Shown here piece by piece: positions 1 to 64,000 of a stretch of DNA of 64,000 bases; positions within the stretch are counted from its first letter, which is position 1, and every line of letters begins with the position of its first letter. The stretch is taken from positions 1,798,001 through 1,862,000 of the forward strand of contig NZ_JAUFQQ010000005.1 of NCBI RefSeq assembly GCF_030409845.1, written 5' to 3'. The notes beneath the pieces were generated by a model. It was not told the DNA's origin. It saw nothing but the letters and a program-made list of their open reading frames with translations, and made no database searches. A program made the translations under genes and the position numbers. This DNA is from Flavobacterium branchiarum. GTDB taxonomy: Bacteria; Bacteroidota; Bacteroidia; Flavobacteriales; Flavobacteriaceae.

Positions 1-735
1 AACATCACGGAACAAATTCGTTACAGGAACTTCGGCAGTTGGAATTAAATATAAATCATCAATAGTCGAATGATACATTTGCCCTTCTTTGTCTGGCAAT
101 TGACCTGTACCGTAACCTGAAGCCTCATTTACCAAATGCGGTACTTGCACTTCATTATATCCAGCAGCAGTATTTTTATCTAAAAAATAATTGATTAAGG
201 CACGTTGTAATCTGGCTCCTTTTCCTTTATAAACAGGAAATCCAGCACCAGCAATTTTTACACCAAGCTCAAAATCGATAATATCATATTTTTTTACCAA
301 ATCCCAATGTGGTTGTGCACCTTCATGCAACACTGGAATTTCTCCTTCTTCGAAAACATTCAAATTCTCTTCTGGAGTTTTTCCTGCTGGAACAATATCC
401 GCTGGAAGATTTGGTAATGCATATAGTTTGTTAGTCAAATCTTGCGTCAAAACATCTGCTTTATCTGCTAACTCTTTACTTTTTTCTTTTAATACAACTG
501 TTTTCTCTTTTAAGATAGCGGCTTTAGATTTCTCACCCGCTTTCATTAATTCACCAATATCTTTGGATAATTTATTAGATTCAGACAAAATGTTATCCAA
601 CTCAACTTGAGTTGCACGACGTTTTTCGTCTAGTTGCACCACTTCTTCAACAGCGCTCTTGGCATCGATATTTCGTTTTGCCAAAGCGGTGATTACTTTC
701 TCCTGATTCTCTCTAATAAATGCGATTTGTAACAT
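1..735 (-). CDS. serS: Seryl-tRNA synthetase, N-terminal part (runs off the window)
   Basis: Class II aminoacyl-tRNA synthetase that charges tRNA-Ser in the cytoplasm. The visible 245 codons begin MLQIAFIRENQEKV, the usual SerRS start. A long charged helical region follows (about residues 30-100), which is the coiled-coil arm that grips the long variable arm of tRNA-Ser. The beginning of the catalytic domain is visible as GARLQRALINYFLD and the motif-2-side segment IPTAEVPVTN. The 3' part lies beyond position 1. The ATG at 733-735 is preceded by a good -7 promoter box at 776-784. No frameshift is seen. Confidence 0.96.
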   Translation of the reverse strand, partial: MLQIAFIRENQEKVITALAKRNIDAKSAVEEVVQLDEKRRATQVELDNILSESNKLSKDIGELMKAGEKSKAAILKEKTVVLKEKSKELADKADVLTQDLTNKLYALPNLPADIVPAGKTPEENLNVFEEGEIPVLHEGAQPHWDLVKKYDIIDFELGVKIAGAGFPVYKGKGARLQRALINYFLDKNTAAGYNEVQVPHLVNEASGYGTGQLPDKEGQMYHSTIDDLYLIPTAEVPVTNLFRDV

Positions 736-775
736 AGCTTAAATTTTGTAACTATTGTATTTTTATATTAAGGAA

Positions 776-784
776 GCAAATTTA
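776..784 (-). promoter_or_regulatory. -7 promoter box for serS
   Basis: The minus strand reads TAAATTTGC, matching the Bacteroidota sigma-A -7 consensus TAnnTTTG followed by C. It lies about 40 nt upstream of the serS ATG, leaving a short leader. Confidence 0.7.
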
Positions 785-1100
785 AGGAAATGTTTGCTAA
801 GAATTGGACAAAGTTTAACACTAAAGACAATTTCTTACTTATAAAAACAAATTATTAGATTAAAGTTACTATACTTAGTTGCACAAAGACAACACAAAGA
901 CATACAAAAGTTTAGTTATACAGAGAAATAATACTTAATCCTCCTGAGCCGAGTCGAAGGATCACATAGTTTAAAGCAATATAATTCCAATCACTTTACA
1001 GCATCATTATTCTCAAATCTCTCTTTCTTCTTGTATCTGCCTTCTCTCTTCTACAAAAAATCTTTGCCCCTTTTGCTTCTCTGAACCTCTGAGCCTTCCC
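785..1100. other. Gene-free AT-rich spacer
   Basis: No convincing open frame or RNA gene is seen. Around 940-965 there is a short GC-richer stretch (cctgagccgagtcgaagg) of the kind scattered between genes in flavobacteria; calling it a dispersed repeat is inference, as there is no second full copy in this window. Confidence 0.4.
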
Positions 1101-1640
1101 TTAAACCCTTTTAATTTCGTGTCCTACAAACTCTTCCAAAGTAGCAAACATATCATCTACCGAAAGAACTTCTAAATCAGGATGCGATTTTAAAAATCCA
1201 GCGTTAAGTGCGACCAGATTCTCTTCTATTTCATAAAAAGTATCATTATTAAGCAAATCTCTTATTGGGTTTACACCTTCTAATTTCCCTTTCAAGAATT
1301 TATTAAGTTTTACACTGCTCATTAATTTTACTTTTTTGCTTTGTTGCTGAAATAACTCCAAATGTTTGTCGGCACCTAGCAATGCCAAACCTTCTTCAAT
1401 TAATTCATTTAATTCTGCATTCCAACTTGAATTATATACAAATTGAGCAAAATTCCCTTCTGTATATTGTGAAGTATAATAATCTAAATAATAACTCATT
1501 AAAGCATCTTCATGAATCAGGTCATCATCAATTTTTTCCTCACGCATTAAATTAATTACCGAAATATTTGAGTGAATTACATCTTGAAGATTTTCACTAT
1601 TCATTGCCGTTTCAGAAATTATTATTCTACCGAATTCCAT
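1101..1640 (-). CDS. DMP19/DUF4375-like protein, 179 aa
   Basis: Small acidic soluble protein. The stretch MSYYLDYYTSQYTEGNFAQF followed by an alpha-helical glutamate-rich segment resembles the DMP19 (DUF4375) family. The founding member of that family is a Neisseria DNA-mimic protein, but most members have no known role. Residues 60-110 hold the family-like YNSSWNAELNELIEEGL core. An alternative start at Met13 (MNSENLQDVI) is possible, because the first twelve codons are less typical. The gene stands alone, upstream on the same strand of serS and separated from it by a long spacer. Family assignment is from recall of sequence style, not a search. Confidence 0.65.
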   Translation of the reverse strand: MEFGRIIISETAMNSENLQDVIHSNISVINLMREEKIDDDLIHEDALMSYYLDYYTSQYTEGNFAQFVYNSSWNAELNELIEEGLALLGADKHLELFQQQSKKVKLMSSVKLNKFLKGKLEGVNPIRDLLNNDTFYEIEENLVALNAGFLKSHPDLEVLSVDDMFATLEEFVGHEIKRV

Positions 1641-1727
1641 CTTATTTTGTGTTTTAGATTTTTGTTATGCAAATTTCAGTTAAATAAAAACAGAAAAGAA
1701 ATACAATGTAATTTATATGACATTATA

Positions 1728-1883
1728 TTAATCACTATTCTTCTTTTCGTTCATTTTTGCAACCAAGGCTTTCAATCGTAATGCTTTTTCTTTCTTCTCT
1801 TCTTGAATTTTAGCCTTTTTACGATTAAGCAACTTGGTATGCAAAGCCTTGTTTTTGGTGTTTTTCTCAGGTCCTTTAGCCAT
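1728..1883 (-). CDS. Lysine-rich small protein, 51 aa
   Basis: Encodes MAKGPEKNTKNKALHTKLLN followed by a run of Lys, Glu and Leu predicted to be a single charged helix, ending KMNEKKNSD. Short basic helical proteins of this type are common in flavobacterial genomes and often annotated hypothetical; a nucleic-acid or ribosome-associated role is only a guess. The frame is open further upstream, but the ATG at 1881-1883 is preferred. A -7 box lies 26 nt upstream of it, and the extra upstream codons would encode an unlikely hydrophobic leader overlapping the promoter. Confidence 0.7.
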   Translation of the reverse strand: MAKGPEKNTKNKALHTKLLNRKKAKIQEEKKEKALRLKALVAKMNEKKNSD

Positions 1884-1908
1884 AATATAAACTCTTCTTA
1901 ATTGTGCT

Positions 1909-1917
1909 ACAAAGATA
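1909..1917 (-). promoter_or_regulatory. -7 promoter box for the 51-aa gene
   Basis: The minus strand reads TATCTTTGT, a match to TAnnTTTG, 26 nt upstream of the chosen ATG. It decides the start of the small lysine-rich gene. Confidence 0.65.
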
Positions 1918-2007
1918 AAAAACAAATAGCAGAGATAAATTACAAACCTGCGCAATTATGAAGTTTAGTCATTGTTATACAAATTTAAATAAATACACTT
2001 TTCAAGA

Positions 2008-2106
2008 CGTGCCCTTCGTAAACTCCAGGTCGGGCTATTCACTCCAAGTCCTCGCACTTCCTCCGTCAGGCTGTGGGCTATCCGTTACTATCCCTCACGC
2101 AACGAA
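2008..2106. repeat. GC-rich probable dispersed intergenic repeat
   Basis: A roughly 100-bp block is clearly richer in G+C than its AT-rich surroundings and contains ggctattcactccaagtc and gggctatccgttactatc. It breaks the local composition and carries no credible gene. I recall very similar blocks between genes in other flavobacteria, so a dispersed element is inferred. The rest of the spacer to 2376 is AT-rich and holds nothing recognisable. Confidence 0.45.
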
Positions 2107-2376
2107 GCCATTATTAACCAATCCAAAAATTAAAACTTAATCCCAATAAGAGGCAAACCCGATTTTCTTAATACAACTGTTCACAACAAAATAAAAGAAT
2201 AGAAAAAACCTTTCATAGTAAATGTCGATTAATTTGACTAATTTGTGCAGAATAGACTATATAAATGAGTCACAAAGATTAAAAAAAGGTTAACGGGACA
2301 TAAATGTTTATTGGAAAGAAACAAATAAATATAAACACCATAATTGGTTTGACAAAATATCAATAAAATACTAGGG

Positions 2377-3279
2377 ATGAAAGACAGAATAACATTAGAA
2401 TATTATGTTTTAGATGTGTTTTCCAATACAAGTTACAAAGGAAATCCATTATCAGTAGTTTTTACTAATGGAGATTTAGAATTAGGAGTATATAAAAATA
2501 TAGCAAAAGAATTTGGATACTCAGAAACATCATTTGTTTATTACTCTAAAGAGCAAAAAGCATTGAATGTACGTTCGTTTACGCCAATGGGTTTTGAAAT
2601 AGATGGTGCAGGGCATAACTTACTAGGAGCCGTTAGTGGAGCATTATTAAAAAAGTTACCAATCTTTGATGAACAAGATGAAAACAATCGTTTTGCAATC
2701 ATGAAACATTCACCAATACGATTAACAGCAAGTTTTGATTCGGATACCCAATATCCTATTGTACAAATGCATCAGAAAAAGGCTGTTGTTAAACATCAAA
2801 TCCCAACCTATAAAATAGCAATAGCACTTGGTCTCAAAATTGAAGATTTAGAAGTTAATATGCTTGTTCCAACGGTCGTGCAAACAGAAGTTGCACACGT
2901 AATGGTTCCAATTCGAAATACTCAATTACTCAACAATTGCACACCAGACAGTTCACTATTAATCGAAATTTCAAAAGAATATCAATTTGAAGGATTTTAT
3001 TGTTTTACCATTACCGAAGAACATGAAGACAATATTGTTGAAGCTCGCTTTTTTAATCCTATAATCGGAATACATGAAGACGCGGCAACAGGAACTGCTG
3101 CTGGCCCTTTAATTGGTTTCTTAACAAAAGAGAAATATACACAACCAAATAAAGAATATAAGATCTTACAAGGCGTAAAATTAAATCAACCTTCCATAAT
3201 TGAAGTAATGAGTAGAGAAAATGATACTTTGGTTGGAGGATCTTCTGCAATAACAATGTGTGGAGAACTTTATATTTAG
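2377..3279 (+). CDS. PhzF-family isomerase/epimerase-like protein, 300 aa
   Basis: Member of the PhzF family (diaminopimelate-epimerase fold), cytoplasmic enzymes that isomerise small carboxylated substrates; only some act in phenazine synthesis. The first domain opens with YYVLDVFSNTSYKGNPLSVV, the typical PhzF start with the GNP motif. Residues around 42-50 hold the active-site segment FGYSETSFV with the conserved Glu. The second domain has HEDAATGTAAGPL, the conserved glycine/alanine loop. Full family length. The GAGHNLLGA segment occupies the place of the more usual GHATLA-type motif. No other phenazine genes are nearby, so the substrate is unknown. Confidence 0.85.
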   Translation: MKDRITLEYYVLDVFSNTSYKGNPLSVVFTNGDLELGVYKNIAKEFGYSETSFVYYSKEQKALNVRSFTPMGFEIDGAGHNLLGAVSGALLKKLPIFDEQDENNRFAIMKHSPIRLTASFDSDTQYPIVQMHQKKAVVKHQIPTYKIAIALGLKIEDLEVNMLVPTVVQTEVAHVMVPIRNTQLLNNCTPDSSLLIEISKEYQFEGFYCFTITEEHEDNIVEARFFNPIIGIHEDAATGTAAGPLIGFLTKEKYTQPNKEYKILQGVKLNQPSIIEVMSRENDTLVGGSSAITMCGELYI

Positions 3280-3332
3280 AATTTACTGAAGAAAATTATT
3301 GATTACATCTTATTCAGATTATCTAATCTTTT

Positions 3333-4439
3333 TGGGTCAAACAAAAAACTTGGGGACAAATGTTTAAAAAGCTAAATTTGCAACATTAAAAAAAACTATT
3401 TTGGATTTAGAATTAGCTATATATTTTTTACCTCAAGGAATACTAGATTATTTTGATATAGTTTCGCATAAACTAGAAAATGAAGTGATCCATTTTTATC
3501 TTGAAGAAAAAAATGTCCTTCCTCAAGAATACAAAACAGAATTAGCCAAATCGAAAGGTTTTCTACCAGAAATTACAGTTGAAGACTTTCCTCTTAGAGG
3601 TAAATCAGTATTGCTACATATAAAAAGAAGAAGATGGACATTGATTAAATCCAATGAAATAATTAAACGAGATTGGGAAATTGTTGCCAAAGGAACACGA
3701 ATTACAGCTGAATTCGCGTCTTTTTTAAAAGGTATCATTGGATAAAAATCCTGTAAGCGCAAGTAAATTTGGTAGCTATTACAATACTGATGGCAAAAAG
3801 TTGCAATATCTTTATAAAAATCATTTGAGTGATTTCAAGCTCTGGTCACAAAAACAACATGCTAAACAATGGTTGCTCTTTGGTAAAAACCTAGGAATGT
3901 ACCTCAGTTTAGATGAAACTTCACTTTCCAATGGAGAACTCTATACTGTATTAACTAATAAAGCAGCTAAAGGAAAAAAAGGAGCTATAGTGGCTATTGT
4001 AAAAGGAACTAAGGCTGAAGTAATAATAGAGCTATTAAACAGAATACCTCCCTCTAGAAGAGACATGGTTAAAGAAGTAACTGTGGATATGGCTTCAAAC
4101 ATGAATTTAATAGTTAAAAAATGTTTCCCTAAATCTCGAATTGTCACTGATAGGTTTCATGTACAAAAACTAGCTACTCAAGCTGTTCAAGAGGAGCGAA
4201 TAAAATTAAGATGGGAGATTATAGAACAAGAGAATATTCAATACGAAAGAAGTAAAAATACAGGAAAACCATACAGTCCAGAACTACTCTCAAACGGAGA
4301 TACTAAAAAACAGCTTTTAGCACGCTCTAGATATGTATTGTTTAAAACTCCAAACAAATGGACGACTTCACAAGCCCTTAGAGCACAGCTATTATTTGAA
4401 TTATATTTTTGCTTAACCCCAACTTTTACACTTGATCCA
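3333..4439 (+). mobile_element. ISAon1-type (ISL3-like) insertion sequence, internally deleted
   Basis: Imperfect terminal inverted repeats are visible: left end tgggtcaa-n7-acttggggac (3333-3356) and, reverse-complemented, right end tggatcaa-n7-agttggggtt (about 4413-4439). Inside are the two reading frames of an ISAon1-style transposase, and a -7 box TAAATTTGC at 3373-3381 can drive them. The element is about 1.1 kb, and the second frame reaches the right end before the expected C-terminal region, so part of the transposase has been deleted. No clear target-site duplication was found. Confidence 0.7.
3401..3745 (+). CDS. ISAon1-family transposase, N-terminal reading frame, 114 aa
   Basis: N-terminal region protein of ISAon1-type transposases. 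It opens MDLELAIYFLPQGILDYFDI, then FPLRGKSVLLHIKRRRW, a segment typical of the DNA-binding half. The start appears to be TTG at 3401, about 20 nt after a -7 box; no in-frame ATG is available. The end overlaps the next frame by 8 nt at attggataaa. The catalytic half could therefore be made by frameshifting or by re-initiation at the TTG inside the overlap, as seen for other two-frame IS elements. This half looks intact. Confidence 0.75.
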   Translation: MDLELAIYFLPQGILDYFDIVSHKLENEVIHFYLEEKNVLPQEYKTELAKSKGFLPEITVEDFPLRGKSVLLHIKRRRWTLIKSNEIIKRDWEIVAKGTRITAEFASFLKGIIG

Positions 4440-4466
4440 AGATTGAGGCAATACGGGATTCTTTAA
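3738..4466 (+). pseudogene. ISAon1-family transposase catalytic half, C-terminally truncated
   Basis: ISL3-like DDE transposase. LDETSLSNGELYTVLTNK carries the first catalytic Asp and VTVDMASNMN the second, followed by RFHVQKLATQAVQEERI. After AQLLFELY (about residue 225) the similarity to the family stops. The last residues are read through the right inverted repeat into flanking DNA (LTPTFTLDPRLRQYGIL). The region with the third catalytic residue, usually about 80-100 further residues, is missing, so the protein should be inactive. The starting codon is TTG at 3738. The deletion removed DNA between codon ~225 and the right end without destroying the inverted repeat. Confidence 0.75.
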
Positions 4467-4542
4467 AAACTGTCTTGCGTTAGTTTCTTGCGGAGATTCT
4501 TCGTGCCTCAGAAAGACAAGATTGTGTACGACAAAATTGGGC

Positions 4543-4580
4543 AAAAAAAAAGCCCTGTTTCGTTAGAAACAGGGCTTTAA
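4543..4580 (-). terminator. Rho-independent terminator of the rRNA operon
   Basis: On the minus strand, an AAGCCCTGTTTC stem with loop taacg and its complement is followed by a run of nine T, just after the 5S 3' end. It is a strong intrinsic terminator for the operon. Confidence 0.9.
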
Positions 4581-4583
4581 AGA

Positions 4584-4693
4584 AAGGCGACGACATACTC
4601 TCCCACATAACTGCAGTACCATCTGCGCAGGCGGGCTTAACTACTCTGTTCGGGATGGGAAGAGGTGAGCCCCGCCGCAATAACCACCTTAAG
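4584..4693 (-). rRNA. rrf: 5S ribosomal RNA
   Basis: The minus strand contains the characteristic 5S core: GGTGGTTATTGCGGCGGGG, then CCCATCCCGAACAGAGTAG, then TTAAGCCCGCC, ending near ATGTCGTCGCCTTTC. About 110 nt, last gene of the rRNA operon. Ends are estimated from the closing helix, which pairs the two terminal segments; they could be off by a few bases. Confidence 0.92.
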
Positions 4694-4849
4694 GTCGTTA
4701 GTTGCTTTGGACAACTTTTCAATTGTTAATTATTAATTGTTGATTATTAATTATCAAGTGAACAATATCTTAACACACTGAGATAAAGAAAAAATATAAT
4801 TTATTTAGAAAGTTTCTCCCCCACACCGTAGTGTGGGGAAAAGGGTGTA

Positions 4850-7735
<2,886 letters not shown>

Positions 7736-7830
7736 CAATCATAATTTAATATGACCGTTTTTTTTTGTTTTTATATTTTGTATTGTTACTCAATAAAAAC
7801 GCTTTCTACTTTTTATTATTTTCTTATCTC

Positions 7831-7846
7831 AATATGTCAATGAACT
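7831..7846 (-). promoter_or_regulatory. boxA-like motif in the 16S-23S spacer
   Basis: The minus strand reads GTTCATTGACATATTG. Closely similar 16-mers occur three times in the leader of the same operon (9914-9929, 10060-10075, 10184-10199). Recurrence before both large rRNAs suggests a transcription antitermination or rRNA-processing signal; this role is inferred from position. Confidence 0.55.
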
Positions 7847-7932
7847 TTTTCTTTTTAGATTAAGAAAATAGAGATTAGAGTATAGACTTAATCTATATTC
7901 TTTTTTTCTATATTCTATCTTCTTAAAGATAG

Positions 7933-8006
7933 TGGAGAATAACGGAGTCGAACCGTTGACCTCCTGCGTGCAAGGCAGGCGCTCTAGCCAGCTGAGCTAA
8001 TCCCCC
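7933..8006 (-). tRNA. tRNA-Ala (anticodon TGC)
   Basis: The minus strand folds into a cloverleaf. The acceptor GGGGGAT pairs with ATTCTCC (two G-U pairs), the D-arm is GCTC...GAGC, the anticodon arm is CCTGC-CTTGCAC-GCAGG giving TGC, and the T-arm is AACGG-TTCGACT-CCGTT, with discriminator A. CCA is not encoded. It lies in the 16S-23S spacer next to tRNA-Ile, the usual bacterial arrangement. Confidence 0.97.
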
Positions 8007-8094
8007 ATTTTTAAAATGATGATGAATTATGAGTTATGAATTCGCTCATAAATGCTCAACTTCTAAAATTTCCTTTTATTTAAGTTTTAAATAG

Positions 8095-8168
8095 TAGTCC
8101 CGGGCAGACTCGAACTGCCGACCCCTACATTATCAGTGTAGTACTCTAACCAGCTGAGCTACGAGACT
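8095..8168 (-). tRNA. tRNA-Ile (anticodon GAT)
   Basis: Cloverleaf on the minus strand: acceptor AGTCTCG with CGGGACT, D-arm GCTC...GAGT, anticodon arm CTACA-CTGATAA-TGTAG giving GAT, T-arm GGCAG-TTCGAGT-CTGCC, discriminator A. CCA is not encoded. It is the first tRNA after 16S in the operon. Confidence 0.97.
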
Positions 8169-8286
8169 CTGTTTTACTTAAATTTATTATTTGAACTAAC
8201 AGCAGAGTAATATAATCTTTAGAGATGAACCTTTAGTATCTTTCGTCTTCATTCCCTAGCGTGCATATAGCTAACACTAAGGCTCT

Positions 8287-9800
<1,514 letters not shown>

Positions 9801-9913
9801 GTATATTTTTTATATTATATTGCGACTCAGATTCTATCGGTTATATTCAAATCTTGCGATTCTATTACTCTTTATTATTTGTTTCGAAATCTCTTTCGAA
9901 ACGGCTGTCAATT

Positions 9914-9929
9914 CAATATGTCTAAGAAC
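9914..9929 (-). promoter_or_regulatory. boxA-like leader motif, proximal copy
   Basis: The minus strand reads GTTCTTAGACATATTG, nearly the same as the motif in the 16S-23S spacer. It lies about 115 nt before 16S and about 40 nt after the proximal -7 box. Confidence 0.5.
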
Positions 9930-9969
9930 TTTCTCTTTATTTTTGTATCACTTGTTTCTCAAAGCGGGT

Positions 9970-9978
9970 GCAAAAGTA
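9970..9978 (-). promoter_or_regulatory. rRNA operon promoter, proximal -7 box
   Basis: The minus strand reads TACTTTTGC followed by ACCCGC. It matches TAnnTTTG and lies about 170 nt upstream of 16S. It is one of three boxes with the same downstream GCACCC(C)GC sequence. Confidence 0.7.
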
Positions 9979-10059
9979 ATGAACTCCTTTTTAACTGGCA
10001 AGATAATTTTGAAGTTTTTTTTAGAAATTTTTATTTCTAATTTTCTTCTCTAATCTTAG

Positions 10060-10075
10060 CAGTATTTCAAGGAAC
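10060..10075 (-). promoter_or_regulatory. boxA-like leader motif, middle copy
   Basis: The minus strand reads GTTCCTTGAAATACTG, about 20 nt downstream of the middle -7 box. It is a variant of the motif found in the spacer and the other leader copies. Confidence 0.45.
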
Positions 10076-10094
10076 TTCGCTTCTTTTGCGGGGT

Positions 10095-10103
10095 GCAAAT
10101 GTA
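10095..10103 (-). promoter_or_regulatory. rRNA operon promoter, middle -7 box
   Basis: The minus strand reads TACATTTGC followed by ACCCCGC. It is 125 bp upstream of the proximal box, and the upstream side has a TTG-containing stretch at about the right spacing for a -33 element. Confidence 0.7.
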
Positions 10104-10183
10104 ACTTTCGTTTTCCAAACTCACAAGCTTTTTTTAATCTTTATTTTTAAAACTTTCGTTTCTATTTTTGATTGTTTGCTTGT

Positions 10184-10199
10184 CAGTATTTCAGTGAAC
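10184..10199 (-). promoter_or_regulatory. boxA-like leader motif, distal copy
   Basis: The minus strand reads GTTCACTGAAATACTG, about 20 nt downstream of the distal -7 box, the same layout as the middle module. Confidence 0.45.
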
Positions 10200-10217
10200 G
10201 TCTTGTTTGTTGCGGGT

Positions 10218-10226
10218 GCAAAACTA
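10218..10226 (-). promoter_or_regulatory. rRNA operon promoter, distal -7 box
   Basis: The minus strand reads TAGTTTTGC followed by ACCCGC, 123 bp upstream of the middle box. The region from here to 10462 holds no gene; a short gcaaagacgcaaagacgc stretch near 10395 resembles flavobacterial intergenic repeats. Confidence 0.65.
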
Positions 10227-10462
10227 CCACCTTTTTATAGATAAACAATACTTTCCGCTTGTGTTTTTGCGTTTATTTTGAGTTTATTTCTTAATGTATT
10301 GATAACACTATATTTACGATTTGGTTGTTTTTGAGTTTCGTGAGTATTTTCGGTAGCTGTTTCTTGGTGATGCCCATTTTTAGTGGGATTCTCGCAAAGA
10401 CGCAAAGACGCAAAGCTTATTATATTGTCGTTAAATATGTCGTTTATCCTCTATTTTACCCC

Positions 10463-10555
10463 TCCTAGCCCTGATAGAAGCGGAAATCCTTGCCCTTTTT
10501 TCTTTAAAAAGGACAAGATTGAAGCGCATAGCAGGTAAAAGCTCCTAGAAATAGG
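10463..10555 (+). repeat. Dispersed structured repeat, copy A
   Basis: One of three related blocks in the window (others at 12576-12662 and 36351-36420). The shared skeleton is tagccc-n-gatag, then an ATCCTT...AAGAT hairpin, then gcggatagc-type sequence, ending gctcctaa. The hairpin here pairs CTTGcCCTTTTT with AAAAAGGaCAAG. Stem bases differ between copies but pairing is kept. There is no coding potential. A rare, probably mobile or RNA-forming intergenic element is inferred. Confidence 0.6.
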
Positions 10556-10660
10556 TGTGCTTATTAGTTTTTATTGTTTCATACTATATATAGTATACTT
10601 CGATACCTAAATATATAAAGTAGAAAAGTCTCCTTATATATATGATAGGTATATATAAAG

Positions 10661-10691
10661 AAGAAGCCTTCTCAATATGAGAAGGCTTCTT
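10661..10691. terminator. Hairpin terminator downstream of the CDGSH gene
   Basis: AAGAAGCCTTCTC with its perfect complement around the short loop aata; T-rich flank on the minus strand. It ends the minus-strand CDGSH transcript. Confidence 0.7.
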
Positions 10692-10715
10692 GTAATTTGC
10701 TTGAGAATAGAATTC

Positions 10716-10943
10716 TTAGTTTGTTTTCATTGGTGGTAAATCGAACGCTTTTGATTCGTGTTCGAAATTGTTACGGTGTGCTCCATCGCAGAATGGTTTG
10801 TTTGATGACAATCCGCAACGGCAAAGTCCTAATGCTGCTCTTCCTTGTAATCCGTACACTGTACCTTCTGAATCCATTATTTCGAAATCACCCTCTATCT
10901 TTATAGATCCGTTTTTATTAATTATCAACTTTGTCTTACTCAT
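10716..10943 (-). CDS. CDGSH iron-sulfur domain protein, 75 aa
   Basis: Small protein of the mitoNEET/CDGSH type that binds a 2Fe-2S cluster through three Cys and one His. The motif CRCGLSSNKPFCDGAH is complete, giving ligands Cys41, Cys43, Cys52 and His56. The N-terminal half (MSKTKLIINKNGSIKIEGDF) forms the short beta strands that precede the motif in bacterial members. There is no signal peptide or membrane anchor, so it is cytosolic. The family is linked to redox or iron-sulfur handling, but the partner here is unknown. It is monocistronic, with its own terminator downstream. Confidence 0.93.
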   Translation of the reverse strand: MSKTKLIINKNGSIKIEGDFEIMDSEGTVYGLQGRAALGLCRCGLSSNKPFCDGAHRNNFEHESKAFDLPPMKTN

Positions 10944-11136
10944 AATGCTCTTTTCTTTTTTTGCTCAAAGATTGCAAAATAATTTTCGAAGGTTTTGCAT
11001 CGAGACATTGTTTTTACGTGTCTAAAGCTTAGTTTAAAACTATTCTATTTTATGAAGTTCATTCTAAAAAGCTGTCTCACTATAACACACAAAGGCTAGA
11101 CTCGATTTGGCTTGACTTTGGTAATAATGGCTTGTC

Positions 11137-12267
11137 TTAGTTTTTGATCTTTTGCTCTAGGTTTAATTGTTTCTGTGGTGGGATTCGTTTCTTTAAAAAC
11201 AAGATCTGTCCTAAATGGCTTGATTGATGCTCCATAACATGAAACCAGCAATATTGATTGGACCAATCGTATTCTTTTTGTACTTCGGCAAACCAAGCAT
11301 CATCTCGTTTTTTAAGTTCTGCTATGGTTTTTGCTCTTACTTCATTATATATATCTAAATAGTATTGTACTTCATGTCCTTTGAATTCATCGCGTCCGCC
11401 TTTATCTAAATTCAATGCTACATCCCATTTTTTCTTTTCTTCTTCATTAAAGCCTCTGTTTTCAAAGGTAAAAACTTGATAATACGCTTCGGCTGCCGCT
11501 AGGTGCATTATTAAGGAACCTATTCTGTTTGCTTCGGCATCGTGTAAATAATCTATTTCATATTGGTTCATGTTCTTAACTGTGTTCTCAACACGTCTTT
11601 TGAGATCTTCTAACATTGAAATCATTGCGCCAATTTGTGGAGAAGCGCCTTCGACATTTCCAATTTGTGCTTTTAATGGTGGTTTTATTCCACTGCCTTC
11701 TAGCAACAGTCCATGATTGCCATCTGTACTTTCTTTGGTAGATGTGATTTTATATTCTTTAACTTTTGTCTTTTCTCCTTTTGAGATTCCTGTATTCCAC
11801 TTTGGAATTTCGTCATTATTTACAACTGTTTCGAAACTTGAATTAAGCACTTTAACTGGTTCTAGTACCCCTTTGTCATTTTCTATAAATAATTCGAACT
11901 TATCAAAATAGAATTTTCCATTATATGAACACAGTCCGCCAAAGTTTAATGATTTTGTATTTGAGTCTATTGTTCCTTCTACTGTGTATGATTTCCATTC
12001 CTTTTCTTTAATAGGTCTATCTCTCATGTTATCAAAAAAACGGTCTTCATCATTTTTTGTATCTGTTCTTGCCCATACTCCTGCCCAAGCCGATGGATCA
12101 TTTGTTTCTACTTTTACTGAAGCAATAACTTTAAACTTTTTCTTAGTGGCTGTTTGTATGTCTAGAGTTTGAGTAAAAGATGTCCAATCTCTTGAAACAA
12201 TCTTTGGCGCTTGAGCATAAGTCAATAAATGACTTAAAAATAATAGTACTAATGCTGTTTTTTTCAT
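11137..12267 (-). CDS. Secreted DinB-like (DUF664-type) protein with N-terminal beta domain, 376 aa
   Basis: Starts with a clear signal peptide (MKKTALVLLFLSHLLTYAQA, cleavage after about residue 20), so it is exported. Residues 25-165 look like a beta-rich domain with alternating hydrophobic strands and aromatic residues, possibly carbohydrate-binding. Residues about 205-365 are a four-helix DinB/DUF664-type domain, with LIMHLAAAEAYY in the second helix and CWFHVMEHQSSHLGQILFLK near the end. These provide the His residues that bind a metal in this superfamily. DinB proteins are usually cytoplasmic and short; the exported two-domain form is less common. Substrate unknown. Confidence 0.75.
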   Translation of the reverse strand: MKKTALVLLFLSHLLTYAQAPKIVSRDWTSFTQTLDIQTATKKKFKVIASVKVETNDPSAWAGVWARTDTKNDEDRFFDNMRDRPIKEKEWKSYTVEGTIDSNTKSLNFGGLCSYNGKFYFDKFELFIENDKGVLEPVKVLNSSFETVVNNDEIPKWNTGISKGEKTKVKEYKITSTKESTDGNHGLLLEGSGIKPPLKAQIGNVEGASPQIGAMISMLEDLKRRVENTVKNMNQYEIDYLHDAEANRIGSLIMHLAAAEAYYQVFTFENRGFNEEEKKKWDVALNLDKGGRDEFKGHEVQYYLDIYNEVRAKTIAELKKRDDAWFAEVQKEYDWSNQYCWFHVMEHQSSHLGQILFLKKRIPPQKQLNLEQKIKN

Positions 12268-12575
12268 TGTCTGTTTTTTATTACTAAAAGGTAAATGTAT
12301 TACTATTTTTTTGAGTCTATTTATTCCTTTTTAGTTTTTTTTACACTATTTTAATTTTGTTAAAAACCGCTATAATCCTACTATTATTAAGCACTTATGT
12401 TAATATGTTTTTTATTTGACTCTCCGCTTTTATCTCCTAAATACTCGAAATGTTTTTCTGGGTTTTACTTTGCTTTAATTGCCTATTTGCAGTACCTGTT
12501 TACAGGAATTAACCTCTGATTTACTTGGGCTGAATGCGTCAAATTATTGTTCCTGCTTGTAGCAAAGATGGTGGG
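12268..12575. other. Gene-free spacer upstream of the DinB-like gene
   Basis: AT-rich, no gene. The stretch next to the DinB-like start holds a weak TACATTTAC box on the minus strand near 12290. Nothing else is recognised until the repeat at 12576. Confidence 0.4.
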
Positions 12576-12662
12576 TTTTAGCCCAGATAGGAACGGCATC
12601 CTTTGCTTGCCTTCTTTAGGCAAGTAAAGATAAAGTGGATAGCTGGAAATTGCTCCTAATAA
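12576..12662 (+). repeat. Dispersed structured repeat, copy B
   Basis: Same skeleton as copies A and C: tagcccagatagga, then a hairpin in which CTTTGCTTGCC faces GGCAAGTAAAG around ttcttta, then agtggatagctgg and gctcctaat. It lies just upstream of the metG promoter. Confidence 0.6.
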
Positions 12663-12690
12663 AAACAGTAAAACTCTCAATTCTATTGCT

Positions 12691-12699
12691 TATTTTTGC
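12691..12699 (+). promoter_or_regulatory. -7 promoter box for metG
   Basis: TATTTTTGC followed by AC, a TAnnTTTG match, 74 nt upstream of the metG ATG. Confidence 0.7.
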
Positions 12700-12772
12700 A
12701 CAGAATTTATCATATTAAAATGTATAAAGTTGGCCGTTTGGTCGCTTTATCTGAAAAATAAAAATCAATTTT

Positions 12773-14830
12773 ATGTTACAAAATCCTAAGAGATATACCA
12801 TTACTGCTGCTTTACCTTATACTAACGGACCTATTCATATTGGCCATTTGGCGGGCGTTTACGTGCCTGCTGATATTTATTCTCGCTTTTTACGTATGCA
12901 GGGAAAAGATGTGGCTTTTATTTGTGGAAGTGATGAACATGGTGTGGCTATCTCGATGAAGGCTAAAAAAGAGGGGGTTTCGCCTCAGGAAATTATTGAT
13001 AAATATGACGGAATTATCCGTAAGTCTTTTGAAGATTTTGGAATTTCTTTTAATAATTACTCTAGAACTTCGGCTAAGATTCATCATGATACGGCTTCGG
13101 AGTTTTTTAGAAAACTATACGATAAGGGTGATTTTATTGAGGAAGTAACGGAACAATTATATGATGCAAAAGCGAATCAGTTTCTTGCGGATCGTTTTGT
13201 GGTTGGTACTTGTCCTAAATGTGGTAATGAGGAGGCTTATGGTGACCAATGTGAAAAATGTGGTTCGACGCTGAATGCTACTGATTTGATTAATCCGAAA
13301 TCGACTATTACTGGTGAAACTCCAATACTGAAATCGACTAAACACTGGTTTTTACCTTTGGATAGATATACTGATTTCTTGACGGAATGGATTTTGGTTG
13401 GACATAAGAACGACTGGAAACCGAATGTTTACGGTCAGGTTAAATCTTGGGTTGATGGTGGTCTTGAGCCTCGTGCTGTGACTCGTGACCTTGATTGGGG
13501 AATTGATGTTCCTGTGGATGGTGCCGAGGGAAAGAAACTATATGTTTGGTTTGATGCTCCTATTGGATATATTTCGTCTACTAAGGAATGGGCTGCTCGT
13601 GAAGGTAAAGATTGGGAACCTTATTGGAAGGATGAAGATACTAAGTTGGTTCATTTTATTGGTAAGGATAATATTGTTTTTCACTGTATTATTTTCCCTG
13701 CGATGCTTAAGGCTGAAGGTAGTTATATCTTGCCTGACAATGTTCCAGCTAATGAATTTTTGAATTTGGAAGGAAATAAACTTTCGACTTCTAAAAACTG
13801 GGCTGTTTGGTTGCACGAATATTTGGAAGATTTTCCGGAGAAACAAGATGTCTTGCGTTATGCATTAACTGCCAATGCTCCTGAAACTAAGGATAATGAT
13901 TTTACCTGGAAGGATTTTCAGGCTAGAAACAACAACGAATTGGTTGCCGTTTTTGGTAACTTTATTAATCGTGTTGTGGTTTTGACTAATAAATATTACG
14001 AAGGAATTATTCCGACACCGAATGAATTAACTGAGATTGACCAAGCTACTTTGACGGAATTAAAAGCATATCCTGCTGTTATTTCTAGTTCTGTGGAGCG
14101 TTACAGATTTCGTGAAGCATTGGGCGAATTGATGAATGTTGCTCGTTTAGGAAATAAATACCTTGCTGACGAAGAGCCTTGGAAGGTTATGAAGGATAAT
14201 CCGGAGCGTGTAAAAACTCAAATGTATGTAGCGTTGCAAATTGCGGCTGCATTGAGTGTTTTGTCTGAGCCTTTCCTTCCGTTTACTGCTAGCAAATTAT
14301 CAAGAATTTTGAAAAATGAAGGTAAGCTTGCTTGGAGTGATATTGCTGAAAACTCTGATTTACTTCCTGCTGGTCATCAAATTGGTGAGGCTGAATTGCT
14401 TTTTGCTAAAATTGAGGATGAAGAAATTCAGAGACAAATAGACAAACTAGAAGCTACTAAAACGGCAAACCTTGCTGAGAGTAAACAACCGGAACCACAG
14501 AAAGAATTAATTCAGTTTGAGGATTTCGCTAAAATGGATATTCGCGTTGGAACTATTCTTGAAGCGGAGAAAATGCCTAAAGCAAATAAACTTTTGGTTC
14601 TTAAGGTTGATACTGGAATTGATGTTCGTACGATTGTTTCTGGAATTGCCGAAAGCTTTACGCCTGAAGAAATTATTGGAAAACGTGTTTCGGTTTTAGC
14701 AAACTTAGCTCCTAGAGCTTTACGTGGTGTTGAAAGTCAAGGTATGATCTTGATGACTACAAATGCTGAAGGAAAATTAGTTTTCATAAATCCTGATGCT
14801 GATGCTCCAAATGGAGAAACGGTAAATTAA
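12773..14830 (+). CDS. metG: Methionyl-tRNA synthetase with C-terminal tRNA-binding domain, 685 aa
   Basis: Class I synthetase that charges tRNA-Met in the cytoplasm. Signature HIGH is at residues 22-25 and the KMSKS loop appears as KLSTS at 336-340. A zinc knuckle is formed by CPKC (147-150) and Cys160/Cys163. The anticodon-binding helical domain covers about 390-550. Residues from about 583 ([20 protein letters not shown]) form the OB-fold tRNA-binding domain that helps the enzyme dimerise and hold tRNA. Length and domain order match the long bacterial form. A TAnnTTTG promoter precedes the gene. Confidence 0.98.
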
Positions 14831-14876
14831 CCGAATTCAGGTTGAAGCATTTTCTTACTTATTTAAGTTTTAGTCG

Positions 14877-14885
14877 TATTTTTGT
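14877..14885 (+). promoter_or_regulatory. Candidate -7 box upstream of the structured leader
   Basis: TATTTTTGT fits TAnnTTTG and would start a transcript covering the structured element and the 91-aa gene. No convincing -33 element was identified. Confidence 0.4.
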
Positions 14886-14942
14886 TCCGACAAATTACCT
14901 TACGGAATTCATTCCGAAACTTTAATAAAAGTTAAAATAAAC

Positions 14943-15044
14943 GAACTCTCGTCATGATGACCCTATGGAAACTCGGGAAAATCTATCTGTAAGGATATTT
15001 TGTCACATCTAAAGCGAGAGTTTCGTGCGTTTACTATTTTCGAT
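14943..15044 (+). ncRNA. Structured RNA-like leader element, copy 1
   Basis: Predicted four-helix fold. P1 pairs ACTCTCG (14945-14951) with CGAGAGT (15015-15021), P2 pairs GATG with CATC, one hairpin is capped around ggaaact, and another pairs aAAATcTATC with GGATAtTTT. A second copy at 15369-15476 keeps the same fold with compensatory changes in P1, P2 and the last hairpin. It also keeps the unpaired stretches gtca, taaag and the tail tttcgtg-n-gtttactatttt. The tail runs directly into the start codon of the 91-aa gene, so a cis-acting leader (riboswitch-like or protein-binding) is plausible. I could not assign it to a known RNA class. Confidence 0.55.
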
Positions 15045-15320
15045 ATGACAAAAGAAAATCAAAACACATCACATGAAGATGTAATGCCAGCTGTGGCAAA
15101 CTTCCTTTCTGCCCTTTGGCTTGAAGGAGATTTTAGAAATCAACCAGATTATTTAACCGAAATTTTCGAAATGATCCTGGAATCTGAAATTGGCGACTCT
15201 CTAGAGCTAAGAACTAAAATGATTGGTTGCATAAAAACCAGTCGGATGTTGGCAAAAGCACTTGAGCCTTTTTCGGATGAAGAAATTGGAATGGCTTGTG
15301 AAAAAATTATCAATGCTTAA
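15045..15320 (+). CDS. Uncharacterised small helical protein, 91 aa
   Basis: Not recognised. MTKENQNTSHEDVMPAVANF is followed by amphipathic helices rich in Leu, Glu and Met, with a single Cys, no signal peptide and no membrane segment; the last helix is FSDEEIGMACEKIINA. The size and pattern would suit a small regulator, antitoxin-like or adaptor protein, but that is a guess. The ATG at 15045 directly follows the conserved tail of the structured leader. A longer frame beginning at 15000 would run through that element and is rejected. The gene sits between the two copies of the element and upstream of the RloA/RloB pair. Confidence 0.65.
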   Translation: MTKENQNTSHEDVMPAVANFLSALWLEGDFRNQPDYLTEIFEMILESEIGDSLELRTKMIGCIKTSRMLAKALEPFSDEEIGMACEKIINA

Positions 15321-15368
15321 CATCTCTGTTATAAAGGCTTGAAACTTTTTATAAGTTAACAATAAGCA

Positions 15369-15476
15369 ATTCCCTCGTCAAGGTGCTGGAGCAGGAAACT
15401 GCCCTAAATCTATCCGCAAGGATATTTAGTCACACCTAAAGCGAGGGTTTCGTGTGTTTACTATTTTGGTTTACAT
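15369..15476 (+). ncRNA. Structured RNA-like leader element, copy 2
   Basis: Same four-helix plan as copy 1. P1 is CCCTCG/CGAGGG, P2 is GGTG/CACC, one hairpin has GCAG-gaaa-CTGC, and another pairs TAAATcTATCC with GGATAtTTA around gcaa. The conserved tail tttcgtgtgtttactatttt leads into a 16-codon mini-frame (15475-15525, beginning MKRKDLLLVNFF), which may be only chance. The element ends about 120 nt before the ATPase gene. P1, P2 and hairpin differences from copy 1 are mostly compensatory. Confidence 0.55.
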
Positions 15477-15598
15477 GAAAAGAAAAGATTTACTCTTAGT
15501 TAATTTTTTCGAAAAAATCGATTAATAGTTTTTTATATCTTATTATATTCGTTATTTTACATCAGAAATCTAATTTTTAACGAAAAAATCGTAAAATC

Positions 15599-16963
15599 AT
15601 GCTAATCCGATTTGTTGTCAGTAATTTTATGTCTTTTAAAGACGAAACCGAGTTCAATATGCTTCCTGCAAAGGGAAATGGCTCACGTCAGCTTACAAGT
15701 CATATAAAAAAGACAAAATCTGGTGTTGACGTTTTAAAAACTGCAGCAATATATGGTGCTAACGCGGCAGGAAAAAGTAATCTAATAAAAGCAATTGCAT
15801 TTTTAAAATCTATTGTTGTAAATGATGTAGAACTATTGGTTCCACAAAGCAAAAGATTTAGACTGGAAAAAACCTATATAGACAAGCCTTCAACTTTTAG
15901 AATTGAATATGAATACCAAGGAATCCATTTTGATTATGCTGTAGAAATTTTTAAAGGAGAAATAAAAGAAGAATGGCTTTATTTAATAAACTCTGTAAAA
16001 AAAGATAAAGAAGAACTGTTGTTTAAAAGAAGTAACAACAATGTTGAATTTGGAGAATACTTTACAGACAAAAGCGATTTATCCTTTGCTAAGAAATTTC
16101 TAAAAAAAGAACTTAAAGAAAATGAAACCGTTTTAAATAATTGCTATTTATTATTTGAAAACAATAAAATTCTAGATAAAATTTGCAAAGCATTTTCAAA
16201 ACTTCATTTAGTTTTCCCAAACTCGATAAATATTGATTTTACCAAATCTGTTTTATTAGGTGAAAAAAAACTAGATTTTGCGAATAAAATACTTCTAAGT
16301 AGCAAAACAGGAGTTGAAAAAATTGTGTTGAGAGAGATAGATGCAGATTCGTTTTTTGGTTTAGATGATATAAATACCAAAAACAGTCTTATTGATAAAT
16401 TAGAATCTAGCATTCAAAATAATGATAAGCAAGAAAAGGAAAAAGCAATCGTTTTTGGATATAGAAATAAGTTTTACACTCTTGTAAAAAAAAACAACAA
16501 CTATTTTGTTTTTATGCTATGTGCAAAACATGAAAATTCTGATTTAACGTTTGATTTTCATGAAGAATCCGATGGTACAAATCGTTTATTTGAACTCGCT
16601 CCCGCTTTTGAAGAACTACTATATGAAGATGACTTTGTATATATTATTGATGAACTAGAAAGAAGTATGCACCCATTATTAGCTAAAGAACTCTTAAAAA
16701 TGTTTTCATTAAATTCTAAAACTAATAGTCAATTAATTTTTACCACACATGAAAGTCATCTATTAGACGATAACTTACTACGCAGAGATGAAATATGGTT
16801 TACAGAAAAAAAATCTGATGGTAGTACCGATTTTTATCCTTTAAGCAACTTCAATCCTAGAGGTGATAAAGTCTTAGAAAGAGGGTATTTAGAAGGAAGA
16901 TATGGTGGAATTCCATTTTTAGGTGATTTCTCTAAATTAATTAATGAAGAAAACCCTTTATAA
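15599..16963 (+). CDS. RloA/AbiLi-like AAA-type ATPase, 454 aa
   Basis: SMC/ABC-like ATPase of the RloA type, probable sensor or motor half of a two-gene phage-defence system. It starts MLIRFVVSNFMSFKDETEFN, the standard opening of this family. Walker A GANAAGKS is at 53-60, a signature-like ESDGTNRLFEL at about 323-333, Walker B YIIDELE at 348-354 and the switch-like THES at about 382-385. The central 150 residues are the Lys-rich insertion typical of the family. The stop is directly followed by the ATG of the RloB-like gene, so the two are translationally coupled. AT-rich composition fits an acquired module. Confidence 0.85.
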   Translation: MLIRFVVSNFMSFKDETEFNMLPAKGNGSRQLTSHIKKTKSGVDVLKTAAIYGANAAGKSNLIKAIAFLKSIVVNDVELLVPQSKRFRLEKTYIDKPSTFRIEYEYQGIHFDYAVEIFKGEIKEEWLYLINSVKKDKEELLFKRSNNNVEFGEYFTDKSDLSFAKKFLKKELKENETVLNNCYLLFENNKILDKICKAFSKLHLVFPNSINIDFTKSVLLGEKKLDFANKILLSSKTGVEKIVLREIDADSFFGLDDINTKNSLIDKLESSIQNNDKQEKEKAIVFGYRNKFYTLVKKNNNYFVFMLCAKHENSDLTFDFHEESDGTNRLFELAPAFEELLYEDDFVYIIDELERSMHPLLAKELLKMFSLNSKTNSQLIFTTHESHLLDDNLLRRDEIWFTEKKSDGSTDFYPLSNFNPRGDKVLERGYLEGRYGGIPFLGDFSKLINEENPL

Positions 16964-17650
16964 ATGGAGCGTAAAAGATACACATTAGATGATTACAACA
17001 AAAAAGAATCATTTAAAGATGCAACTAGATTCTTTATTGTTTACGAGGGAGAAGACAAAGAACCCAAATATTTCGGAACTTTTAATAATTTATTTTTTGA
17101 ACCAAAAAAAGCAAGTATTTTACATGTTTTTGAAAAAGATACTAATGTTAAAGGTTCTCAACCAAAAAAATTAATAGAGAGGGCAAGATCTTTTATCGAA
17201 AATCCTCCAAAGGACTTACCTATTACTCCATCACAAGATGACAAGTTTAGGTTTGTACTTGATGTCGATCAACATCCAAAAGAAGAATATCCAGAACTAA
17301 AAGAATATTGTAAAAGTCTATTTGATGCTGATTTATTTATAAGTAATTATTGTTTCGAGATATGGCTATTATTTCATTTGGATGAACCAGAAAATATTTT
17401 ATGTAAAACTAGTAAAGAATCTAAAACAGAACTTGGAACAAAACATACGGATTCAAAATTAAAAAACTATCCTAAAGGATATTTAACCATTGAATACATA
17501 TTAAAAGCAATTGAAAGAGCTGAAAAAGCAGATTTAAATCCAGACAATTATTTTCCTGAAGAAAAATCTACTAAAGTATATTTATTAATGAAAGAACTTC
17601 TTAAATACTCAACAATAAATAAAGAAGTAATTAATCTCAAAATAATCTAA
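16964..17650 (+). CDS. RloB/AbiLii-like protein, 228 aa
   Basis: Partner of the preceding ATPase. RloB-domain proteins have a Toprim-like fold and are thought to be nuclease-like effectors. Visible motifs are FFIVYEGEDKEPKYFG (conserved Glu28), RFVLDVDQH with Asp100 and Asp102 (DxD), and SNYCFEIWLLFH at about 127-138, the family's diagnostic segment. The gene starts without a gap after the ATPase stop, and a transporter gene unrelated to defence follows 24 nt later. The ATPase plus RloB arrangement matches the Lactococcus AbiL type and rlo genes of type I restriction loci; here no restriction genes are adjacent. Function as abortive infection is inferred. Confidence 0.85.
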   Translation: MERKRYTLDDYNKKESFKDATRFFIVYEGEDKEPKYFGTFNNLFFEPKKASILHVFEKDTNVKGSQPKKLIERARSFIENPPKDLPITPSQDDKFRFVLDVDQHPKEEYPELKEYCKSLFDADLFISNYCFEIWLLFHLDEPENILCKTSKESKTELGTKHTDSKLKNYPKGYLTIEYILKAIERAEKADLNPDNYFPEEKSTKVYLLMKELLKYSTINKEVINLKII

Positions 17651-17674
17651 GCTAATTTAAGTACTACTAAAACA

Positions 17675-18559
17675 ATGAAAATTACAAAACCTAGATTAGC
17701 TTTAATCTGTGGAATACTCTGCATATCGATTTTCCCGATATTGGTCAAGCTCCGTTTGACTCCTGGATTAATTTCGGCTTTTTACAGAATGGCTTTTGCT
17801 ATAAGTCTGCTTTTGCCTTATGTGCTTATAACAAAGAGTTTTAAAATTCCGAATACTAAATTAGTGCTTCTAGCTGCGCTTTGTGGCGTCTTATTTGCTT
17901 CGGATGTTGCCGTTTGGAATATTGCTATTCAGGAATCGAGCGCTACTCAGGCTTCTTTATTAACAAATCTGTCTCCGCTTTGGGTTGGTATTGGTTCTTA
18001 TTTCTTTTTAAAAACAAAACCTGCAACCAATTTTTGGATCGGAACAAGTATTGCCTTGTTTGGAATGATTACGTTGGTTGGGTTCTCCTTTTTTATTAAT
18101 CTAAGTTTTGATAAAGCTTTCCTCCTTGCGGTGCTATCTGGAATTTTATATTCTATTTATTTATTGGTGAGTAAAAATGTTCTTTCGGAAGTGGATGTTT
18201 TATCCTTTATGACAATTGCCTTATTGGCTTCGAGCATTTATTTAGGGATTCTTTGTTACGCCTTGGATGAGCCTTTTACTGGGTTTTCTAATACGGGCTG
18301 GTTTGTATTAGTGCTACAGGCTGTAATCTGTCAGTTGTGTGCTTGGCTTTCTATTAGTTATGCTACAAAACACATGCGCGCTACAAGGGTTTCTTTGAGC
18401 TTGTTGAGTCAGGCTGTGCTTACCTCTATTTTGGCATGGTTATTTCTGGATGAAATGATTACGGTTCAAATGCTTATTGGTGGAGCTATTTTATTATTCG
18501 GAATCAGAATCACTTTTTATGATAAGACTATTTCTCTGAAAAATTTATTCGCTAAATAA
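17675..18559 (+). CDS. EamA/DMT-family transporter, 294 aa
   Basis: Integral inner-membrane protein with about ten hydrophobic segments arranged as two EamA repeats. The first repeat starts RLALICGILCISIFPILVKL and contains the family-like SSATQASLLTNLSPLWVGI segment; the second ends WLFLDEMITVQMLIGGAILL. DMT transporters export amino acids, metabolites or nucleotide sugars; the substrate is not visible. The start at ATG 17675 is 25 nt after the RloB-like stop, so it may be read from the same transcript, but composition is less AT-rich and the function is unrelated. Confidence 0.88.
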   Translation: MKITKPRLALICGILCISIFPILVKLRLTPGLISAFYRMAFAISLLLPYVLITKSFKIPNTKLVLLAALCGVLFASDVAVWNIAIQESSATQASLLTNLSPLWVGIGSYFFLKTKPATNFWIGTSIALFGMITLVGFSFFINLSFDKAFLLAVLSGILYSIYLLVSKNVLSEVDVLSFMTIALLASSIYLGILCYALDEPFTGFSNTGWFVLVLQAVICQLCAWLSISYATKHMRATRVSLSLLSQAVLTSILAWLFLDEMITVQMLIGGAILLFGIRITFYDKTISLKNLFAK

Positions 18560-18826
18560 TGAATTTAAAATTTTGCACACATAGAAACATAGTTTAGCAA
18601 GGTCTAAAAAAGGCGTTTCACTTAAAATAAATCACATAAGCTATGTGAAAATATTTTTCTTAAATCATCTTTGATTATCTTACCAAAAATGTTTCACGCA
18701 GATTTAGCTGATTAAGCAGATTTTATTTTTTAATCTTTAAAACTCATTTATTCTGATAGATTGGGAATCGCTACAAAACAGCAGTGATAAAAAACATGAA
18801 ACTTCAAACTTTAAACAAAAAATTAA
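18560..18826. other. Gene-free spacer
   Basis: No gene seen. The segment near 18688-18722 (tttcacgcagatttagctg and following) is of a repetitive kind I recall between genes in other flavobacteria; only one copy is present here. Confidence 0.35.
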
Positions 18827-19534
18827 ATGTTACATAAAGACAAAATATCAAAACTTAAAGTAATCGCATTTGATGCCGATGATACTTTATTTGTAAATGA
18901 ACCTTACTTTCAGGAAACGGAACAAAAATTTTGTGTCTTGATGGAAGATTATCTTTCGCATCAAGGATTGTCTCAAGAATTATTTAAGACCGAAATTCAG
19001 AACCTGTCTTTATATGGTTACGGAATTAAAGGATATATTCTTTCGATGATTGAAGCGGCAATGCTAATTTCGAACAATACAATTTCGGTTGAAGCTATTG
19101 GTAAAATTATTGAGTACGGAAAAGAATTACTCGAGAAACCTATCGATTTACTTGATGGCGTTGAAGAAACCTTGCAAGCGCTTCATGGCAAATACAAACT
19201 TGTTGTTGCCACAAAAGGGGATTTGAAAGACCAACACAGCAAATTACATCGTTCTGGTTTGGGGCATTATTTCCACCATATCGAAGTAATGTCGGACAAA
19301 CAAGAAATTGATTATGAAAAACTATTAAAACGTTTGGATATCAATGCCGATGAATTCTTAATGATCGGAAATTCTTTAAAATCGGATGTATTGCCTGTTC
19401 TTGGAATTGGAGGCTATGCTGTTCATATTCCATTTCATACCACTTGGGAACATGAAAAAATTAATCATAAAGTAGAACATGAAAACTTTTTTACTTTTGA
19501 AAAAATTACTGAAGTAGTAAACAAATTAATATAA
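18827..19534 (+). CDS. HAD-superfamily hydrolase, 235 aa
   Basis: Haloacid-dehalogenase-type phosphatase, cytoplasmic. Motif I FDADDTLF gives nucleophile Asp16 and acid/base Asp18. A helical cap (about 25-105) lies between motif I and motif II, with VVATKGDLKDQHSKL supplying the Ser/Thr and Lys positions. Motif III-like MIGNSLKSDVLPVLGIG gives the acidic residue that binds Mg. The size and cap fit phosphoglycolate or nucleotidase-like members, with no certain substrate. The stop overlaps the next ATG (taATGa), so it is coupled to the CAT-like gene. Confidence 0.88.
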   Translation: MLHKDKISKLKVIAFDADDTLFVNEPYFQETEQKFCVLMEDYLSHQGLSQELFKTEIQNLSLYGYGIKGYILSMIEAAMLISNNTISVEAIGKIIEYGKELLEKPIDLLDGVEETLQALHGKYKLVVATKGDLKDQHSKLHRSGLGHYFHHIEVMSDKQEIDYEKLLKRLDINADEFLMIGNSLKSDVLPVLGIGGYAVHIPFHTTWEHEKINHKVEHENFFTFEKITEVVNKLI

Positions 19535-20175
19535 TGAAAACTCTTTTAGATCTAGAGAATTGGAACAGAAAGGAACACTTTTTGTTTTTTAAACAAATGG
19601 AAGAACCTTTCTTTGGTATAACCGTAGAAATCGATTGTACGAATGCTTACGCAAATACGAAGAGATTAAATGCTTCTTTTTTTATTTATTACTTGCACAA
19701 AACATTAGTTGCTATAAATACAATTGAACCTTTTAGATATCGAATTGACAACGACCAAGTATATATAAAGGATACTGTCGATGCTTCGGCAACGATTGGT
19801 CGTGAAGATGGTACTTTTGGTTTTTCTTTAATCGAATACAATCCTGATTTTAGAGCCTTTGAACAAATTGCATTAACCGAAATTAAACGCATTCAGAACA
19901 CAACGGGGCTTTTTACTCGAACATTTGATAACGATAATGTGATTCATTTTTCGGCTATTCCTTGGATTAATTTTACTTCGCTTTCGCATGCCAGAAGTTA
20001 CAGTTATCCGGATAGTTGTCCGAAAGTTTCTTTTGGTAAAATGATGATTTCTGAAACCGGAAAACGAACCATGACAATGTCTGTTCATGTTCATCATGGT
20101 TTAATGGATGCTATGCATGTAGGCCAATTTGTTGATTGTTTTCAAGAATTAATGAATAACTCAGATACTATTTAA
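19534..20175 (+). CDS. Chloramphenicol acetyltransferase-like protein (type A fold), 213 aa
   Basis: Trimeric CAT-fold acyltransferase. The catalytic segment near the C-terminus reads VHVHHGLMDAMHVGQF, placing the catalytic His at 188 and the structural Asp at 192. The family usually has HHxxxDG, but here Asp is followed by Ala rather than Gly. The IPWINFTSLSHA segment matches the usual FSxxPWxxFT region. Chromosomal CAT-like proteins of this phylum often have no resistance role, so resistance should not be assumed. It is coupled to the upstream HAD gene by an overlapping stop/start and followed by a terminator. Confidence 0.82.
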   Translation: MKTLLDLENWNRKEHFLFFKQMEEPFFGITVEIDCTNAYANTKRLNASFFIYYLHKTLVAINTIEPFRYRIDNDQVYIKDTVDASATIGREDGTFGFSLIEYNPDFRAFEQIALTEIKRIQNTTGLFTRTFDNDNVIHFSAIPWINFTSLSHARSYSYPDSCPKVSFGKMMISETGKRTMTMSVHVHHGLMDAMHVGQFVDCFQELMNNSDTI

Positions 20176-20218
20176 TTTTAACATACTATAATTTATAGCT
20201 TTGGTTGTACTAAAAATC

Positions 20219-20256
20219 AAGTCCTTAAGAAAATCATTCCTAAGGACTTTTTTTAT
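20219..20256 (+). terminator. Intrinsic terminator after the CAT-like gene
   Basis: AGTCCTTA stem with complement TAAGGACT around a loop, followed by TTTTTTT. Ends the HAD/CAT-like transcript. Confidence 0.85.
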
Positions 20257-20355
20257 ATCTTTAATCCAGCTCTTGATTCAAGTATATCGGTAACTCTTTA
20301 ATTTTTTATTCCTAAAATAAAGAGATAAATTTGGAATGATTTTATCGCTAATAAC

Positions 20356-21792
20356 ATGAAAAAAATACTCTTCTTCTTTCTTATATTCCATAAATCAATA
20401 TTAATAGGTCAAACCGTATTGAACTCATATCCTATGGATTTAAAAAAATACGATGAATATAATATGATTATGAATGTTGAGAATACAACAACACATGATG
20501 TTTTTGTTTTTGCTACAAATGCAGTCAACGTAACCATCTTAAAATACAACAGTGCTTTGTTTTTAACAGAACAACTTACTATTCCCCGTACCAATCTAGA
20601 AAACCATTCTATAATAGGATACAGTTTTAGCGAAGACGGAAATCCTACTTTGTATTGGGCTACGGACGATTACAAAAGTATTTTGGTGGTCAAATATTAT
20701 TTAGAGACTAAAACCTATAAAATGCTGAGTTATAATTCTCCCATTTCAAGCCAGTTTATAATAGCAACTTTTCAGAAGAATAATTTATTCTACATGATTA
20801 CTAAAGACTTGACAACACCTGCATTAATTGTTTATGTTTTTAAAAATGGTGTTGTTGAGGAAAAACTTTTTGATTTTTCTAGTTTTACTTTTCAAGATAA
20901 AAAAACAAAGCGCATCTCTTTTAATCAGGTTGTTACTGAAAACCTTATCGAAAAGATTGAATTAAATGAGTATAATCCTTTATTTAAAAGTTCAAAAAAG
21001 AGTAAGCTTTATATGTTTGATCAACATATCATTTTGACTTTAGATCATAATCCTACCCAAACACAAGTGTTTGATATCAATCTTGAAAACAATGATATTG
21101 TCGAAAAAATATTTACACAATCTGTTATAAATAATCCGAAAAAAATAAGCAACTCTTTTTTATATAATGACAAAATCTATCAGGTTAATGCAAGTCCAGA
21201 TGAACTTGTATTTGATATAAAAAATTTCAACTCTGGTGAAACCCTAAAAAGTTTTAAAGTCACGAAAAATGACACAATCCGTTTTAAAAGTTCTCCGCTA
21301 CTTGTTCAAGGAGAAAACCAAAGAACCAGAGAATTAAAGAACACAAGCAAGTTTTTACAGCGCCTTTCCAATTTAGATGCTGGCATATCTGTTTTTAAAA
21401 ACAGTCAGAATACATTGGTTACTGTAGGTGGTGTTCCAAAAATTGAAAAAAGATATTATACCGTTAATGATCAATTGTACACTTGGGACTTTGGCTCCTC
21501 TGCCGAAAGTGTCTTTTTTGAAAGTACTTTGAATGATACTGGTGATTTTATACAATTTGAACAACAACCTTATGCTTTTGATAATATCAATCAATTTTTA
21601 CAACAGAACAAAAAAGCTTTATTAGCTACTACCATAAAATTTAAAGATTTTTACATTTTAGGCTATTATGACAGTACAACAAAACAATACCTAATGCGAA
21701 AATTCACTGACGGATTTCCACCAGAGGAATCACTGAATCCAATCATAAACAAAGCGATTTTTTCAAAACCCTTTAAGGCAGACAAACCTTAA
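20356..21792 (+). CDS. Secreted protein of unknown function, 478 aa
   Basis: Not recognised. It begins with a signal peptide (MKKILFFFLIFHKSILIGQ, likely cut after Gly-Gln), so it is exported. The mature part is rich in beta-strand patterns with repeated units of two or three strands and aromatic residues. This resembles a propeller-like repeat protein, and the same overall style is seen in the secreted 494-aa protein further on. No catalytic motif or sorting domain is visible. It stands alone between a terminator and the ferritin gene. Confidence 0.6.
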   Translation: MKKILFFFLIFHKSILIGQTVLNSYPMDLKKYDEYNMIMNVENTTTHDVFVFATNAVNVTILKYNSALFLTEQLTIPRTNLENHSIIGYSFSEDGNPTLYWATDDYKSILVVKYYLETKTYKMLSYNSPISSQFIIATFQKNNLFYMITKDLTTPALIVYVFKNGVVEEKLFDFSSFTFQDKKTKRISFNQVVTENLIEKIELNEYNPLFKSSKKSKLYMFDQHIILTLDHNPTQTQVFDINLENNDIVEKIFTQSVINNPKKISNSFLYNDKIYQVNASPDELVFDIKNFNSGETLKSFKVTKNDTIRFKSSPLLVQGENQRTRELKNTSKFLQRLSNLDAGISVFKNSQNTLVTVGGVPKIEKRYYTVNDQLYTWDFGSSAESVFFESTLNDTGDFIQFEQQPYAFDNINQFLQQNKKALLATTIKFKDFYILGYYDSTTKQYLMRKFTDGFPPEESLNPIINKAIFSKPFKADKP

Positions 21793-21884
21793 TTTTATTG
21801 AGAATTAATCCAAATGTTGGCTCTTTTGAGGTTTCAAAAATGGGTTTAGATTATTTTTTTTAACTTTACAAAAAACTTACAATT

Positions 21885-22403
21885 ATGTTATCAAAAAATA
21901 TAGAAACAGCGCTGAACAAGCAAATCAGAATAGAAGCAGAATCTTCTCAAACTTATTTATCAATGGCTTGTTGGGCAGAGGCTCACGGTCTAGAAGGTAT
22001 TGCAGAATTTATGTACACACAATCTGATGAAGAGCGTGCACACATGCTAAAACTAGTTCGTTATGTTAACGAACGCGGTGGTTCAACTACAATTACTGAC
22101 CTTAAAGCTCCAAAAACTAGCTACGATACATTTAAAGAAATGTTTGAAGAGCTATACAAACATGAACTTTTCGTTTCTGAATCTATTAACGAATTAGTTC
22201 ATATTACTTTCTCAGAGAGAGATTATGCAACTCACAACTTCCTACAATGGTATGTTTCTGAGCAAATTGAAGAAGAAGCTACTGCTAAATCTATCCTAGA
22301 TAAAATTAATTTAATTGGTGATGATAAAGGTGGTTTGTACTTATTTGACAGAGATATTCAACAATTAACTGTAACTAGTTCAATCGCAATTAATCCTAAA
22401 TAG
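21885..22403 (+). CDS. ftnA: Non-haem ferritin, 172 aa
   Basis: Iron-storage protein forming a 24-subunit cage with ferroxidase activity, cytoplasmic. The four-helix bundle is clear: helix A has LNKQIRIEAESSQTYLSMAC with the ferroxidase Glu, helix B has MYTQSDEERAHMLKLVRYVN with the EExxH metal site, and helix C/D has FLQWYVSEQIEEEATAKSIL with QIEEE. Length fits FtnA. There is no haem-binding Met as in bacterioferritin. A TAACTTTAC sequence just upstream is a weak variant of the -7 box. It is followed closely by a Lys/Cys-rich mini-gene with its own promoter. Confidence 0.95.
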   Translation: MLSKNIETALNKQIRIEAESSQTYLSMACWAEAHGLEGIAEFMYTQSDEERAHMLKLVRYVNERGGSTTITDLKAPKTSYDTFKEMFEELYKHELFVSESINELVHITFSERDYATHNFLQWYVSEQIEEEATAKSILDKINLIGDDKGGLYLFDRDIQQLTVTSSIAINPK

Positions 22404-22435
22404 TTAAAGTTTATTTAGAATATATAAAAATAACT

Positions 22436-22444
22436 TATATTTGT
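22436..22444 (+). promoter_or_regulatory. -7 promoter box for the Lys/Cys-rich mini-gene
   Basis: TATATTTGT matches TAnnTTTG. Transcription would begin near 22450, leaving about 20 nt before a TTG codon and no ATG start, which supports TTG as the real start. Confidence 0.65.
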
Positions 22445-22468
22445 CCCAGTTTTATAATTCAACACAAA

Positions 22469-22657
22469 TTGGGAAAAGATAAAGTAAAAGACAAGGACAA
22501 GAAAAAGGATAAAAAGAAGAAGAAGAAAAAAGAAATCCTTGACAAATTAAAGCGTGCAGATAACTGTAAATCCTCTTGTTGTGATAAATACAAAAAGAGC
22601 GAAAGCAAACGTTGCAGTCGTTGCCCTATGTTTGATCTTATCAAAAAAGTTGCTTAA
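22469..22657 (+). CDS. Lysine-rich, cysteine-rich mini-protein with TTG start, 62 aa
   Basis: Not assigned to a family. Residues 1-25 are almost entirely Lys and Asp (MGKDKVKDKDKK and on). The second half carries five Cys as C..SCC...C..C (CKSSCCDKYKKS, then RCSRCP), which could bind a metal or iron-sulfur centre. There is no in-frame ATG upstream or at the start; TTG at 22469 follows its own -7 box by about 25 nt. It is bounded by a strong terminator, so it is a separate small transcription unit right after ferritin. A role in metal homeostasis is conjecture from context. Confidence 0.65.
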   Translation: MGKDKVKDKDKKKDKKKKKKKEILDKLKRADNCKSSCCDKYKKSESKRCSRCPMFDLIKKVA

Positions 22658-22677
22658 CAATATATATTAGCTATATA

Positions 22678-22710
22678 AAAATGCTCTCTTCATCGAGAGC
22701 ATTTTTTTTG
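22678..22710 (+). terminator. Intrinsic terminator of the mini-gene
   Basis: ATGCTCTC-ttcatc-GAGAGCAT followed by eight T. Perfect stem. Confidence 0.9.
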
Positions 22711-22759
22711 TGACTAAACTAGTTCTCCTAATTTTTTACTTTTCAACAACTAATGAAAT

Positions 22760-23257
22760 ATGAATAACAAAAGTCCACAGTCTAAATACATTCCGTTTAT
22801 AGAAAGATTAGACATTTTTATGATCCTGATTTATTTTGGCCAACTAATTCTTGCTACAATGTTTATCGCTTTCAGTAGCTATGAAATAGCTATGACTATT
22901 GGTAAAGCAATGACCTCACTATATGTTATATTCCTTATTGGATTTTGTTTTCTTTTACTTTCCTTATATGCTATCATAAAAGCATTTCGATCAGCAATTA
23001 TTTTCATAAATGACGTTGAAATAAACAGTAAAACCATTACTCTGAGAGGATATAAATACAATGCAAAATGGGAAGTAGTACTAAACACCAAAAAGATTGA
23101 CATTTGCATTAAAGAGCAAACAAGGTACAGGAGAAATTCTGTTTATTATCTAGAGTTTCTAGATGAAGATGACTCAAAATACTATTTAAACACATCCATT
23201 TATTGGAGCTACGAAGAAATCTTGAACGTATATAACGAAATCAGAAAAGTAAAATAA
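22760..23257 (+). CDS. Membrane protein of unknown function, 165 aa
   Basis: Not recognised. It has two transmembrane segments at about residues 18-42 and 50-78, followed by a roughly 85-residue soluble C-terminal domain (INSKTITLRGYKYNAKWEVV onward) with alternating strands, probably facing the cytoplasm. No signal peptide or catalytic motif is visible. A degraded copy of its middle part lies at 25801-25985, so the gene has been duplicated locally. A bidirectional terminator separates it from the next, convergent gene. Confidence 0.65.
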   Translation: MNNKSPQSKYIPFIERLDIFMILIYFGQLILATMFIAFSSYEIAMTIGKAMTSLYVIFLIGFCFLLLSLYAIIKAFRSAIIFINDVEINSKTITLRGYKYNAKWEVVLNTKKIDICIKEQTRYRRNSVYYLEFLDEDDSKYYLNTSIYWSYEEILNVYNEIRKVK

Positions 23258-23313
23258 AAATAGAATTGGCTTCTTAAAGGCTAATTCGTTACTTAACTTG
23301 TTTTGTTGACATG

Positions 23314-23356
23314 AAAAAGCCCCCAAATAGTGTCTAACTTTTTAGGGGCTTTTTTA
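23314..23356. terminator. Bidirectional terminator between convergent genes
   Basis: AAAAAGCCCC and GGGGCTTTTTT around a 20-nt loop, with A and T runs on both sides; it serves the plus-strand membrane-protein gene and the minus-strand outer-membrane gene. Confidence 0.8.
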
Positions 23357-23410
23357 TACAGTCACTTCTTTTGTAAATGCTGGTTGTTATGTCAGCTTTT
23401 GTAAATTTAA

Positions 23411-24103
23411 CTAGTTTCCAAAACCAATTATTAAGCCAAGCTGAAAATAAAATGCGGTGTTTTTTTCTTCTAGGTTGTCAAATTTCATTACCGACATTGG
23501 ACTTCTAACGTAATATTCTCTCGTATTATTAGATACACCAATTCCCAATACAATTTCATAAAGAAAATTCTTGTCAGAAAAGAATTGACTTCCTACCTGT
23601 AGTGCTATTCCTTTTTTGTTTTTTGTATCCAATGCATCATCACCCAAATTATAAGAACTATCGTAACTTCTTGTTGTGTTTTTTGTAAATGCCTGTAAAC
23701 CTACAAACCATCCGTCTAATGCATTTGTAATGCGAGAAGGATAATATTTCACACCAAAACGAAAAGCATTATCCGTTTCGGGTTTTTTATCTAAATCTTC
23801 ATTCTTTAACTGGTCGAAATAATTATCATTTGAAAAATAAGCATACGTAACAGCCGCCGAAGCCTCTAAACTTATTTTTTTAGCTATTCGATATTCTACA
23901 ATTATAGGAAACTCTTGAGAAACTAAAGAGGTTAAATCTGTCTTTATAGCCCATCGATAGGAATTGTCAGAATTATCTTTTTCAGACTGATCTGCATTAT
24001 AAACCTTTATTGCAGAACTCCCAACATTTTGTTCTTCAGTTGATTGCGAAAAAGCAACAGTATTAACAAGGATAATAGTAAATAAAAGGGTGATTTTTTT
24101 CAT
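23411..24103 (-). CDS. Probable outer-membrane beta-barrel protein, 230 aa
   Basis: Signal peptide MKKITLLFTIILVNTVAFSQ. The mature part shows amphipathic strands with aromatic girdles (WAIKTDLTSLVSQ, FPIIVEYRIAKKISLEASA, FRFGVKYYPS, WFVGLQAFT). It ends FYFQLGLIIGFGN, in line with a small barrel of about eight strands with a C-terminal aromatic/polar end. Ligand or role unknown. It is divergent from the secreted 494-aa gene, with only about 60 bp between starts, so the two may share control. Confidence 0.7.
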   Translation of the reverse strand: MKKITLLFTIILVNTVAFSQSTEEQNVGSSAIKVYNADQSEKDNSDNSYRWAIKTDLTSLVSQEFPIIVEYRIAKKISLEASAAVTYAYFSNDNYFDQLKNEDLDKKPETDNAFRFGVKYYPSRITNALDGWFVGLQAFTKNTTRSYDSSYNLGDDALDTKNKKGIALQVGSQFFSDKNFLYEIVLGIGVSNNTREYYVRSPMSVMKFDNLEEKNTAFYFQLGLIIGFGN

Positions 24104-24135
24104 TTCACTAGTAGGTTAAGACTGCGAAAATAACT

Positions 24136-24143
24136 TATTTTTG
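24136..24143 (+). promoter_or_regulatory. -7 promoter box for the 494-aa secreted protein
   Basis: TATTTTTG (then G) matches TAnnTTTG. It overlaps a possible upstream TTG start at 24141, which is therefore rejected in favour of the ATG at 24162. Confidence 0.65.
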
Positions 24144-24161
24144 GATAAAAAAAATACAAAA

Positions 24162-25646
24162 ATGAAATATTTTAGTTTACTTTTCTTACTAGTATGTGTT
24201 CAGAGCTTTTCTCAAAATGTAAGTTTGAGATGGTCTGATAAATTTAAATCGAACGGAAATGAGGTTATAGTAGGTGGTAAAAGTGGCAATTATTACACCC
24301 GAAATACGACAAAAGATAATAACTTGATTTTTAAAACTTTTGATGACAAAGCTGTCTTGAGAAAAGAAAGCGATGCTGATTTTAAATTAGCAAAAATTGA
24401 ATATGAATATGTTAAGAATTATTTTTTAGGTAAAGATATTATTCACATTTTATCGGAACACAAAAGAAAGAAGAAAACATTGTCAATTTATGCTTCTAAA
24501 ACAAACAAAGACTTTGAGCCAATTGATGAAACAATGGTTTTAAGCGAAGTAAACTACAAGGATATGGTAAAATATGGAGTAAAAATGTCTCCTGATTCTA
24601 CCAAAATCGTAGTTTGGACAGAGCTAAAAGGAAAAAAGAAAAGCAAACCTAATTCTATTGAATATAAAATTTTTGACACAAAATTAAAAAATGTCTTAAA
24701 AGAAAAGACTGTAATTTTACCTCAAAATGCAGAAGACATGAGAGTTTATAATTGTCTTATTGATGATTACCTGAATTTTTATGTCAATTCACAGATAACT
24801 AAACCAAAAAAAGAGCAAAAGAAAGAAGAATCTGAAACCTATTATAGTGTATTTGTATATGGTAAAAATGATGAACTTAAAAATATAGCTTGCGACTATA
24901 AAAACAAATTCATTGACTCTTATTATTTGAACATAACAAAAGATAATACTCTTATTTGTACTGGATTTTTATCTCCTATTATAAAAGGATTTTTAAAAAG
25001 TAAAAAGAGAGAGATGGTCTCTGATGAAATATTTATCGTAAAAAATGATTGTAAAACGCTTGCAGAGAAAGAAAATAAAGTAATTAGTGTTAGCTCATTA
25101 TATCCAGAGAAAGTAAGTAAGGTGTCCGAATATGTTCCTTATAAAGTTAGAGAAGTTCACGAACTAAATGACGGTAGCCTCTCTATTGTTGCAGAACAAT
25201 ATAAAGCAGTTTATCATTCCGGATATAAAGGAAATGGCTATTTTGTATACTATTATTGTGATATTGCGGTAATAAACCTGGATAATAAATCTCAAGTAAA
25301 AGGAATGGTGAAAATTCCTAAATACCAACAGGATGTGAGAAACCCATCATTGTTAACTACTACTTACAAAGGCAAAACCTATGTAGTCTATGAAGATGAA
25401 ACTAAAAATGACAACGTAAATACGGATAAAGAAATCAAAAAGAGTACATCTAGTATTTTCTCAAGAGACAAGAATAATTCCTTATTTCTTGTTACGGTTA
25501 ATGCAAAAGGTGAAATGAAAAAAGAGATTATATATTCTTATGATAAAAGTGAAATTAGATCCAATTTTAGTAAATGTGAAGTAATTAAAGATGGTGAAAT
25601 CATGCTAAATGCCAATGACTATATTGGTATCTTGAAAATCAAATAA
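24162..25646 (+). CDS. Secreted protein of unknown function, 494 aa
   Basis: Not recognised. The ATG at 24162 gives an immediate, well-formed signal peptide (MKYFSLLFLLVCVQSFSQ), and the -7 box sits just upstream. The mature protein is beta-rich with repeated strand-turn units (for example SPDSTKIVVWTELKGKKK and LNDGSLSIVAEQYKAVY), suggesting a propeller-like fold similar in style to the 478-aa protein at 20356. Lys content is high. The final ~85 nt of this gene also occur, slightly changed, as an isolated fragment at 30328-30415, showing local duplication and loss. Confidence 0.65.
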   Translation: MKYFSLLFLLVCVQSFSQNVSLRWSDKFKSNGNEVIVGGKSGNYYTRNTTKDNNLIFKTFDDKAVLRKESDADFKLAKIEYEYVKNYFLGKDIIHILSEHKRKKKTLSIYASKTNKDFEPIDETMVLSEVNYKDMVKYGVKMSPDSTKIVVWTELKGKKKSKPNSIEYKIFDTKLKNVLKEKTVILPQNAEDMRVYNCLIDDYLNFYVNSQITKPKKEQKKEESETYYSVFVYGKNDELKNIACDYKNKFIDSYYLNITKDNTLICTGFLSPIIKGFLKSKKREMVSDEIFIVKNDCKTLAEKENKVISVSSLYPEKVSKVSEYVPYKVREVHELNDGSLSIVAEQYKAVYHSGYKGNGYFVYYYCDIAVINLDNKSQVKGMVKIPKYQQDVRNPSLLTTTYKGKTYVVYEDETKNDNVNTDKEIKKSTSSIFSRDKNNSLFLVTVNAKGEMKKEIIYSYDKSEIRSNFSKCEVIKDGEIMLNANDYIGILKIK

Positions 25647-25764
25647 ATCTCTTACTTTATTAATAGAATACATTTTATGTACTTTACTGAAAAGAAAGCA
25701 CAAGCTCGTAAAGCATAATGGTATTTATAATATAGTATTCAATCTTAACGCTAGAAATCAGCAT

Positions 25765-25788
25765 AAAAAACGCCAATAGGCGTTTTTT
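25765..25788 (+). terminator. Intrinsic terminator
   Basis: AAAAAACGCC-aata-GGCGTTTTTT, a compact perfect hairpin ending in T's, about 120 nt after the 494-aa gene. Confidence 0.85.
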
Positions 25789-25800
25789 CCTTTTTATATA

Positions 25801-25985
25801 TGTTCTTTGTTTCCCTATTACATTCATTACATGCTATCTTAAAAAGCTTTTCAGTAAACAGCTATTTTTTATTAACGTCGTTGAACTCAATAGTAAAACG
25901 ATACTAACGAGAGGGTACTAATACAATTCAAAATGGTAAAGGGTATTAAATAACAAAAAGATTGATTTTGACATAAAGAACATCA
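25801..25985 (+). pseudogene. Degraded copy of the 165-aa membrane-protein gene
   Basis: The stretch aligns with positions about 22945-23115: shared words include tgctatc-taaaa-agc, aacagtaaaac/aatagtaaaacg, tacaat-caaaatgg and caaaaagattga. Several indels and substitutions break every frame, and the ends are missing. It shows that a second copy of the membrane-protein gene once lay here. The remaining spacer to 26234 is AT-rich with nothing else recognised. Confidence 0.65.
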
Positions 25986-26234
25986 CTTCTTAACAGTAAG
26001 AAACAGTCTCAAAATTAATTTTATCCAAGAATAGCATAACACCTTAACTTAGCAAATTAATACTATTTGACAAAAAATTAGTTCAGTATTTTTTCGAAAT
26101 CCCCTATAAATGTAAGTTATTACATTTGTTTTAATTAGACCAAGTCTTTATTTGTAAGAAATTATTATATATTTACATATAGATAACTCATTACATGCTA
26201 CTTGACATTACTAATAATTGATACAATTAAGAAT

Positions 26235-26888
26235 ATGGCTACTTTAGGAATATTAAAATTAGACAATGTAGAATATAGGTTAATCACATTTAACTATAAA
26301 TCTACACAACCACTCGACGCAATGGGCAAACCATCTGGAAAGCCTACTGGATGCTTAATTGATTTAACAATTGAATCTGACAGTAGCACCGCTCTTTTAC
26401 AATGGACTCTTAACAATGAGGCGAAGGACGGTATAATTATATTTTATAAAGCTGATGCGATGAGCAAATTTAAAGATGTTGAATTTAAAAAAGCATATTG
26501 TATCTCTCATTATGAAATATTTGAAGCTAACGGAACGCTACCCATGCGTCAATTGATAAGAATATACGAATCAAGACAAGAAATTGCTAAAAAAGAAATT
26601 GCTCCACCTAAACAACTAATACAACAAGAACCTGAAAAAAAAATAATTGAAATCAAATGGATGTGTGGGAAAATGAAGGATTCTATAAATGAAGCAGGCA
26701 TCGGAGAAAAAACAAGTTTTTTAGTCAAAACTGAAAATTACAAACAAGGTGAAACAATAACTATAATAGTTGATGAAGCAGACGGAAAAGACCTAAAAAC
26801 CAACACTAAAGAAATCTCTTATAGTGGCAAAGTAAATGCTGAGGGTATTGCAGAACTAAAAGAGCAAGTAAAAATACAAACCGTATAA
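26235..26888 (+). CDS. Type VI secretion tube protein TssD (Hcp) with C-terminal extension, 217 aa
   Basis: TssD is the Bacteroidota Hcp, which stacks into the type VI secretion tube and can carry fused cargo. Residues 1-115 show the family pattern: MATLGILKLDNVEYRLITFNY, a D-A-x-GKPSGKPTG turn, IDLTIESDSSTALLQWTLN and DGIIIFYKADAMSKFKDVEF. After a Lys/Pro/Gln linker (about 118-135), residues 136-217 (IIEIKWMCGKMKDSI onward) form an extra beta-sandwich-like domain not found in plain Hcp. It may be an adaptor for the next gene. The ATG at 26235 is chosen over an upstream in-frame start because the family begins at this Met. No tss structural genes are in the window. Confidence 0.8.
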   Translation: MATLGILKLDNVEYRLITFNYKSTQPLDAMGKPSGKPTGCLIDLTIESDSSTALLQWTLNNEAKDGIIIFYKADAMSKFKDVEFKKAYCISHYEIFEANGTLPMRQLIRIYESRQEIAKKEIAPPKQLIQQEPEKKIIEIKWMCGKMKDSINEAGIGEKTSFLVKTENYKQGETITIIVDEADGKDLKTNTKEISYSGKVNAEGIAELKEQVKIQTV

Positions 26889-26898
26889 AAACAACCAA

Positions 26899-27682
26899 AT
26901 GGATAGAATTTTTAGAATTAAATCAGTTAACGGAGATACAAGCTTCCAACACGTACAATTAAAGATCACCCCAAATGTCGATGGAGATTATTTTGACATG
27001 CAAGGAAATTATTTAGGCTCAACCGAAAATAGCAAAAAAAAAATTTATATTATTGGTCGTGATTCTTTAGCAATGCCATATTCGATGAGTTACATTCCCG
27101 GAGATTTCTTTGATAAACAAGTTTCTTTTACAGGAACAGGAAATATTGTAAATTTAAGAGCAGGCACAAAATACGGGACTATAATAACTGATGTATTGAG
27201 AGATATGCAGTTAATCGTTGCTAAAAAAATTATGAATCATTATTATACTGATGCAAGGTTATGATTTGAATGAACTGAAGTATAAAACTATCACGCAGGT
27301 TCCCAGCAAAATACCAGGAGGAACATTTGCCTTAACGAGAGTGGGAGGTGCAACACCTCATTCGGAAGAGCTAAGAGAAGGAGAAAAAGATATAAGTGTA
27401 AATCTTTTGCATTTCGGAACTCATATAATTACTGGTTGGGATGCAATAAATCTTTTTTCTCATGAAAGAGGACAACACATGGTGGATCTTATGAAATATA
27501 AAGAAACTATCTACACTGTTTTCTCTGGTCCTCATGAAATCGAGCGTCGAGCCTATATGTTTCAGATAAATCATCCAAGCTGGACAAAAACTACCCCTGA
27601 ATTTAAAAAACAAATTTGGTATGTAATTTCACAGTATGTACATAAAACAGAATATGAACCTTATTTTAAAGAGTTAATATGA
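26899..27682 (+). pseudogene. Probable type VI cargo/effector gene split by a frameshift
   Basis: Two overlapping frames, 26899-27264 and 27251-27682, make one continuous protein of about 260 residues if one A is removed near 27256 (gcaaggt read as gcaggt), joining NHYYTDA to GYDLNELKYKT. The N-terminal part has a DGDYFDMQGNYLGS stretch of a kind common in Bacteroidota polymorphic-toxin proteins. The C-terminal part has SHERGQHMVDLMKYKE then EIERRAYMFQINHPSW, reminiscent of metal-dependent hydrolase helices, although the spacing is HExxxH rather than HExxH. It lies 10 nt after tssD and overlaps the first lipoprotein. Either a true pseudogene or a sequencing error. Confidence 0.6.
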
Positions 27683-28128
27683 AAAAATATATAATTTTAG
27701 CTTTATTGTGTTTATCATGTAATGTAAAATCTAAGAAAGATGAACCTTGTGTACAGAAAATGGAATACTTTCCTCTTTTGGACATGCTAGTTCCTGAATC
27801 AGCGATTGTGGTATATGTTGACGATAAAGAAGGTTACTTGCAAAAAAAAATCAGTTTTAAAAAACTTAAGGAAGTAATATTATACTCGATAAAAGAAGAA
27901 GATAGGAGGTATTTTCGTATAGCAATTCCTGAATCGATATTAGATAAAGTTGAAGATAATACTATAATTTTTTCGATTTCTACTAACTATTTCCGTCCAG
28001 ATATTTTAATAGATGATGTAAGAAGAGAGAACAAATGGACACCTGAACAAATTCAAAAAGCTATAGAAGGTGATATTGGTTTCGTATTCAAAAAAGATAC
28101 AATTAGGGTAAAAATGTGTCAAAAATGA
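27679..28128 (+). CDS. Lipoprotein, putative immunity protein, first of three paralogues, 149 aa
   Basis: Begins MKKYIILALLCLSCN, a lipoprotein signal with the lipidated Cys at position 14. The mature part is about 135 residues: a strand-rich core (VVYVDDKEGYLQKKISF, VILYSIKEEDRRYF) and a conserved tail RRENKWTPEQIQKAIEGDIG. The ATG overlaps the stop of the upstream cargo-like frame as ATGA, so it is translationally coupled to it. Lipoproteins directly behind type VI or polymorphic-toxin genes are often periplasmic immunity proteins; here that is inferred from position alone. It is paralogous to the next two genes. Confidence 0.65.
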   Translation: MKKYIILALLCLSCNVKSKKDEPCVQKMEYFPLLDMLVPESAIVVYVDDKEGYLQKKISFKKLKEVILYSIKEEDRRYFRIAIPESILDKVEDNTIIFSISTNYFRPDILIDDVRRENKWTPEQIQKAIEGDIGFVFKKDTIRVKMCQK

Positions 28129-28571
28129 GAAAATATATAATTTTAGTTTTATTGTGTGTATCATGCAATTTAAAACCCAAAAAAGAAGATCCTTGTGTAA
28201 CGAAAATAGAATACATTTCGCAATTAGATATGCTTGTACCTGAATCAGCAATCAATGTCTATATTGAAGATAAAGAAGGCTTCTTACAAGAAAAATTAGC
28301 TTTTAAGGAACTTAAGGGTGTGATATTGTATTCCATAAAAGAAGAAAATCGAGAAGATTTTCATTCGTATCCTGATCTAATACCATCCAAAACAGATAAT
28401 AATATTGTAATCTTAAAAATTTTAACGGCATATTTCCATCCAAATATCTATATCAAAGGTGTAAGAAGAGAAAATAAATGGACACCTGAACAAATCCAAA
28501 AAGCAATAGATGGGGATATTGGTTTCGTATTTGAGAAAGATACCATAAGGGTGAAAAAGTGTCAAAAATGA
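28125..28571 (+). CDS. Lipoprotein, second tandem paralogue, 148 aa
   Basis: Close relative of the preceding gene: MRKYIILVLLCVSCN signal with lipidated Cys14, then LDMLVPESAINVYIEDKEGF and VRRENKWTPEQIQKAIDGDI as shared blocks. The middle (SYPDLIPSKTDNNIV) has diverged most. The ATG overlaps the previous stop as ATGA, so a longer GTG-started version (28116) is not needed. Tandem, diverging copies fit the way immunity genes accumulate against variable toxins. Confidence 0.7.
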   Translation: MRKYIILVLLCVSCNLKPKKEDPCVTKIEYISQLDMLVPESAINVYIEDKEGFLQEKLAFKELKGVILYSIKEENREDFHSYPDLIPSKTDNNIVILKILTAYFHPNIYIKGVRRENKWTPEQIQKAIDGDIGFVFEKDTIRVKKCQK

Positions 28572-28855
28572 GGAAATGTATAGTTTGGCTTTCAGTATTC
28601 ATAATTTCTTGTAATTTAGATAAAAATGTCAATCCAATAGTTTGTATTGAACTAATGCAATACTATGAGCCTCCAAGGCGTAATATGAGCCAACCTAGTG
28701 TGATTATTAACGTCAAAGTTGAAGATACATTAGTTTCCCAAAAAATAGAAAGAGGGCAGTTAAATGGGCTCGTCATATATTCAGTAAAAAAAGAAGATAG
28801 AAATCGCTTTTTTAGGGCTACACAAATATTAGAACAATTGTATTGTCAGTCTTAA
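28568..28855 (+). pseudogene. Third tandem lipoprotein paralogue, C-terminally truncated
   Basis: MRKCIVWLSVFIISCN gives a lipoprotein signal. The frame follows its neighbours as far as LVIYSVKKEDRNRFFRA, then ends with an unrelated TQILEQLYCQS. About 55 residues, including the conserved NKWTPEQIQKAI tail, are missing. The truncation point is next to the left edge of the downstream duplication (28803). The start overlaps the previous stop as ATGA. The stop shares TTAA with the convergent minus-strand lipoprotein gene. It could still be expressed, but probably is a remnant. Confidence 0.65.
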
Positions 28856-29454
28856 CGATAAATCCCATCACCAACCTCTTTTATAACAGTCCATTTTCCT
28901 TTACTTTTTACCAAAATTAATATGGAAGTTGTGTCGATCTCTTTATAATTAGTTGTGGTTGATTTAATAGTAAATACGGCATACTTTTTATGCCTATAAT
29001 AAATTACATCTGAAAAAGAAAAAACCTTATAGTTTTCTTTAAAATCAAACTCCTCATACTTCCCTGGATCAGGGAAGTCTTTTTGTTTTATGAAAATAAT
29101 ATTCTGATGTTTAAAATCTTTTAAAGTCCAAAAATCATCCCTAACCCATTGATCTTTAATGTATTTACTTTCATACTTAAGTTTCATTTTCTCCCAATCC
29201 TTTTCATTGTACAAAGGCTTATCAACTCCTTCGTCTCTTTCATATTTATTGGTGGTAGGTTCAAAATAGATTTTCCCCTTAAAGATTTCAATCGTCACAT
29301 TATTATTTATTTTTTCCTGAATAATCATAATCTTGTCTGAATTTTTCAAATCTAAACTTGACAGATAATCATTAAGTGGTGCTTGTTGGTCTTTTTGCAC
29401 AGCACAACTGTGAAGAAATTGAATAATGATAACGATATATAACAGCTTTTTCAT
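28852..29454 (-). CDS. Lipoprotein of unknown function, 200 aa (unit 1 copy)
   Basis: MKKLLYIVIIIQFLHSCAVQ is a lipoprotein signal with the lipidated Cys at position 17. The remainder has a mixed alpha/beta pattern with long Lys/Asp-rich stretches (KDQWVRDDFWTLKDFKHQNI, VFSFSDVIYYRHKKYAVFTI) and ends ILVKSKGKWTVIKEVGDGIY, an ending typical of small secreted proteins of the immunity kind. The copy at 30563-31165 differs at only one residue (VIKEVG versus VIKKVG). It follows the fused gene by 6 nt, so both are co-transcribed. Immunity function is inferred from the neighbourhood. Confidence 0.65.
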   Translation of the reverse strand: MKKLLYIVIIIQFLHSCAVQKDQQAPLNDYLSSLDLKNSDKIMIIQEKINNNVTIEIFKGKIYFEPTTNKYERDEGVDKPLYNEKDWEKMKLKYESKYIKDQWVRDDFWTLKDFKHQNIIFIKQKDFPDPGKYEEFDFKENYKVFSFSDVIYYRHKKYAVFTIKSTTTNYKEIDTTSILILVKSKGKWTVIKEVGDGIYR

Positions 29455-29460
29455 ATTGGC

Positions 29461-30000
29461 TTATTTACAAAGTTTGCCTACAGGTTTTTGTTCTAGTGGG
29501 GCACCTGAACCAACAGGGTTTCCAGTTTGTTCTGACACTAAGCTATTTTCAATTTCTAAAACTAATTCATTTAACTTTCTTGTTTCTGTATTTTTATTTT
29601 CTAAGTCTGTAATCGCAGATTCGGAAAAAAACAATTCAATCATATTCTTCTGTACCTTAATCACATAATAAGGCACAATTACACTTACAAACAAAGATAT
29701 TGTATATAATTCCCTGTCTTCAATAATTAATACATTAAACGTCATACATCTATCTTGCCAATTAAACAATGAGAAGTCTTGATAATTTTTTAAAGTTTTG
29801 TCATTTTCAAATTTTTCAAGAATACTCTTCCTAAGAACCTTTCCATCCTCAGTATCAAAATCACTTACTATTCGATTTAATCTTTTATATTCCTCAGTAA
29901 TGAAATACTCATCTTTTTCGGTATAAGCACATATATTTCGAGGATAAAGCAAATACATTAAAATCTTATTAATCATAGCATTAAAATTAATTTCCTCCAA
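29461..30000 (-). CDS. Fusion of two neighbouring genes, 179 aa (unit 1)
   Basis: Residues 1-~150 match the first three quarters of the 203-aa protein of unit 2 (YLLYPRNICAYTEKD, FSLFNWQDRCMTFN, ISLFVSVIVPYYVIKVQ). The last ~28 residues (LVSEQTGNPVGSGAPLEQKP and VGKLCK) match the end of the separate start-less frame of unit 2. An in-frame deletion of about 300 bp has joined them. The start is uncertain: TTG at 30000 or ATG at 29976. No known domain. Whether the chimera is functional is unknown. Confidence 0.6.
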   Translation of the reverse strand: MEEINFNAMINKILMYLLYPRNICAYTEKDEYFITEEYKRLNRIVSDFDTEDGKVLRKSILEKFENDKTLKNYQDFSLFNWQDRCMTFNVLIIEDRELYTISLFVSVIVPYYVIKVQKNMIELFFSESAITDLENKNTETRKLNELVLEIENSLVSEQTGNPVGSGAPLEQKPVGKLCK

Positions 30001-30299
30001 CGTACATGTTTACGGTACTCTTTTATGTTTAAAAAATAAAAGTATACATTTAAAACAATTATAAGAAGATTGTTATTAAAAATTTGATTTAATGACACTT
30101 TAAGAAAAAGTTTTTCTATTGCATGCAAAATCTTTGTTATGATTCAGAGTGATACATGGAAACAATCATAACATTGGCACTAGTACCCAAATAGAGTTCC
30201 TGTAAAGCTAGTAGACTCAAAAAAAGACAAGACAAAATTAAGTAATTGGAACCGAAAGAAACATTTCTAAAAAAGGCAATAAAACAAAAAAAACCTTCA

Positions 30300-30415
30300 T
30301 TCTGCACTGCCCCCAAAAAGTTATACCCAATTTTAGTAAATGTGAAGTAATTAAAGATGGTGGGATCATGCTAAATGGCAATGACTATATTGGTATCTTG
30401 AAAATCAAATATATC
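30300..30415 (+). pseudogene. IS3-like end plus fragment of the 494-aa secreted-protein gene
   Basis: tgcactgcccccaaaaagtt (about 30302-30321) looks like the terminal repeat of an IS3-family element; it interrupts the hairpin that unit 2 keeps intact. Immediately after it, 30328-30415 repeats the last ~85 nt of the 494-aa gene (25560-25646) with about four changes, one of which destroys the stop codon (taa to tat). No full element or gene remains. Confidence 0.6.
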
Positions 30416-30447
30416 TCTAATCTTCTTAATTGAAAGTATTTTTATAT

Positions 30448-30489
30448 AAATTTGAAAGTTGCAAAATCAATTTTGCAACTTTCAAATTT
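30448..30489. terminator. Perfect 20-bp hairpin, probable terminator
   Basis: AAATTTGAAAGTTGCAAAAT and its exact reverse complement are separated by two bases, followed by TATTATTTTT on the plus strand. It lies after the gene fragment and between the two duplication units. Confidence 0.65.
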
Positions 30490-30562
30490 TATTATTTTTA
30501 CCTAATAATTTGTATCGTTTTTTTAGGGCGACACAAATATTAGAACAATTGTATTGTCAGTC

Positions 30563-31165
30563 TTAACGATAAATCCCATCACCAACCTTTTTAATAACAG
30601 TCCATTTTCCTTTACTTTTTACCAAAATTAATATGGAGGTTGTGTCGATCTCTTTATAATTAGTTGTGGTTGATTTAATAGTAAAGACGGCATACTTTTT
30701 ATGCCTGTAATAAATTACATCTGAAAAGGAAAAAACCTTATAGTTTTCTTTAAAATCAAACTCCTCATACTTCCCTGGATCAGGGAAGTCTTTTTGTTTT
30801 ATGAAAATAATATTCTGATGTTTAAAATCTTTTAAAGTCCAAAAATCATCCCTAACCCATTGATCTTTAATGTATTTACTTTCATACTTAAGTTTCATTT
30901 TCTCCCAATCCTTTTCATTGTATAAAGGCTTATCAACTCCTTCATCTCTTTCATATTTATTGGTGGTAGGTTCAAAATAGATTTTCCCCTTAAAGATTTC
31001 AATCGTCACATTATTATTTATTTTTTCCTGAATAATCATAATCTTATCTGAATTTTTCAAATCTAAACTTGACAGATAATCATTAAGTGGTGCTTGTTGG
31101 TCTTTTTGCACAGCACAACTGTGAAGAAATTGAATAATGATAACGATATATAACAGCTTTTTCAT
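30563..31165 (-). CDS. Lipoprotein of unknown function, 200 aa (unit 2 copy)
   Basis: Differs by one residue from the unit 1 protein at 28852-29454. Lipoprotein signal MKKLLYIVIIIQFLHSC with Cys17. It follows the start-less frame (stop at 31172) by 6 nt, as an immunity gene would follow a toxin. Near-perfect identity between copies, against several silent differences, suggests either recent duplication or selection on the protein. Confidence 0.65.
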   Translation of the reverse strand: MKKLLYIVIIIQFLHSCAVQKDQQAPLNDYLSSLDLKNSDKIMIIQEKINNNVTIEIFKGKIYFEPTTNKYERDEGVDKPLYNEKDWEKMKLKYESKYIKDQWVRDDFWTLKDFKHQNIIFIKQKDFPDPGKYEEFDFKENYKVFSFSDVIYYRHKKYAVFTIKSTTTNYKEIDTTSILILVKSKGKWTVIKKVGDGIYR

Positions 31166-31171
31166 ATTGGC

Positions 31172-31447
31172 TTATTTACAAGGTTTGCCTACAGGTTTTT
31201 GTTCTAGTGAGGTACCTGAACCAACAGGGTTTCCTGTTTGTTCTGATGCTAATCTATTTCCAATTCTTAATCTCTCAGTAGTTCCATTAGGAAACTTTTT
31301 ATCAAAAACTGGGGTGTTTTTTAGTCCTCCCCACGCTAAATCAGTATAAGTCTGAGCTGGTTGTACACCATAAGAAACTGGAACACCAGTTTGAAATTCT
31401 TGTAAAGCGGCACCAATTATAAAGAATACTAAAAAATTAATTTTCTT
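31172..31447 (-). pseudogene. Start-less frame for a small secreted or toxin-tail protein
   Basis: Open frame without a usable start. Its first codons read KKINFLVFFIIGAALQ, exactly what a signal peptide would look like if the preceding TAA were an ATG. The rest reads GVPVSYGVQPAQTYTDLAWG, then NTPVFDKKFPNGTTERLRIG and EQTGNPVGSGTSLEQKPVGK, ending PCK. It overlaps the end of the upstream 203-aa gene by 11 nt and lies just before the lipoprotein gene. It may be a broken small secreted protein or the tail of a polymorphic toxin; the DLAWGGL segment reminds me of toxin tails but I cannot confirm it. Confidence 0.45.
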
Positions 31448-32048
31448 TTATTATTACATTATTAAAAAAAGCATTAAACATTGTAAAATGCCCAAATATT
31501 GAATCTTGAAAACTGATATCGTCAACGACGTAATTAAGTAATTTATGTGGAAATTTTCCATACAGAAATTTATCCTCAATTATATTTTCAATTTCTAAAA
31601 CTAATTCATTTAACTCTCTTGTTTCTGTATTTTTATTTTCTAAGTCTGTAATCGCAGATTCGGAAAAAAACAATTCAATCATATTCTTCTGTACCTTAAT
31701 CACATAATAAGGCACAATTACACTTACAAACAATGATATTGTATATAATTCCCTGTCTTCTATGATTGATAAATTAAACGTCATACATCTATCTTGCTGA
31801 TTAAACAATGAGAAGTCTTGAAAATTTTTTAAAGTTTTGTCATTTTCAAATTTTTCAAGAATACTCTTCCTAAGAACCTTTACATCCTCAGTATCAAAAT
31901 CACTTACTATTTGATTTAATCTTTTATATTCTTCAGTAATGAAATACTTATCTTTTTCGGTATAAGCACATATATTTCGAGGATAAAGCAAATACACTAA
32001 ATTTATTAAAACTTTATTAATCATAACATTAAAATTAATTCCCTCCAA
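31437..32048 (-). CDS. Uncharacterised protein, 203 aa (intact unit 2 copy)
   Basis: Not recognised. There is no signal peptide; residues 10-30 are moderately hydrophobic. There is a hydrophobic stretch LYTISLFVSVIVPYYVIKVQ at about 105-125, followed by acidic helices (ITDLENKNTETRELNELVLE) and a C-terminal segment FGHFTMFNAFFNNVIIKEN. The start is TTG at 32048 or the ATG at 32024. The unit 1 copy has lost its last quarter by fusion. Position upstream of a possible secreted protein and lipoprotein suggests a three-gene minus-strand operon. Confidence 0.6.
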   Translation of the reverse strand: MEGINFNVMINKVLINLVYLLYPRNICAYTEKDKYFITEEYKRLNQIVSDFDTEDVKVLRKSILEKFENDKTLKNFQDFSLFNQQDRCMTFNLSIIEDRELYTISLFVSVIVPYYVIKVQKNMIELFFSESAITDLENKNTETRELNELVLEIENIIEDKFLYGKFPHKLLNYVVDDISFQDSIFGHFTMFNAFFNNVIIKEN

Positions 32049-32333
32049 CGTACAGGTTTACGGTACTCTTTTATGTTTAAAAAATAAAAGTATACATTTA
32101 AAACAATTATAAGAAGATTGTTATTAAAAATTTGATTTAATGACACTTTAAGAAAAAGTTTTTCTATTGCATGCAAAATCTTTGTTATGATTCAGAGTGA
32201 TACATGGAAACAATCATAACATTGGCACTAGTACCCAAATAGAGTTCCTGTAAAGCTAGTAGACTCAAAAAAAGACAAGACGAAATTAAGTAATTGGAAC
32301 CGGAAGAAACATTTCTAAAAAAGGCAATAAAAC

Positions 32334-32364
32334 AAAAAACCCCTTCATTCGAAGAGGTTTTTTG
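32334..32364. terminator. Hairpin terminator at the right edge of unit 2
   Basis: AAAAAACcCCTTC-attc-GAAGaGGTTTTTT, usable in both directions; it sits between the duplicated region and the 594-aa gene that ends at 32386. Confidence 0.75.
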
Positions 32365-32385
32365 TTTTATCCACTAAAGTGAATT

Positions 32386-34170
32386 TTAACAGTAAAGATA
32401 TAAGAGTCTTAGTGTATTAGAAAAATACGAAATCTCAGAAGTGGTGAATTTTTTATTTTCTTTAATCAGTCTACAATTATTTTTAAACTCAAAAAAGACT
32501 TCTTGATGCTGAACAGGAAATTTTTTATTTAAAAAATCTGAAATATTAGACGTCGTTTTTTCGATAGTTTCATCATATTTTGTACTGTTTGTTAATTGTT
32601 TTAAAGTCATTGCAGTATCCAAATCTATAAAATCCTTTGCAATAGCAGTGTTTTCTGGTTTTGTCTCCGCAATTGTTGTTATAATTGCAGTTGCTAAAGC
32701 ATCATCGAAAGCGGTAAATTCATCTATTTTATGAAGGCTTAAAATATGTGCTCGTAATTTTGAATGGTAATTCAAAGCGTCTTTTTTAAAATCAAAACTA
32801 CCTTTAAATTTTTTAGTTTCATCAGCAATCTTCAAACAAAAAGTATTGTAATTACCCAGAACATCATTAAGATTTTTTAACTGACCATAATTAGAACTGT
32901 TTTTTACATAATCTGCAATATTAATAAATAGACTTACTAAATTATTGAAATTTGGTGTATTAGGTTTAGTTTCTTTAATTGCTAAAGAAGCTGCTTTATA
33001 AATACTCATATCCGTTAATTTCCCATCATATTTACCTGGCTGTAAATGATTAAGCGAATTGATTTCATTTTTCTTTTTGTTTAAAAAACGAACAACATCT
33101 GTATCTTTAAATCTAGCAGGGAGTGGCGTGTAAACAATCTCTTTTTTCTCAACAGATATTGCAGCTTTCTTTTTATTTGAAATTAAAGCATCTGCAATTT
33201 CGTTTTTAGGATCAATGCTTTTAAGATTAGTTGCAATTTCATCAGTTGTCGTAAAATCTCTTAAAACATTATATGATTGTAAAATATTTTCTTGTATTGC
33301 GATATAGTATTTTTTATTCTTTTTGTCTTCTAAATTAGTGATTGATTTAGCTTCCGTTTTCCAGATATCAATAGCCTCATTCACTTTAAGAGCGTCAACA
33401 GGGTCGATTCCGGTTTTGATTAATTCAGACGCTTTGTTAAAATTATCCCCATTGAATTCTTTATCTTCTTTTAGGTAATTAAAAGCACGTTGCACATATT
33501 GGCCGTGAGCTAGAAATTTACTTTTAAGAATACCACCAACTTTAAGCTGCAATTTAAGTAGTTGTATATCATCAACTACTTTAATCTCTGATTTTCTGGG
33601 AAGACTTTGGTTTTGTTGGTTTCTGTATTGATTTGCTTCAAAATCTGACAAATCAGACAATACAAGCGTAGTATTTAGATTGTTTGGGTAATCTAAACCT
33701 GCCAGATTAGAATTAAACCCTTTTATGTTAGCAACAGGATTGACAAGATCACAATCTCCTAACTTAATTTCATGAACATCAAAGACACCCTTTTCTGGAT
33801 CAATCAGAAGCAAATTTGCATAAATATGAGAAACTACAACAACTTTATTCTTTAAATCGTTTTTAACTATATGAAGAGTTGCAGGCTGATACTTGTACTC
33901 CAAAAGCGCTACAAGTTTTGGAAATCCTAAATTATTATTAATAAAATCGTTGTGCAAAATTGTTTGATCTGCTACATAATAACGCATCGTTTGATCTGTG
34001 AAAAATTCACGATCTGTTGAGTTATAAAGAAACCCAACTTCAATAGGATTTTCTTTTAAGAATAATGAAGGCTGAATTTCTTTTCTAACATTAAGGTTAT
34101 CCCATCTTATTTTTTGTGCGTTTAAGAAAATTGAGAATAAAAGGAATGGTAAGAGTAGTTTTATTTTCAT
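32386..34170 (-). CDS. Secreted protein of unknown function, 594 aa
   Basis: Not recognised. Signal peptide MKIKLLLPFLLFSIFLNAQ. Residues 20-180 are beta-rich (VGFLYNSTDREFFTDQTMRY and ATLHIVKNDLKNKVVVVSHI). The rest is mostly helical with repeated charged helices, ending FSNTLRLLYLYC. No sorting domain, lipobox or catalytic motif is seen. The start is clear from the signal peptide. It is a single gene flanked by terminators, with tRNA-Leu upstream on the same strand. Confidence 0.65.
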   Translation of the reverse strand: MKIKLLLPFLLFSIFLNAQKIRWDNLNVRKEIQPSLFLKENPIEVGFLYNSTDREFFTDQTMRYYVADQTILHNDFINNNLGFPKLVALLEYKYQPATLHIVKNDLKNKVVVVSHIYANLLLIDPEKGVFDVHEIKLGDCDLVNPVANIKGFNSNLAGLDYPNNLNTTLVLSDLSDFEANQYRNQQNQSLPRKSEIKVVDDIQLLKLQLKVGGILKSKFLAHGQYVQRAFNYLKEDKEFNGDNFNKASELIKTGIDPVDALKVNEAIDIWKTEAKSITNLEDKKNKKYYIAIQENILQSYNVLRDFTTTDEIATNLKSIDPKNEIADALISNKKKAAISVEKKEIVYTPLPARFKDTDVVRFLNKKKNEINSLNHLQPGKYDGKLTDMSIYKAASLAIKETKPNTPNFNNLVSLFINIADYVKNSSNYGQLKNLNDVLGNYNTFCLKIADETKKFKGSFDFKKDALNYHSKLRAHILSLHKIDEFTAFDDALATAIITTIAETKPENTAIAKDFIDLDTAMTLKQLTNSTKYDETIEKTTSNISDFLNKKFPVQHQEVFFEFKNNCRLIKENKKFTTSEISYFSNTLRLLYLYC

Positions 34171-34247
34171 ATTGAAAATTATTAAAAATTAAATAAAAAT
34201 TTACGTGCTTAATAAAGGATTACTTTTCAACGAAAAGCTATAAAACC

Positions 34248-34277
34248 AAAAAAACCTCTTTTTTCGAAGAGGTTTTT
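34248..34277 (-). terminator. Terminator of tRNA-Leu
   Basis: The minus strand reads AAAAACCTCTTCGA and then the complementary AAGAGGTTTTTTT, starting 2 nt after the tRNA 3' end. Confidence 0.85.
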
Positions 34278-34278
34278 G

Positions 34279-34358
34279 TACCCGGAGCCGGAGTCGAACC
34301 GGCACGGTTTCCCACAGGTGTTTGAGACCAGCGCGTCTACCAATTCCGCCATCCGGGC
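34279..34358 (-). tRNA. tRNA-Leu (anticodon CAA)
   Basis: Cloverleaf with acceptor GCCCGGA/TCCGGGT (G-U at pair 1-72), D-arm GGCGGAATTGGTAGACGC, anticodon arm CTGGT-CTCAAAC-ACCTG giving CAA, long variable arm TGTGGGAAACCGT typical of Leu, and T-arm CCGGT-TCGACTC-CGGC. Discriminator A, CCA not encoded. One anticodon-stem pair (28-42) is U-U rather than Watson-Crick. It is a single-gene unit with its own promoter (34465-34473) and terminator. Confidence 0.93.
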
Positions 34359-34464
34359 TTAGCAGACGAAAAAACAATCTTTTTATGAATTATAAATTGA
34401 TTATCTTAACGCAATAGAATAAGTAATTATGATGTCATAACTGTGCTTATTCCTTTAACACGGT

Positions 34465-34473
34465 GCAAATGTA
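34465..34473 (-). promoter_or_regulatory. -7 promoter box for tRNA-Leu
   Basis: The minus strand reads TACATTTGC followed by ACCG, about 107 nt upstream of the tRNA. The sequence after the box resembles that of the rRNA promoters. Confidence 0.6.
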
Positions 34474-34539
34474 AAAAATAATTTTACATTTTCTACTAAA
34501 AATACTTAATTTTTTACTTTCAATCTTCAATAAATTTCA

Positions 34540-34548
34540 TAAATTTGC
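34540..34548 (+). promoter_or_regulatory. -7 promoter box for prs
   Basis: TAAATTTGC matches TAnnTTTG. It lies 51 nt upstream of the ATG at 34599, which rules out longer in-frame starts located inside the promoter. Confidence 0.7.
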
Positions 34549-34598
34549 AGCTCGTTAAAACGACACACACACAACTAACTACAAAACAACAAATTATA

Positions 34599-35540
34599 AT
34601 GTCGCACCAAGAACCAGAAGCTAAAATTTTTGCGTGTTCAAAAAGTGTTTATCTTGCCGAAAAAATTGCAGCGCAATACGGAATACCGTTAGGTAAGGTT
34701 ACAATGTCAACTTATAGTGATGGCGAATTTCAGCCATCATATGAAGAGTCTATCAGAGGACTACGTGTATTTATTGTTTGTTCAACTTTTCCAACTGCAG
34801 ATAATTTGATGGAATTGTTACTTATGATTGATGCTGCAAAGCGTGCATCGGCTAGACATATTACAGCTGTCGTGCCTTATTTTGGTTGGGCAAGACAAGA
34901 TCGAAAAGACAAACCAAGAGTACCGATTGGTGCTAAATTAGTAGCCAATTTATTAGATGCTGCAGGAGCAACAAGAATCATGACAATGGATTTGCATGCA
35001 GATCAAATTCAAGGATTCTTTGAAAAACCAGTAGATCACCTTTTTGCCTCTACAATCTTTTTACCATACGTAGAAAGTTTAGGCTTAGAGAATTTAACAA
35101 TCGCTTCCCCAGATATGGGAGGTTCTAAAAGAGCTTATGCGTATTCTAAGTTTTTAGAATCAGATGTAGTGATTTGTTACAAACAAAGAAAAGTTGCCAA
35201 TGTTATCGACACCATGGAATTAATTGGTGAAGTAAAAGGTAGAAACGTAATATTAGTAGACGACATGATCGATACTGGTGGTACTTTAGCGAAAGCAGCA
35301 GATTTAATGATCGAAAAAGGAGCATTAAGCGTTAGAGCTATTTGTACACATGCTATTTTGTCTGGAGATGCTTACGAGAAAATAGAGAATTCTAAATTAA
35401 GCGAATTGATCGTAACCGATTCAATCCCGTTAAAAAAAGAATCAAAGAAAATTAGAGTGTTGAGTTGTGCACCTCTTTTTGCTGAAGTAATGCACATGGT
35501 ACACCACAACAATTCCATTAGTGGAAAATTTATTATGTAA
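34599..35540 (+). CDS. prs: Ribose-phosphate pyrophosphokinase (PRPP synthetase), 313 aa
   Basis: Makes PRPP from ribose-5-phosphate and ATP, feeding purine, pyrimidine, histidine and NAD synthesis. Motifs: STYSDGEFQPSYEESIRG (substrate-binding start), the flexible loop YFGWARQDRKDKPR, MTMDLHADQIQGFF with the metal-binding DLHA, and the PRPP-binding loop ILVDDMIDTGGTLAKA. Length matches the class I enzyme. L25 follows about 95 nt downstream, a common pairing with pth in this phylum. Confidence 0.98.
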   Translation: MSHQEPEAKIFACSKSVYLAEKIAAQYGIPLGKVTMSTYSDGEFQPSYEESIRGLRVFIVCSTFPTADNLMELLLMIDAAKRASARHITAVVPYFGWARQDRKDKPRVPIGAKLVANLLDAAGATRIMTMDLHADQIQGFFEKPVDHLFASTIFLPYVESLGLENLTIASPDMGGSKRAYAYSKFLESDVVICYKQRKVANVIDTMELIGEVKGRNVILVDDMIDTGGTLAKAADLMIEKGALSVRAICTHAILSGDAYEKIENSKLSELIVTDSIPLKKESKKIRVLSCAPLFAEVMHMVHHNNSISGKFIM

Positions 35541-35633
35541 AAGCGTAAGCTTTATTTGCATTTTAAAGAAAGCCTAAAACCTTGTGTTTAAGGCCTAAAC
35601 AAGTATATTTTTAATAACTATATAATTTTTACA

Positions 35634-36248
35634 ATGAAATCGATTACAATTAAAGGATCAGAAAGAGAAAGCGTAGGAAAAGTGTCAACTAAAGCCTTAC
35701 GTAATGCTGGAGCGGTTCCTTGCGTGTTATACGGAGGAAATCAAGCAGTACACTTCTCAGCAGACGCTGCAGCGTTCAAAAACTTGGTTTACACTCCAAA
35801 CGCACACACAGTTGTGATTGAACTTGGAGAAGGAAAATCATTTAATGCAATTTTACAAGACATTCAAGTACACCCAGTATCTGACAAAATTTTACACATT
35901 GACTTCTTCCAATTATTTGATGACAAAGAAATCACTATGGAAGTTCCAGTAAAAGTTACAGGTACATCTAAAGGTGTTCTTGCTGGAGGTGTTTTACGTT
36001 TAAACACTCGTAAACTTAAAGTAAAAGCATTACCAAAAAATCTTCCTGATTTTGTTGAGGCTGACATCACTCCACTTGAAATGGGTAACAAATTATATGT
36101 TACTAAAGTTGGTGCACCAGAATACAAAATTATGCACCCAGACAACACTGTTGTTGCTCAAGTAAGAATCTCTCGTGCTGCTATGAAAGCTGCTCAAGAA
36201 GCTGCAAAAGCTGCAAAAGCTACTCCTGCAAAAGGAAAGAAAAAATAA
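35634..36248 (+). CDS. rplY: 50S ribosomal protein L25/general stress protein Ctc, 204 aa
   Basis: Binds 5S rRNA on the large subunit. It is the long two-domain form (TL5/Ctc): an N-terminal 5S-binding beta-barrel ([20 protein letters not shown], then LYGG) and a C-terminal beta domain ([20 protein letters not shown]). It ends in an Ala/Lys-rich tail ([15 protein letters not shown]) seen in flavobacterial members. It follows prs and precedes pth, the usual cluster. Stop at 36246-36248. Confidence 0.96.
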
Positions 36249-36350
36249 TTTTTTTCAAACAATTACAAGAAAACATCAGTTGCAAAACTGGTGTTTTTTT
36301 TTGTTTAATACTTTTCTGGAGCAGATCTTTACAACTTTACAAGACCAAAA

Positions 36351-36420
36351 AATCCCGCCATCCGCTTTATCTTTTCCTGCCTAAAGAAGCCAGAAAAAGG
36401 ATACCACTCCTATCGGGGCT
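36351..36420 (-). repeat. Dispersed structured repeat, copy C
   Basis: Third copy of the family at 10463 and 12576, on the opposite strand. In reverse complement: agccccgataggagtgg, then hairpin CTTTTTCTG...GCAGGAAAAG, then agcggatggcggga. Conserved outside the stem and compensated within it. The rest of the 36249-36618 spacer is AT-rich and holds nothing else recognised apart from a hairpin near 36270-36300. Confidence 0.6.
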
Positions 36421-36618
36421 ATCAAAGCACTTTACTACAATTAATTCCCTCTGTTACACTACTACCATTTAAAATAGCATTAAAATACAATTACCCCAAT
36501 TGCCTTCTCCTTCAACTTGATAACAAATAGATTTACCAACTCTCAACTAATCCAACAATCTAGCAACCTATAAATGCATATTTTCTAATTTCCGATTGCC
36601 CGATTGTCTAATTAAGTG

Positions 36619-36627
36619 TACTTTTGT
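36619..36627 (+). promoter_or_regulatory. -7 promoter box for pth
   Basis: TACTTTTGT matches TAnnTTTG but ends only 4 nt before the ATG at 36632, so the transcript would begin at or within a few bases of that ATG. Confidence 0.55.
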
Positions 36628-36631
36628 ATTT

Positions 36632-37270
36632 ATGATAAAATGGATAACAAACCTGTTTTCATCAACAAAAACAGAAGAGGAATCAGAAGAGCAAACAGAT
36701 TATATGAAGAAATTTTTAATCGTAGGATTAGGTAATATTGGAGCTGAATACGTTAACACTCGACATAATATCGGATTTAAAATACTCGACTTTTTAGCAC
36801 GAAAAGAAAACATCTCTTTTGAAACTGTAAAACTCGGCGCTCTTGCCGAATACAAATTCAAAGGAAGAACATTTTTGCTCTTAAAGCCAAATACCTACAT
36901 GAATCTAAGCGGTAAAGCAGTAAAATACTGGATGGATAAAGAAAACATCCCGCTAGAGAATATTATGGTAATTACCGATGATCTTAACCTCTCCTTCGGT
37001 ACAATCCGCATTAAGCCAAAAGGAAGCGATGGAGGTCATAACGGACTTAAAAACATAAATTTAGTTCTAAACACACAACAATATACCCGTTTTAGATTTG
37101 GAATCAGCGATGAGTTTAAAAAAGGACAACAGGTAGATTACGTATTAGGCGAATGGGATGAAACAGAAAAAGCAAAACTTCCTGAACGTTTAGAAGTAGC
37201 TTCTGAAATCATAAAATCTTTCGGAACTGCTGGACTCGAAAATACAATGACGACTTATAATGGGAAGTAA
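36632..37270 (+). CDS. pth: Peptidyl-tRNA hydrolase, 212 aa
   Basis: Releases peptides from prematurely dissociated peptidyl-tRNA, recycling tRNA. KKFLIVGLGNIGAEYVNTRH carries the catalytic His, then KPNTYMNLSGKAVKYWMD and GSDGGHNGLKNI, all Pth signatures. The N-terminal 24 residues (MIKWITNLFSSTKTEEESEE and on) are a poorly conserved extension; MKKFLIVG at 36704 is the usual family start. The promoter box is so close to 36632 that either a leaderless message starts at Met1 or the functional start is Met25. Confidence 0.95.
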   Translation: MIKWITNLFSSTKTEEESEEQTDYMKKFLIVGLGNIGAEYVNTRHNIGFKILDFLARKENISFETVKLGALAEYKFKGRTFLLLKPNTYMNLSGKAVKYWMDKENIPLENIMVITDDLNLSFGTIRIKPKGSDGGHNGLKNINLVLNTQQYTRFRFGISDEFKKGQQVDYVLGEWDETEKAKLPERLEVASEIIKSFGTAGLENTMTTYNGK

Positions 37271-37365
37271 AAATTCTTAAAAATATAAGTACTAGGAAAT
37301 CAAATCATCAATTAATTTAATTTGATTATAGTCAAATAGTATTTTCTATTCCAAAGTTAAATGTA

Positions 37366-37374
37366 TAAATTTGA
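37366..37374 (+). promoter_or_regulatory. -7 promoter box for superoxide dismutase
   Basis: TAAATTTGA fits TAnnTTTG, 38 nt upstream of the sod ATG. Confidence 0.5.
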
Positions 37375-37411
37375 ATTTAATTATAAATATAAATCATAAA
37401 ACAATAATATT

Positions 37412-38020
37412 ATGGCTTTCGAATTACCACAATTACCTTATGCGTATGACGCATTAGAACCACATATTGATGCTCGTACAATGGAAATCCACCACACAAA
37501 ACATCATAATGCATATACTACTAATCTTAATGCAGCAATTGCTGGTACAGATTTAGAAGGAAAAACAATAGAGAACATCCTAATCAATTTAGATAAAAAA
37601 AACGCTGCTGTTCGTAACAATGGTGGTGGATATTACAACCACAACTTGTTCTGGACAGTAATGTCACCAAACGGTGGTGGATTACCTACAGGAGATCTAT
37701 TGGCAGCTATCGAGGCTTCTTTTGGAACTTTTGAAGAATTCAAAGCTAAATTTGCTAAAGCTGGTGCTACTCAATTTGGTTCTGGATGGGCTTGGTTATG
37801 TGTAGTTAAAGGAGGAAAACTAGATGTTTGCGGAACACCAAACCAAGACAATCCATTAATGCCAGAAGTTGGTTGCGAAGGAACTCCAATCTTAGGAATG
37901 GATGTTTGGGAGCATGCTTACTACTTACACTACCAAAACAGAAGACCTGATTATATCGAAGCTTTTTTCAATGTAATTAACTGGACCGAAGTTGCTAGAA
38001 GATTTGCTCTAGAGAAATAG
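37412..38020 (+). CDS. sodA: Superoxide dismutase, Fe/Mn type, 202 aa
   Basis: Converts superoxide to oxygen and peroxide in the cytoplasm. It starts [20 protein letters not shown], with metal ligand His in MEIHHTKHH and the second-His region [12 protein letters not shown]. The signature [15 protein letters not shown] supplies Asp and His ligands. FGSGWAWL is present as usual. Iron versus manganese cannot be settled from the sequence alone, so the symbol could equally be sodB. Own promoter and terminator. Confidence 0.96.
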
Positions 38021-38040
38021 TCTTTTTAGAAAAATATAAA

Positions 38041-38080
38041 AATCCGATTGATTCATTAATGAATTAATCGGATTTTTTTT
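38041..38080 (+). terminator. Terminator of sod
   Basis: AATCCGATtgATTCAT...ATGAATtaATCGGATT stem followed by eight T. Confidence 0.88.
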
Positions 38081-38107
38081 TATTGTAAAATATCTCGTTT
38101 TATTATA

Positions 38108-38200
38108 ATAAAAAAGATGAAATTTCTTTCACCTTTTTTGCCCCAAATCTACCATAAACTTAACCTACTAATGTTATGGTTCTTCAAATGTATGTTGACA
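38108..38200 (+). repeat. Direct repeat, copy 1 (terminator-like hairpin plus second hairpin)
   Basis: AAAAAGaTGAAA...TTTCACCTTTTTT hairpin, then gccccaaatct, then an ACCATAA...TTATGGT inverted repeat. The copy exactly 200 bp downstream (38308-38400) keeps the order and most bases. Confidence 0.75.
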
Positions 38201-38307
38201 TTGTAGCTTAAACAAATAATTCTGTTGAACTACAAAAAAAAACGTTTATTAGTATTATTTCATATCTAGGAAACTATTGTCTCGTTCTTATCCTTGACTT
38301 TATTCCA

Positions 38308-38400
38308 ATAAAAAAGGTGGAATTACTTCCACCCTTTTTGCCCCAAATCTACCATAAACTTAACCTACTAATGTTATGGTACTTCAAAAGTATGTTAGCA
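38308..38400 (+). repeat. Direct repeat, copy 2
   Basis: Second copy: AAAAAGGTGGAA-ttac-TTCCACCCTTTTT hairpin, then the identical gccccaaatctaccataaac and onward to gttatggt. The first hairpin is better paired here than in copy 1. It lies between sod and purF, neither of which needs a second terminator on this side. Confidence 0.75.
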
Positions 38401-38476
38401 GTGCATTTCTTCCAAACAATTAAGATAAACGGTAAAAAAAATCGATGAAATACACATTTTAACTTTTCATTATGGT

Positions 38477-40375
38477 TTAATACGCTCTAGCGTCTTTTCC
38501 TTCGTAAAAATTCATAAAAGCACGGTTTACCACTCTATTACCTCCTGGTGTCGGGTAATCACCTGTAAAGTACCAATCACCAAGGTTTTTAGGACATGCA
38601 ATGTGCAAGTCTTCTACTGTTTGGAATATGATCTTAACTTCTGCCTTAATCTCTGGTGAACTTAACATTTCTGCGATCTTATCTGAAACTTCTTGTGGTT
38701 CAAATGGCGCATAAATTGCAGTAACATAATTTACAACATCTACGTCTAAATAATTTTCCTGTGCTTTACACTTAGCATAAACCTCATCTACTATGTGATA
38801 TAAATTACGCTCTTTTAACAATTCTAAAGCCGCTTTAAAAGCAACCAAACCTTCCAGCTTTGCCATATCGATTCCGTAACAATCTGGAAAACGAATTTGT
38901 GGAGCTGATGATACAATTACAATACGTTTTGGATTTAAACGATCCATCATTTTTATGATGCTCATTTTAAGTGTAGTTCCACGAACAATACTATCATCAA
39001 TAATAACCAAGTTATCTGTTGGCTTTATAACTCCATAAGTTACATCGTATACGTGAGCAACTAAACCATCACGACTGCTATCCTCTGTAATAAAGGTTCT
39101 TAATTTAGCATCTTTAATAGCTACTTTCTCTGTACGTATCTTTACAGCAAGCAATTCTTGCAATGACTCAGCAGTAAGCGTATTCCTATTTGCTATTATA
39201 TAATTATTTTTTCTCTGATTTAAGAAATCCTGAGCAGCTTCAACTAAACCATAAAAAGAAGTTTCGGCTGTATTAGGGATATAAGAAAAAACAGTGTTAT
39301 CTGTATCGCTATCAATTGAATTTAAAACTGCTGGTAAAATCAATCTACCTAAGTTTTTACGTTCTTGATATATTTCTGCATCACTTCCTCTTGAAAAATA
39401 GATTCTTTCAAACGAACATGCTTTTTTAACTGTTGGTGTCAAAATTTCTTCCATCGAAACTTTTCCACTTTTCTTAATGATTAACGCATTTCCTGGCTCA
39501 ATTTCCTGAACACTATCAAATGGCACATTAAAAACAGTTTGAATAACTGGTCTCTCTGATGCTACAACTACAACCTCATCATCTTGATAAAAATAAGCTG
39601 GACGAATCCCAGCCGGATCTCTAAAAACAAAGGCATCTCCATGACCTAATAATCCTGCCATTGCGTAACCACCATCTAAGTTTTTAGCAGAACGCATTAA
39701 TATTTTCCCAATATCTAATCGGTCTGCAATAACAGGCGAAGCATCTCTTTTTGAATATCCTTCTTCTTTACAATCCTGATATAAAGCCATTACTTCTTTA
39801 TCAAGAAAGTGACCTATTTTTTCCATAACGGTAACTGTATCCGCCATTTCTTTAGGATGCTGTCCTAGCTCAACTAAGTTTTCGAAAAGCTCTTTAACAT
39901 TGGTCATGTTAAAATTACCCGCCAATATAAGATTACGGTGCATCCAATTACTTTGACGTAAAAAAGGATGTACGCTTTCTATACTATTTTTTCCAAAAGT
40001 TCCATAACGAACGTGCCCTAAAAACAACTCTCCTATATATGGAATATTTTCTTTTTGAAGCGCAACGTTTCCTGCATATTCAGGATGTGCTGCCATTTCT
40101 TCATTAATACGATCATTAATTTGAGCAAAAACATCTCGTATTGGTTGTGAATGATTTGAACGAACTCTACTTATGTATCGTTGTCCTGGCTCTACATCTA
40201 ATTTGATGCTTGCAAAACCAGCCCCATCTTGTCCACGGTTGTGCTGCTTCTCCATCATAAGATACATTTTCTCTATCCCATAAAAAGCAGTTCCGTATTT
40301 TTCTTTGTAATATTCAAGCGGTTTAAGAAGTCTAACCAAAGCTATACCACATTCGTGTTTTAAAGCGTCGCTCAT
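38477..40375 (-). CDS. purF: Amidophosphoribosyltransferase-like enzyme, 632 aa
   Basis: Transfers the amide of glutamine to PRPP, first step of purine synthesis. The N-terminal class II glutaminase domain begins HECGIALVRLL, so Cys9 would be the nucleophile after removal of a short propeptide. LGHVRYGTFGKNS and the GNFNMTNV-type segment are glutaminase motifs. The C-terminal phosphoribosyltransferase domain has LVIIDDSIVRGTTLKMSIIK, the PRPP loop. At 632 aa it is longer than the E. coli enzyme (about 505), the form usual in Bacteroidota. A second, shorter PurF may exist elsewhere in such genomes, so the exact role is slightly uncertain. Confidence 0.88.
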   Translation of the reverse strand: MSDALKHECGIALVRLLKPLEYYKEKYGTAFYGIEKMYLMMEKQHNRGQDGAGFASIKLDVEPGQRYISRVRSNHSQPIRDVFAQINDRINEEMAAHPEYAGNVALQKENIPYIGELFLGHVRYGTFGKNSIESVHPFLRQSNWMHRNLILAGNFNMTNVKELFENLVELGQHPKEMADTVTVMEKIGHFLDKEVMALYQDCKEEGYSKRDASPVIADRLDIGKILMRSAKNLDGGYAMAGLLGHGDAFVFRDPAGIRPAYFYQDDEVVVVASERPVIQTVFNVPFDSVQEIEPGNALIIKKSGKVSMEEILTPTVKKACSFERIYFSRGSDAEIYQERKNLGRLILPAVLNSIDSDTDNTVFSYIPNTAETSFYGLVEAAQDFLNQRKNNYIIANRNTLTAESLQELLAVKIRTEKVAIKDAKLRTFITEDSSRDGLVAHVYDVTYGVIKPTDNLVIIDDSIVRGTTLKMSIIKMMDRLNPKRIVIVSSAPQIRFPDCYGIDMAKLEGLVAFKAALELLKERNLYHIVDEVYAKCKAQENYLDVDVVNYVTAIYAPFEPQEVSDKIAEMLSSPEIKAEVKIIFQTVEDLHIACPKNLGDWYFTGDYPTPGGNRVVNRAFMNFYEGKDARAY

Positions 40376-40430
40376 TGTATTTGTGTTTGTGTTGTTGTTG
40401 TAGTTTGTGCCTTTTTATAATAATAAAATT

Positions 40431-40454
40431 AAAAAAGCCCCGTGAACGAGGCTT
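40431..40454 (-). terminator. Terminator of the PfkB-kinase gene
   Basis: The minus strand reads GCCTCG-ttca-CGgGGC followed by TTTTTT, just after the kinase stop and before purF. A separate purF promoter is therefore likely, but I do not see a clear box. Confidence 0.75.
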
Positions 40455-40461
40455 AATTCTT

Positions 40462-41385
40462 TTATAGTTCTATATCAAACTGAGTTAGTGATTTAAATTG
40501 TTTCAATCTAGCCACTACGTCGTTTTTATCTAATGCTACCATTCTTTCAGTTCCGAATTTCTCTACACAAAAAGAAGCTAAATTCGATCCATAAATCACA
40601 GCGTTCTTCATATTGGTGTATGAAATATTTTCACTCTGTGTAATAAATCCTGCAAATCCTCCTGCAAAAGTATCTCCTGCTCCTGTTGGATCAAAAACAT
40701 CTTCTAAAGGTAATGCTGGTGCAAAAAACACCTCTTTATCATGAAATAACAATGCTCCGTGCTCCCCTTTCTTGATTACCACATATTTTGGCCCAAGAGT
40801 ATGAATCTTCGCTGCTGCTTTAACTAATGAGTATTCTCCAGAAAGTTGTCTTGCTTCTTCATCATTGATTGTAATTACATCTACACGTTTTATAACGTCT
40901 AACAATTCTGGCAAAGCACAATCCATCCAAAAGTTCATTGTATCTAAAACCACTAATTTTGGTTTTGATTCCATTTGATCCAAAACGCTGCTTTGTACCA
41001 AAGGATGTAAATTTCCTAACATTACAACATCTGAGTCTTTGAAGTTTTGTGGAACTTTAGGTTGGAAATCTGCCAATACATTAAGCTCTGTTGCTAGTGT
41101 ATCTCTTGAATTCAGATCGTTATGATAAAGCCCGCTCCAAAAGAAAGTTTTTCCTCCTTCTACAATTTCTAGTCCAGAAATATCAATGTTTCTTGACTTT
41201 AACAAATCTAAATGTTCTTGAGGGAAATCATCTCCAACTACAGAAACAATAGCCGATTGTAGGTTGAAAAACGATGCCGACAAACCAATATATGTCGCTG
41301 CACCACCTAATATTTTATCTGTTTTCCCAAAAGGGGTTTCAATCGCATCGAAAGCAACCGTTCCGACAATCAGTAATTTATTCAT
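40462..41385 (-). CDS. PfkB-family sugar/nucleoside kinase, 307 aa
   Basis: Cytoplasmic ribokinase-fold kinase. The N-terminal motif KILGGAATYIGLSASFF binds substrate. The C-terminal PfkB signature DPTGAGDTFAGGF holds anion-hole Gly-Ala-Gly and catalytic Asp238. The substrate lid IVEGGKTFFWSGLYHND is acidic and aromatic; adenosine or another nucleoside is possible, but the sugar cannot be named from sequence. It lies directly upstream of purF on the same strand, separated by a terminator, so a purine link is only suggestive. Promoter at 41408-41416. Confidence 0.85.
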   Translation of the reverse strand: MNKLLIVGTVAFDAIETPFGKTDKILGGAATYIGLSASFFNLQSAIVSVVGDDFPQEHLDLLKSRNIDISGLEIVEGGKTFFWSGLYHNDLNSRDTLATELNVLADFQPKVPQNFKDSDVVMLGNLHPLVQSSVLDQMESKPKLVVLDTMNFWMDCALPELLDVIKRVDVITINDEEARQLSGEYSLVKAAAKIHTLGPKYVVIKKGEHGALLFHDKEVFFAPALPLEDVFDPTGAGDTFAGGFAGFITQSENISYTNMKNAVIYGSNLASFCVEKFGTERMVALDKNDVVARLKQFKSLTQFDIEL

Positions 41386-41407
41386 TTTATGAATTTCGAA
41401 TTAAGGT

Positions 41408-41416
41408 GCAAAGATA
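41408..41416 (-). promoter_or_regulatory. -7 promoter box for the PfkB kinase
   Basis: The minus strand reads TATCTTTGC followed by ACC; 23 nt upstream of the kinase ATG. Confidence 0.7.
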
Positions 41417-41587
41417 CTTCATAAGTTTCAGAGTTGCAACGGTTCGTTGTACCAAAATTTTCATAAAAATCAAAACCAAATAAAAGAAGCAAACCTATTA
41501 AAAATCAATTAATTATAGATTAAAAATAACTAACATTTTCTTACAATATCAAGAATAAATCAATAGATAATTTTTAAAAAAAACGAC

Positions 41588-41989
41588 TTAGAATCTATAT
41601 TTTTTATCATAATAATTCTTCAATATTGAGATCTGAACTAAAACCATTAAAACAACTATCAAAACCGCATAAGATGTGTTTTTTGAAAACTGAAACACCG
41701 GAATCAAATTATCTATTTTAGAATAATATAAAGCACTTAAACTTAAATCACTAGCCACTGCATTATCAGCTATAAAAACCACATATCCGATAAATGCAAT
41801 TAAACAACCAAAAATGACAGCCCAAACTGGTTTTGATATTAACGGCTTATATACAATACTTTTCGTTTTCTCTATGACTAAAACTTGTGACATGATTTTT
41901 GAGGTAAAATCAGCAGAAGGTTTTTGCAAAGTACTTTCTGCTATTAGTTTGTCAACTAGATTTTCATAATATTTATCGCTCTCTTTCAT
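41588..41989 (-). CDS. Membrane protein coupled to an ECF sigma factor, possible anti-sigma factor, 133 aa
   Basis: Not a recognised family. The N-terminal 55 residues (YENLVDKLIAESTLQKPSAD, then FTSKIMSQV) are cytoplasmic and helical, followed by two transmembrane segments at about 53-73 and 105-125 and a short basic end. The ATG lies 17 nt inside the end of the sigma-factor gene, so translation is coupled. That arrangement is standard for an anti-sigma factor that holds its sigma at the membrane; no zinc-binding HxxxCxxC motif is present, so the assignment rests on context. Confidence 0.65.
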   Translation of the reverse strand: MKESDKYYENLVDKLIAESTLQKPSADFTSKIMSQVLVIEKTKSIVYKPLISKPVWAVIFGCLIAFIGYVVFIADNAVASDLSLSALYYSKIDNLIPVFQFSKNTSYAVLIVVLMVLVQISILKNYYDKKYRF

Positions 41990-42560
41990 AATAATCTAAT
42001 ATTTCAGGTTCTAATTGCTCTTTTAAAATAACCGCTAATTTTTTTCTGCTTCGATATAATTTTATCTTGACATTATTAGCACTAATATCCATAATCTTGC
42101 CTATTTCATTTAAATTTTGATCTTCAAAATAAAAAAGTGTCAGCAAGAAGCTTTCTTCACTTGGTAACAAATTTAAACAATACTGAATATCTTGCTTTCT
42201 TTCCTGATCTTCTAAAATACTTAAAGCATTTGTTGTTGTTTTAACTACACATCCTTTAAGTTCATCGATAACAACATTGTGTTCTTCTTTTTTATTCTTC
42301 TTCAAATAATCTAAGCATGTATTGTATGCAATTTTATAAATCCAGGTAGAGAACTTAGAATCCCCTTTAAACTTACTCAAAGAATTAAAAATCTTGATGA
42401 AAGTATCCTGAGAAACTTCTTCAGCAATTTCTCTGTTTTTTACCATCTTTATAGCCAAAGTAAAAATCATATCTTTATAACGATCAACCAATACAGCAAA
42501 CATATTGGTTTCCCCTAGAAGAACCTGATTGATATAATACTGATCATTTACTTTATCCAT
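41973..42560 (-). CDS. ECF-type RNA polymerase sigma factor, 195 aa
   Basis: Sigma-70 family group 4. Region 2: FAVLVDRYKDMIFTLAIKMV, AEEVSQDTFIKIFNSLSKF and FSTWIYKIAYNTCLDYLKK, the core-binding and -10-melting helices. Region 4: LLPSEESFLLTLFYFEDQNL and IMDISANNVKIKLYRSRKKL, the helix-turn-helix for the -35. The ATG at 42558-42560 is chosen because an upstream start would place codons inside the promoter. The gene is followed by a coupled membrane protein and faces a DUF6249-like gene. Twin promoter motifs suggest that it drives both itself and that gene. Confidence 0.92.
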   Translation of the reverse strand: MDKVNDQYYINQVLLGETNMFAVLVDRYKDMIFTLAIKMVKNREIAEEVSQDTFIKIFNSLSKFKGDSKFSTWIYKIAYNTCLDYLKKNKKEEHNVVIDELKGCVVKTTTNALSILEDQERKQDIQYCLNLLPSEESFLLTLFYFEDQNLNEIGKIMDISANNVKIKLYRSRKKLAVILKEQLEPEILDYYERER

Positions 42561-42596
42561 ATTCCATATGACGACTATAATCACATTAAGGTTACA
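42559..42596 (-). promoter_or_regulatory. Predicted ECF-sigma promoter of the sigma operon
   Basis: The minus strand has -35 TGTAACCT (42589-42596), 14-nt spacer, and TCGTC (42570-42574) extended to TCGTCATATGGAATAT. The same -35, spacer length and 16-mer occur in the divergent promoter at 42627-42664. AAC and CGTC cores are typical of ECF promoters. The start codon lies only about 10 nt after the -10, so the leader is minimal. Confidence 0.7.
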
Positions 42597-42626
42597 ACTA
42601 AATTAAAAAAATATTTTAGCAAAATC

Positions 42627-42664
42627 TGTAACCTCCATTAAACATCTTTCGTCATATGGAATAT
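42627..42664 (+). promoter_or_regulatory. Predicted ECF-sigma promoter of the DUF6249-like gene
   Basis: TGTAACCT (42627-42634), 14 nt, TCGTCATATGGAATAT (42649-42664). Mirror image of the sigma operon promoter, identical in both conserved blocks and spacing; the spacers themselves differ. Confidence 0.7.
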
Positions 42665-42686
42665 CAATCAATTAAATTTAAAAATT

Positions 42687-43034
42687 ATGGGTCCACAAAT
42701 GTTAATACCAATTAGTCTTTTCCTAATGATCTTTGGAATTGCCTATCTTATTTTTTCTACCAGAAACAGAGAACGTTTAGCTCTTATAGAAAAAGGTATA
42801 GATGCTAGTATTTTTTCGAATAGCAAAAACAACAACACTCCTACATGGAAAGTACTTGTTTTAAATTTCGCTTTTTTGCTAATAGGAAGTGGAATTGGAA
42901 TTTTTATAGCATTGCTTATTACAACTTACACGTCTCTTCAAGATGGCGCTGTATATCCTGCTACTATTTTTACGATGGCCGGAATCGGGCTACTTATCGG
43001 ATTTAATAAATCTAAAGATTTAAACAACAATTAA
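42687..43034 (+). CDS. DUF6249-like membrane protein, 115 aa
   Basis: Small inner-membrane protein. The segment LIPISLFLMIFGIAYLIFST is membrane-spanning, followed by RNRERLALIEKGIDASIF, a stretch typical of DUF6249-type proteins. Two more hydrophobic helices follow (VLNFAFLLIGSGIGIFIALL and IFTMAGIGLLIGFN). Function unknown. Its promoter is the twin of the sigma-factor promoter, so it is likely a direct target of that sigma and part of an envelope-stress-like response (inference). Confidence 0.75.
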   Translation: MGPQMLIPISLFLMIFGIAYLIFSTRNRERLALIEKGIDASIFSNSKNNNTPTWKVLVLNFAFLLIGSGIGIFIALLITTYTSLQDGAVYPATIFTMAGIGLLIGFNKSKDLNNN

Positions 43035-43052
43035 GTCTTTCTTGATTTCTAA

Positions 43053-43093
43053 AAATAACGTGTCTGAGATATATTTTCTTAGACACGTTATTT
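43053..43093. terminator. Terminator between DUF6249-like gene and rnhA
   Basis: AAATAACGTGTCTgAGA...TCTtAGACACGTTATTT stem followed by T-rich sequence; works for the converging genes on both strands. Confidence 0.85.
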
Positions 43094-43096
43094 CTT

Positions 43097-43576
43097 TTAT
43101 GCTTCTTTGGAACCTATCTCTTCATAATAGGTGTCTATTGAAAGTTGCTTTTGCATGGAAGCCATTACAGCCAATTGATCACAACGCTCATTTTGTGGAT
43201 GGTTGTTATGTCCTTTTATCCACTTAAAATCTACTTGGTGTTTTCGATAAACAACCAGAAAACGTTTCCACAAATCGGGGTTTTTTCTAGCAACAAATTT
43301 TTTCTTTTCCCAGCCAAAGACCCATTTTTTCAAAACAGAATCGACTACATATTTTGAATCTGAAATAACTAGCACTTTCATATTTGGCTTTTTAAGTTTT
43401 TCAAGACCTACTATTACAGCCAAAAGCTCCATTCTATTGTTTGTTGTCAGTCGAAACCCTTCATAATATTCTTTTTTATGTGGTGTTCCAACTAATTCCA
43501 TAACCACTCCATACCCACCGTTGCCAGGATTTCCCTTAGCCGCACCATCTGTATATATATGTACTTCGTGTTCCAT
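43097..43576 (-). CDS. rnhA: Ribonuclease HI, 159 aa
   Basis: Degrades RNA in RNA-DNA hybrids. All four carboxylates are present: Asp10 (IYTDGAAKGNPG), Glu50 (NNRMELLAV), Asp73 (ISDSKYV) and Asp133 (NERCDQLA), plus His123 in the KWIKGHNNHPQ loop. The GWEKKKFVARKNPDLW segment is the substrate-binding handle. Length fits RNase HI. The tandem-repeat array lies immediately upstream, with no clear promoter box between. Confidence 0.96.
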   Translation of the reverse strand: MEHEVHIYTDGAAKGNPGNGGYGVVMELVGTPHKKEYYEGFRLTTNNRMELLAVIVGLEKLKKPNMKVLVISDSKYVVDSVLKKWVFGWEKKKFVARKNPDLWKRFLVVYRKHQVDFKWIKGHNNHPQNERCDQLAVMASMQKQLSIDTYYEEIGSKEA

Positions 43577-43579
43577 TTT

Positions 43580-43992
43580 TAGACTACTTAGATTATTAGA
43601 CTACTTAGACAAGCTTCGCTTTTTAGACCTCTTGGATTAGTTAGACTATATCAGACTCGCTTCTCTCCTTAGACTTCTTAGATTGTTAGACTTGCTCGCT
43701 TCTTAGATTATTAGATAGATTAGACAAGCTTCGCTTTTTAGACCTCTTGGATTAGTTAGACTATATCAGACTCGCTTCTCTCCTTAGACTTCTTAGATTG
43801 TTAGACTTGCTTAGATTATTAGACAGCTTAGACAAGCTTCGCTTTTTAGACTTCTTAGATTAGTTAGACCATATCAGACTCGCTTCTCTCCTTAGACTTC
43901 TTAGATTGTTAGACTTGCTTCGCTTCTTAGATTATTAGACAACTTAGACAAGCTTCTCTCCTTAGACTTCTTAGATTAGTTAGATTTATAAA
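43580..43992. repeat. Tandem repeat array, about 110-bp period, 3-4 copies
   Basis: Units starting agacaagcttcgctttttag recur at 43607, 43722 and 43830, with a shortened one at 43946 (spacing 115, 108, 116 bp). Each is itself built of short ttaga/cttagat words every 8-10 nt. The block fills the gap between rnhA and purN. No spacers of the CRISPR kind are present, since whole units repeat. There is no coding frame. Confidence 0.85.
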
Positions 43993-44050
43993 CCTCCTGA
44001 ACTACTAGATAATTTCCTTTCTAATGACTTAGAAAAAATTAACAATCTAA

Positions 44051-44620
44051 CTAATCCAAGGAATCAATTACTCTATGAATTACTTTAGGAAAATGCTCTT
44101 GTTCTAATTCATGAATCTTAGCGGCCACGTCTTCGGCAGTATCAGCAGGTGTTAAGGCAACTTTTTCCTGAAAAATAATCGCACCTTCATCATAATTTTC
44201 ATTTACATAATGAACACTTATTCCTGTTTCTTTTTCATTATTTTCGACTATTGCCCTGTGAATGTGCATTCCATACATTCCCTTTCCCCCATAATTAGGT
44301 AATAATGCAGGATGGATGTTAATTATTTTATTAGGGTATGCTTCGATGATGTGTTTTGGGAATTGAAGCAAGAAACCAGCCAAGATAATCAAATCCGGGT
44401 CGATTAGTTTTATTTTTTGTAGTACATTGCTTTCAATTAATTCTGTTTTAGTAAAAATTTCGACGTTTATATGATGGTTTTTTGCTCTTTCAATTACTTT
44501 CGCATTAGCATTGTTAGTGAACACAGAAACTACCTTTGCAATTTGTGTTTCAGCAAAATATTTTATTATGTTTTCGGCATTACTCCCTGAACCTGAGGCA
44601 AAAACGATTATTTTTTTCAT
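44051..44620 (-). CDS. purN: Phosphoribosylglycinamide formyltransferase (GART), 189 aa
   Basis: Third step of purine synthesis, uses 10-formyl-THF. It starts KKIIVFASGSGSNAENIIKY, the phosphate-binding loop. LIILAGFLLQFPKHIIEAYP and INIHPALLPNYGGKGMYGMH hold the catalytic Asn-His region (NIHPALLP), and GISVHYVNENYDEGAIIFQ supplies the catalytic Asp region. Full length. It is divergent from acpP. Confidence 0.96.
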   Translation of the reverse strand: MKKIIVFASGSGSNAENIIKYFAETQIAKVVSVFTNNANAKVIERAKNHHINVEIFTKTELIESNVLQKIKLIDPDLIILAGFLLQFPKHIIEAYPNKIINIHPALLPNYGGKGMYGMHIHRAIVENNEKETGISVHYVNENYDEGAIIFQEKVALTPADTAEDVAAKIHELEQEHFPKVIHRVIDSLD

Positions 44621-44757
44621 AGTCGAATTGATTTATTTTTTGCAAAAAACGGAATAAAAAATCAAAATAAATAACATTCGAACCCCTTTGTTGAAATAAA
44701 TTTTATAATTTAGTGTTACATTTATTAACTAAATCGTGGTTTTAAAATAAAGTTTTT

Positions 44758-44766
44758 TATTTTTGC
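44758..44766 (+). promoter_or_regulatory. -7 promoter box for acpP-fabF-rnc
   Basis: TATTTTTGC matches TAnnTTTG, 29 nt upstream of the acpP ATG. Confidence 0.7.
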
Positions 44767-44795
44767 CAACAAATTAAATTCTAAAATTAAAGATT

Positions 44796-45032
44796 ATGTC
44801 AGACATTGCATCAAGAGTAAAAGCGATTATCGTAGACAAATTAGGTGTTGACGAAAACGAAGTTGTAACAGAAGCAAGCTTCACTAATGATTTAGGAGCT
44901 GACTCATTAGACACTGTTGAGCTTATTATGGAATTCGAAAAAGAATTTGATATTCAAATTCCAGACGATCAAGCAGAAAACATTGCTACTGTTGGTCAAG
45001 CTATTTCTTATATCGAAGAAGCTAAAAAATAA
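44796..45032 (+). CDS. acpP: Acyl carrier protein, 78 aa
   Basis: Carries growing fatty acyl chains on a phosphopantetheine arm. Motif [18 protein letters not shown]; Ser37 in DSLD is the attachment site. Acidic, length normal. It is immediately upstream of fabF, as in most bacteria, but two hairpins in the 190-nt gap could limit read-through. Confidence 0.97.
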
Positions 45033-45040
45033 TAAATTCC

Positions 45041-45076
45041 CACCCGATTTTTTTATAAATTATAAAAAGTCGGGTG
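45041..45076 (+). terminator. Hairpin downstream of acpP
   Basis: CACCCGAtTTTTT...AAAAAgTCGGGTG followed by TTATTATTTTTTA. Likely a partial terminator that lets acpP be made in excess over fabF. Confidence 0.75.
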
Positions 45077-45146
45077 TTATTATTTTTTATTAAAAATTTA
45101 AATTTTGGGTTGATTTTCAATCAAAAAAATATATTTATATTGTAAT

Positions 45147-45191
45147 ACCCATGGTTCTTTTGTAATATAATACAATCAAGAAAGCATGGGT
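45147..45191 (+). promoter_or_regulatory. Two-tier hairpin upstream of fabF
   Basis: Outer stem ACCCATG/CATGGGT with inner stem TTGTA/TACAA, followed by TTTT, ending 35 nt before the fabF ATG. It may act as an attenuator or a second terminator. Confidence 0.5.
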
Positions 45192-45225
45192 TTTATTTGT
45201 TTAAAGCTAATAAAACACATTATTT

Positions 45226-46479
45226 ATGGTATTAAGGCGAGTTGTTGTAACAGGATTAGGTGCACTTACCCCTATTGGAAATAACATTCAGGAGTATTGG
45301 AACGCGCTTATAAATGGAGTAAGCGGTGCTGCCCCAATTACGTATTACGATACAGAGAAACATAAAACGAAATTTGCCTGTGAAGTAAAAAACTTCAACA
45401 TCGAAGATTTTATGGATCGTAAAGAATCACGTAGACTTGATAAATTTGCACAATATGCTGTTGCTGCAAGTGATGAGGCTATAAAAGACGCTGGACTTAC
45501 AGATACAAATATCGACAAACAAAGAGTTGGTGTAATCTGGGGAGCTGGAATTGGTGGTTTAGAGACTTTCCAAGAAGAAGTAATGTACTATTCTAAAGGA
45601 GACGGAACACCAAAATTCAATCCGTTTTTTATTCCTAAAATGATTGCTGATATTGCCCCTGCTCACATTTCGATGAGAAATGGTTATATGGGACCAAATT
45701 ATACAACTGTTTCTGCTTGTGCATCTTCTGCCAATGCACTTATTGATGCTTTCAACTACATTCGTTTAGGAATGTGTGATGTAATTATCTCTGGTGGATC
45801 TGAAGCTGCTATTACAATTGCAGGAATGGGAGGTTTTAACTCTATGCATGCTTTATCAACTAGAAACGAAAGCCCTGAGACTGCTTCAAGACCTTTTGAT
45901 GCTACTCGTGATGGTTTTGTTTTGGGTGAAGGAGCTGGAGCATTGGTACTTGAAGATTACGAACATGCAAAAGCACGTGGAGCAAAAATTTATTGCGAAA
46001 TTGGCGGAGGCGGAATGTCATCTGATGCGTACCACTTAACTGCACCACATCCGGAAGGACTTGGAGTTATTGCTGTAATGAACAATACATTACGTGATGC
46101 TGGTATGAAACCTGAAGATGTTGATCATATTAATACGCACGGTACATCTACTCCACTTGGAGATGTTGCTGAGTTAAAAGCGATTAGCGCTGTTTTTGGT
46201 GACCATGCTAAAAACATCAATATCAACTCTACTAAATCTATGACTGGACACTTACTGGGTGCTGCTGGAGCTATCGAAGCAATTGCTTCTATCCTAGCAA
46301 TGAAACACAGTATTATCCCTCCAACAATCAATCATACAGTTGTTGACGAGAGAATAGATCCTTCATTAAATTTAACACTAAACAAACCTCAAGAAAGAGA
46401 AGTAAATGTTGCTATGAGTAACACTTTCGGTTTTGGAGGTCACAATGCTTGTGTTTTATTTAAAAAATTAGTTGACTAA
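45226..46479 (+). CDS. fabF: 3-oxoacyl-ACP synthase II, 417 aa
   Basis: Elongating ketosynthase of fatty-acid synthesis. Catalytic triad Cys165 (VSACASSAN), His305 (NTHGTSTPLGD) and His342 (SMTGHLLGAAG) is present, plus the C-terminal FGFGGHNACVLF. Length and order are normal. It lies between acpP and rnc, with the rnc start a few nt after its stop. Confidence 0.97.
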   Translation: MVLRRVVVTGLGALTPIGNNIQEYWNALINGVSGAAPITYYDTEKHKTKFACEVKNFNIEDFMDRKESRRLDKFAQYAVAASDEAIKDAGLTDTNIDKQRVGVIWGAGIGGLETFQEEVMYYSKGDGTPKFNPFFIPKMIADIAPAHISMRNGYMGPNYTTVSACASSANALIDAFNYIRLGMCDVIISGGSEAAITIAGMGGFNSMHALSTRNESPETASRPFDATRDGFVLGEGAGALVLEDYEHAKARGAKIYCEIGGGGMSSDAYHLTAPHPEGLGVIAVMNNTLRDAGMKPEDVDHINTHGTSTPLGDVAELKAISAVFGDHAKNININSTKSMTGHLLGAAGAIEAIASILAMKHSIIPPTINHTVVDERIDPSLNLTLNKPQEREVNVAMSNTFGFGGHNACVLFKKLVD

Positions 46480-46486
46480 TTTTCAT

Positions 46487-47227
46487 ATGAGTATTTTCAA
46501 AAAAATATTTTCAAAATCCCGTTCTCAAGAAGACGGGATTTTTTTTGATTCTATTCAACAAATTATTGGATTCCCACCTATTTCTATTCAGTTTTATAAG
46601 AAAGCATTTACACATCGCTCTTCTAACCGCTTGGATGAAAATGGAAATCCTATTAACTATGAACGTCTAGAATTTTTAGGTGATGCAATGTTAAGCGCTG
46701 TAATTGCTGCACATTTATTCGACAAAGCTCCTGCAGGAGATGAAGGTTACTTAACCAAAATGCGTTCCAAAATCGTAAGTAGAGAGCACTTAAACGATCT
46801 TGGAAAGGATTTAAATCTGGTTCGATTTATCGAAAGTAAAGTGCCCTTGCAACATTTTGGAGAAAACATTCATGGTAATATCTTCGAATCACTTATCGGA
46901 GCTATTTACCTAGATAGAGGCTATTCCTATTGTGAAAAATTTATTCAAAATAGAGTAATCAGTCCTTATGTTGACATTACTAGACTTGAAGGAAAGGTAA
47001 TAAGCTACAAAAGCTTGGTTATCGAATGGTGCCAGAAAGAAAAAAAAATATTCCATTACGATATTTTTGAAGATAATGGCATAGGTGGTGAACGTCTATT
47101 TGGAGTCAAATTAAGCATTGATGATAAAGTAGTCGCAAGAGCACGAGCTACTTCCAAAAAGAAAGCAGAAGAGAAGGCATCGCAACGTGCGTATTTTGCT
47201 TTTCAAGAAAAAATGGATAAAAAATAA
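46487..47227 (+). CDS. rnc: Ribonuclease III, 246 aa
   Basis: Cuts double-stranded RNA, including rRNA precursors. Signature ERLEFLGDAMLS at about 59-70 with catalytic acidic residues; the second active-site helix is in NIFESLIGAIYLDRG. The C-terminal double-stranded-RNA-binding domain covers about 175-240 and ends in the KKKAEEKASQRAYFAF helix. The ATG at 46487 is 7 nt after the fabF stop; a TTG start inside fabF is rejected. Confidence 0.95.
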   Translation: MSIFKKIFSKSRSQEDGIFFDSIQQIIGFPPISIQFYKKAFTHRSSNRLDENGNPINYERLEFLGDAMLSAVIAAHLFDKAPAGDEGYLTKMRSKIVSREHLNDLGKDLNLVRFIESKVPLQHFGENIHGNIFESLIGAIYLDRGYSYCEKFIQNRVISPYVDITRLEGKVISYKSLVIEWCQKEKKIFHYDIFEDNGIGGERLFGVKLSIDDKVVARARATSKKKAEEKASQRAYFAFQEKMDKK

Positions 47228-47341
47228 ACCCGATTTTCTTAAAACTATATCGTTTTCGTTTATAAATTAACAAAAACATACCAAACTTAACTATTGAACC
47301 AGCAATAGAAATAGTATATTTACAACTTATTTTTTCAGGCA

Positions 47342-47830
47342 ATGGCTATTCATAAATTAGAATTAGGCGAATTTGATGAAATTGATTATAATTTGATTGC
47401 CATACATACTTCAATGGAGGACTATAGATTGGCATATTTTATCAATCAAAATTTCCCAGTTCTTTTAAGTAAAAGTAAAAATGAAATTCAAATCAATGTG
47501 AAAGAAGGCGAGACACATTTTTCACGATTTGATTACTATGACGAAGAAAAAGAACTTTACTGGGATTTAATTCAAAATAAAAACGAAGTCATTCAAAATA
47601 CACCAAATGACAATCAGGATTTATTTTCAGACACTTCGATGGAAGTAGCCACAAAAGTATATTTACTACCTGAATTTAAAAAAGTTGATTATTTTTTAAA
47701 GATTGAAAAGAGTGAGGAAGCTTTCGATATATTAAAAATACAACAAATATTAAATACCATTGATACTATCTCAACGGTTTATATAGTTGATACAAATAAA
47801 ATAAAGTCAAAAAACAATTTAATTTTTTAA
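47342..47830 (+). CDS. IPExxxVDY-family protein, 162 aa
   Basis: Small protein family nearly restricted to Bacteroidota and named for a motif seen here as LPEFKKVDYFLKI, so the leading Ile is Leu and Glu-Phe replaces the usual pair. Function unknown. The start MAIHKLELGEFDEIDYNLIA is conserved in style. The gene lies between rnc and pyk, and pyk starts 5 nt after it, so they form an operon; this order is common in flavobacteria. Confidence 0.88.
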   Translation: MAIHKLELGEFDEIDYNLIAIHTSMEDYRLAYFINQNFPVLLSKSKNEIQINVKEGETHFSRFDYYDEEKELYWDLIQNKNEVIQNTPNDNQDLFSDTSMEVATKVYLLPEFKKVDYFLKIEKSEEAFDILKIQQILNTIDTISTVYIVDTNKIKSKNNLIF

Positions 47831-47835
47831 TAGAA

Positions 47836-49266
47836 ATGCTTACAAACAAAAAAACCAAAATTGTAGCCACACTTGGCCCTGCATGTGGTACTAGAGAGAT
47901 CATAAAAGACATGATCGAAGCAGGTGTGAACGTATTTAGAGTTAATTTTTCGCATGCAGATTATGAAGGTGTAAAGGAGAAAATCAATATCATTAGAGGA
48001 CTTAACGAAGAGTTTGGCTATACCACAGCTATTCTTGGAGATTTACAAGGTCCTAAACTTCGTGTAGGAGTTATGGAAGAAGGTGTTGTAGTAAACGATG
48101 GTGATATAATCACTTTTACTACTGCTGAAGATATCATCGGTACTGCCAAAAAAGTTTTCATGAAATACCAAAACTTTCCAAATGATGTAAATCCTGGAGA
48201 GCGTATTTTACTTGATGACGGAAAACTTATTTTTGAAATCCTTACAACAGACAAAAAATCTGAGGTTACTGCTGTAGTTATTCAAGGTGGTGAACTAAAG
48301 TCTAAAAAAGGAGTTAATCTTCCTAATACAAAAATATCTTTACCTGCATTAACTGAGAAAGATATTGCTGATGCCATTTTTGCTATTGAACAAAAAGTAG
48401 ATTGGATCGCTCTTTCATTTGTAAAAACACCACGTGACTTACAAGACTTACAAGAGTTGATTGCAAAACACTCAGATGTTAAAATTCCAATCGTTGCAAA
48501 AATCGAAATGCCTGAAGCATTAGAGAACATGGATAAGATTGTTGCTTATTGCGACGCTCTAATGGTTGCTCGTGGAGATTTAGGAGTTGAACTTCCTGCT
48601 CACGAAGTACCATTAGTTCAAAAAGAATTAATCCGTAGAGCTAAAACTGCTCGTATTCCAGTAATCGTTGCAACACAAATGATGGAAACAATGATCACTA
48701 GCTTAACACCTACACGTGCTGAAGTAAATGACGTTGCTAACTCTGTTATGGATGGTGCTGATGCTGTAATGCTTTCTGGTGAAACTGCTGCAGGAAATTA
48801 TCCTGTTCAAGTTATCCAAAAAATGACACAAATTATCGAAGCAGTTGAAGACTCTCCGCTAATTCATGTTCCACAAAACACACCACAAATTAAAACAAAA
48901 CGTTTTATTACTAAAACAATTTGTCAGCAAGCGGCTATTATGGCTAATACTATAAAAGCTAAAGCAATTTGTACACTTACAAATAGCGGTTATACTGCTT
49001 TCCAAATTTCGGCTTGGAGACCATCTGCTCATATTTTAGTATTTACTTCAAACAAAAGAATCTTAACTCAATTGAGTCTTTTATGGGGAGTTAAATCTTA
49101 TTACTATGACAAAGATGTAAGTACAGACGACACTGTAATTGATGTGAATCAAATCGTAAAAGATAAAGGATATGTTGTAAAAGGTGATTACTTAATCAAC
49201 TTAGCAGCAATGCCTATTAAAGACAAAGGAATGGTTAACACCGTGAGAGTTTCAGAAATAGAATAA
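47836..49266 (+). CDS. pyk: Pyruvate kinase, 476 aa
   Basis: Last step of glycolysis, phosphoenolpyruvate plus ADP to pyruvate plus ATP. It starts KKTKIVATLGPACGTREII. The active-site region is IPIVAKIEMPEALENMDKIV (Lys and Glu for metal and phosphate), then DALMVARGDLGVELPAHEVP, QMMETMITSLTPTRAEVNDV and MLSGETAAGNYPV. The C-terminal allosteric domain is present from about 350. Full length. Confidence 0.97.
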   Translation: MLTNKKTKIVATLGPACGTREIIKDMIEAGVNVFRVNFSHADYEGVKEKINIIRGLNEEFGYTTAILGDLQGPKLRVGVMEEGVVVNDGDIITFTTAEDIIGTAKKVFMKYQNFPNDVNPGERILLDDGKLIFEILTTDKKSEVTAVVIQGGELKSKKGVNLPNTKISLPALTEKDIADAIFAIEQKVDWIALSFVKTPRDLQDLQELIAKHSDVKIPIVAKIEMPEALENMDKIVAYCDALMVARGDLGVELPAHEVPLVQKELIRRAKTARIPVIVATQMMETMITSLTPTRAEVNDVANSVMDGADAVMLSGETAAGNYPVQVIQKMTQIIEAVEDSPLIHVPQNTPQIKTKRFITKTICQQAAIMANTIKAKAICTLTNSGYTAFQISAWRPSAHILVFTSNKRILTQLSLLWGVKSYYYDKDVSTDDTVIDVNQIVKDKGYVVKGDYLINLAAMPIKDKGMVNTVRVSEIE

Positions 49267-49289
49267 AACTACTTTCTTTTCAAAATATT

Positions 49290-49323
49290 AAATCCGTCTT
49301 GTATTCTTACTCGACGGATTTTT
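49290..49323. terminator. Bidirectional terminator between pyk and the OsmC gene
   Basis: AAATCCGTC...GACGGATTTTTA, with A/T runs on both sides. Confidence 0.8.
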
Positions 49324-49336
49324 ATTTTATACTAAT

Positions 49337-49795
49337 TTAAACGGCTTCACAAGTCGCATTGTGTAAAATTGGAAAATTACATGAATTGGCTATAAAACAT
49401 AATTGGTTTGCTTTTTTATGCAATTCTAGTGCTAGTTCAATTTTGTCCGGATCTGTAATCGTAACTTTTGGATTTAATCGAACTTCCGTAAAACGTCCGC
49501 TTCCATCAAACTCAACTTCCAAAATAGCCTCTGCATTATCTGAATAAATAAGTACCTCAACCCCATTTTGACTACAAACATAGAAATAAGACATCATGTG
49601 ACACGAAACCAAGCTACTTAGCAACATATCTTCTGGATTGTACAGTTCTGGATCGCCTTTAAAAGCTTTTGCAGCTGAGATGCTCAAAACAGGTTTGCCT
49701 GCAATCTGTATCTCATGATTTTTAGAATTCTGTCCCTTCTCGTTGTTATTAGACTGCCATTGGGCCGTTGCTTTGAATAAATGTTTAAATCCCAT
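49337..49795 (-). CDS. OsmC/Ohr-family protein, 152 aa
   Basis: Thiol-dependent peroxidase fold. Two conserved Cys positions are visible: Cys65 in SLVSCHMMSYFYVC and Cys133 in QLCFIANSCN; a third Cys139 is extra. PEDMLLSSLVSCH is the family helix. Closest in style to the YhfA/SACOL type rather than classical Ohr. Likely detoxifies organic peroxides in the cytoplasm. Monocistronic, convergent with pyk. Confidence 0.9.
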   Translation of the reverse strand: MGFKHLFKATAQWQSNNNEKGQNSKNHEIQIAGKPVLSISAAKAFKGDPELYNPEDMLLSSLVSCHMMSYFYVCSQNGVEVLIYSDNAEAILEVEFDGSGRFTEVRLNPKVTITDPDKIELALELHKKANQLCFIANSCNFPILHNATCEAV

Positions 49796-49842
49796 ATTTT
49801 CATTAATTTTAAAAACCTCAATCTCAAAATCAACACCCAGTT

Positions 49843-50076
49843 TTAAATCTTGACTTTGGCCTTTTCGATAACCCGAACTAAGTCCCTATCGTTTGGAATT
49901 ATATACACCTCTCCTACTTTAACCTCTCTGTCTCTAAACTCAGTAATCACTTCATTTTCCAAACAAAAATTATTAAGTTCATCGAAAAAAAGAAAAATCC
50001 GCGCTTTAATAGTAATTTCAACACTTTTAATATAATATCCCCTTTCTTTAAGTTTTCTTATTAATGCTGTTCTCAA
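49843..50076 (-). CDS. Possible small protein, 77 aa (doubtful)
   Basis: An open frame with no ATG; a TTG start would give MRTALIRKLKERGYYIKSVE and then a strand-helix pattern (FFDELNNFCLENEVITEF) ending RVIEKAKVKI. Composition is protein-like, but no family is recognised and no promoter box precedes it. It could be the remnant of a larger gene, as the DNA upstream to 50187 also has no gene. Low confidence. Confidence 0.3.
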   Translation of the reverse strand: MRTALIRKLKERGYYIKSVEITIKARIFLFFDELNNFCLENEVITEFRDREVKVGEVYIIPNDRDLVRVIEKAKVKI

Positions 50077-50241
50077 TCGAAGCTATAATTTCTTTGTACT
50101 TTGGAATACCAAGATTATTCTGGATAGAAATTATATTCACATGAATATGGTTTTGATGCAATATACAAAAAACTGGTAGGTGCTGGTATGAATCATGTCA
50201 ATATATACCTATTTTTGAATTTCATTTTTCACAAAAAAACA

Positions 50242-51294
50242 ATGAAAATAAAACACAAATCACATTATACAGAAATAAACACAAAAGAAATCTTTGGTGT
50301 TTTACCAGACGCCACCGCTATTCATTCTTATAAATTGACTAACAGAAATGGTATGCAAGCCACTATTATTGACTATGGTGCCACTGTTACTTCTTTGATG
50401 ATACCAATTAAGAATGGAAAACTTATCGATGTCGTTCTGGGTTTTGATAATTTAGATAACTATTTAAAATCATACTCGCTTTCAGATTCTCCTTATTTTG
50501 GTGCTACGATAGGACGTTATGCTGGCAGAATAAATAATGGAATTTTCACCTTAAATGACAAAACGTACTTTTTAAACAAGAACAATAATAATCACTCTAT
50601 CCATGGGGGATTTATTGGTTTTTCACAAAAAAAATGGAAGATTGATAAGAGAACTGATGGCGAAAACCCGTCTATAACAATGTCTATTTTAAGCCCTGCT
50701 AATGAAGAAAACTATCCTGGAGATTTGTCTGTGAGTTTAACGTATACTTTATCTGAAAACAATGAATTGCAACTAGAATACAACGCAACTACAACAGCAG
50801 ATACAATTATAAACTTAACCAATCATAGCTATTTTAATCTTAACGGACATGACTCTAGCGTTACAGATCAAGAAATTATTGTAAACTCTGATAAAATACT
50901 GGAAACTACATCCGATAACATTCCAACAGGAAATATACTAACTCTTTTAGATCATCCATTTGATTTTAGATCTCCTGCAAACTGTCCGTCAAACATTGAT
51001 GATTCATTTGTGATAGAAACAAAAAATGATATTGCTGCCGCTCTTTATAGTCCGTTAAACAGATTGCGAATGACTGTTTATACCAACCAACCAAGTGTTC
51101 ATGTATTTGTAGGCGGTAATTGCTCGGATAAAATTAAAGGAAAAGAAAACGCTATCTACCACTCTTTAAGCGGCATCTGCTTTGAAGCTCAAAATTTTCC
51201 TGATGCTCCAAATCAGAATAACTTCCCCAATTCGATACTTAAAAAAGAAGACAAATACCATCATCAAACGATTTACAAATTTCAATCTATTTAA
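50242..51294 (+). CDS. galM: Aldose 1-epimerase, 350 aa
   Basis: Interconverts alpha and beta anomers of hexoses. Motifs: TIIDYGATVTSLMIP (strand with conserved Gly), SPYFGATIGRYAGRIN with the conserved Arg, NNHSIHGGFIGFSQKKW with catalytic-site His, TNHSYFNLNG with the catalytic His, and GICFEAQNFPDAPNQ with the catalytic Glu. The ATG at 50242 is preferred; an upstream ATG at 50188 would add an unusual hydrophobic 18-residue leader. A truncated sodium/sugar symporter follows, suggesting that a sugar-utilisation locus used to be larger. Confidence 0.92.
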   Translation: MKIKHKSHYTEINTKEIFGVLPDATAIHSYKLTNRNGMQATIIDYGATVTSLMIPIKNGKLIDVVLGFDNLDNYLKSYSLSDSPYFGATIGRYAGRINNGIFTLNDKTYFLNKNNNNHSIHGGFIGFSQKKWKIDKRTDGENPSITMSILSPANEENYPGDLSVSLTYTLSENNELQLEYNATTTADTIINLTNHSYFNLNGHDSSVTDQEIIVNSDKILETTSDNIPTGNILTLLDHPFDFRSPANCPSNIDDSFVIETKNDIAAALYSPLNRLRMTVYTNQPSVHVFVGGNCSDKIKGKENAIYHSLSGICFEAQNFPDAPNQNNFPNSILKKEDKYHHQTIYKFQSI

Positions 51295-51349
51295 AACCAA
51301 ATAGCAATAACCAAGAAATACAACTAGTAACCATGACCAAAACCTTGCC

Positions 51350-51571
51350 GATTATATTGTTTTTATCATCTACTTCATTGCAGTATCAACTTATGGTTAC
51401 ACGATATATCGAAAACGCAAAAAAGATAAAAGAGATGCCAAAGCGTATTTTCTTGCTGAAGGTAATTTAACTTGGCGGGCAATTGGAGCTTCACTAATCG
51501 CATCTAAAATTTCGGCCGAACAATTTATCGGAATGAGTAGTGAAGTTCTTGCAAATTCATTAATAAAATAA
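51350..51571 (+). pseudogene. N-terminal remnant of a sodium/sugar symporter (SSS/SglT-like)
   Basis: A frame without an in-frame ATG reads DYIVFIIYFIAVSTYGYTIY, then AKAYFLAEGNLTWRAIGASL and IASKISAEQFIGMSSE, then stops (taa at 51569-51571). This is the first two membrane segments of a solute:sodium symporter such as SglT, ending where the usual SGEG-type loop would continue. The other ~450 residues are absent. The out-of-frame ATG at 51333 is the likely former start, displaced by a small indel. Confidence 0.75.
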
Positions 51572-51599
51572 AGAGCACTGTAAGGGCGCAATTCATTCC

Positions 51600-51608
51600 T
51601 ATTTTTGC
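51600..51608 (+). promoter_or_regulatory. -7 promoter box upstream of the 51744 gene
   Basis: TATTTTTGC fits TAnnTTTG, giving a leader of about 130 nt before the next ATG. Confidence 0.55.
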
Positions 51609-51743
51609 TACTTTACGGATAATTATTTAATAATTAAAACAAAAAAATTAACAAGATAAACAAGTGCATTTGTTAGTTGGTTTTAATTACATTTGGCTAC
51701 AAATTAAAACAAACCTAACCATTTAAAACAAAGCAAAAAAAAA

Positions 51744-52353
51744 ATGAAAAAACTAGTCGTTGCCTTTTTATTCCTCTCTATCGCAATGTCTGCACAAGAC
51801 ATGAAAGTTGTATCTGGAGATTTTAAATTCTTAAAAGACCAAAAAGAAATCAATGTTGAATTTGACTACAGCAAATTCACGGTGATGAAAGACAAAAAAA
51901 CAGAAGCACAGTATATTGAAGACAGAGTAAAAGATTTAAATGAAAAGACAAAAGGAACTGGCGACATCTGGAAAAAGAAATGGAACTCTGCTAAAGAATT
52001 AACTTGGACTCCTAAGTTTTTAGAATTAATGCACGTTATTTTTACTAAAGAAGGTAAAGAAGTAAGTTTTCAAGAGGGCTTAACAAATGCTCCTTACACA
52101 TTAATTGTTGAAACTGTTTGGATCTATCCAGGTTGGGATGCTTCAATAATGAAACAACCTGCAAAAGTATCTACTAATCTAAAATTTGTTGAAACAAATA
52201 ACAAAATCGAATGTATTACTAGAAATTTCTAGCGAAGAAGCTCCAGGAGATCAATGGGGAAGCAACTTTAGTAACGAATCAAGAATTGGTGAAGGATATG
52301 CTAAAACAGCAAAATCGCTCGCAAAATTACTTTTGAAGAAGGCATATAAATAA
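51744..52353 (+). pseudogene. Secreted protein of unknown function, frameshifted near its end
   Basis: MKKLVVAFLFLSIAMSAQ is a signal peptide; the mature part is beta-rich (VVSGDFKFLKDQKEINVEFD, TNAPYTLIVETVWIYPGWDA). The first frame stops at 52230 after KFVETNNKIECITRNF. A second frame continues as VLLEISSEEAPGDQWGSNFS, then NESRIGEGYAKTAKSLAKLL up to a stop at 52351-52353, matching a natural end to a protein of about 200 residues. One extra base around 52205-52212 explains the break. Either a real frameshift or a sequence error. Confidence 0.65.
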
Positions 52354-52360
52354 AATACAA

Positions 52361-52392
52361 AAAACCCTAGTTTACACTAGGGTTTTCTTTTT
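52361..52392. terminator. Bidirectional terminator overlapping the halogenase-like stop
   Basis: AAAACCCTAG-tttaca-CTAGGGTTTTC. The minus-strand gene's last codons, including its stop at 52367-52369, lie inside the stem. Confidence 0.82.
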
Positions 52393-53629
52393 GCTTGCTT
52401 TCCATGTTCAAAAGATAAGCCATATTTTTAATTACATTATCGTGTTTTTTCACAAATGGATTCTCTTCATCCCAAACATATCCTGCTAGAACAGCACAAA
52501 TTTTACGCTTTACATCTGGATTTTCTGGTTGATGGAAAAACAAAGTTTGTAAATTCCCTGTGTACCACTCTTTCACATAAGTCGTAAAAACATTAATTCC
52601 ACGCTTCATATATTCTGTGAATTCTGTTTCCCAGTTTACTTCAATACCTTGCGACTGTTTTAAATACAATTTCGCAGCAAGCATACCTGATTCGGTAGCA
52701 AAAGCAACTCCTGATGAAAATACTGGATCCAAGAATTCGGTACTATTTCCTGTCAAGGCAAATCCGTCTCCATACATTTTCTTTACAGAACGCGAATAAT
52801 TCTCCAATTTTATAGGTTCGAATAAAAACTCAGTTCCTTCAAATCTTTTAATATAATAATCAGAAAGCTGAATTGCGTTTTTTAATGCTTCGCTATTATT
52901 TTTATTTTCAGAAAGTGAATTGATAAAATCTGTTGGCCCTACAACACCCAAACTTGTATTCCCGTTAGAGAAAGGAATCACCCATAACCAAACTTCAGTT
53001 TCAAGAACATCAAATGAAATTAATGTCCCCTCTTCACCCTCTGGTCTATTAATATCCTTTACATGTGTAAAAATAGAAGAGTGTGGATCTAAAGCCGATG
53101 GTTTATCCAAATCTAAAAGTCTAGGTAAAACTCTTCCGTAACCACTTGAATCTATAATAAACTTGGCATGAATTTCTTTTAAGTTTCCATCAGCATCTTT
53201 TACAATTGTTTTTGAATTACTTCCATCAAAAGAAACTTCAATAACTTCAGATTCAAATTCCAAATCAATCCCTTTACGAATTAATTCTTGAGCCATTGTA
53301 TTATCAAAATCAGCTCTAGGCACTTGCCATGTCCAATCCCAACCTTCAGAAAATTTATCAGAAAAATCAAAAACACAAATTTCATTTCCTCTTATAAATC
53401 GTGCTCCTAATTTTTTTTCAAAATTCATGGCATTAAGACTATCAAATAATTCTGCCTCTGCAAAATGATCCATTACTCTCGGTATCAAACTCTCACCAAC
53501 AACTATCCTAGGAAATTTAGTTTTCTCTACAACTTTTATTTTGCAATTATTCTTACGTAAATAAGCGGCAGATACACATCCAGATGGCCCCGCACCTATT
53601 ATTAAAACATCTACAAACTCCTTTAACAT
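52367..53629 (-). CDS. FAD-dependent oxidoreductase, tryptophan-halogenase-like, flexirubin cluster, 420 aa
   Basis: Flavoprotein monooxygenase fold. It starts EFVDVLIIGAGPSGCVSAAY with the FAD-binding GxGxxG at 11-16. FIIDSSGYGRVLPR is the second FAD-contact segment and FALTGNSTEFLDPVFSSGVA the third. The WxWxIP halogenase motif appears as WLWVIPFSNG. Related enzymes can halogenate phenolic rings, and flexirubins are often chlorinated, so ring halogenation is a reasonable inference; hydroxylation is an alternative. It is divergent from the ammonia-lyase gene with a 100-bp shared promoter region. Confidence 0.85.
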   Translation of the reverse strand: MLKEFVDVLIIGAGPSGCVSAAYLRKNNCKIKVVEKTKFPRIVVGESLIPRVMDHFAEAELFDSLNAMNFEKKLGARFIRGNEICVFDFSDKFSEGWDWTWQVPRADFDNTMAQELIRKGIDLEFESEVIEVSFDGSNSKTIVKDADGNLKEIHAKFIIDSSGYGRVLPRLLDLDKPSALDPHSSIFTHVKDINRPEGEEGTLISFDVLETEVWLWVIPFSNGNTSLGVVGPTDFINSLSENKNNSEALKNAIQLSDYYIKRFEGTEFLFEPIKLENYSRSVKKMYGDGFALTGNSTEFLDPVFSSGVAFATESGMLAAKLYLKQSQGIEVNWETEFTEYMKRGINVFTTYVKEWYTGNLQTLFFHQPENPDVKRKICAVLAGYVWDEENPFVKKHDNVIKNMAYLLNMESKQKENPSVN

Positions 53630-53655
53630 ATATGAATTGTTATTAATTATTACCT

Positions 53656-53664
53656 TACATTTGC
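53656..53664 (+). promoter_or_regulatory. -7 promoter box of the flexirubin operon
   Basis: TACATTTGC with a TTG 16 nt upstream (tgaattgtt), 67 nt before the lyase ATG. Probably drives the whole downstream operon. Confidence 0.7.
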
Positions 53665-53730
53665 CACCATCAAAATAACCACATTTATTTTAATAAATAA
53701 AATTAATTTAGCATAATCAAAAAGGTTTAA

Positions 53731-55251
53731 ATGAACACAATTGGAGAATATTTAAGTTTAAAAGAATTCGAATCCATAATTTTTGGAAATAGTAAAATTG
53801 ACATCAGTGAAGCTGTCTTAGATCGAGTAAATGAAAGTTTTGCTTTCTTGAAAGAATTCTCAGGCAACAAAGTCATATATGGTGTAAATACTGGTTTTGG
53901 GCCAATGGCACAATATCGTATTAAAAATGAAGATCAAATTCAATTACAATATAATTTAATAAGAAGTCACTCTTCTGGAACTGGCAAACCATTAAATGCT
54001 GCTTGTGTAAAAGCAGCAATTTTAGCACGACTAAATACACTTTCTTTAGGAAATTCTGGTGTACATCCATCAGTAATCCATTTAATGAAAGAATTTATAA
54101 ATAAAGATATTACGCCTTTAATTTTTGAACATGGAGGTGTTGGAGCAAGTGGAGATTTAGTTCAACTATCTCATTTAGCACTAACATTAATAGGCGAAGG
54201 TGAAGTTTTTTACAAAGGAGAAAGAAGAGCTACAAAAGATGTCTTCGAAATTGAAAACCTGTCTCCAATTCAAGTAGAAATAAGAGAAGGTCTTGCGCTT
54301 ATAAACGGAACCTCAGTAATGACAGGAATTGGTGTAGTAAATGTACATCATGCTAATAAATTATTAGACTGGTCTTTAAAATTCTCTTGCACAATCAATG
54401 AAATTGTACAAGCGTACGATGATCATTTTTCGGAAGAATTAAATCAAACAAAACGTCATAAAGGACAACAAGAAGTAGCTGCAAGAATGAGAAAAAATCT
54501 TTCAGACAGTACTTTAATCCGCAAAAGAGAAGACCATTTATATACGGGTGAAAACACTGAGGAAATCTTCAAAGAAAAAGTACAGGAATATTATTCTTTA
54601 AGATGTGTACCACAAATTCTAGGTCCTATTTTAGAAACTATCAACAATGTTAGTTCAATCCTAGAAGACGAATTCAACTCGGCAAATGATAATCCTATTA
54701 TAGATGTAAAAAACAAACATGTATATCATGGTGGTAATTTCCATGGGGATTACATTTCATTAGAAATGGACAAGCTAAAAATTGTAGTGACTAAACTTAC
54801 AATGCTAGCAGAACGTCAATTAAATTATTTATTGAATTCTAAAATAAATGAAATCCTTCCTCCATTTGTAAATCTTGGAACATTAGGATTTAATTTTGGA
54901 ATGCAAGGGGTTCAGTTTACTGCAACCTCAACAACTGCCGAAAACCAAATGTTATCTAACCCAATGTATGTACACAGTATCCCGAACAATAACGACAATC
55001 AAGATATCGTTAGTATGGGAACAAATGCTGCCGTGATTACTGCAAAAGTTATTGAAAACTCATTTGAAGTTTTAGCTATCGAACTGATTACCATTGTGCA
55101 AGCAATTGATTATTTAGAACAAAAAGATAAAATCTCATCTGTGTCTAAAAAATTATATGATGATATTAGAGCAATTATACCTAAATTTAAAGAAGATCAG
55201 GTAATGTATCCTTTTGTTCAAAAAGTAAAAGACTACCTGATAAACAATTAA
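53731..55251 (+). CDS. tal: Tyrosine ammonia-lyase, 506 aa
   Basis: Removes ammonia from tyrosine to give p-coumaric acid, the likely starter for the aryl-polyene. The MIO cofactor forms from Ala139-Ser140-Gly141 (GGVGASGDL). Tyr50 in VIYGVNTGFG is the catalytic base. RSHSSG places His80 at the ring-selectivity position. The overall sequence is, as I recall it, very close to the characterised F. johnsoniae tyrosine ammonia-lyase, which supports tyrosine rather than histidine as substrate. It is first gene of the operon; a longer gap and a WG-repeat gene separate it from the rest. Confidence 0.9.
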   Translation: MNTIGEYLSLKEFESIIFGNSKIDISEAVLDRVNESFAFLKEFSGNKVIYGVNTGFGPMAQYRIKNEDQIQLQYNLIRSHSSGTGKPLNAACVKAAILARLNTLSLGNSGVHPSVIHLMKEFINKDITPLIFEHGGVGASGDLVQLSHLALTLIGEGEVFYKGERRATKDVFEIENLSPIQVEIREGLALINGTSVMTGIGVVNVHHANKLLDWSLKFSCTINEIVQAYDDHFSEELNQTKRHKGQQEVAARMRKNLSDSTLIRKREDHLYTGENTEEIFKEKVQEYYSLRCVPQILGPILETINNVSSILEDEFNSANDNPIIDVKNKHVYHGGNFHGDYISLEMDKLKIVVTKLTMLAERQLNYLLNSKINEILPPFVNLGTLGFNFGMQGVQFTATSTTAENQMLSNPMYVHSIPNNNDNQDIVSMGTNAAVITAKVIENSFEVLAIELITIVQAIDYLEQKDKISSVSKKLYDDIRAIIPKFKEDQVMYPFVQKVKDYLINN

Positions 55252-55285
55252 TTTTTTTCCATTATTAATCTTGAATCTTAAAACC

Positions 55286-56488
55286 ATGAAAAAAACATCT
55301 ATTTTTTTGTTGCTATTCTTTATTCAATTTGTTAATAGTCAAGAACTAGCATTAGTTAAGAAAAACGGAAAGTTTGGATATCTTACCAAAGAGGGAACAT
55401 TTCGTATTGAACCTATGTACAAAAGTGCCAAAAGCTTTTCTCAAGGCTTGGCCGCTGTAGAAGATAATGGAAAATGGGGATTTATAGATACTAAAGGAGC
55501 ATGGGTTATTCCTGCAACTTTTGATAATGTTAAAGAATTTAATGATGGTATATGTATTGTATCCAAAGATAAAAAATGGGTATATATCAATACCAAAGGA
55601 GAGATTCAAATTGCACCACCTTCAGATAAATTATATGATTTTGGAGATGGTGTAGCTTTTATAAAACAAGGAAACAAAGTTGGATTAATCAATCCAAAAA
55701 TGGCAATTGTTTTAGAGCCCAAATATGATGCTATCAAGCCTTTCCAAAATGGCTTTGCAAGAGTTGCCAACAATAAAAAATGGGGTATTATTAATACTTC
55801 TGGCAAGGAATTAGTAGAACCTGCATATGAGGAAATAGGCAATTATTTTAAAAATACAACTTGGGCAAGAAAAGATAAAACCTTTGGCTTAGTGAGTGCT
55901 GGAAGTTTTATTCCAGTTGATGGTGCTGAAAAAATTTGGGATTTTGATACTCAGGATTTAACTTATGCTAAAAAGAATGGAAAAGTTGGATTCATTGACC
56001 TAAAAGGAAATTGGACAATTTTACCTATCTACGATAAAGCAAAAGCATTCTCAAAAAATTTAGCTCCTGTTTGTATAGGTTCAAAATGGGGATTCATTAA
56101 CCCAAAAGCAGAATTTATTATTCCGCCAACTTATAGTGATGCCGAAGTTTTTAGTTCAAATGGACTGGCTCCTGTAAAAGAAAAAAACTGGGGATTTATA
56201 AATGAAACAGGAAAATTGGCAATACCAACTCAATATGGTATAACTGCAAATGGACTTATCATTTCCCTGTTTATGCAACAAGACAAGGGATTTATAGACG
56301 GTCTTGCAAGAGTGAAAAATGAAGGAAAATGGGGGTTTCTTAAACCAGACGGAACCGTATTAGGCAACCAATGGTTTGAAAACGCAGAACTATTTTCAAA
56401 AACAGAAAAAAAAGAAACAAATGAAGTCGCTACCGATAAGCCAAAAGCCGAGGTAAAACCAAAAGCTGTAAATAAAAAAAAGCGATAA
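55286..56488 (+). CDS. Secreted WG-repeat protein, 400 aa
   Basis: Signal peptide MKKTSIFLLLFFIQFVNSQ; the ATG at 55286 is preferred to an upstream ATG because it begins the signal directly. The mature part is a series of about nine WG repeats of roughly 30-40 residues with the pattern GKWGFIDTKGxWVIPxxFDNVKEF, then a Lys/Pro/Glu-rich tail (KAEVKPKAVNKKKR). WG repeats make beta-rich binding surfaces with no known enzyme activity. Its place inside the pigment operon is unexpected; it may bind the pigment or be an unrelated passenger. Confidence 0.82.
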   Translation: MKKTSIFLLLFFIQFVNSQELALVKKNGKFGYLTKEGTFRIEPMYKSAKSFSQGLAAVEDNGKWGFIDTKGAWVIPATFDNVKEFNDGICIVSKDKKWVYINTKGEIQIAPPSDKLYDFGDGVAFIKQGNKVGLINPKMAIVLEPKYDAIKPFQNGFARVANNKKWGIINTSGKELVEPAYEEIGNYFKNTTWARKDKTFGLVSAGSFIPVDGAEKIWDFDTQDLTYAKKNGKVGFIDLKGNWTILPIYDKAKAFSKNLAPVCIGSKWGFINPKAEFIIPPTYSDAEVFSSNGLAPVKEKNWGFINETGKLAIPTQYGITANGLIISLFMQQDKGFIDGLARVKNEGKWGFLKPDGTVLGNQWFENAELFSKTEKKETNEVATDKPKAEVKPKAVNKKKR

Positions 56489-56516
56489 CATACAATAAAA
56501 AACAAACCTTACCTAT

Positions 56517-57248
56517 ATGAAATGTGCATTAGTAACTGGTGGTTCAAGAGGAATTGGGAGTGCTATTTGTAAAAAATTAGCTGTAGATACAAAGTACCAC
56601 ATTCTGATTAATTATCATTCAAACAAAATCGCTGCCGAACAAACACTTGAAGAAGTAGTAAAATTAGGCGCAACTGGAGAAATTATACAATTTGATGTTT
56701 CTAATTTTGAAGACGTTCAAAATGTTTTAACCAAATGGCAGGATGCAAACCCAGAGGCCATCGTTGAAGCAATTGTAAATAATGCAGGAATTACAAAAGA
56801 CGGGTTATTTATGTGGATGTCACATGAAGACTGGAATGGTGTTATGAATACAAGTGTAGGTGGTTTTTTTAACGTTACACAATTTTTTATCCAAAAAATG
56901 CTTCGTAATAAATACGGACGTATTGTTAATATGGTTTCTGTTTCGGGAGTAAAAGGTACTCCGGGTCAAACTAACTATTCTGCCGCAAAAGGCGCTATAG
57001 TAGCTGCAACCAAAGCATTAGCTCAAGAAGTAGCCAAAAGAAATATTACGGTAAATGCCGTCGCTCCTGGATTTATAAGAACAGATATGACAAGTCAATT
57101 AGACGAAAAAGAGTTATTAAAATTAATTCCTGTCAATCGCTTTGGAGAAGCAGAAGAAGTGGCTAATTTGGTCAGCTTTTTAGTTTCTAACAAATCAAGT
57201 TACATAACCGGAGAAATTATAAATATAAACGGTGGGATATATTCTTAA
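56517..57248 (+). CDS. FabG-like 3-oxoacyl-ACP reductase, 243 aa
   Basis: Short-chain dehydrogenase that reduces the beta-keto group during polyene elongation. NADPH motif ALVTGGSRGIGSAI (TGxxxGIG); NNAGITKDGLF; catalytic Ser in MVSVSGVKG, Tyr and Lys in YSAAKGAIVA (YxxxK); APGFIRTDM. Size fits FabG. It follows the WG-repeat gene by 28 nt and precedes the ketosynthase by 20 nt, so it lies in the core of the operon. Confidence 0.92.
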   Translation: MKCALVTGGSRGIGSAICKKLAVDTKYHILINYHSNKIAAEQTLEEVVKLGATGEIIQFDVSNFEDVQNVLTKWQDANPEAIVEAIVNNAGITKDGLFMWMSHEDWNGVMNTSVGGFFNVTQFFIQKMLRNKYGRIVNMVSVSGVKGTPGQTNYSAAKGAIVAATKALAQEVAKRNITVNAVAPGFIRTDMTSQLDEKELLKLIPVNRFGEAEEVANLVSFLVSNKSSYITGEIININGGIYS

Positions 57249-57268
57249 AAATTACTATAAAAAAGAAG

Positions 57269-58504
57269 ATGAATAGGAGAGTTGTAATTACAGGAATGGG
57301 AATTTACTCATGTATTGGGACTTCATTAAATGAAGTAAAAGAATCCTTATATAATGGGAAATCGGGAATACAATTTGATGCCGAAAGAAAAGAATTTGGT
57401 TTTCAATCGGCCTTAACAGGTATGGTTCCCAAACCAGATTTAAAAAGTTTATTGAACCGAAGACAGCGTATGAGCATTGGCGAAGAAACCGAATACGCTT
57501 ATATGGCTACTATCGAAGCGTTGAAAAATGCTGGAATCGATGATTCTTTTTTTGATGACAATGAAGTAGGTATAATGTATGGTAATGATAGCGTTTCTAA
57601 AGCCATTATCGATGCAACCGATATTGTTCGAGAAAAAAAAGATACTGCCTTAATTGGTTCTGGAGCTATTTTCAAGTCGATGAACTCAACCGTTACTATG
57701 AACCTTTCAACAATTTTTAAGTTAAGAGGTATTAATTTAACCATAAGCGCAGCTTGTGCAAGTGGCTCTCACGCTATAGGTCTTGCTTATTTCTTAATAA
57801 AAAGCGGATTTCAAGATACCGTAATTTGTGGTGGAGCACAAGAAATCAACAAATATGCCATGAGCAGTTTTGATGGTTTAGGTGTTTTTGCTACCGGAGA
57901 TGGAGACCCTACCAAGGCATCAAGACCTTTTGACTCTGGTCGAGATGGTCTAGTTCCTAGCGGTGGAGGTGCAACTTTAATCCTAGAAAGCTATGAATCG
58001 GCAATAAAACGCGGAGCAACTATAATTGCTGAAGTTGCTGGTTATGGATTTTCATCAAATGGAGGACATATTTCAACACCAAATGTTGAAGGACCATCTA
58101 CAGCAATGCAAAGAGCACTTGATGATGCAAAATTAAATGCGTCAGATATTGATTACATAAATGCGCATGCTACCTCTACCCCTGTTGGAGATGAAAACGA
58201 GGCAAAAGCAATCTTTGAAATTTTTGGAAAAAGCAATCCCCCAGTAAGCTCCACTAAATCAATGACTGGGCATGAATGCTGGATGGCGGGCGCAAGCGAA
58301 GTTATCTATTCTATACTAATGATGCAAAATGATTTTATTGCCCCAAACATCAATTTAGAAAACCCAGACGAAGCCGCAGCTAAATTAAATTTAGTTAAAA
58401 CTACGTTAAATAGAAAAATTGATATATTTTTGTCCAATTCCTTCGGGTTTGGAGGAACAAATTCTGCACTGGTAGTAAAAAAGTTTAAATTAAATAATGA
58501 ATAA
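57269..58504 (+). CDS. Beta-ketoacyl-ACP synthase of the polyene pathway, 411 aa
   Basis: KAS-II-type ketosynthase that extends the aryl starter. Catalytic Cys163 (ISAACASGSHA), His300 (NAHATSTPVGD) and His335 (SMTGHECWMAGAS) are all in place, with SFGFGGTNSALVV at the C-terminus. It is about half identical in style to the housekeeping FabF at 45226 but with the distinctive MTGHECW. The stop overlaps the start of the ACP gene by 8 nt. Confidence 0.92.
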   Translation: MNRRVVITGMGIYSCIGTSLNEVKESLYNGKSGIQFDAERKEFGFQSALTGMVPKPDLKSLLNRRQRMSIGEETEYAYMATIEALKNAGIDDSFFDDNEVGIMYGNDSVSKAIIDATDIVREKKDTALIGSGAIFKSMNSTVTMNLSTIFKLRGINLTISAACASGSHAIGLAYFLIKSGFQDTVICGGAQEINKYAMSSFDGLGVFATGDGDPTKASRPFDSGRDGLVPSGGGATLILESYESAIKRGATIIAEVAGYGFSSNGGHISTPNVEGPSTAMQRALDDAKLNASDIDYINAHATSTPVGDENEAKAIFEIFGKSNPPVSSTKSMTGHECWMAGASEVIYSILMMQNDFIAPNINLENPDEAAAKLNLVKTTLNRKIDIFLSNSFGFGGTNSALVVKKFKLNNE

Positions 58505-58751
58505 GCAAGAGATAATAGAAAAGATTAATGGTTTTTTGGTAGATGAATTTGAAGTTGATAATGACGACATTGAACCAAATGCTAATTTAAAAGATACTTT
58601 AGGATTAGATAGTTTAGACTATGTCGATTTAGTAGTATCAATAGAATCTAATTTTGGTGTAAAATTAGTTGAAGTTGATTTCGTTGGCATAGCTACTTTT
58701 CAAAACTTTTATGACCTTATCGAAACCAAACTAAAAGCCAAAGCTGCTTAA
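58497..58751 (+). CDS. Acyl carrier protein of the pigment cluster, 84 aa
   Basis: Second ACP in the window, carrying the polyene chain. LGLDSLDYVDLVVSIESNFG places the phosphopantetheine Ser39. More basic at the C-terminus (ETKLKAKAA) than the fatty-acid ACP. Overlaps the ketosynthase upstream and the acyltransferase downstream (taATG), so tightly coupled. Confidence 0.94.
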   Translation: MNKQEIIEKINGFLVDEFEVDNDDIEPNANLKDTLGLDSLDYVDLVVSIESNFGVKLVEVDFVGIATFQNFYDLIETKLKAKAA

Positions 58752-59638
58752 TGAGTAAATGGGATGGTAAATCAAAAGGTACCGTTTTAGGCTATAGAAT
58801 ATTCGTTTTTTTAATACAAAAAGCGGGGATTAAAGTAGCCTATTTCCTTTTGTACTTTGTAGCTTCATATTATTTCCTTTTCCTAAAAAAAAGTAATCAA
58901 GCCATCTTTTATTATTTTAATAAAAGACTAGGTTACTCGTTCTTAAAATCCAAAAGAATGGTTTTCAAAAGTTACTTTACTTTTGGGCAAACTATAATTG
59001 ACAAAATCTCCATTTCTGCTGGAATGAGAGAACAATTTACTTATGAATTTGACGGAATCGAAACATTAAAAAAACTACTTGCCGAAAAAAAAGGTGGGGT
59101 TTTAATTAGTGCCCATATTGGAAATTTTGAAATTGCCGAACATTTCTTTGGAGAAATCGACATTGATTTTCAAATCAATTTGGTCACTACCGACTTGGAA
59201 CATTCTGACATAAAAAAATATCTAGAGAGTGTTACCAAAAAACCAACAGTTAAGTTCATAATTATAAAAGAAGATTTGTCTCATATTTTTGAAATCAATG
59301 CGGCTTTAAACAGAAACGAACTCATCTGTTTTACAGGTGATCGTTACTTTGAAGGGACAAAATCATTATCAGATAAATTATTAGGACAAGAAGCAAATTT
59401 TCCTGCAGGACCATTTTTAATTGCTTCCCGATTAAAGGTTCCTGTAGTTTTTGTTTACGTAATGAAAGAACCAAACTTACACTATCATTTGTATGCTCGC
59501 GAAGCCGTTGTAAAACACCGTGACGAAAAGGGATTACTGAGTGCTTACATAGAAAACGTTGAGTCTATGCTCGAAAAGTATCCTTTACAATGGTTCAACT
59601 ATTTTGATTTTTGGAATCAATTTAGCACTAAAAAATAA
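58751..59638 (+). CDS. LpxL/HtrB-like lysophospholipid acyltransferase, 295 aa
   Basis: Membrane-associated acyltransferase with one N-terminal hydrophobic segment (VAYFLLYFVASYYFLFL). The catalytic HxxxxE motif is HIGNFE in GVLISAHIGNFEIAEHF, and GDRYFEGTKS with FPAGPFLIASRLKVPVVFVY matches the substrate-side motifs. Aryl-polyene clusters usually have such an enzyme; it may load or transfer an acyl chain, or join the polyene to the resorcinol. Its exact role is not proved from sequence. Confidence 0.85.
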   Translation: MSKWDGKSKGTVLGYRIFVFLIQKAGIKVAYFLLYFVASYYFLFLKKSNQAIFYYFNKRLGYSFLKSKRMVFKSYFTFGQTIIDKISISAGMREQFTYEFDGIETLKKLLAEKKGGVLISAHIGNFEIAEHFFGEIDIDFQINLVTTDLEHSDIKKYLESVTKKPTVKFIIIKEDLSHIFEINAALNRNELICFTGDRYFEGTKSLSDKLLGQEANFPAGPFLIASRLKVPVVFVYVMKEPNLHYHLYAREAVVKHRDEKGLLSAYIENVESMLEKYPLQWFNYFDFWNQFSTKK

Positions 59639-59700
59639 AGCAACTTTACCCTAAGTTAAATAAGACTTACTTTACACTTAAACGATTCTAAAATTAATGC

Positions 59701-61344
59701 ATGGAAGAATTTGACACAATCATAATTGGTTCAGGAGTTGGTGGCTTGGCTACAGGAATTTGTTTAGCAAGAGCTGGACAAAAAGTTTTAATTCTTGAGC
59801 AACATTATGTTCCAGGTGGTTGGAGTCATAGTTTTACTTTAAAAGGGCAACGTTTTAGTCCCGGTGTACATTATGTAGGGCTTATAGACAAAGGAGCTTC
59901 TACAAATAACCTTTATCGTGGCCTAGGAATTGCGAATGATATGGTTTTTTTTCGAATGAATAAGAAAGCATATGAACATTGTCTAATTGGTGACAAAACA
60001 TTCGACTTACCTGCAGGTGTAGTTAATCTCAAACAAACACTTACAGCCCATTTTCCTAAAGAAGAAAAAAACATAAACGAATATCTTACATTAGTACAAA
60101 GAGTCTGTTTTGAATTGTTATTAATTCCAAAACTAAAAGGCTTTTGGCAAAATATAACTGTACCCTTTAGAACGAAACATTTTGGTAAGTTTGCTTTATT
60201 CCCTTTAAAAAAAGTAATCGGTTGGCATATTAAAGACCCCATCTTAAAAGCGGTACTTAATATACAATGCGGTGATCACGGCCTTTCGCCAAATAGAGCT
60301 TGTTTTCCTGTGCATTGTTCTGTAATGGGGCATTATTTTGATGGCGGATTTTATCCAATGGGTGGCGGTGGAGGCATTGTAAAAGCAATGACAAATGGTA
60401 TAAAGAGACACGGAGGAGAAGTTCGTGTAAAGCAAAATGTAAAAAAAATAATTGTTCAAAACAAAAAAGCTGTTGGAATTGAGCTCGAGAATGGAAACAC
60501 CATTTTAGCAAAAAATATTGTTTCAAATGCTGACCCTTCAATTACCTATTTTAATTTAATTGGTAAAGAATACTTAAGTAAATCACTTATTAAGAAGCTA
60601 GAGAAAACTAAATACTCTGTAACTTCATTAATTTTATTTTTAACATTAGACATAGATGTCACTCAATTTAACATTGATTCTGGTAATATATGGATGATGA
60701 AAGATGAAAATGACGATGCTAATTTTGAAAGCTTAATGAATGATGATGTCACTTCTGGCGATTCATTTCCAGCCGTTTTTATAAGCTGCACCACCTTAAA
60801 AGATCCTGCAAGTTATAACGGGAGATATCATAATTTTGAAATCGTTACCTACATAAACTACGATAACTTAAAAGATTTTAATGGTTTAGAAGATTATCAT
60901 ACCGAAGAATATAAAATCTTCAAAGAAAAGATTACCAATAAACTGATGAATAATGTTGAGAAAATCATTCCCAATGCAAAACAATACATTGTTCAAGCTG
61001 AATTAGGAACACCAAAAACAAATGAGTTTTATATCAATTCAACGAAAGGAAATGTATATGGAACCGAAAAAACATTAAATCAGGTTGGCCCTTTTTCATA
61101 TAAAAACAAATCCGAAATAGACAATTTATTCCTTTGTGGAGCCTGCACACTTTCTCATGGTGTAGCTGGCGCAACATATTCTGGAGTAGCTGCGGCCGCA
61201 CAAATTCTGAATTGTACATCCGATGACTTATTAATCGAAGATGCAAGTCAGGAAATAAGAATCTATGACGCTGAGGATGAGTCAACTTGGCCAGATTGGG
61301 TCCATACAAAACGAACAGATAAAATAAGAAAATTCGTTTCATAA
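59701..61344 (+). CDS. CrtI/carotenoid-isomerase-like FAD oxidoreductase, 547 aa
   Basis: FAD-dependent desaturase or isomerase family. FDTIIIGSGVGGLATGICLA binds the ADP part of FAD, followed by LILEQHYVPGGWSHSF typical of phytoene desaturases. The C-terminal LFLCGACTLSHGVAGATYSG is the family's second FAD segment. In flexirubin clusters a similar enzyme might set double bonds of the polyene or aromatise the ring; this is inference. It lies 62 nt after the acyltransferase and 53 nt before DarA. Confidence 0.88.
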   Translation: MEEFDTIIIGSGVGGLATGICLARAGQKVLILEQHYVPGGWSHSFTLKGQRFSPGVHYVGLIDKGASTNNLYRGLGIANDMVFFRMNKKAYEHCLIGDKTFDLPAGVVNLKQTLTAHFPKEEKNINEYLTLVQRVCFELLLIPKLKGFWQNITVPFRTKHFGKFALFPLKKVIGWHIKDPILKAVLNIQCGDHGLSPNRACFPVHCSVMGHYFDGGFYPMGGGGGIVKAMTNGIKRHGGEVRVKQNVKKIIVQNKKAVGIELENGNTILAKNIVSNADPSITYFNLIGKEYLSKSLIKKLEKTKYSVTSLILFLTLDIDVTQFNIDSGNIWMMKDENDDANFESLMNDDVTSGDSFPAVFISCTTLKDPASYNGRYHNFEIVTYINYDNLKDFNGLEDYHTEEYKIFKEKITNKLMNNVEKIIPNAKQYIVQAELGTPKTNEFYINSTKGNVYGTEKTLNQVGPFSYKNKSEIDNLFLCGACTLSHGVAGATYSGVAAAAQILNCTSDDLLIEDASQEIRIYDAEDESTWPDWVHTKRTDKIRKFVS

Positions 61345-61397
61345 AAATTAATTACTTTTGCCAAAACCAGAAACCACTACCAAAAGCCACAACCAAA

Positions 61398-62300
61398 ATG
61401 AAAAATGTCCTTTTTATCTATTATTCTCAATCGGGACAACTAGAAAGTATAGCGCGAAAAATTGCGAAGCCTTTCTTAGATTCAAATGAGTTTAAAGTAA
61501 CTTTTCATGAAATCCAATTAGAAAAGCCGTTTCCGTTTCCTTGGGATAAAGATTCTTTTTTTGATGCATTTCCTGAATCCTTTATGCAAATTCCAACAGG
61601 ATTAAAACCAATTCCTCAAGAAATATTAAATACAAAATTTGACTTAGTGTTATTGCATTATCAAGTTTGGTATCTATCTCCTTCTATACCTATTAATTCA
61701 TTTTTAAAAAGTCCTGGAGCACAAAAAATATTAAACAACACTCCTGTTGTAACAATAAGTGGTTCTAGAAATATGTGGATCATGGCACAAGAAAAAGTTA
61801 AAGTCCTACTAAAAAAAGCCAATGCAAATTTAGTTGGGAATGTAGCTTTAGTAGATCGTGTAGGAAACTTAATTAGTGTAATTACAATTGTAGAATGGAT
61901 GTTCTCTGGTGTGAAAAAAAAATATTTAGGTATTTTTCCTTTGCCAGGTGTTTCAGAAAAAGACATTCAAGAATCCTCAAAATTTGGAGATATCATTGCA
62001 TCAAATTTAAAAGAAAACAACTTAAAAGATCTGCAATCCAAACTAATAGAAAATTATGCTGTCCGTATTAGTCCTTATTTAGTAACAGTAGATAAAACTG
62101 CCAATAAAATTTTCACTAAATGGTCTGGGTTAATTTCAAGAAATAATAAAAACAGAAAGGTACTTCTTAAAGTATTTTACGTTTATTTATTCCTTGCAAT
62201 TTGGTTAATATCACCAATAGTGTATATATTGCACGTTCTTACATATCCTATTAAAATCAATAAAATCAAAAAAGAAACTCAATATTACCAAGGAGTTTAG
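61398..62300 (+). CDS. darA: Dialkylresorcinol condensing enzyme DarA, 300 aa
   Basis: DarA condenses two fatty-acid-derived chains to a cyclohexanedione that becomes the dialkylresorcinol half of flexirubin. It opens with a flavodoxin-like loop (VLFIYYSQSGQLESIARKIA) and has the TKFDLVLLHYQVWYLSPSIP and VVTISGSRNMWIMAQEKVK segments. A hydrophobic C-terminal segment (VFYVYLFLAIWLISPIVYIL) may anchor it to the membrane. It lies directly ahead of darB, the diagnostic pair. Confidence 0.9.
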   Translation: MKNVLFIYYSQSGQLESIARKIAKPFLDSNEFKVTFHEIQLEKPFPFPWDKDSFFDAFPESFMQIPTGLKPIPQEILNTKFDLVLLHYQVWYLSPSIPINSFLKSPGAQKILNNTPVVTISGSRNMWIMAQEKVKVLLKKANANLVGNVALVDRVGNLISVITIVEWMFSGVKKKYLGIFPLPGVSEKDIQESSKFGDIIASNLKENNLKDLQSKLIENYAVRISPYLVTVDKTANKIFTKWSGLISRNNKNRKVLLKVFYVYLFLAIWLISPIVYILHVLTYPIKINKIKKETQYYQGV

Positions 62301-62310
62301 AAACCATATT

Positions 62311-63444
62311 ATGTCTGAAGTATATATTACAAAAGCCGCAAAATATTTGCCAAACGAAGCTGTTACAAATGATGAAATGGAAAGTTATTTGGGACTTATC
62401 AATGATGCCGTTTCAAAAGCGAGAAGAATCATTTTACGCAATAACAAAATTGTAAGTCGTTATTACGCAATAGATAAAGAAGGAAAAAGCACGCATAACA
62501 ATGCGGAGCTAACCAAAAATGCTATAACACAATTATTTGATAACGATTTCACTCCGCAAGACATGGAAGTTCTTTCATGCGGAACCTCGACACCAGATAT
62601 ATTTTTACCATCTCATGCCGCAATGGTTCATGGATTGTTAAAAAACAAATCTGTTGAATTAAACTCCTCATCAGGAGTATGTTGTGCAGGAATGAATTCA
62701 TTAAAATATGGTTTCCTTTCTATTCGTTCAGGGAATTCAAAAAATGCAGTTTGTACTGGATCTGAAAAGGTTTCATCATGGTTCCTGTCAGAAAAATACA
62801 GTCCTGAAGTTTCTAATTTAAAAAACTTAGAAGAGCTACCTATAATTGCTTTCAAAAAAGATTTTTTAAGATGGATGTTATCTGATGGTTCTGGTGCTTT
62901 TTTATTAGAAAATAAACCTAGAGGCCCTATCTCTTTAAAAATAGAATGGATGGAAGCTTTTTCATATGCGTATGAATTAGAAACTTGTATGTATGCTGGA
63001 GGAGAGAAATTAGAAACTGGTGAAATAAAACCTTGGAGCGATTATTCTCCCGAAGAATGGTTAAATCAATCTGTATTTTCTATCAAACAGGATGTGAAAT
63101 TACTAGATCAATTTATCCTAACAAAAGGAGCAGAAAGTATGGGTATTGCAATGAAAAAAAATAACATTACTGCTGATCAAGTTGATTATTTCATACCACA
63201 CGTTTCTTCTCACTTTTTTGTTGAAGGTTTAAAGAAAAGCCTTGAAGAAAATAATGTTGGAATGGCTGATGAAAAATGGTTCATGAATCTTGCTCGTGTT
63301 GGAAACGTAGGTTCTGCATCTATTTATCTTGCTGTTGAGGAATTAATGAATTCTGGAAAATTAAAAGTTGGTGATCGTATTCTTTTATCAGTTCCAGAAA
63401 GTGGAAGATTCTCTTTTGCCTATGCTTATTTAACCGTTTGTTAA
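62311..63444 (+). CDS. darB: DarB, ketosynthase III of dialkylresorcinol synthesis, 377 aa
   Basis: KAS-III-like partner of DarA. Catalytic Cys125 (SGVCCAGMNSLKYG), His297 (FIPHVSSHF) and Asn332 (GNVGSASIYL) are the expected triad. Length is slightly more than FabH (about 320) because of an inserted region near 200-250. It starts 10 nt after darA; its stop overlaps the next ATG (taATG). Confidence 0.93.
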   Translation: MSEVYITKAAKYLPNEAVTNDEMESYLGLINDAVSKARRIILRNNKIVSRYYAIDKEGKSTHNNAELTKNAITQLFDNDFTPQDMEVLSCGTSTPDIFLPSHAAMVHGLLKNKSVELNSSSGVCCAGMNSLKYGFLSIRSGNSKNAVCTGSEKVSSWFLSEKYSPEVSNLKNLEELPIIAFKKDFLRWMLSDGSGAFLLENKPRGPISLKIEWMEAFSYAYELETCMYAGGEKLETGEIKPWSDYSPEEWLNQSVFSIKQDVKLLDQFILTKGAESMGIAMKKNNITADQVDYFIPHVSSHFFVEGLKKSLEENNVGMADEKWFMNLARVGNVGSASIYLAVEELMNSGKLKVGDRILLSVPESGRFSFAYAYLTVC

Positions 63445-63875
63445 TGGAAAGAACTTTACTCTTAGAAAAAAAAGCTGTCGAAAATTTATTACCACAAAAG
63501 TTCCCTTTTGTAATGGTAGATAAGATGTTGTCATTCAATGAAACATCTTTAGTCTCTGGCTTAAAAATTCAAAGTGAAAATATTTTTTCAGAAAACGGGA
63601 CTTTTCTAGAAGCTGGATTAATAGAACACATGGCACAATCTGTGGCTTTACATACTGGATATGTCTTTTTTTTAAAACAAGAAAAAGCACCTACAGGCTA
63701 TATTGGTTCTATCAAGCAAATTGATATAAAGAAGCTACCAAAAGTTGGCGATGAGATTCAATCGACAATAACAATTCTACAAGAATTTGCTGGAATAACA
63801 CTAGTAGATATTGTTACTACATTAAATAATGAAGAAATCGCAACCGGTCAGATGAAGACCGTTTTAGCCAAATAA
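63444..63875 (+). CDS. FabZ/FabA-like 3-hydroxyacyl-ACP dehydratase, 143 aa
   Basis: Hotdog-fold dehydratase that removes water from the hydroxyacyl-ACP to form the polyene double bond. LLPQKFPFVMVDKMLSF is the FabZ-like beginning, although the usual His (LPHRxPF) is Gln-Lys here. FLEAGLIEHMAQSVALHTGY is the central helix with the catalytic acid as Glu. The ATG overlaps the darB stop. The unusual LLPQKFPF, lacking the catalytic His, should be noted; it may work with the next gene, which does have LPHREPM. Confidence 0.82.
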   Translation: MERTLLLEKKAVENLLPQKFPFVMVDKMLSFNETSLVSGLKIQSENIFSENGTFLEAGLIEHMAQSVALHTGYVFFLKQEKAPTGYIGSIKQIDIKKLPKVGDEIQSTITILQEFAGITLVDIVTTLNNEEIATGQMKTVLAK

Positions 63876-63883
63876 TATAGTAA

Positions 63884-64000
63884 ATGGACACTTCAGTAGA
63901 CATACGAAATTATCTTCCACATCGTGAGCCTATGCTCATGGTCGATTTAATTCTTACAATAGATGCCCTAAGTGTAGAAACTGTTTTTTTAATAAAAGAA
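63884..64000 (+). CDS. Second FabZ-like dehydratase, N-terminal part (runs off the window)
   Basis: Begins MDTSVDIRNYLPHREPMLMV, carrying the catalytic-type His in LPHREPML. It starts 8 nt after the preceding dehydratase. Aryl-polyene clusters often encode paired dehydratases, one with and one without all active-site residues. The remainder lies beyond position 64000. Confidence 0.82.
   Translation, partial: MDTSVDIRNYLPHREPMLMVDLILTIDALSVETVFLIKE

Follow-up and report, generated by a model that had tools for sequence, protein, structure and literature searches.

Two c4-2-like RNAs beside a small gene of Flavobacterium branchiarum and a candidate antisense switch of the phage P1 c4 type

Among the closest described systems is the c4 RNA of phage P1 (RF01695, with the leader element c4-a1b1, RF03163). 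In the excerpts of PMC5320573 devoted to it, c4 is processed by RNase P to about 77 nt and binds target mRNAs, with its b' segment partly covering ribosome-binding sites, and the excerpted text of PMC8198154 states that full repression of ant needs c4. The P1 annotation lists promoters, a1 (48255) and b1 (48269), both marked putative, the c4 RNA (48343-48419), a2 (48423), b2 (48452), icd (48470; 73 aa), and ant. The a' segment of P1 (CTGTCAA) lies between the last hairpin and the 3' strand of helix P2, and b' is placed likewise, as in the RNAs described below. A match to Rfam isrK overlaps the a1b1 region of P1 (L197 48230-48311) at 35 bits, below the cut-off of 50. Heteroimmune P1 and P7 differ by a few bases in the target-specifying region, and of the 21 Group 1 C4-like sRNAs of Acinetobacter baumannii six are truncated (both from the same excerpts, PMC5320573). 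The Acinetobacter RNAs are many chromosomal copies of a phage c4 type with a variable target loop, as here; the excerpts assign them no cognate targets (PMC5320573), whereas full Flavobacterium copies carry leader and gene targets that covary with the RNA.

Rfam places C4 in clan CL00128 together with a second family, c4-2 (RF02944), typing C4 as antisense and c4-2 as sRNA only. The original description of c4-2 is reportedly a 2017 survey. No report of c4-2 targets was found in the passages searched, those of PMC2864571 among them, though the original description may mention one. The same literature yielded no paper on an antisense RNA in a Flavobacterium phage.

Two c4-2-like RNAs around a 91-aa gene

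Within the window (the whole 64,000-nt stretch that was analyzed), two copies of a structured RNA flank a 91-aa gene, at the places given by the first-pass annotation:

12773..14830, + strand: metG, lying upstream of the module in this genome as in 16 fetched loci
14877..14884, + strand: putative promoter -7 element TATTTTTG (TAnnTTTG) of the copy 1 transcript
14889..14905, + strand: leader site a1b1 (GACAAA at 14889-14894 and CCTTACGG at 14898-14905), complementary to the last hairpin
14942..15026, + strand: copy 1, a c4-2-like RNA of subtype B (90.5 bits with model R1, copy 1 being in its training set)
14945-14951 / 15015-15021: helix P1 of copy 1, ACTCTCG/CGAGAGT
14956-14959 / 15006-15009: helix P2 of copy 1, GATG/CATC
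14984-14997: last hairpin (P4) of copy 1
14998..15004, + strand: a' of copy 1, TTTTGTC, which complements a1 (14889) and, if extended by one base, a2 (15046-15053)
15045..15053, + strand: a2, the start codon with codons 2-3, ATGACAAAA, complementary to a'
15045..15320, + strand: the 91-aa gene, family S91, predicted four-helix protein
15366..15453, + strand: copy 2, a c4-2-like RNA (38.2 bits with RF02944; 93.2 bits with R1, copy 2 being in its training set)
15475..15525, + strand: 16-codon ORF after copy 2 (MKRKDLLLVNFFEKID, then stop), whose start mismatches the a' of copy 2 (own-start pairing -2.4 kcal/mol)
15599..17650, + strand: rloA/rloB pair, AbiLi/AbiLii-like, a neighbor outside the RNA module

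As the annotation had proposed, copy 1 runs into the start of the 91-aa ORF (the RNA ends 18 nt before the ATG at 15045), and both copies share one fold with compensatory changes in helix P1, helix P2 and the arms of the last hairpin, copy 2 having CCCTCG/CGAGGG in helix P1 and GGTG/CACC in helix P2. Its count of two is incomplete, since elsewhere the genome has a third subtype-B copy (C3:1089986) and five canonical ones. R1, a covariance model of subtype B whose 28 training rows include both window copies, finds exactly three places in this genome: copy 1, copy 2, and C3:1089986.

A whole-genome search with copy 2 as the query recovered copy 1 (90% over 62 nt, E 7e-18) and, besides these two, only matches of 18-29 nt. 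Folded alone, copy 2 is more stable than its shuffles (z -2.97) and copy 1 is not (z -1.08), so the evidence for structure is comparative. When 28 sequences were aligned (26 distinct, both window copies among them), 94.5% of cells pair against a shuffled mean of 81.7%, 12 of 21 pairs show changes on both sides against 7.6, and the covariation score is 0.393 against 0.161; none of 500 shuffles did as well on any of these counts. The weakest measure was the number of further pair types (29 against 25.0, equaled by 14 of 500 shuffles). Slid controls brought pairing down to 36-52% of cells. Both copies are real, structured, and under selection.

The element had been described as unassigned, a label that does not hold: the window copies are divergent relatives of Rfam c4-2. 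Copy 2 matches RF02944 over the full model (1-79; E 1.3e-6) at a score close to, and below, the gathering cut-off of 41 bits, and copy 1 gives no match at E<=5. Fourteen of 20 subtype-B relatives match, 11 at or above the cut-off and three below it, the best at 57.2 bits; the other six give no match at E<=0.01. The c4-2 consensus fold (helix P1, helix P2, tetraloop hairpin, last hairpin) recurs in the window subtype by alignment and covariation, and the third-helix loop is, by eye, of GNRA type. We distinguish subtype A, which is canonical c4-2 (76 distinct sequences), from subtype B, the kind found in the window (41 distinct). Subtype B has a longer, closed last hairpin and directs a' to the start codon, whereas canonical c4-2 directs its loop and UAGGA to the region of the ribosome-binding site (RBS). 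The C4 model RF01695 finds no match in the whole genome at E<=1, and neither R1 nor RF02944 matches phage P1 c4.

The taxonomic reach that follows refers to sampled genomes under strict filters. Among 199 relatives, 25 have RF02944, every one of them in the same genus, with up to eight copies per genome; this genome (G000) has five clear c4-2 copies besides copy 2. An order-wide sample of 296 genomes contained RF02944 in 12, one of them from another family, and R1 matched two of 299 genomes in a family-wide sample, this one and one of another genus.

Pairing with the leader and with the start of the downstream gene

The a' of subtype B, the 3' strand of the last hairpin, is complementary to a leader site, a1, just after the promoter, and also to a2, which is formed by the start codon and second codon of the small gene downstream. 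A column-by-column search made with no prior choice of partner placed the leader-a' helix first, ahead of helix P1. Predicted pairing with the leader averages -23.7 kcal/mol against -13.4 when partners are permuted (n = 36), that of a' with the leader -17.9 against -8.8 (n = 33), and that of a' with the start codon region -7.96 against -5.28 (n = 36), none of 10 000 permutations reaching the observed value in any of the three; these permutations treat related sequences as exchangeable, which the disjoint-pair contrasts below correct in part. Pairing with the leader is stronger than pairing with the start, where the duplex is short (about 8 bp) and a2 is the only site identified at the gene. 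The conserved 3' tail that had been noted behind the RNA (GTTTACTATTTT) is accounted for in part: no helix between the tail and the RNA stood out by eye or in a column search, in which the top two helices were leader-a' and helix P1, and the covarying element lies just beyond the tail, in the start codon region.

Five a'/start classes were found (GUC/AUGACA, GC/AUGCAA, AGUC/AUGACU, GAC/AUGUCA, and AGC/AUGCUA), which account for the protein starts MTKEN, MQKEN, MSKEN, and MLKEN. The class of a' is present in all 33 leaders and, at full length, in 33 of 36 start regions. The four bases counted from the G of AUG are predicted by a' in 50 of 51 loci, the sole mismatching locus (L042) having ATA where the others have ATG. 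When loci of different class were paired by RNA-body similarity (distance 0.02-0.28), 20 of 21 disjoint pairs had both partners following the class, which makes shared ancestry alone an unlikely cause. A search with a conserved 5' flank pattern led to 14 viral contigs, 10 of them with the RNA. With four phage records and a locus of another genus, these 10 give 15 further loci (near-copies included; L167-L169 are in the R1 alignment and outside the earlier pairing tests), and in all 15 the start region matches the locus's own a', a result equaled by four of 20 000 permutations. The other-genus locus (L186, 45 bits) has GUCAACA in both leader and start and UGUUGAC in the RNA. In 36 of 41 distinct subtype-B loci, TAnnTTTG, which we take to be the promoter -7 element class, has its end 42-59 nt upstream of the RNA match. 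Pairing of subtype B with its own RBS, considered by analogy with subtype A, was rejected (2633, 4637, and 4291 of 5000 permutations were as good); that test ended at the AUG, and the signal appeared once the first codons were included.

Canonical c4-2 pairs somewhat differently with its gene. Its last-hairpin loop and UAGGA are complementary to the RBS region between the RNA and the AUG, with predicted duplexes of -13.75 kcal/mol against -7.6 when permuted (59 distinct pairs; none of 10 000 permutations as good), and most of the pairs displayed form two-part duplexes. The cognate RBS is best or tied for only 19 of the 59 RNAs because many sites are alike, and a few cognates rank near the bottom. 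Leader pairing is again present in subtype A (-15.1 against -9.9 kcal/mol; n = 46; none of 10 000), at a site just after TAnnTTTG, a motif absent from the 140 nt upstream in 30 of 76 loci. Under a loose rule for ORFs (at least 40 codons, start within 60 nt of the RNA), one stands behind 69 of 76 subtype-A RNAs, usually 72-88 aa long and about 20 nt away, and behind 39 of 41 subtype-B RNAs, the exceptions being copy 2 and one copy in another genome (G096).

Phage P1 has the same order of promoter, a1b1, c4, a2, and small ORF, and an antirepressor-type gene further down, as in some of the Flavobacterium phage loci described below; subtype B departs from P1 in that a2 lies on the AUG itself. An a1b1 site and a site at the translation start, two features of P1 c4, are found for subtypes A and B and for copy 1, whose set of elements is complete, not for copy 2.

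A proposed antisense switch and its alternatives

Copy 1 is, in our judgment, quite probably an antisense RNA switch of the c4 type. Comparison of the sequences establishes its elements, their order, the three-way covariation, and the recurrence of that order in phages and in phage P1; from these we infer that the RNA is made, released, and repressing, and that the leader tunes repression. Transcription would start after TATTTTTG (14877) and yield, in order, the leader site a1b1, the folded c4-2-like RNA, and the 91-aa mRNA. The segments b' and a', in the last hairpin and its 3' flank, would pair with a1b1, and a' also with the AUG and second codon. Whether processed free or acting within the same transcript, the RNA would block translation by pairing with the start region. 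The leader would serve as a second target, and its pairing with a'b' in cis would open the RNA fold. For copy 1, the predicted duplexes are -23.8 kcal/mol for a'b' with the leader, where the match carries mismatches, and -7.8 kcal/mol for a' with the start. For the full transcript (14887-15060), the favored predicted structure puts the leader on a'b' (-34.2 kcal/mol) and opens the c4-like fold. Since the leader can pair with a'b' in cis in this way, the transcript may be bistable.

The same prediction would suit a purely cis-acting leader, in which the alternation between the a1b1/a'b' fold and the c4-like fold sets translation and no free RNA is involved; the excess of leader pairing over start pairing fits it as well. 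Against it, phage P1 c4 is reported in the excerpted source to be processed and to bind target mRNAs (PMC5320573), and orphan copies that lack a leader or a gene (copy 2, its G096 counterpart, and a tandem pair at C3:1118694) stay foldable. We regard this explanation as improbable. The position of the RNA, ending 18 nt before a start codon, would also be natural for a metabolite riboswitch or for a site at which the 91-aa protein regulates its own synthesis, and subtype B does stand mostly before one protein family, of which a 103-aa phage protein is maybe a distant relative. What speaks for antisense pairing over either is that the covarying partners are the RNA's own leader and the start codon: the variable last hairpin and a' change together with the leader and with codon 2. 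Moreover, canonical c4-2 precedes proteins without detectable likeness (77-aa versus 82-aa), and 12 of 50 S91 ORFs have no RNA, so that a riboswitch or protein site is highly unlikely here. Of the options raised at the outset (a cis-regulatory RNA, a protein-binding site, or a small RNA), a regulatory RNA is supported and the protein site is disfavored by the covariation with leader and start codon. Finally, with up to eight RF02944 copies per genome the element could be taken for a dispersed repeat or mobile element without RNA function, a notion made barely credible by the recurring promoter-leader-RNA-gene order and by compensatory changes both within and between elements.

For c4-2, to which Rfam assigns no target, the antisense switch would supply a definite and testable targeting rule. 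Switches of the phage P1 c4 type would then be present in a further phylum, in phages and as numerous chromosomal copies, each with its own specificity. By this simple rule, codon 2 of the gene and the transcript's 5' end can be predicted from a few bases of the RNA, which makes the role of chromosomal c4-like RNAs, including any guarding against phages, directly testable. It would also mean that codon 2 can be fixed by the RNA rather than by the protein.

Phages, orphan copies, and neighboring genes

Eight Flavobacterium phage records have a relative of a 109-aa ORF, and four of them were examined (2A, FPSV-D35, 1H, and FPSV-F7; Unahavirus). In all four, a subtype-B RNA and an ORF of the 103-aa type (phrog_33690 in 2A) lie a short way ahead of the tape measure gene or of a large structural gene; of these phages, RF02944 detects just 1H. 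Phage 1H has class GACT, and 2A and FPSV-D35 both have GCAA, yet differ in leader and last hairpin. Like heteroimmune P1 and P7, these related Flavobacterium phages differ at this one place. A distant relationship of the 103-aa protein to S91 is possible (hhalign probability 48%). A single peptide pattern found no S91 member in viral contigs, nor did the phage records hold one, but two viral contigs found by a DNA pattern (L180 and L181) encode S91 members (E 1e-17 and 1e-15 to members from bacterial genomes) in the place of the phage small ORF, and two prophage-like loci (L164 and L165) encode S91 members as well. Antirepressor-type proteins with KilA-N or P22_AR_N domains occur in L181, L126, L164, and L165, their genes lying between the small ORFs and an ORF judged tape-measure-like by its N-terminus. 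No antirepressor was recognized at the window locus, where the next genes are rloA, rloB, and EamA. The place before the tape measure gene led us to consider the phage ORFs as tail-chaperone candidates. In eight loci (L167-L170, L172, L175, L176, and L184) a phage ORF of 183-188 aa overlaps the 103-aa ORF; the L181 homologue covers only its C-terminal part, and the true start may accordingly be internal.

S91 is present in 26 of 248 relatives, and the 91-aa protein has its nearest named relatives in Flavobacterium. Behind a subtype-B RNA stands either an S91 gene or another small ORF, and 38 of 50 S91 ORFs in wide loci have the RNA. Of the 12 without it, 11 lie at or near an XRE regulator (L128, L129, L130, L134, L142, L145, L148, L153, L155, L158, and L160), and several have another kind of leader in common. 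The 91-aa protein belongs to no NCBIfam or PADLOC family and has no Pfam match at E<=0.001; Pfam Dpoe2NT (17 bits, E 0.008, 26 residues, under the cut-off of 24) and phrog_30020 (weak, E 0.05) were set aside. Its AlphaFold model has four helices (pLDDT 81, pTM 0.61) and matches no structure of BFVD or PDB at E<=0.001; the model of the 77-aa family has three helices. The all-helical character of these small proteins is held with moderate confidence, as it comes from predicted models. Profiles show no likeness between the 91-aa and 77-aa families, and no relation of the small proteins to Icd, which reportedly affects growth or division, was detectable.

Copy 2 had been noted to precede the RloA/RloB pair, and it does end about 145 nt before rloA. 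A link with that pair finds no support among relatives: the RNA precedes the 91-aa gene, behind metG, in all 16 fetched metG loci (with EamA further on in 12), and none of the 16 encodes a RloA/RloB relative, so that RloAB is probably an insertion rather than the regulated gene. Because the RNA or the 91-aa gene served to retrieve these loci, empty sites would not appear among them. The best PADLOC scores of RloA and RloB are to AbiLi (6e-84) and AbiLii (4e-21).

The a' of copy 2 (TTTAGTC, 15425-15431) is of class AGUC. No TAnnTTTG occurs in the 80 nt upstream of copy 2 and no GACTAAA, its expected a1, within 14801-15620, and it pairs poorly with its own surroundings (-4.6 and -2.4 kcal/mol). 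Copy 2, which lacks promoter, a1, and ORF, is either a relic or a trans-acting orphan that matches phage 1H in specificity. Orphan RNAs recur: G096 has the same layout of RNA, S91, and RNA without an ORF, the last hairpin of its second copy differing and still pairing by eye, and at C3:1118694 and 1118794 (L067 3695-3872) this genome has two canonical c4-2 RNAs in tandem, of different specificities, lacking an ORF and followed by a terminator-like hairpin, which are candidates for free-standing trans-acting RNAs. A search for a chromosomal target of copy 2 through GACTAAATATCC gave exact matches only in copy 2 and at C3:1522500, and no enrichment when one mismatch was allowed (29 places, versus 42 with the reversed control).

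It is conceivable, though we consider it rather unlikely, that chromosomal c4-2-like RNAs, above all orphans like copy 2, silence incoming Flavobacterium phages of the matching class in trans. The copy 2 hairpin is complementary to the leader of phage 1H over 12 consecutive bases (-15.0 kcal/mol) and pairs with its start codon at -7.9 kcal/mol; 1H is the best of 15 phage and related loci for copy 2, a set in which it is counted twice, and the next best leader reaches -12.5 kcal/mol. If such silencing occurs, phage classes would diversify under the pressure of RNA immunity.

In the stretch from copy 2 to rloA, CGAAAAAATCG was seen by eye twice in direct orientation, at about 15507 and 15577, perhaps an operator or an insertion scar. 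The window also contains three Flavo-1 RNAs (RF01705), at 10463-10542, 12576-12653, and 36347-36424.
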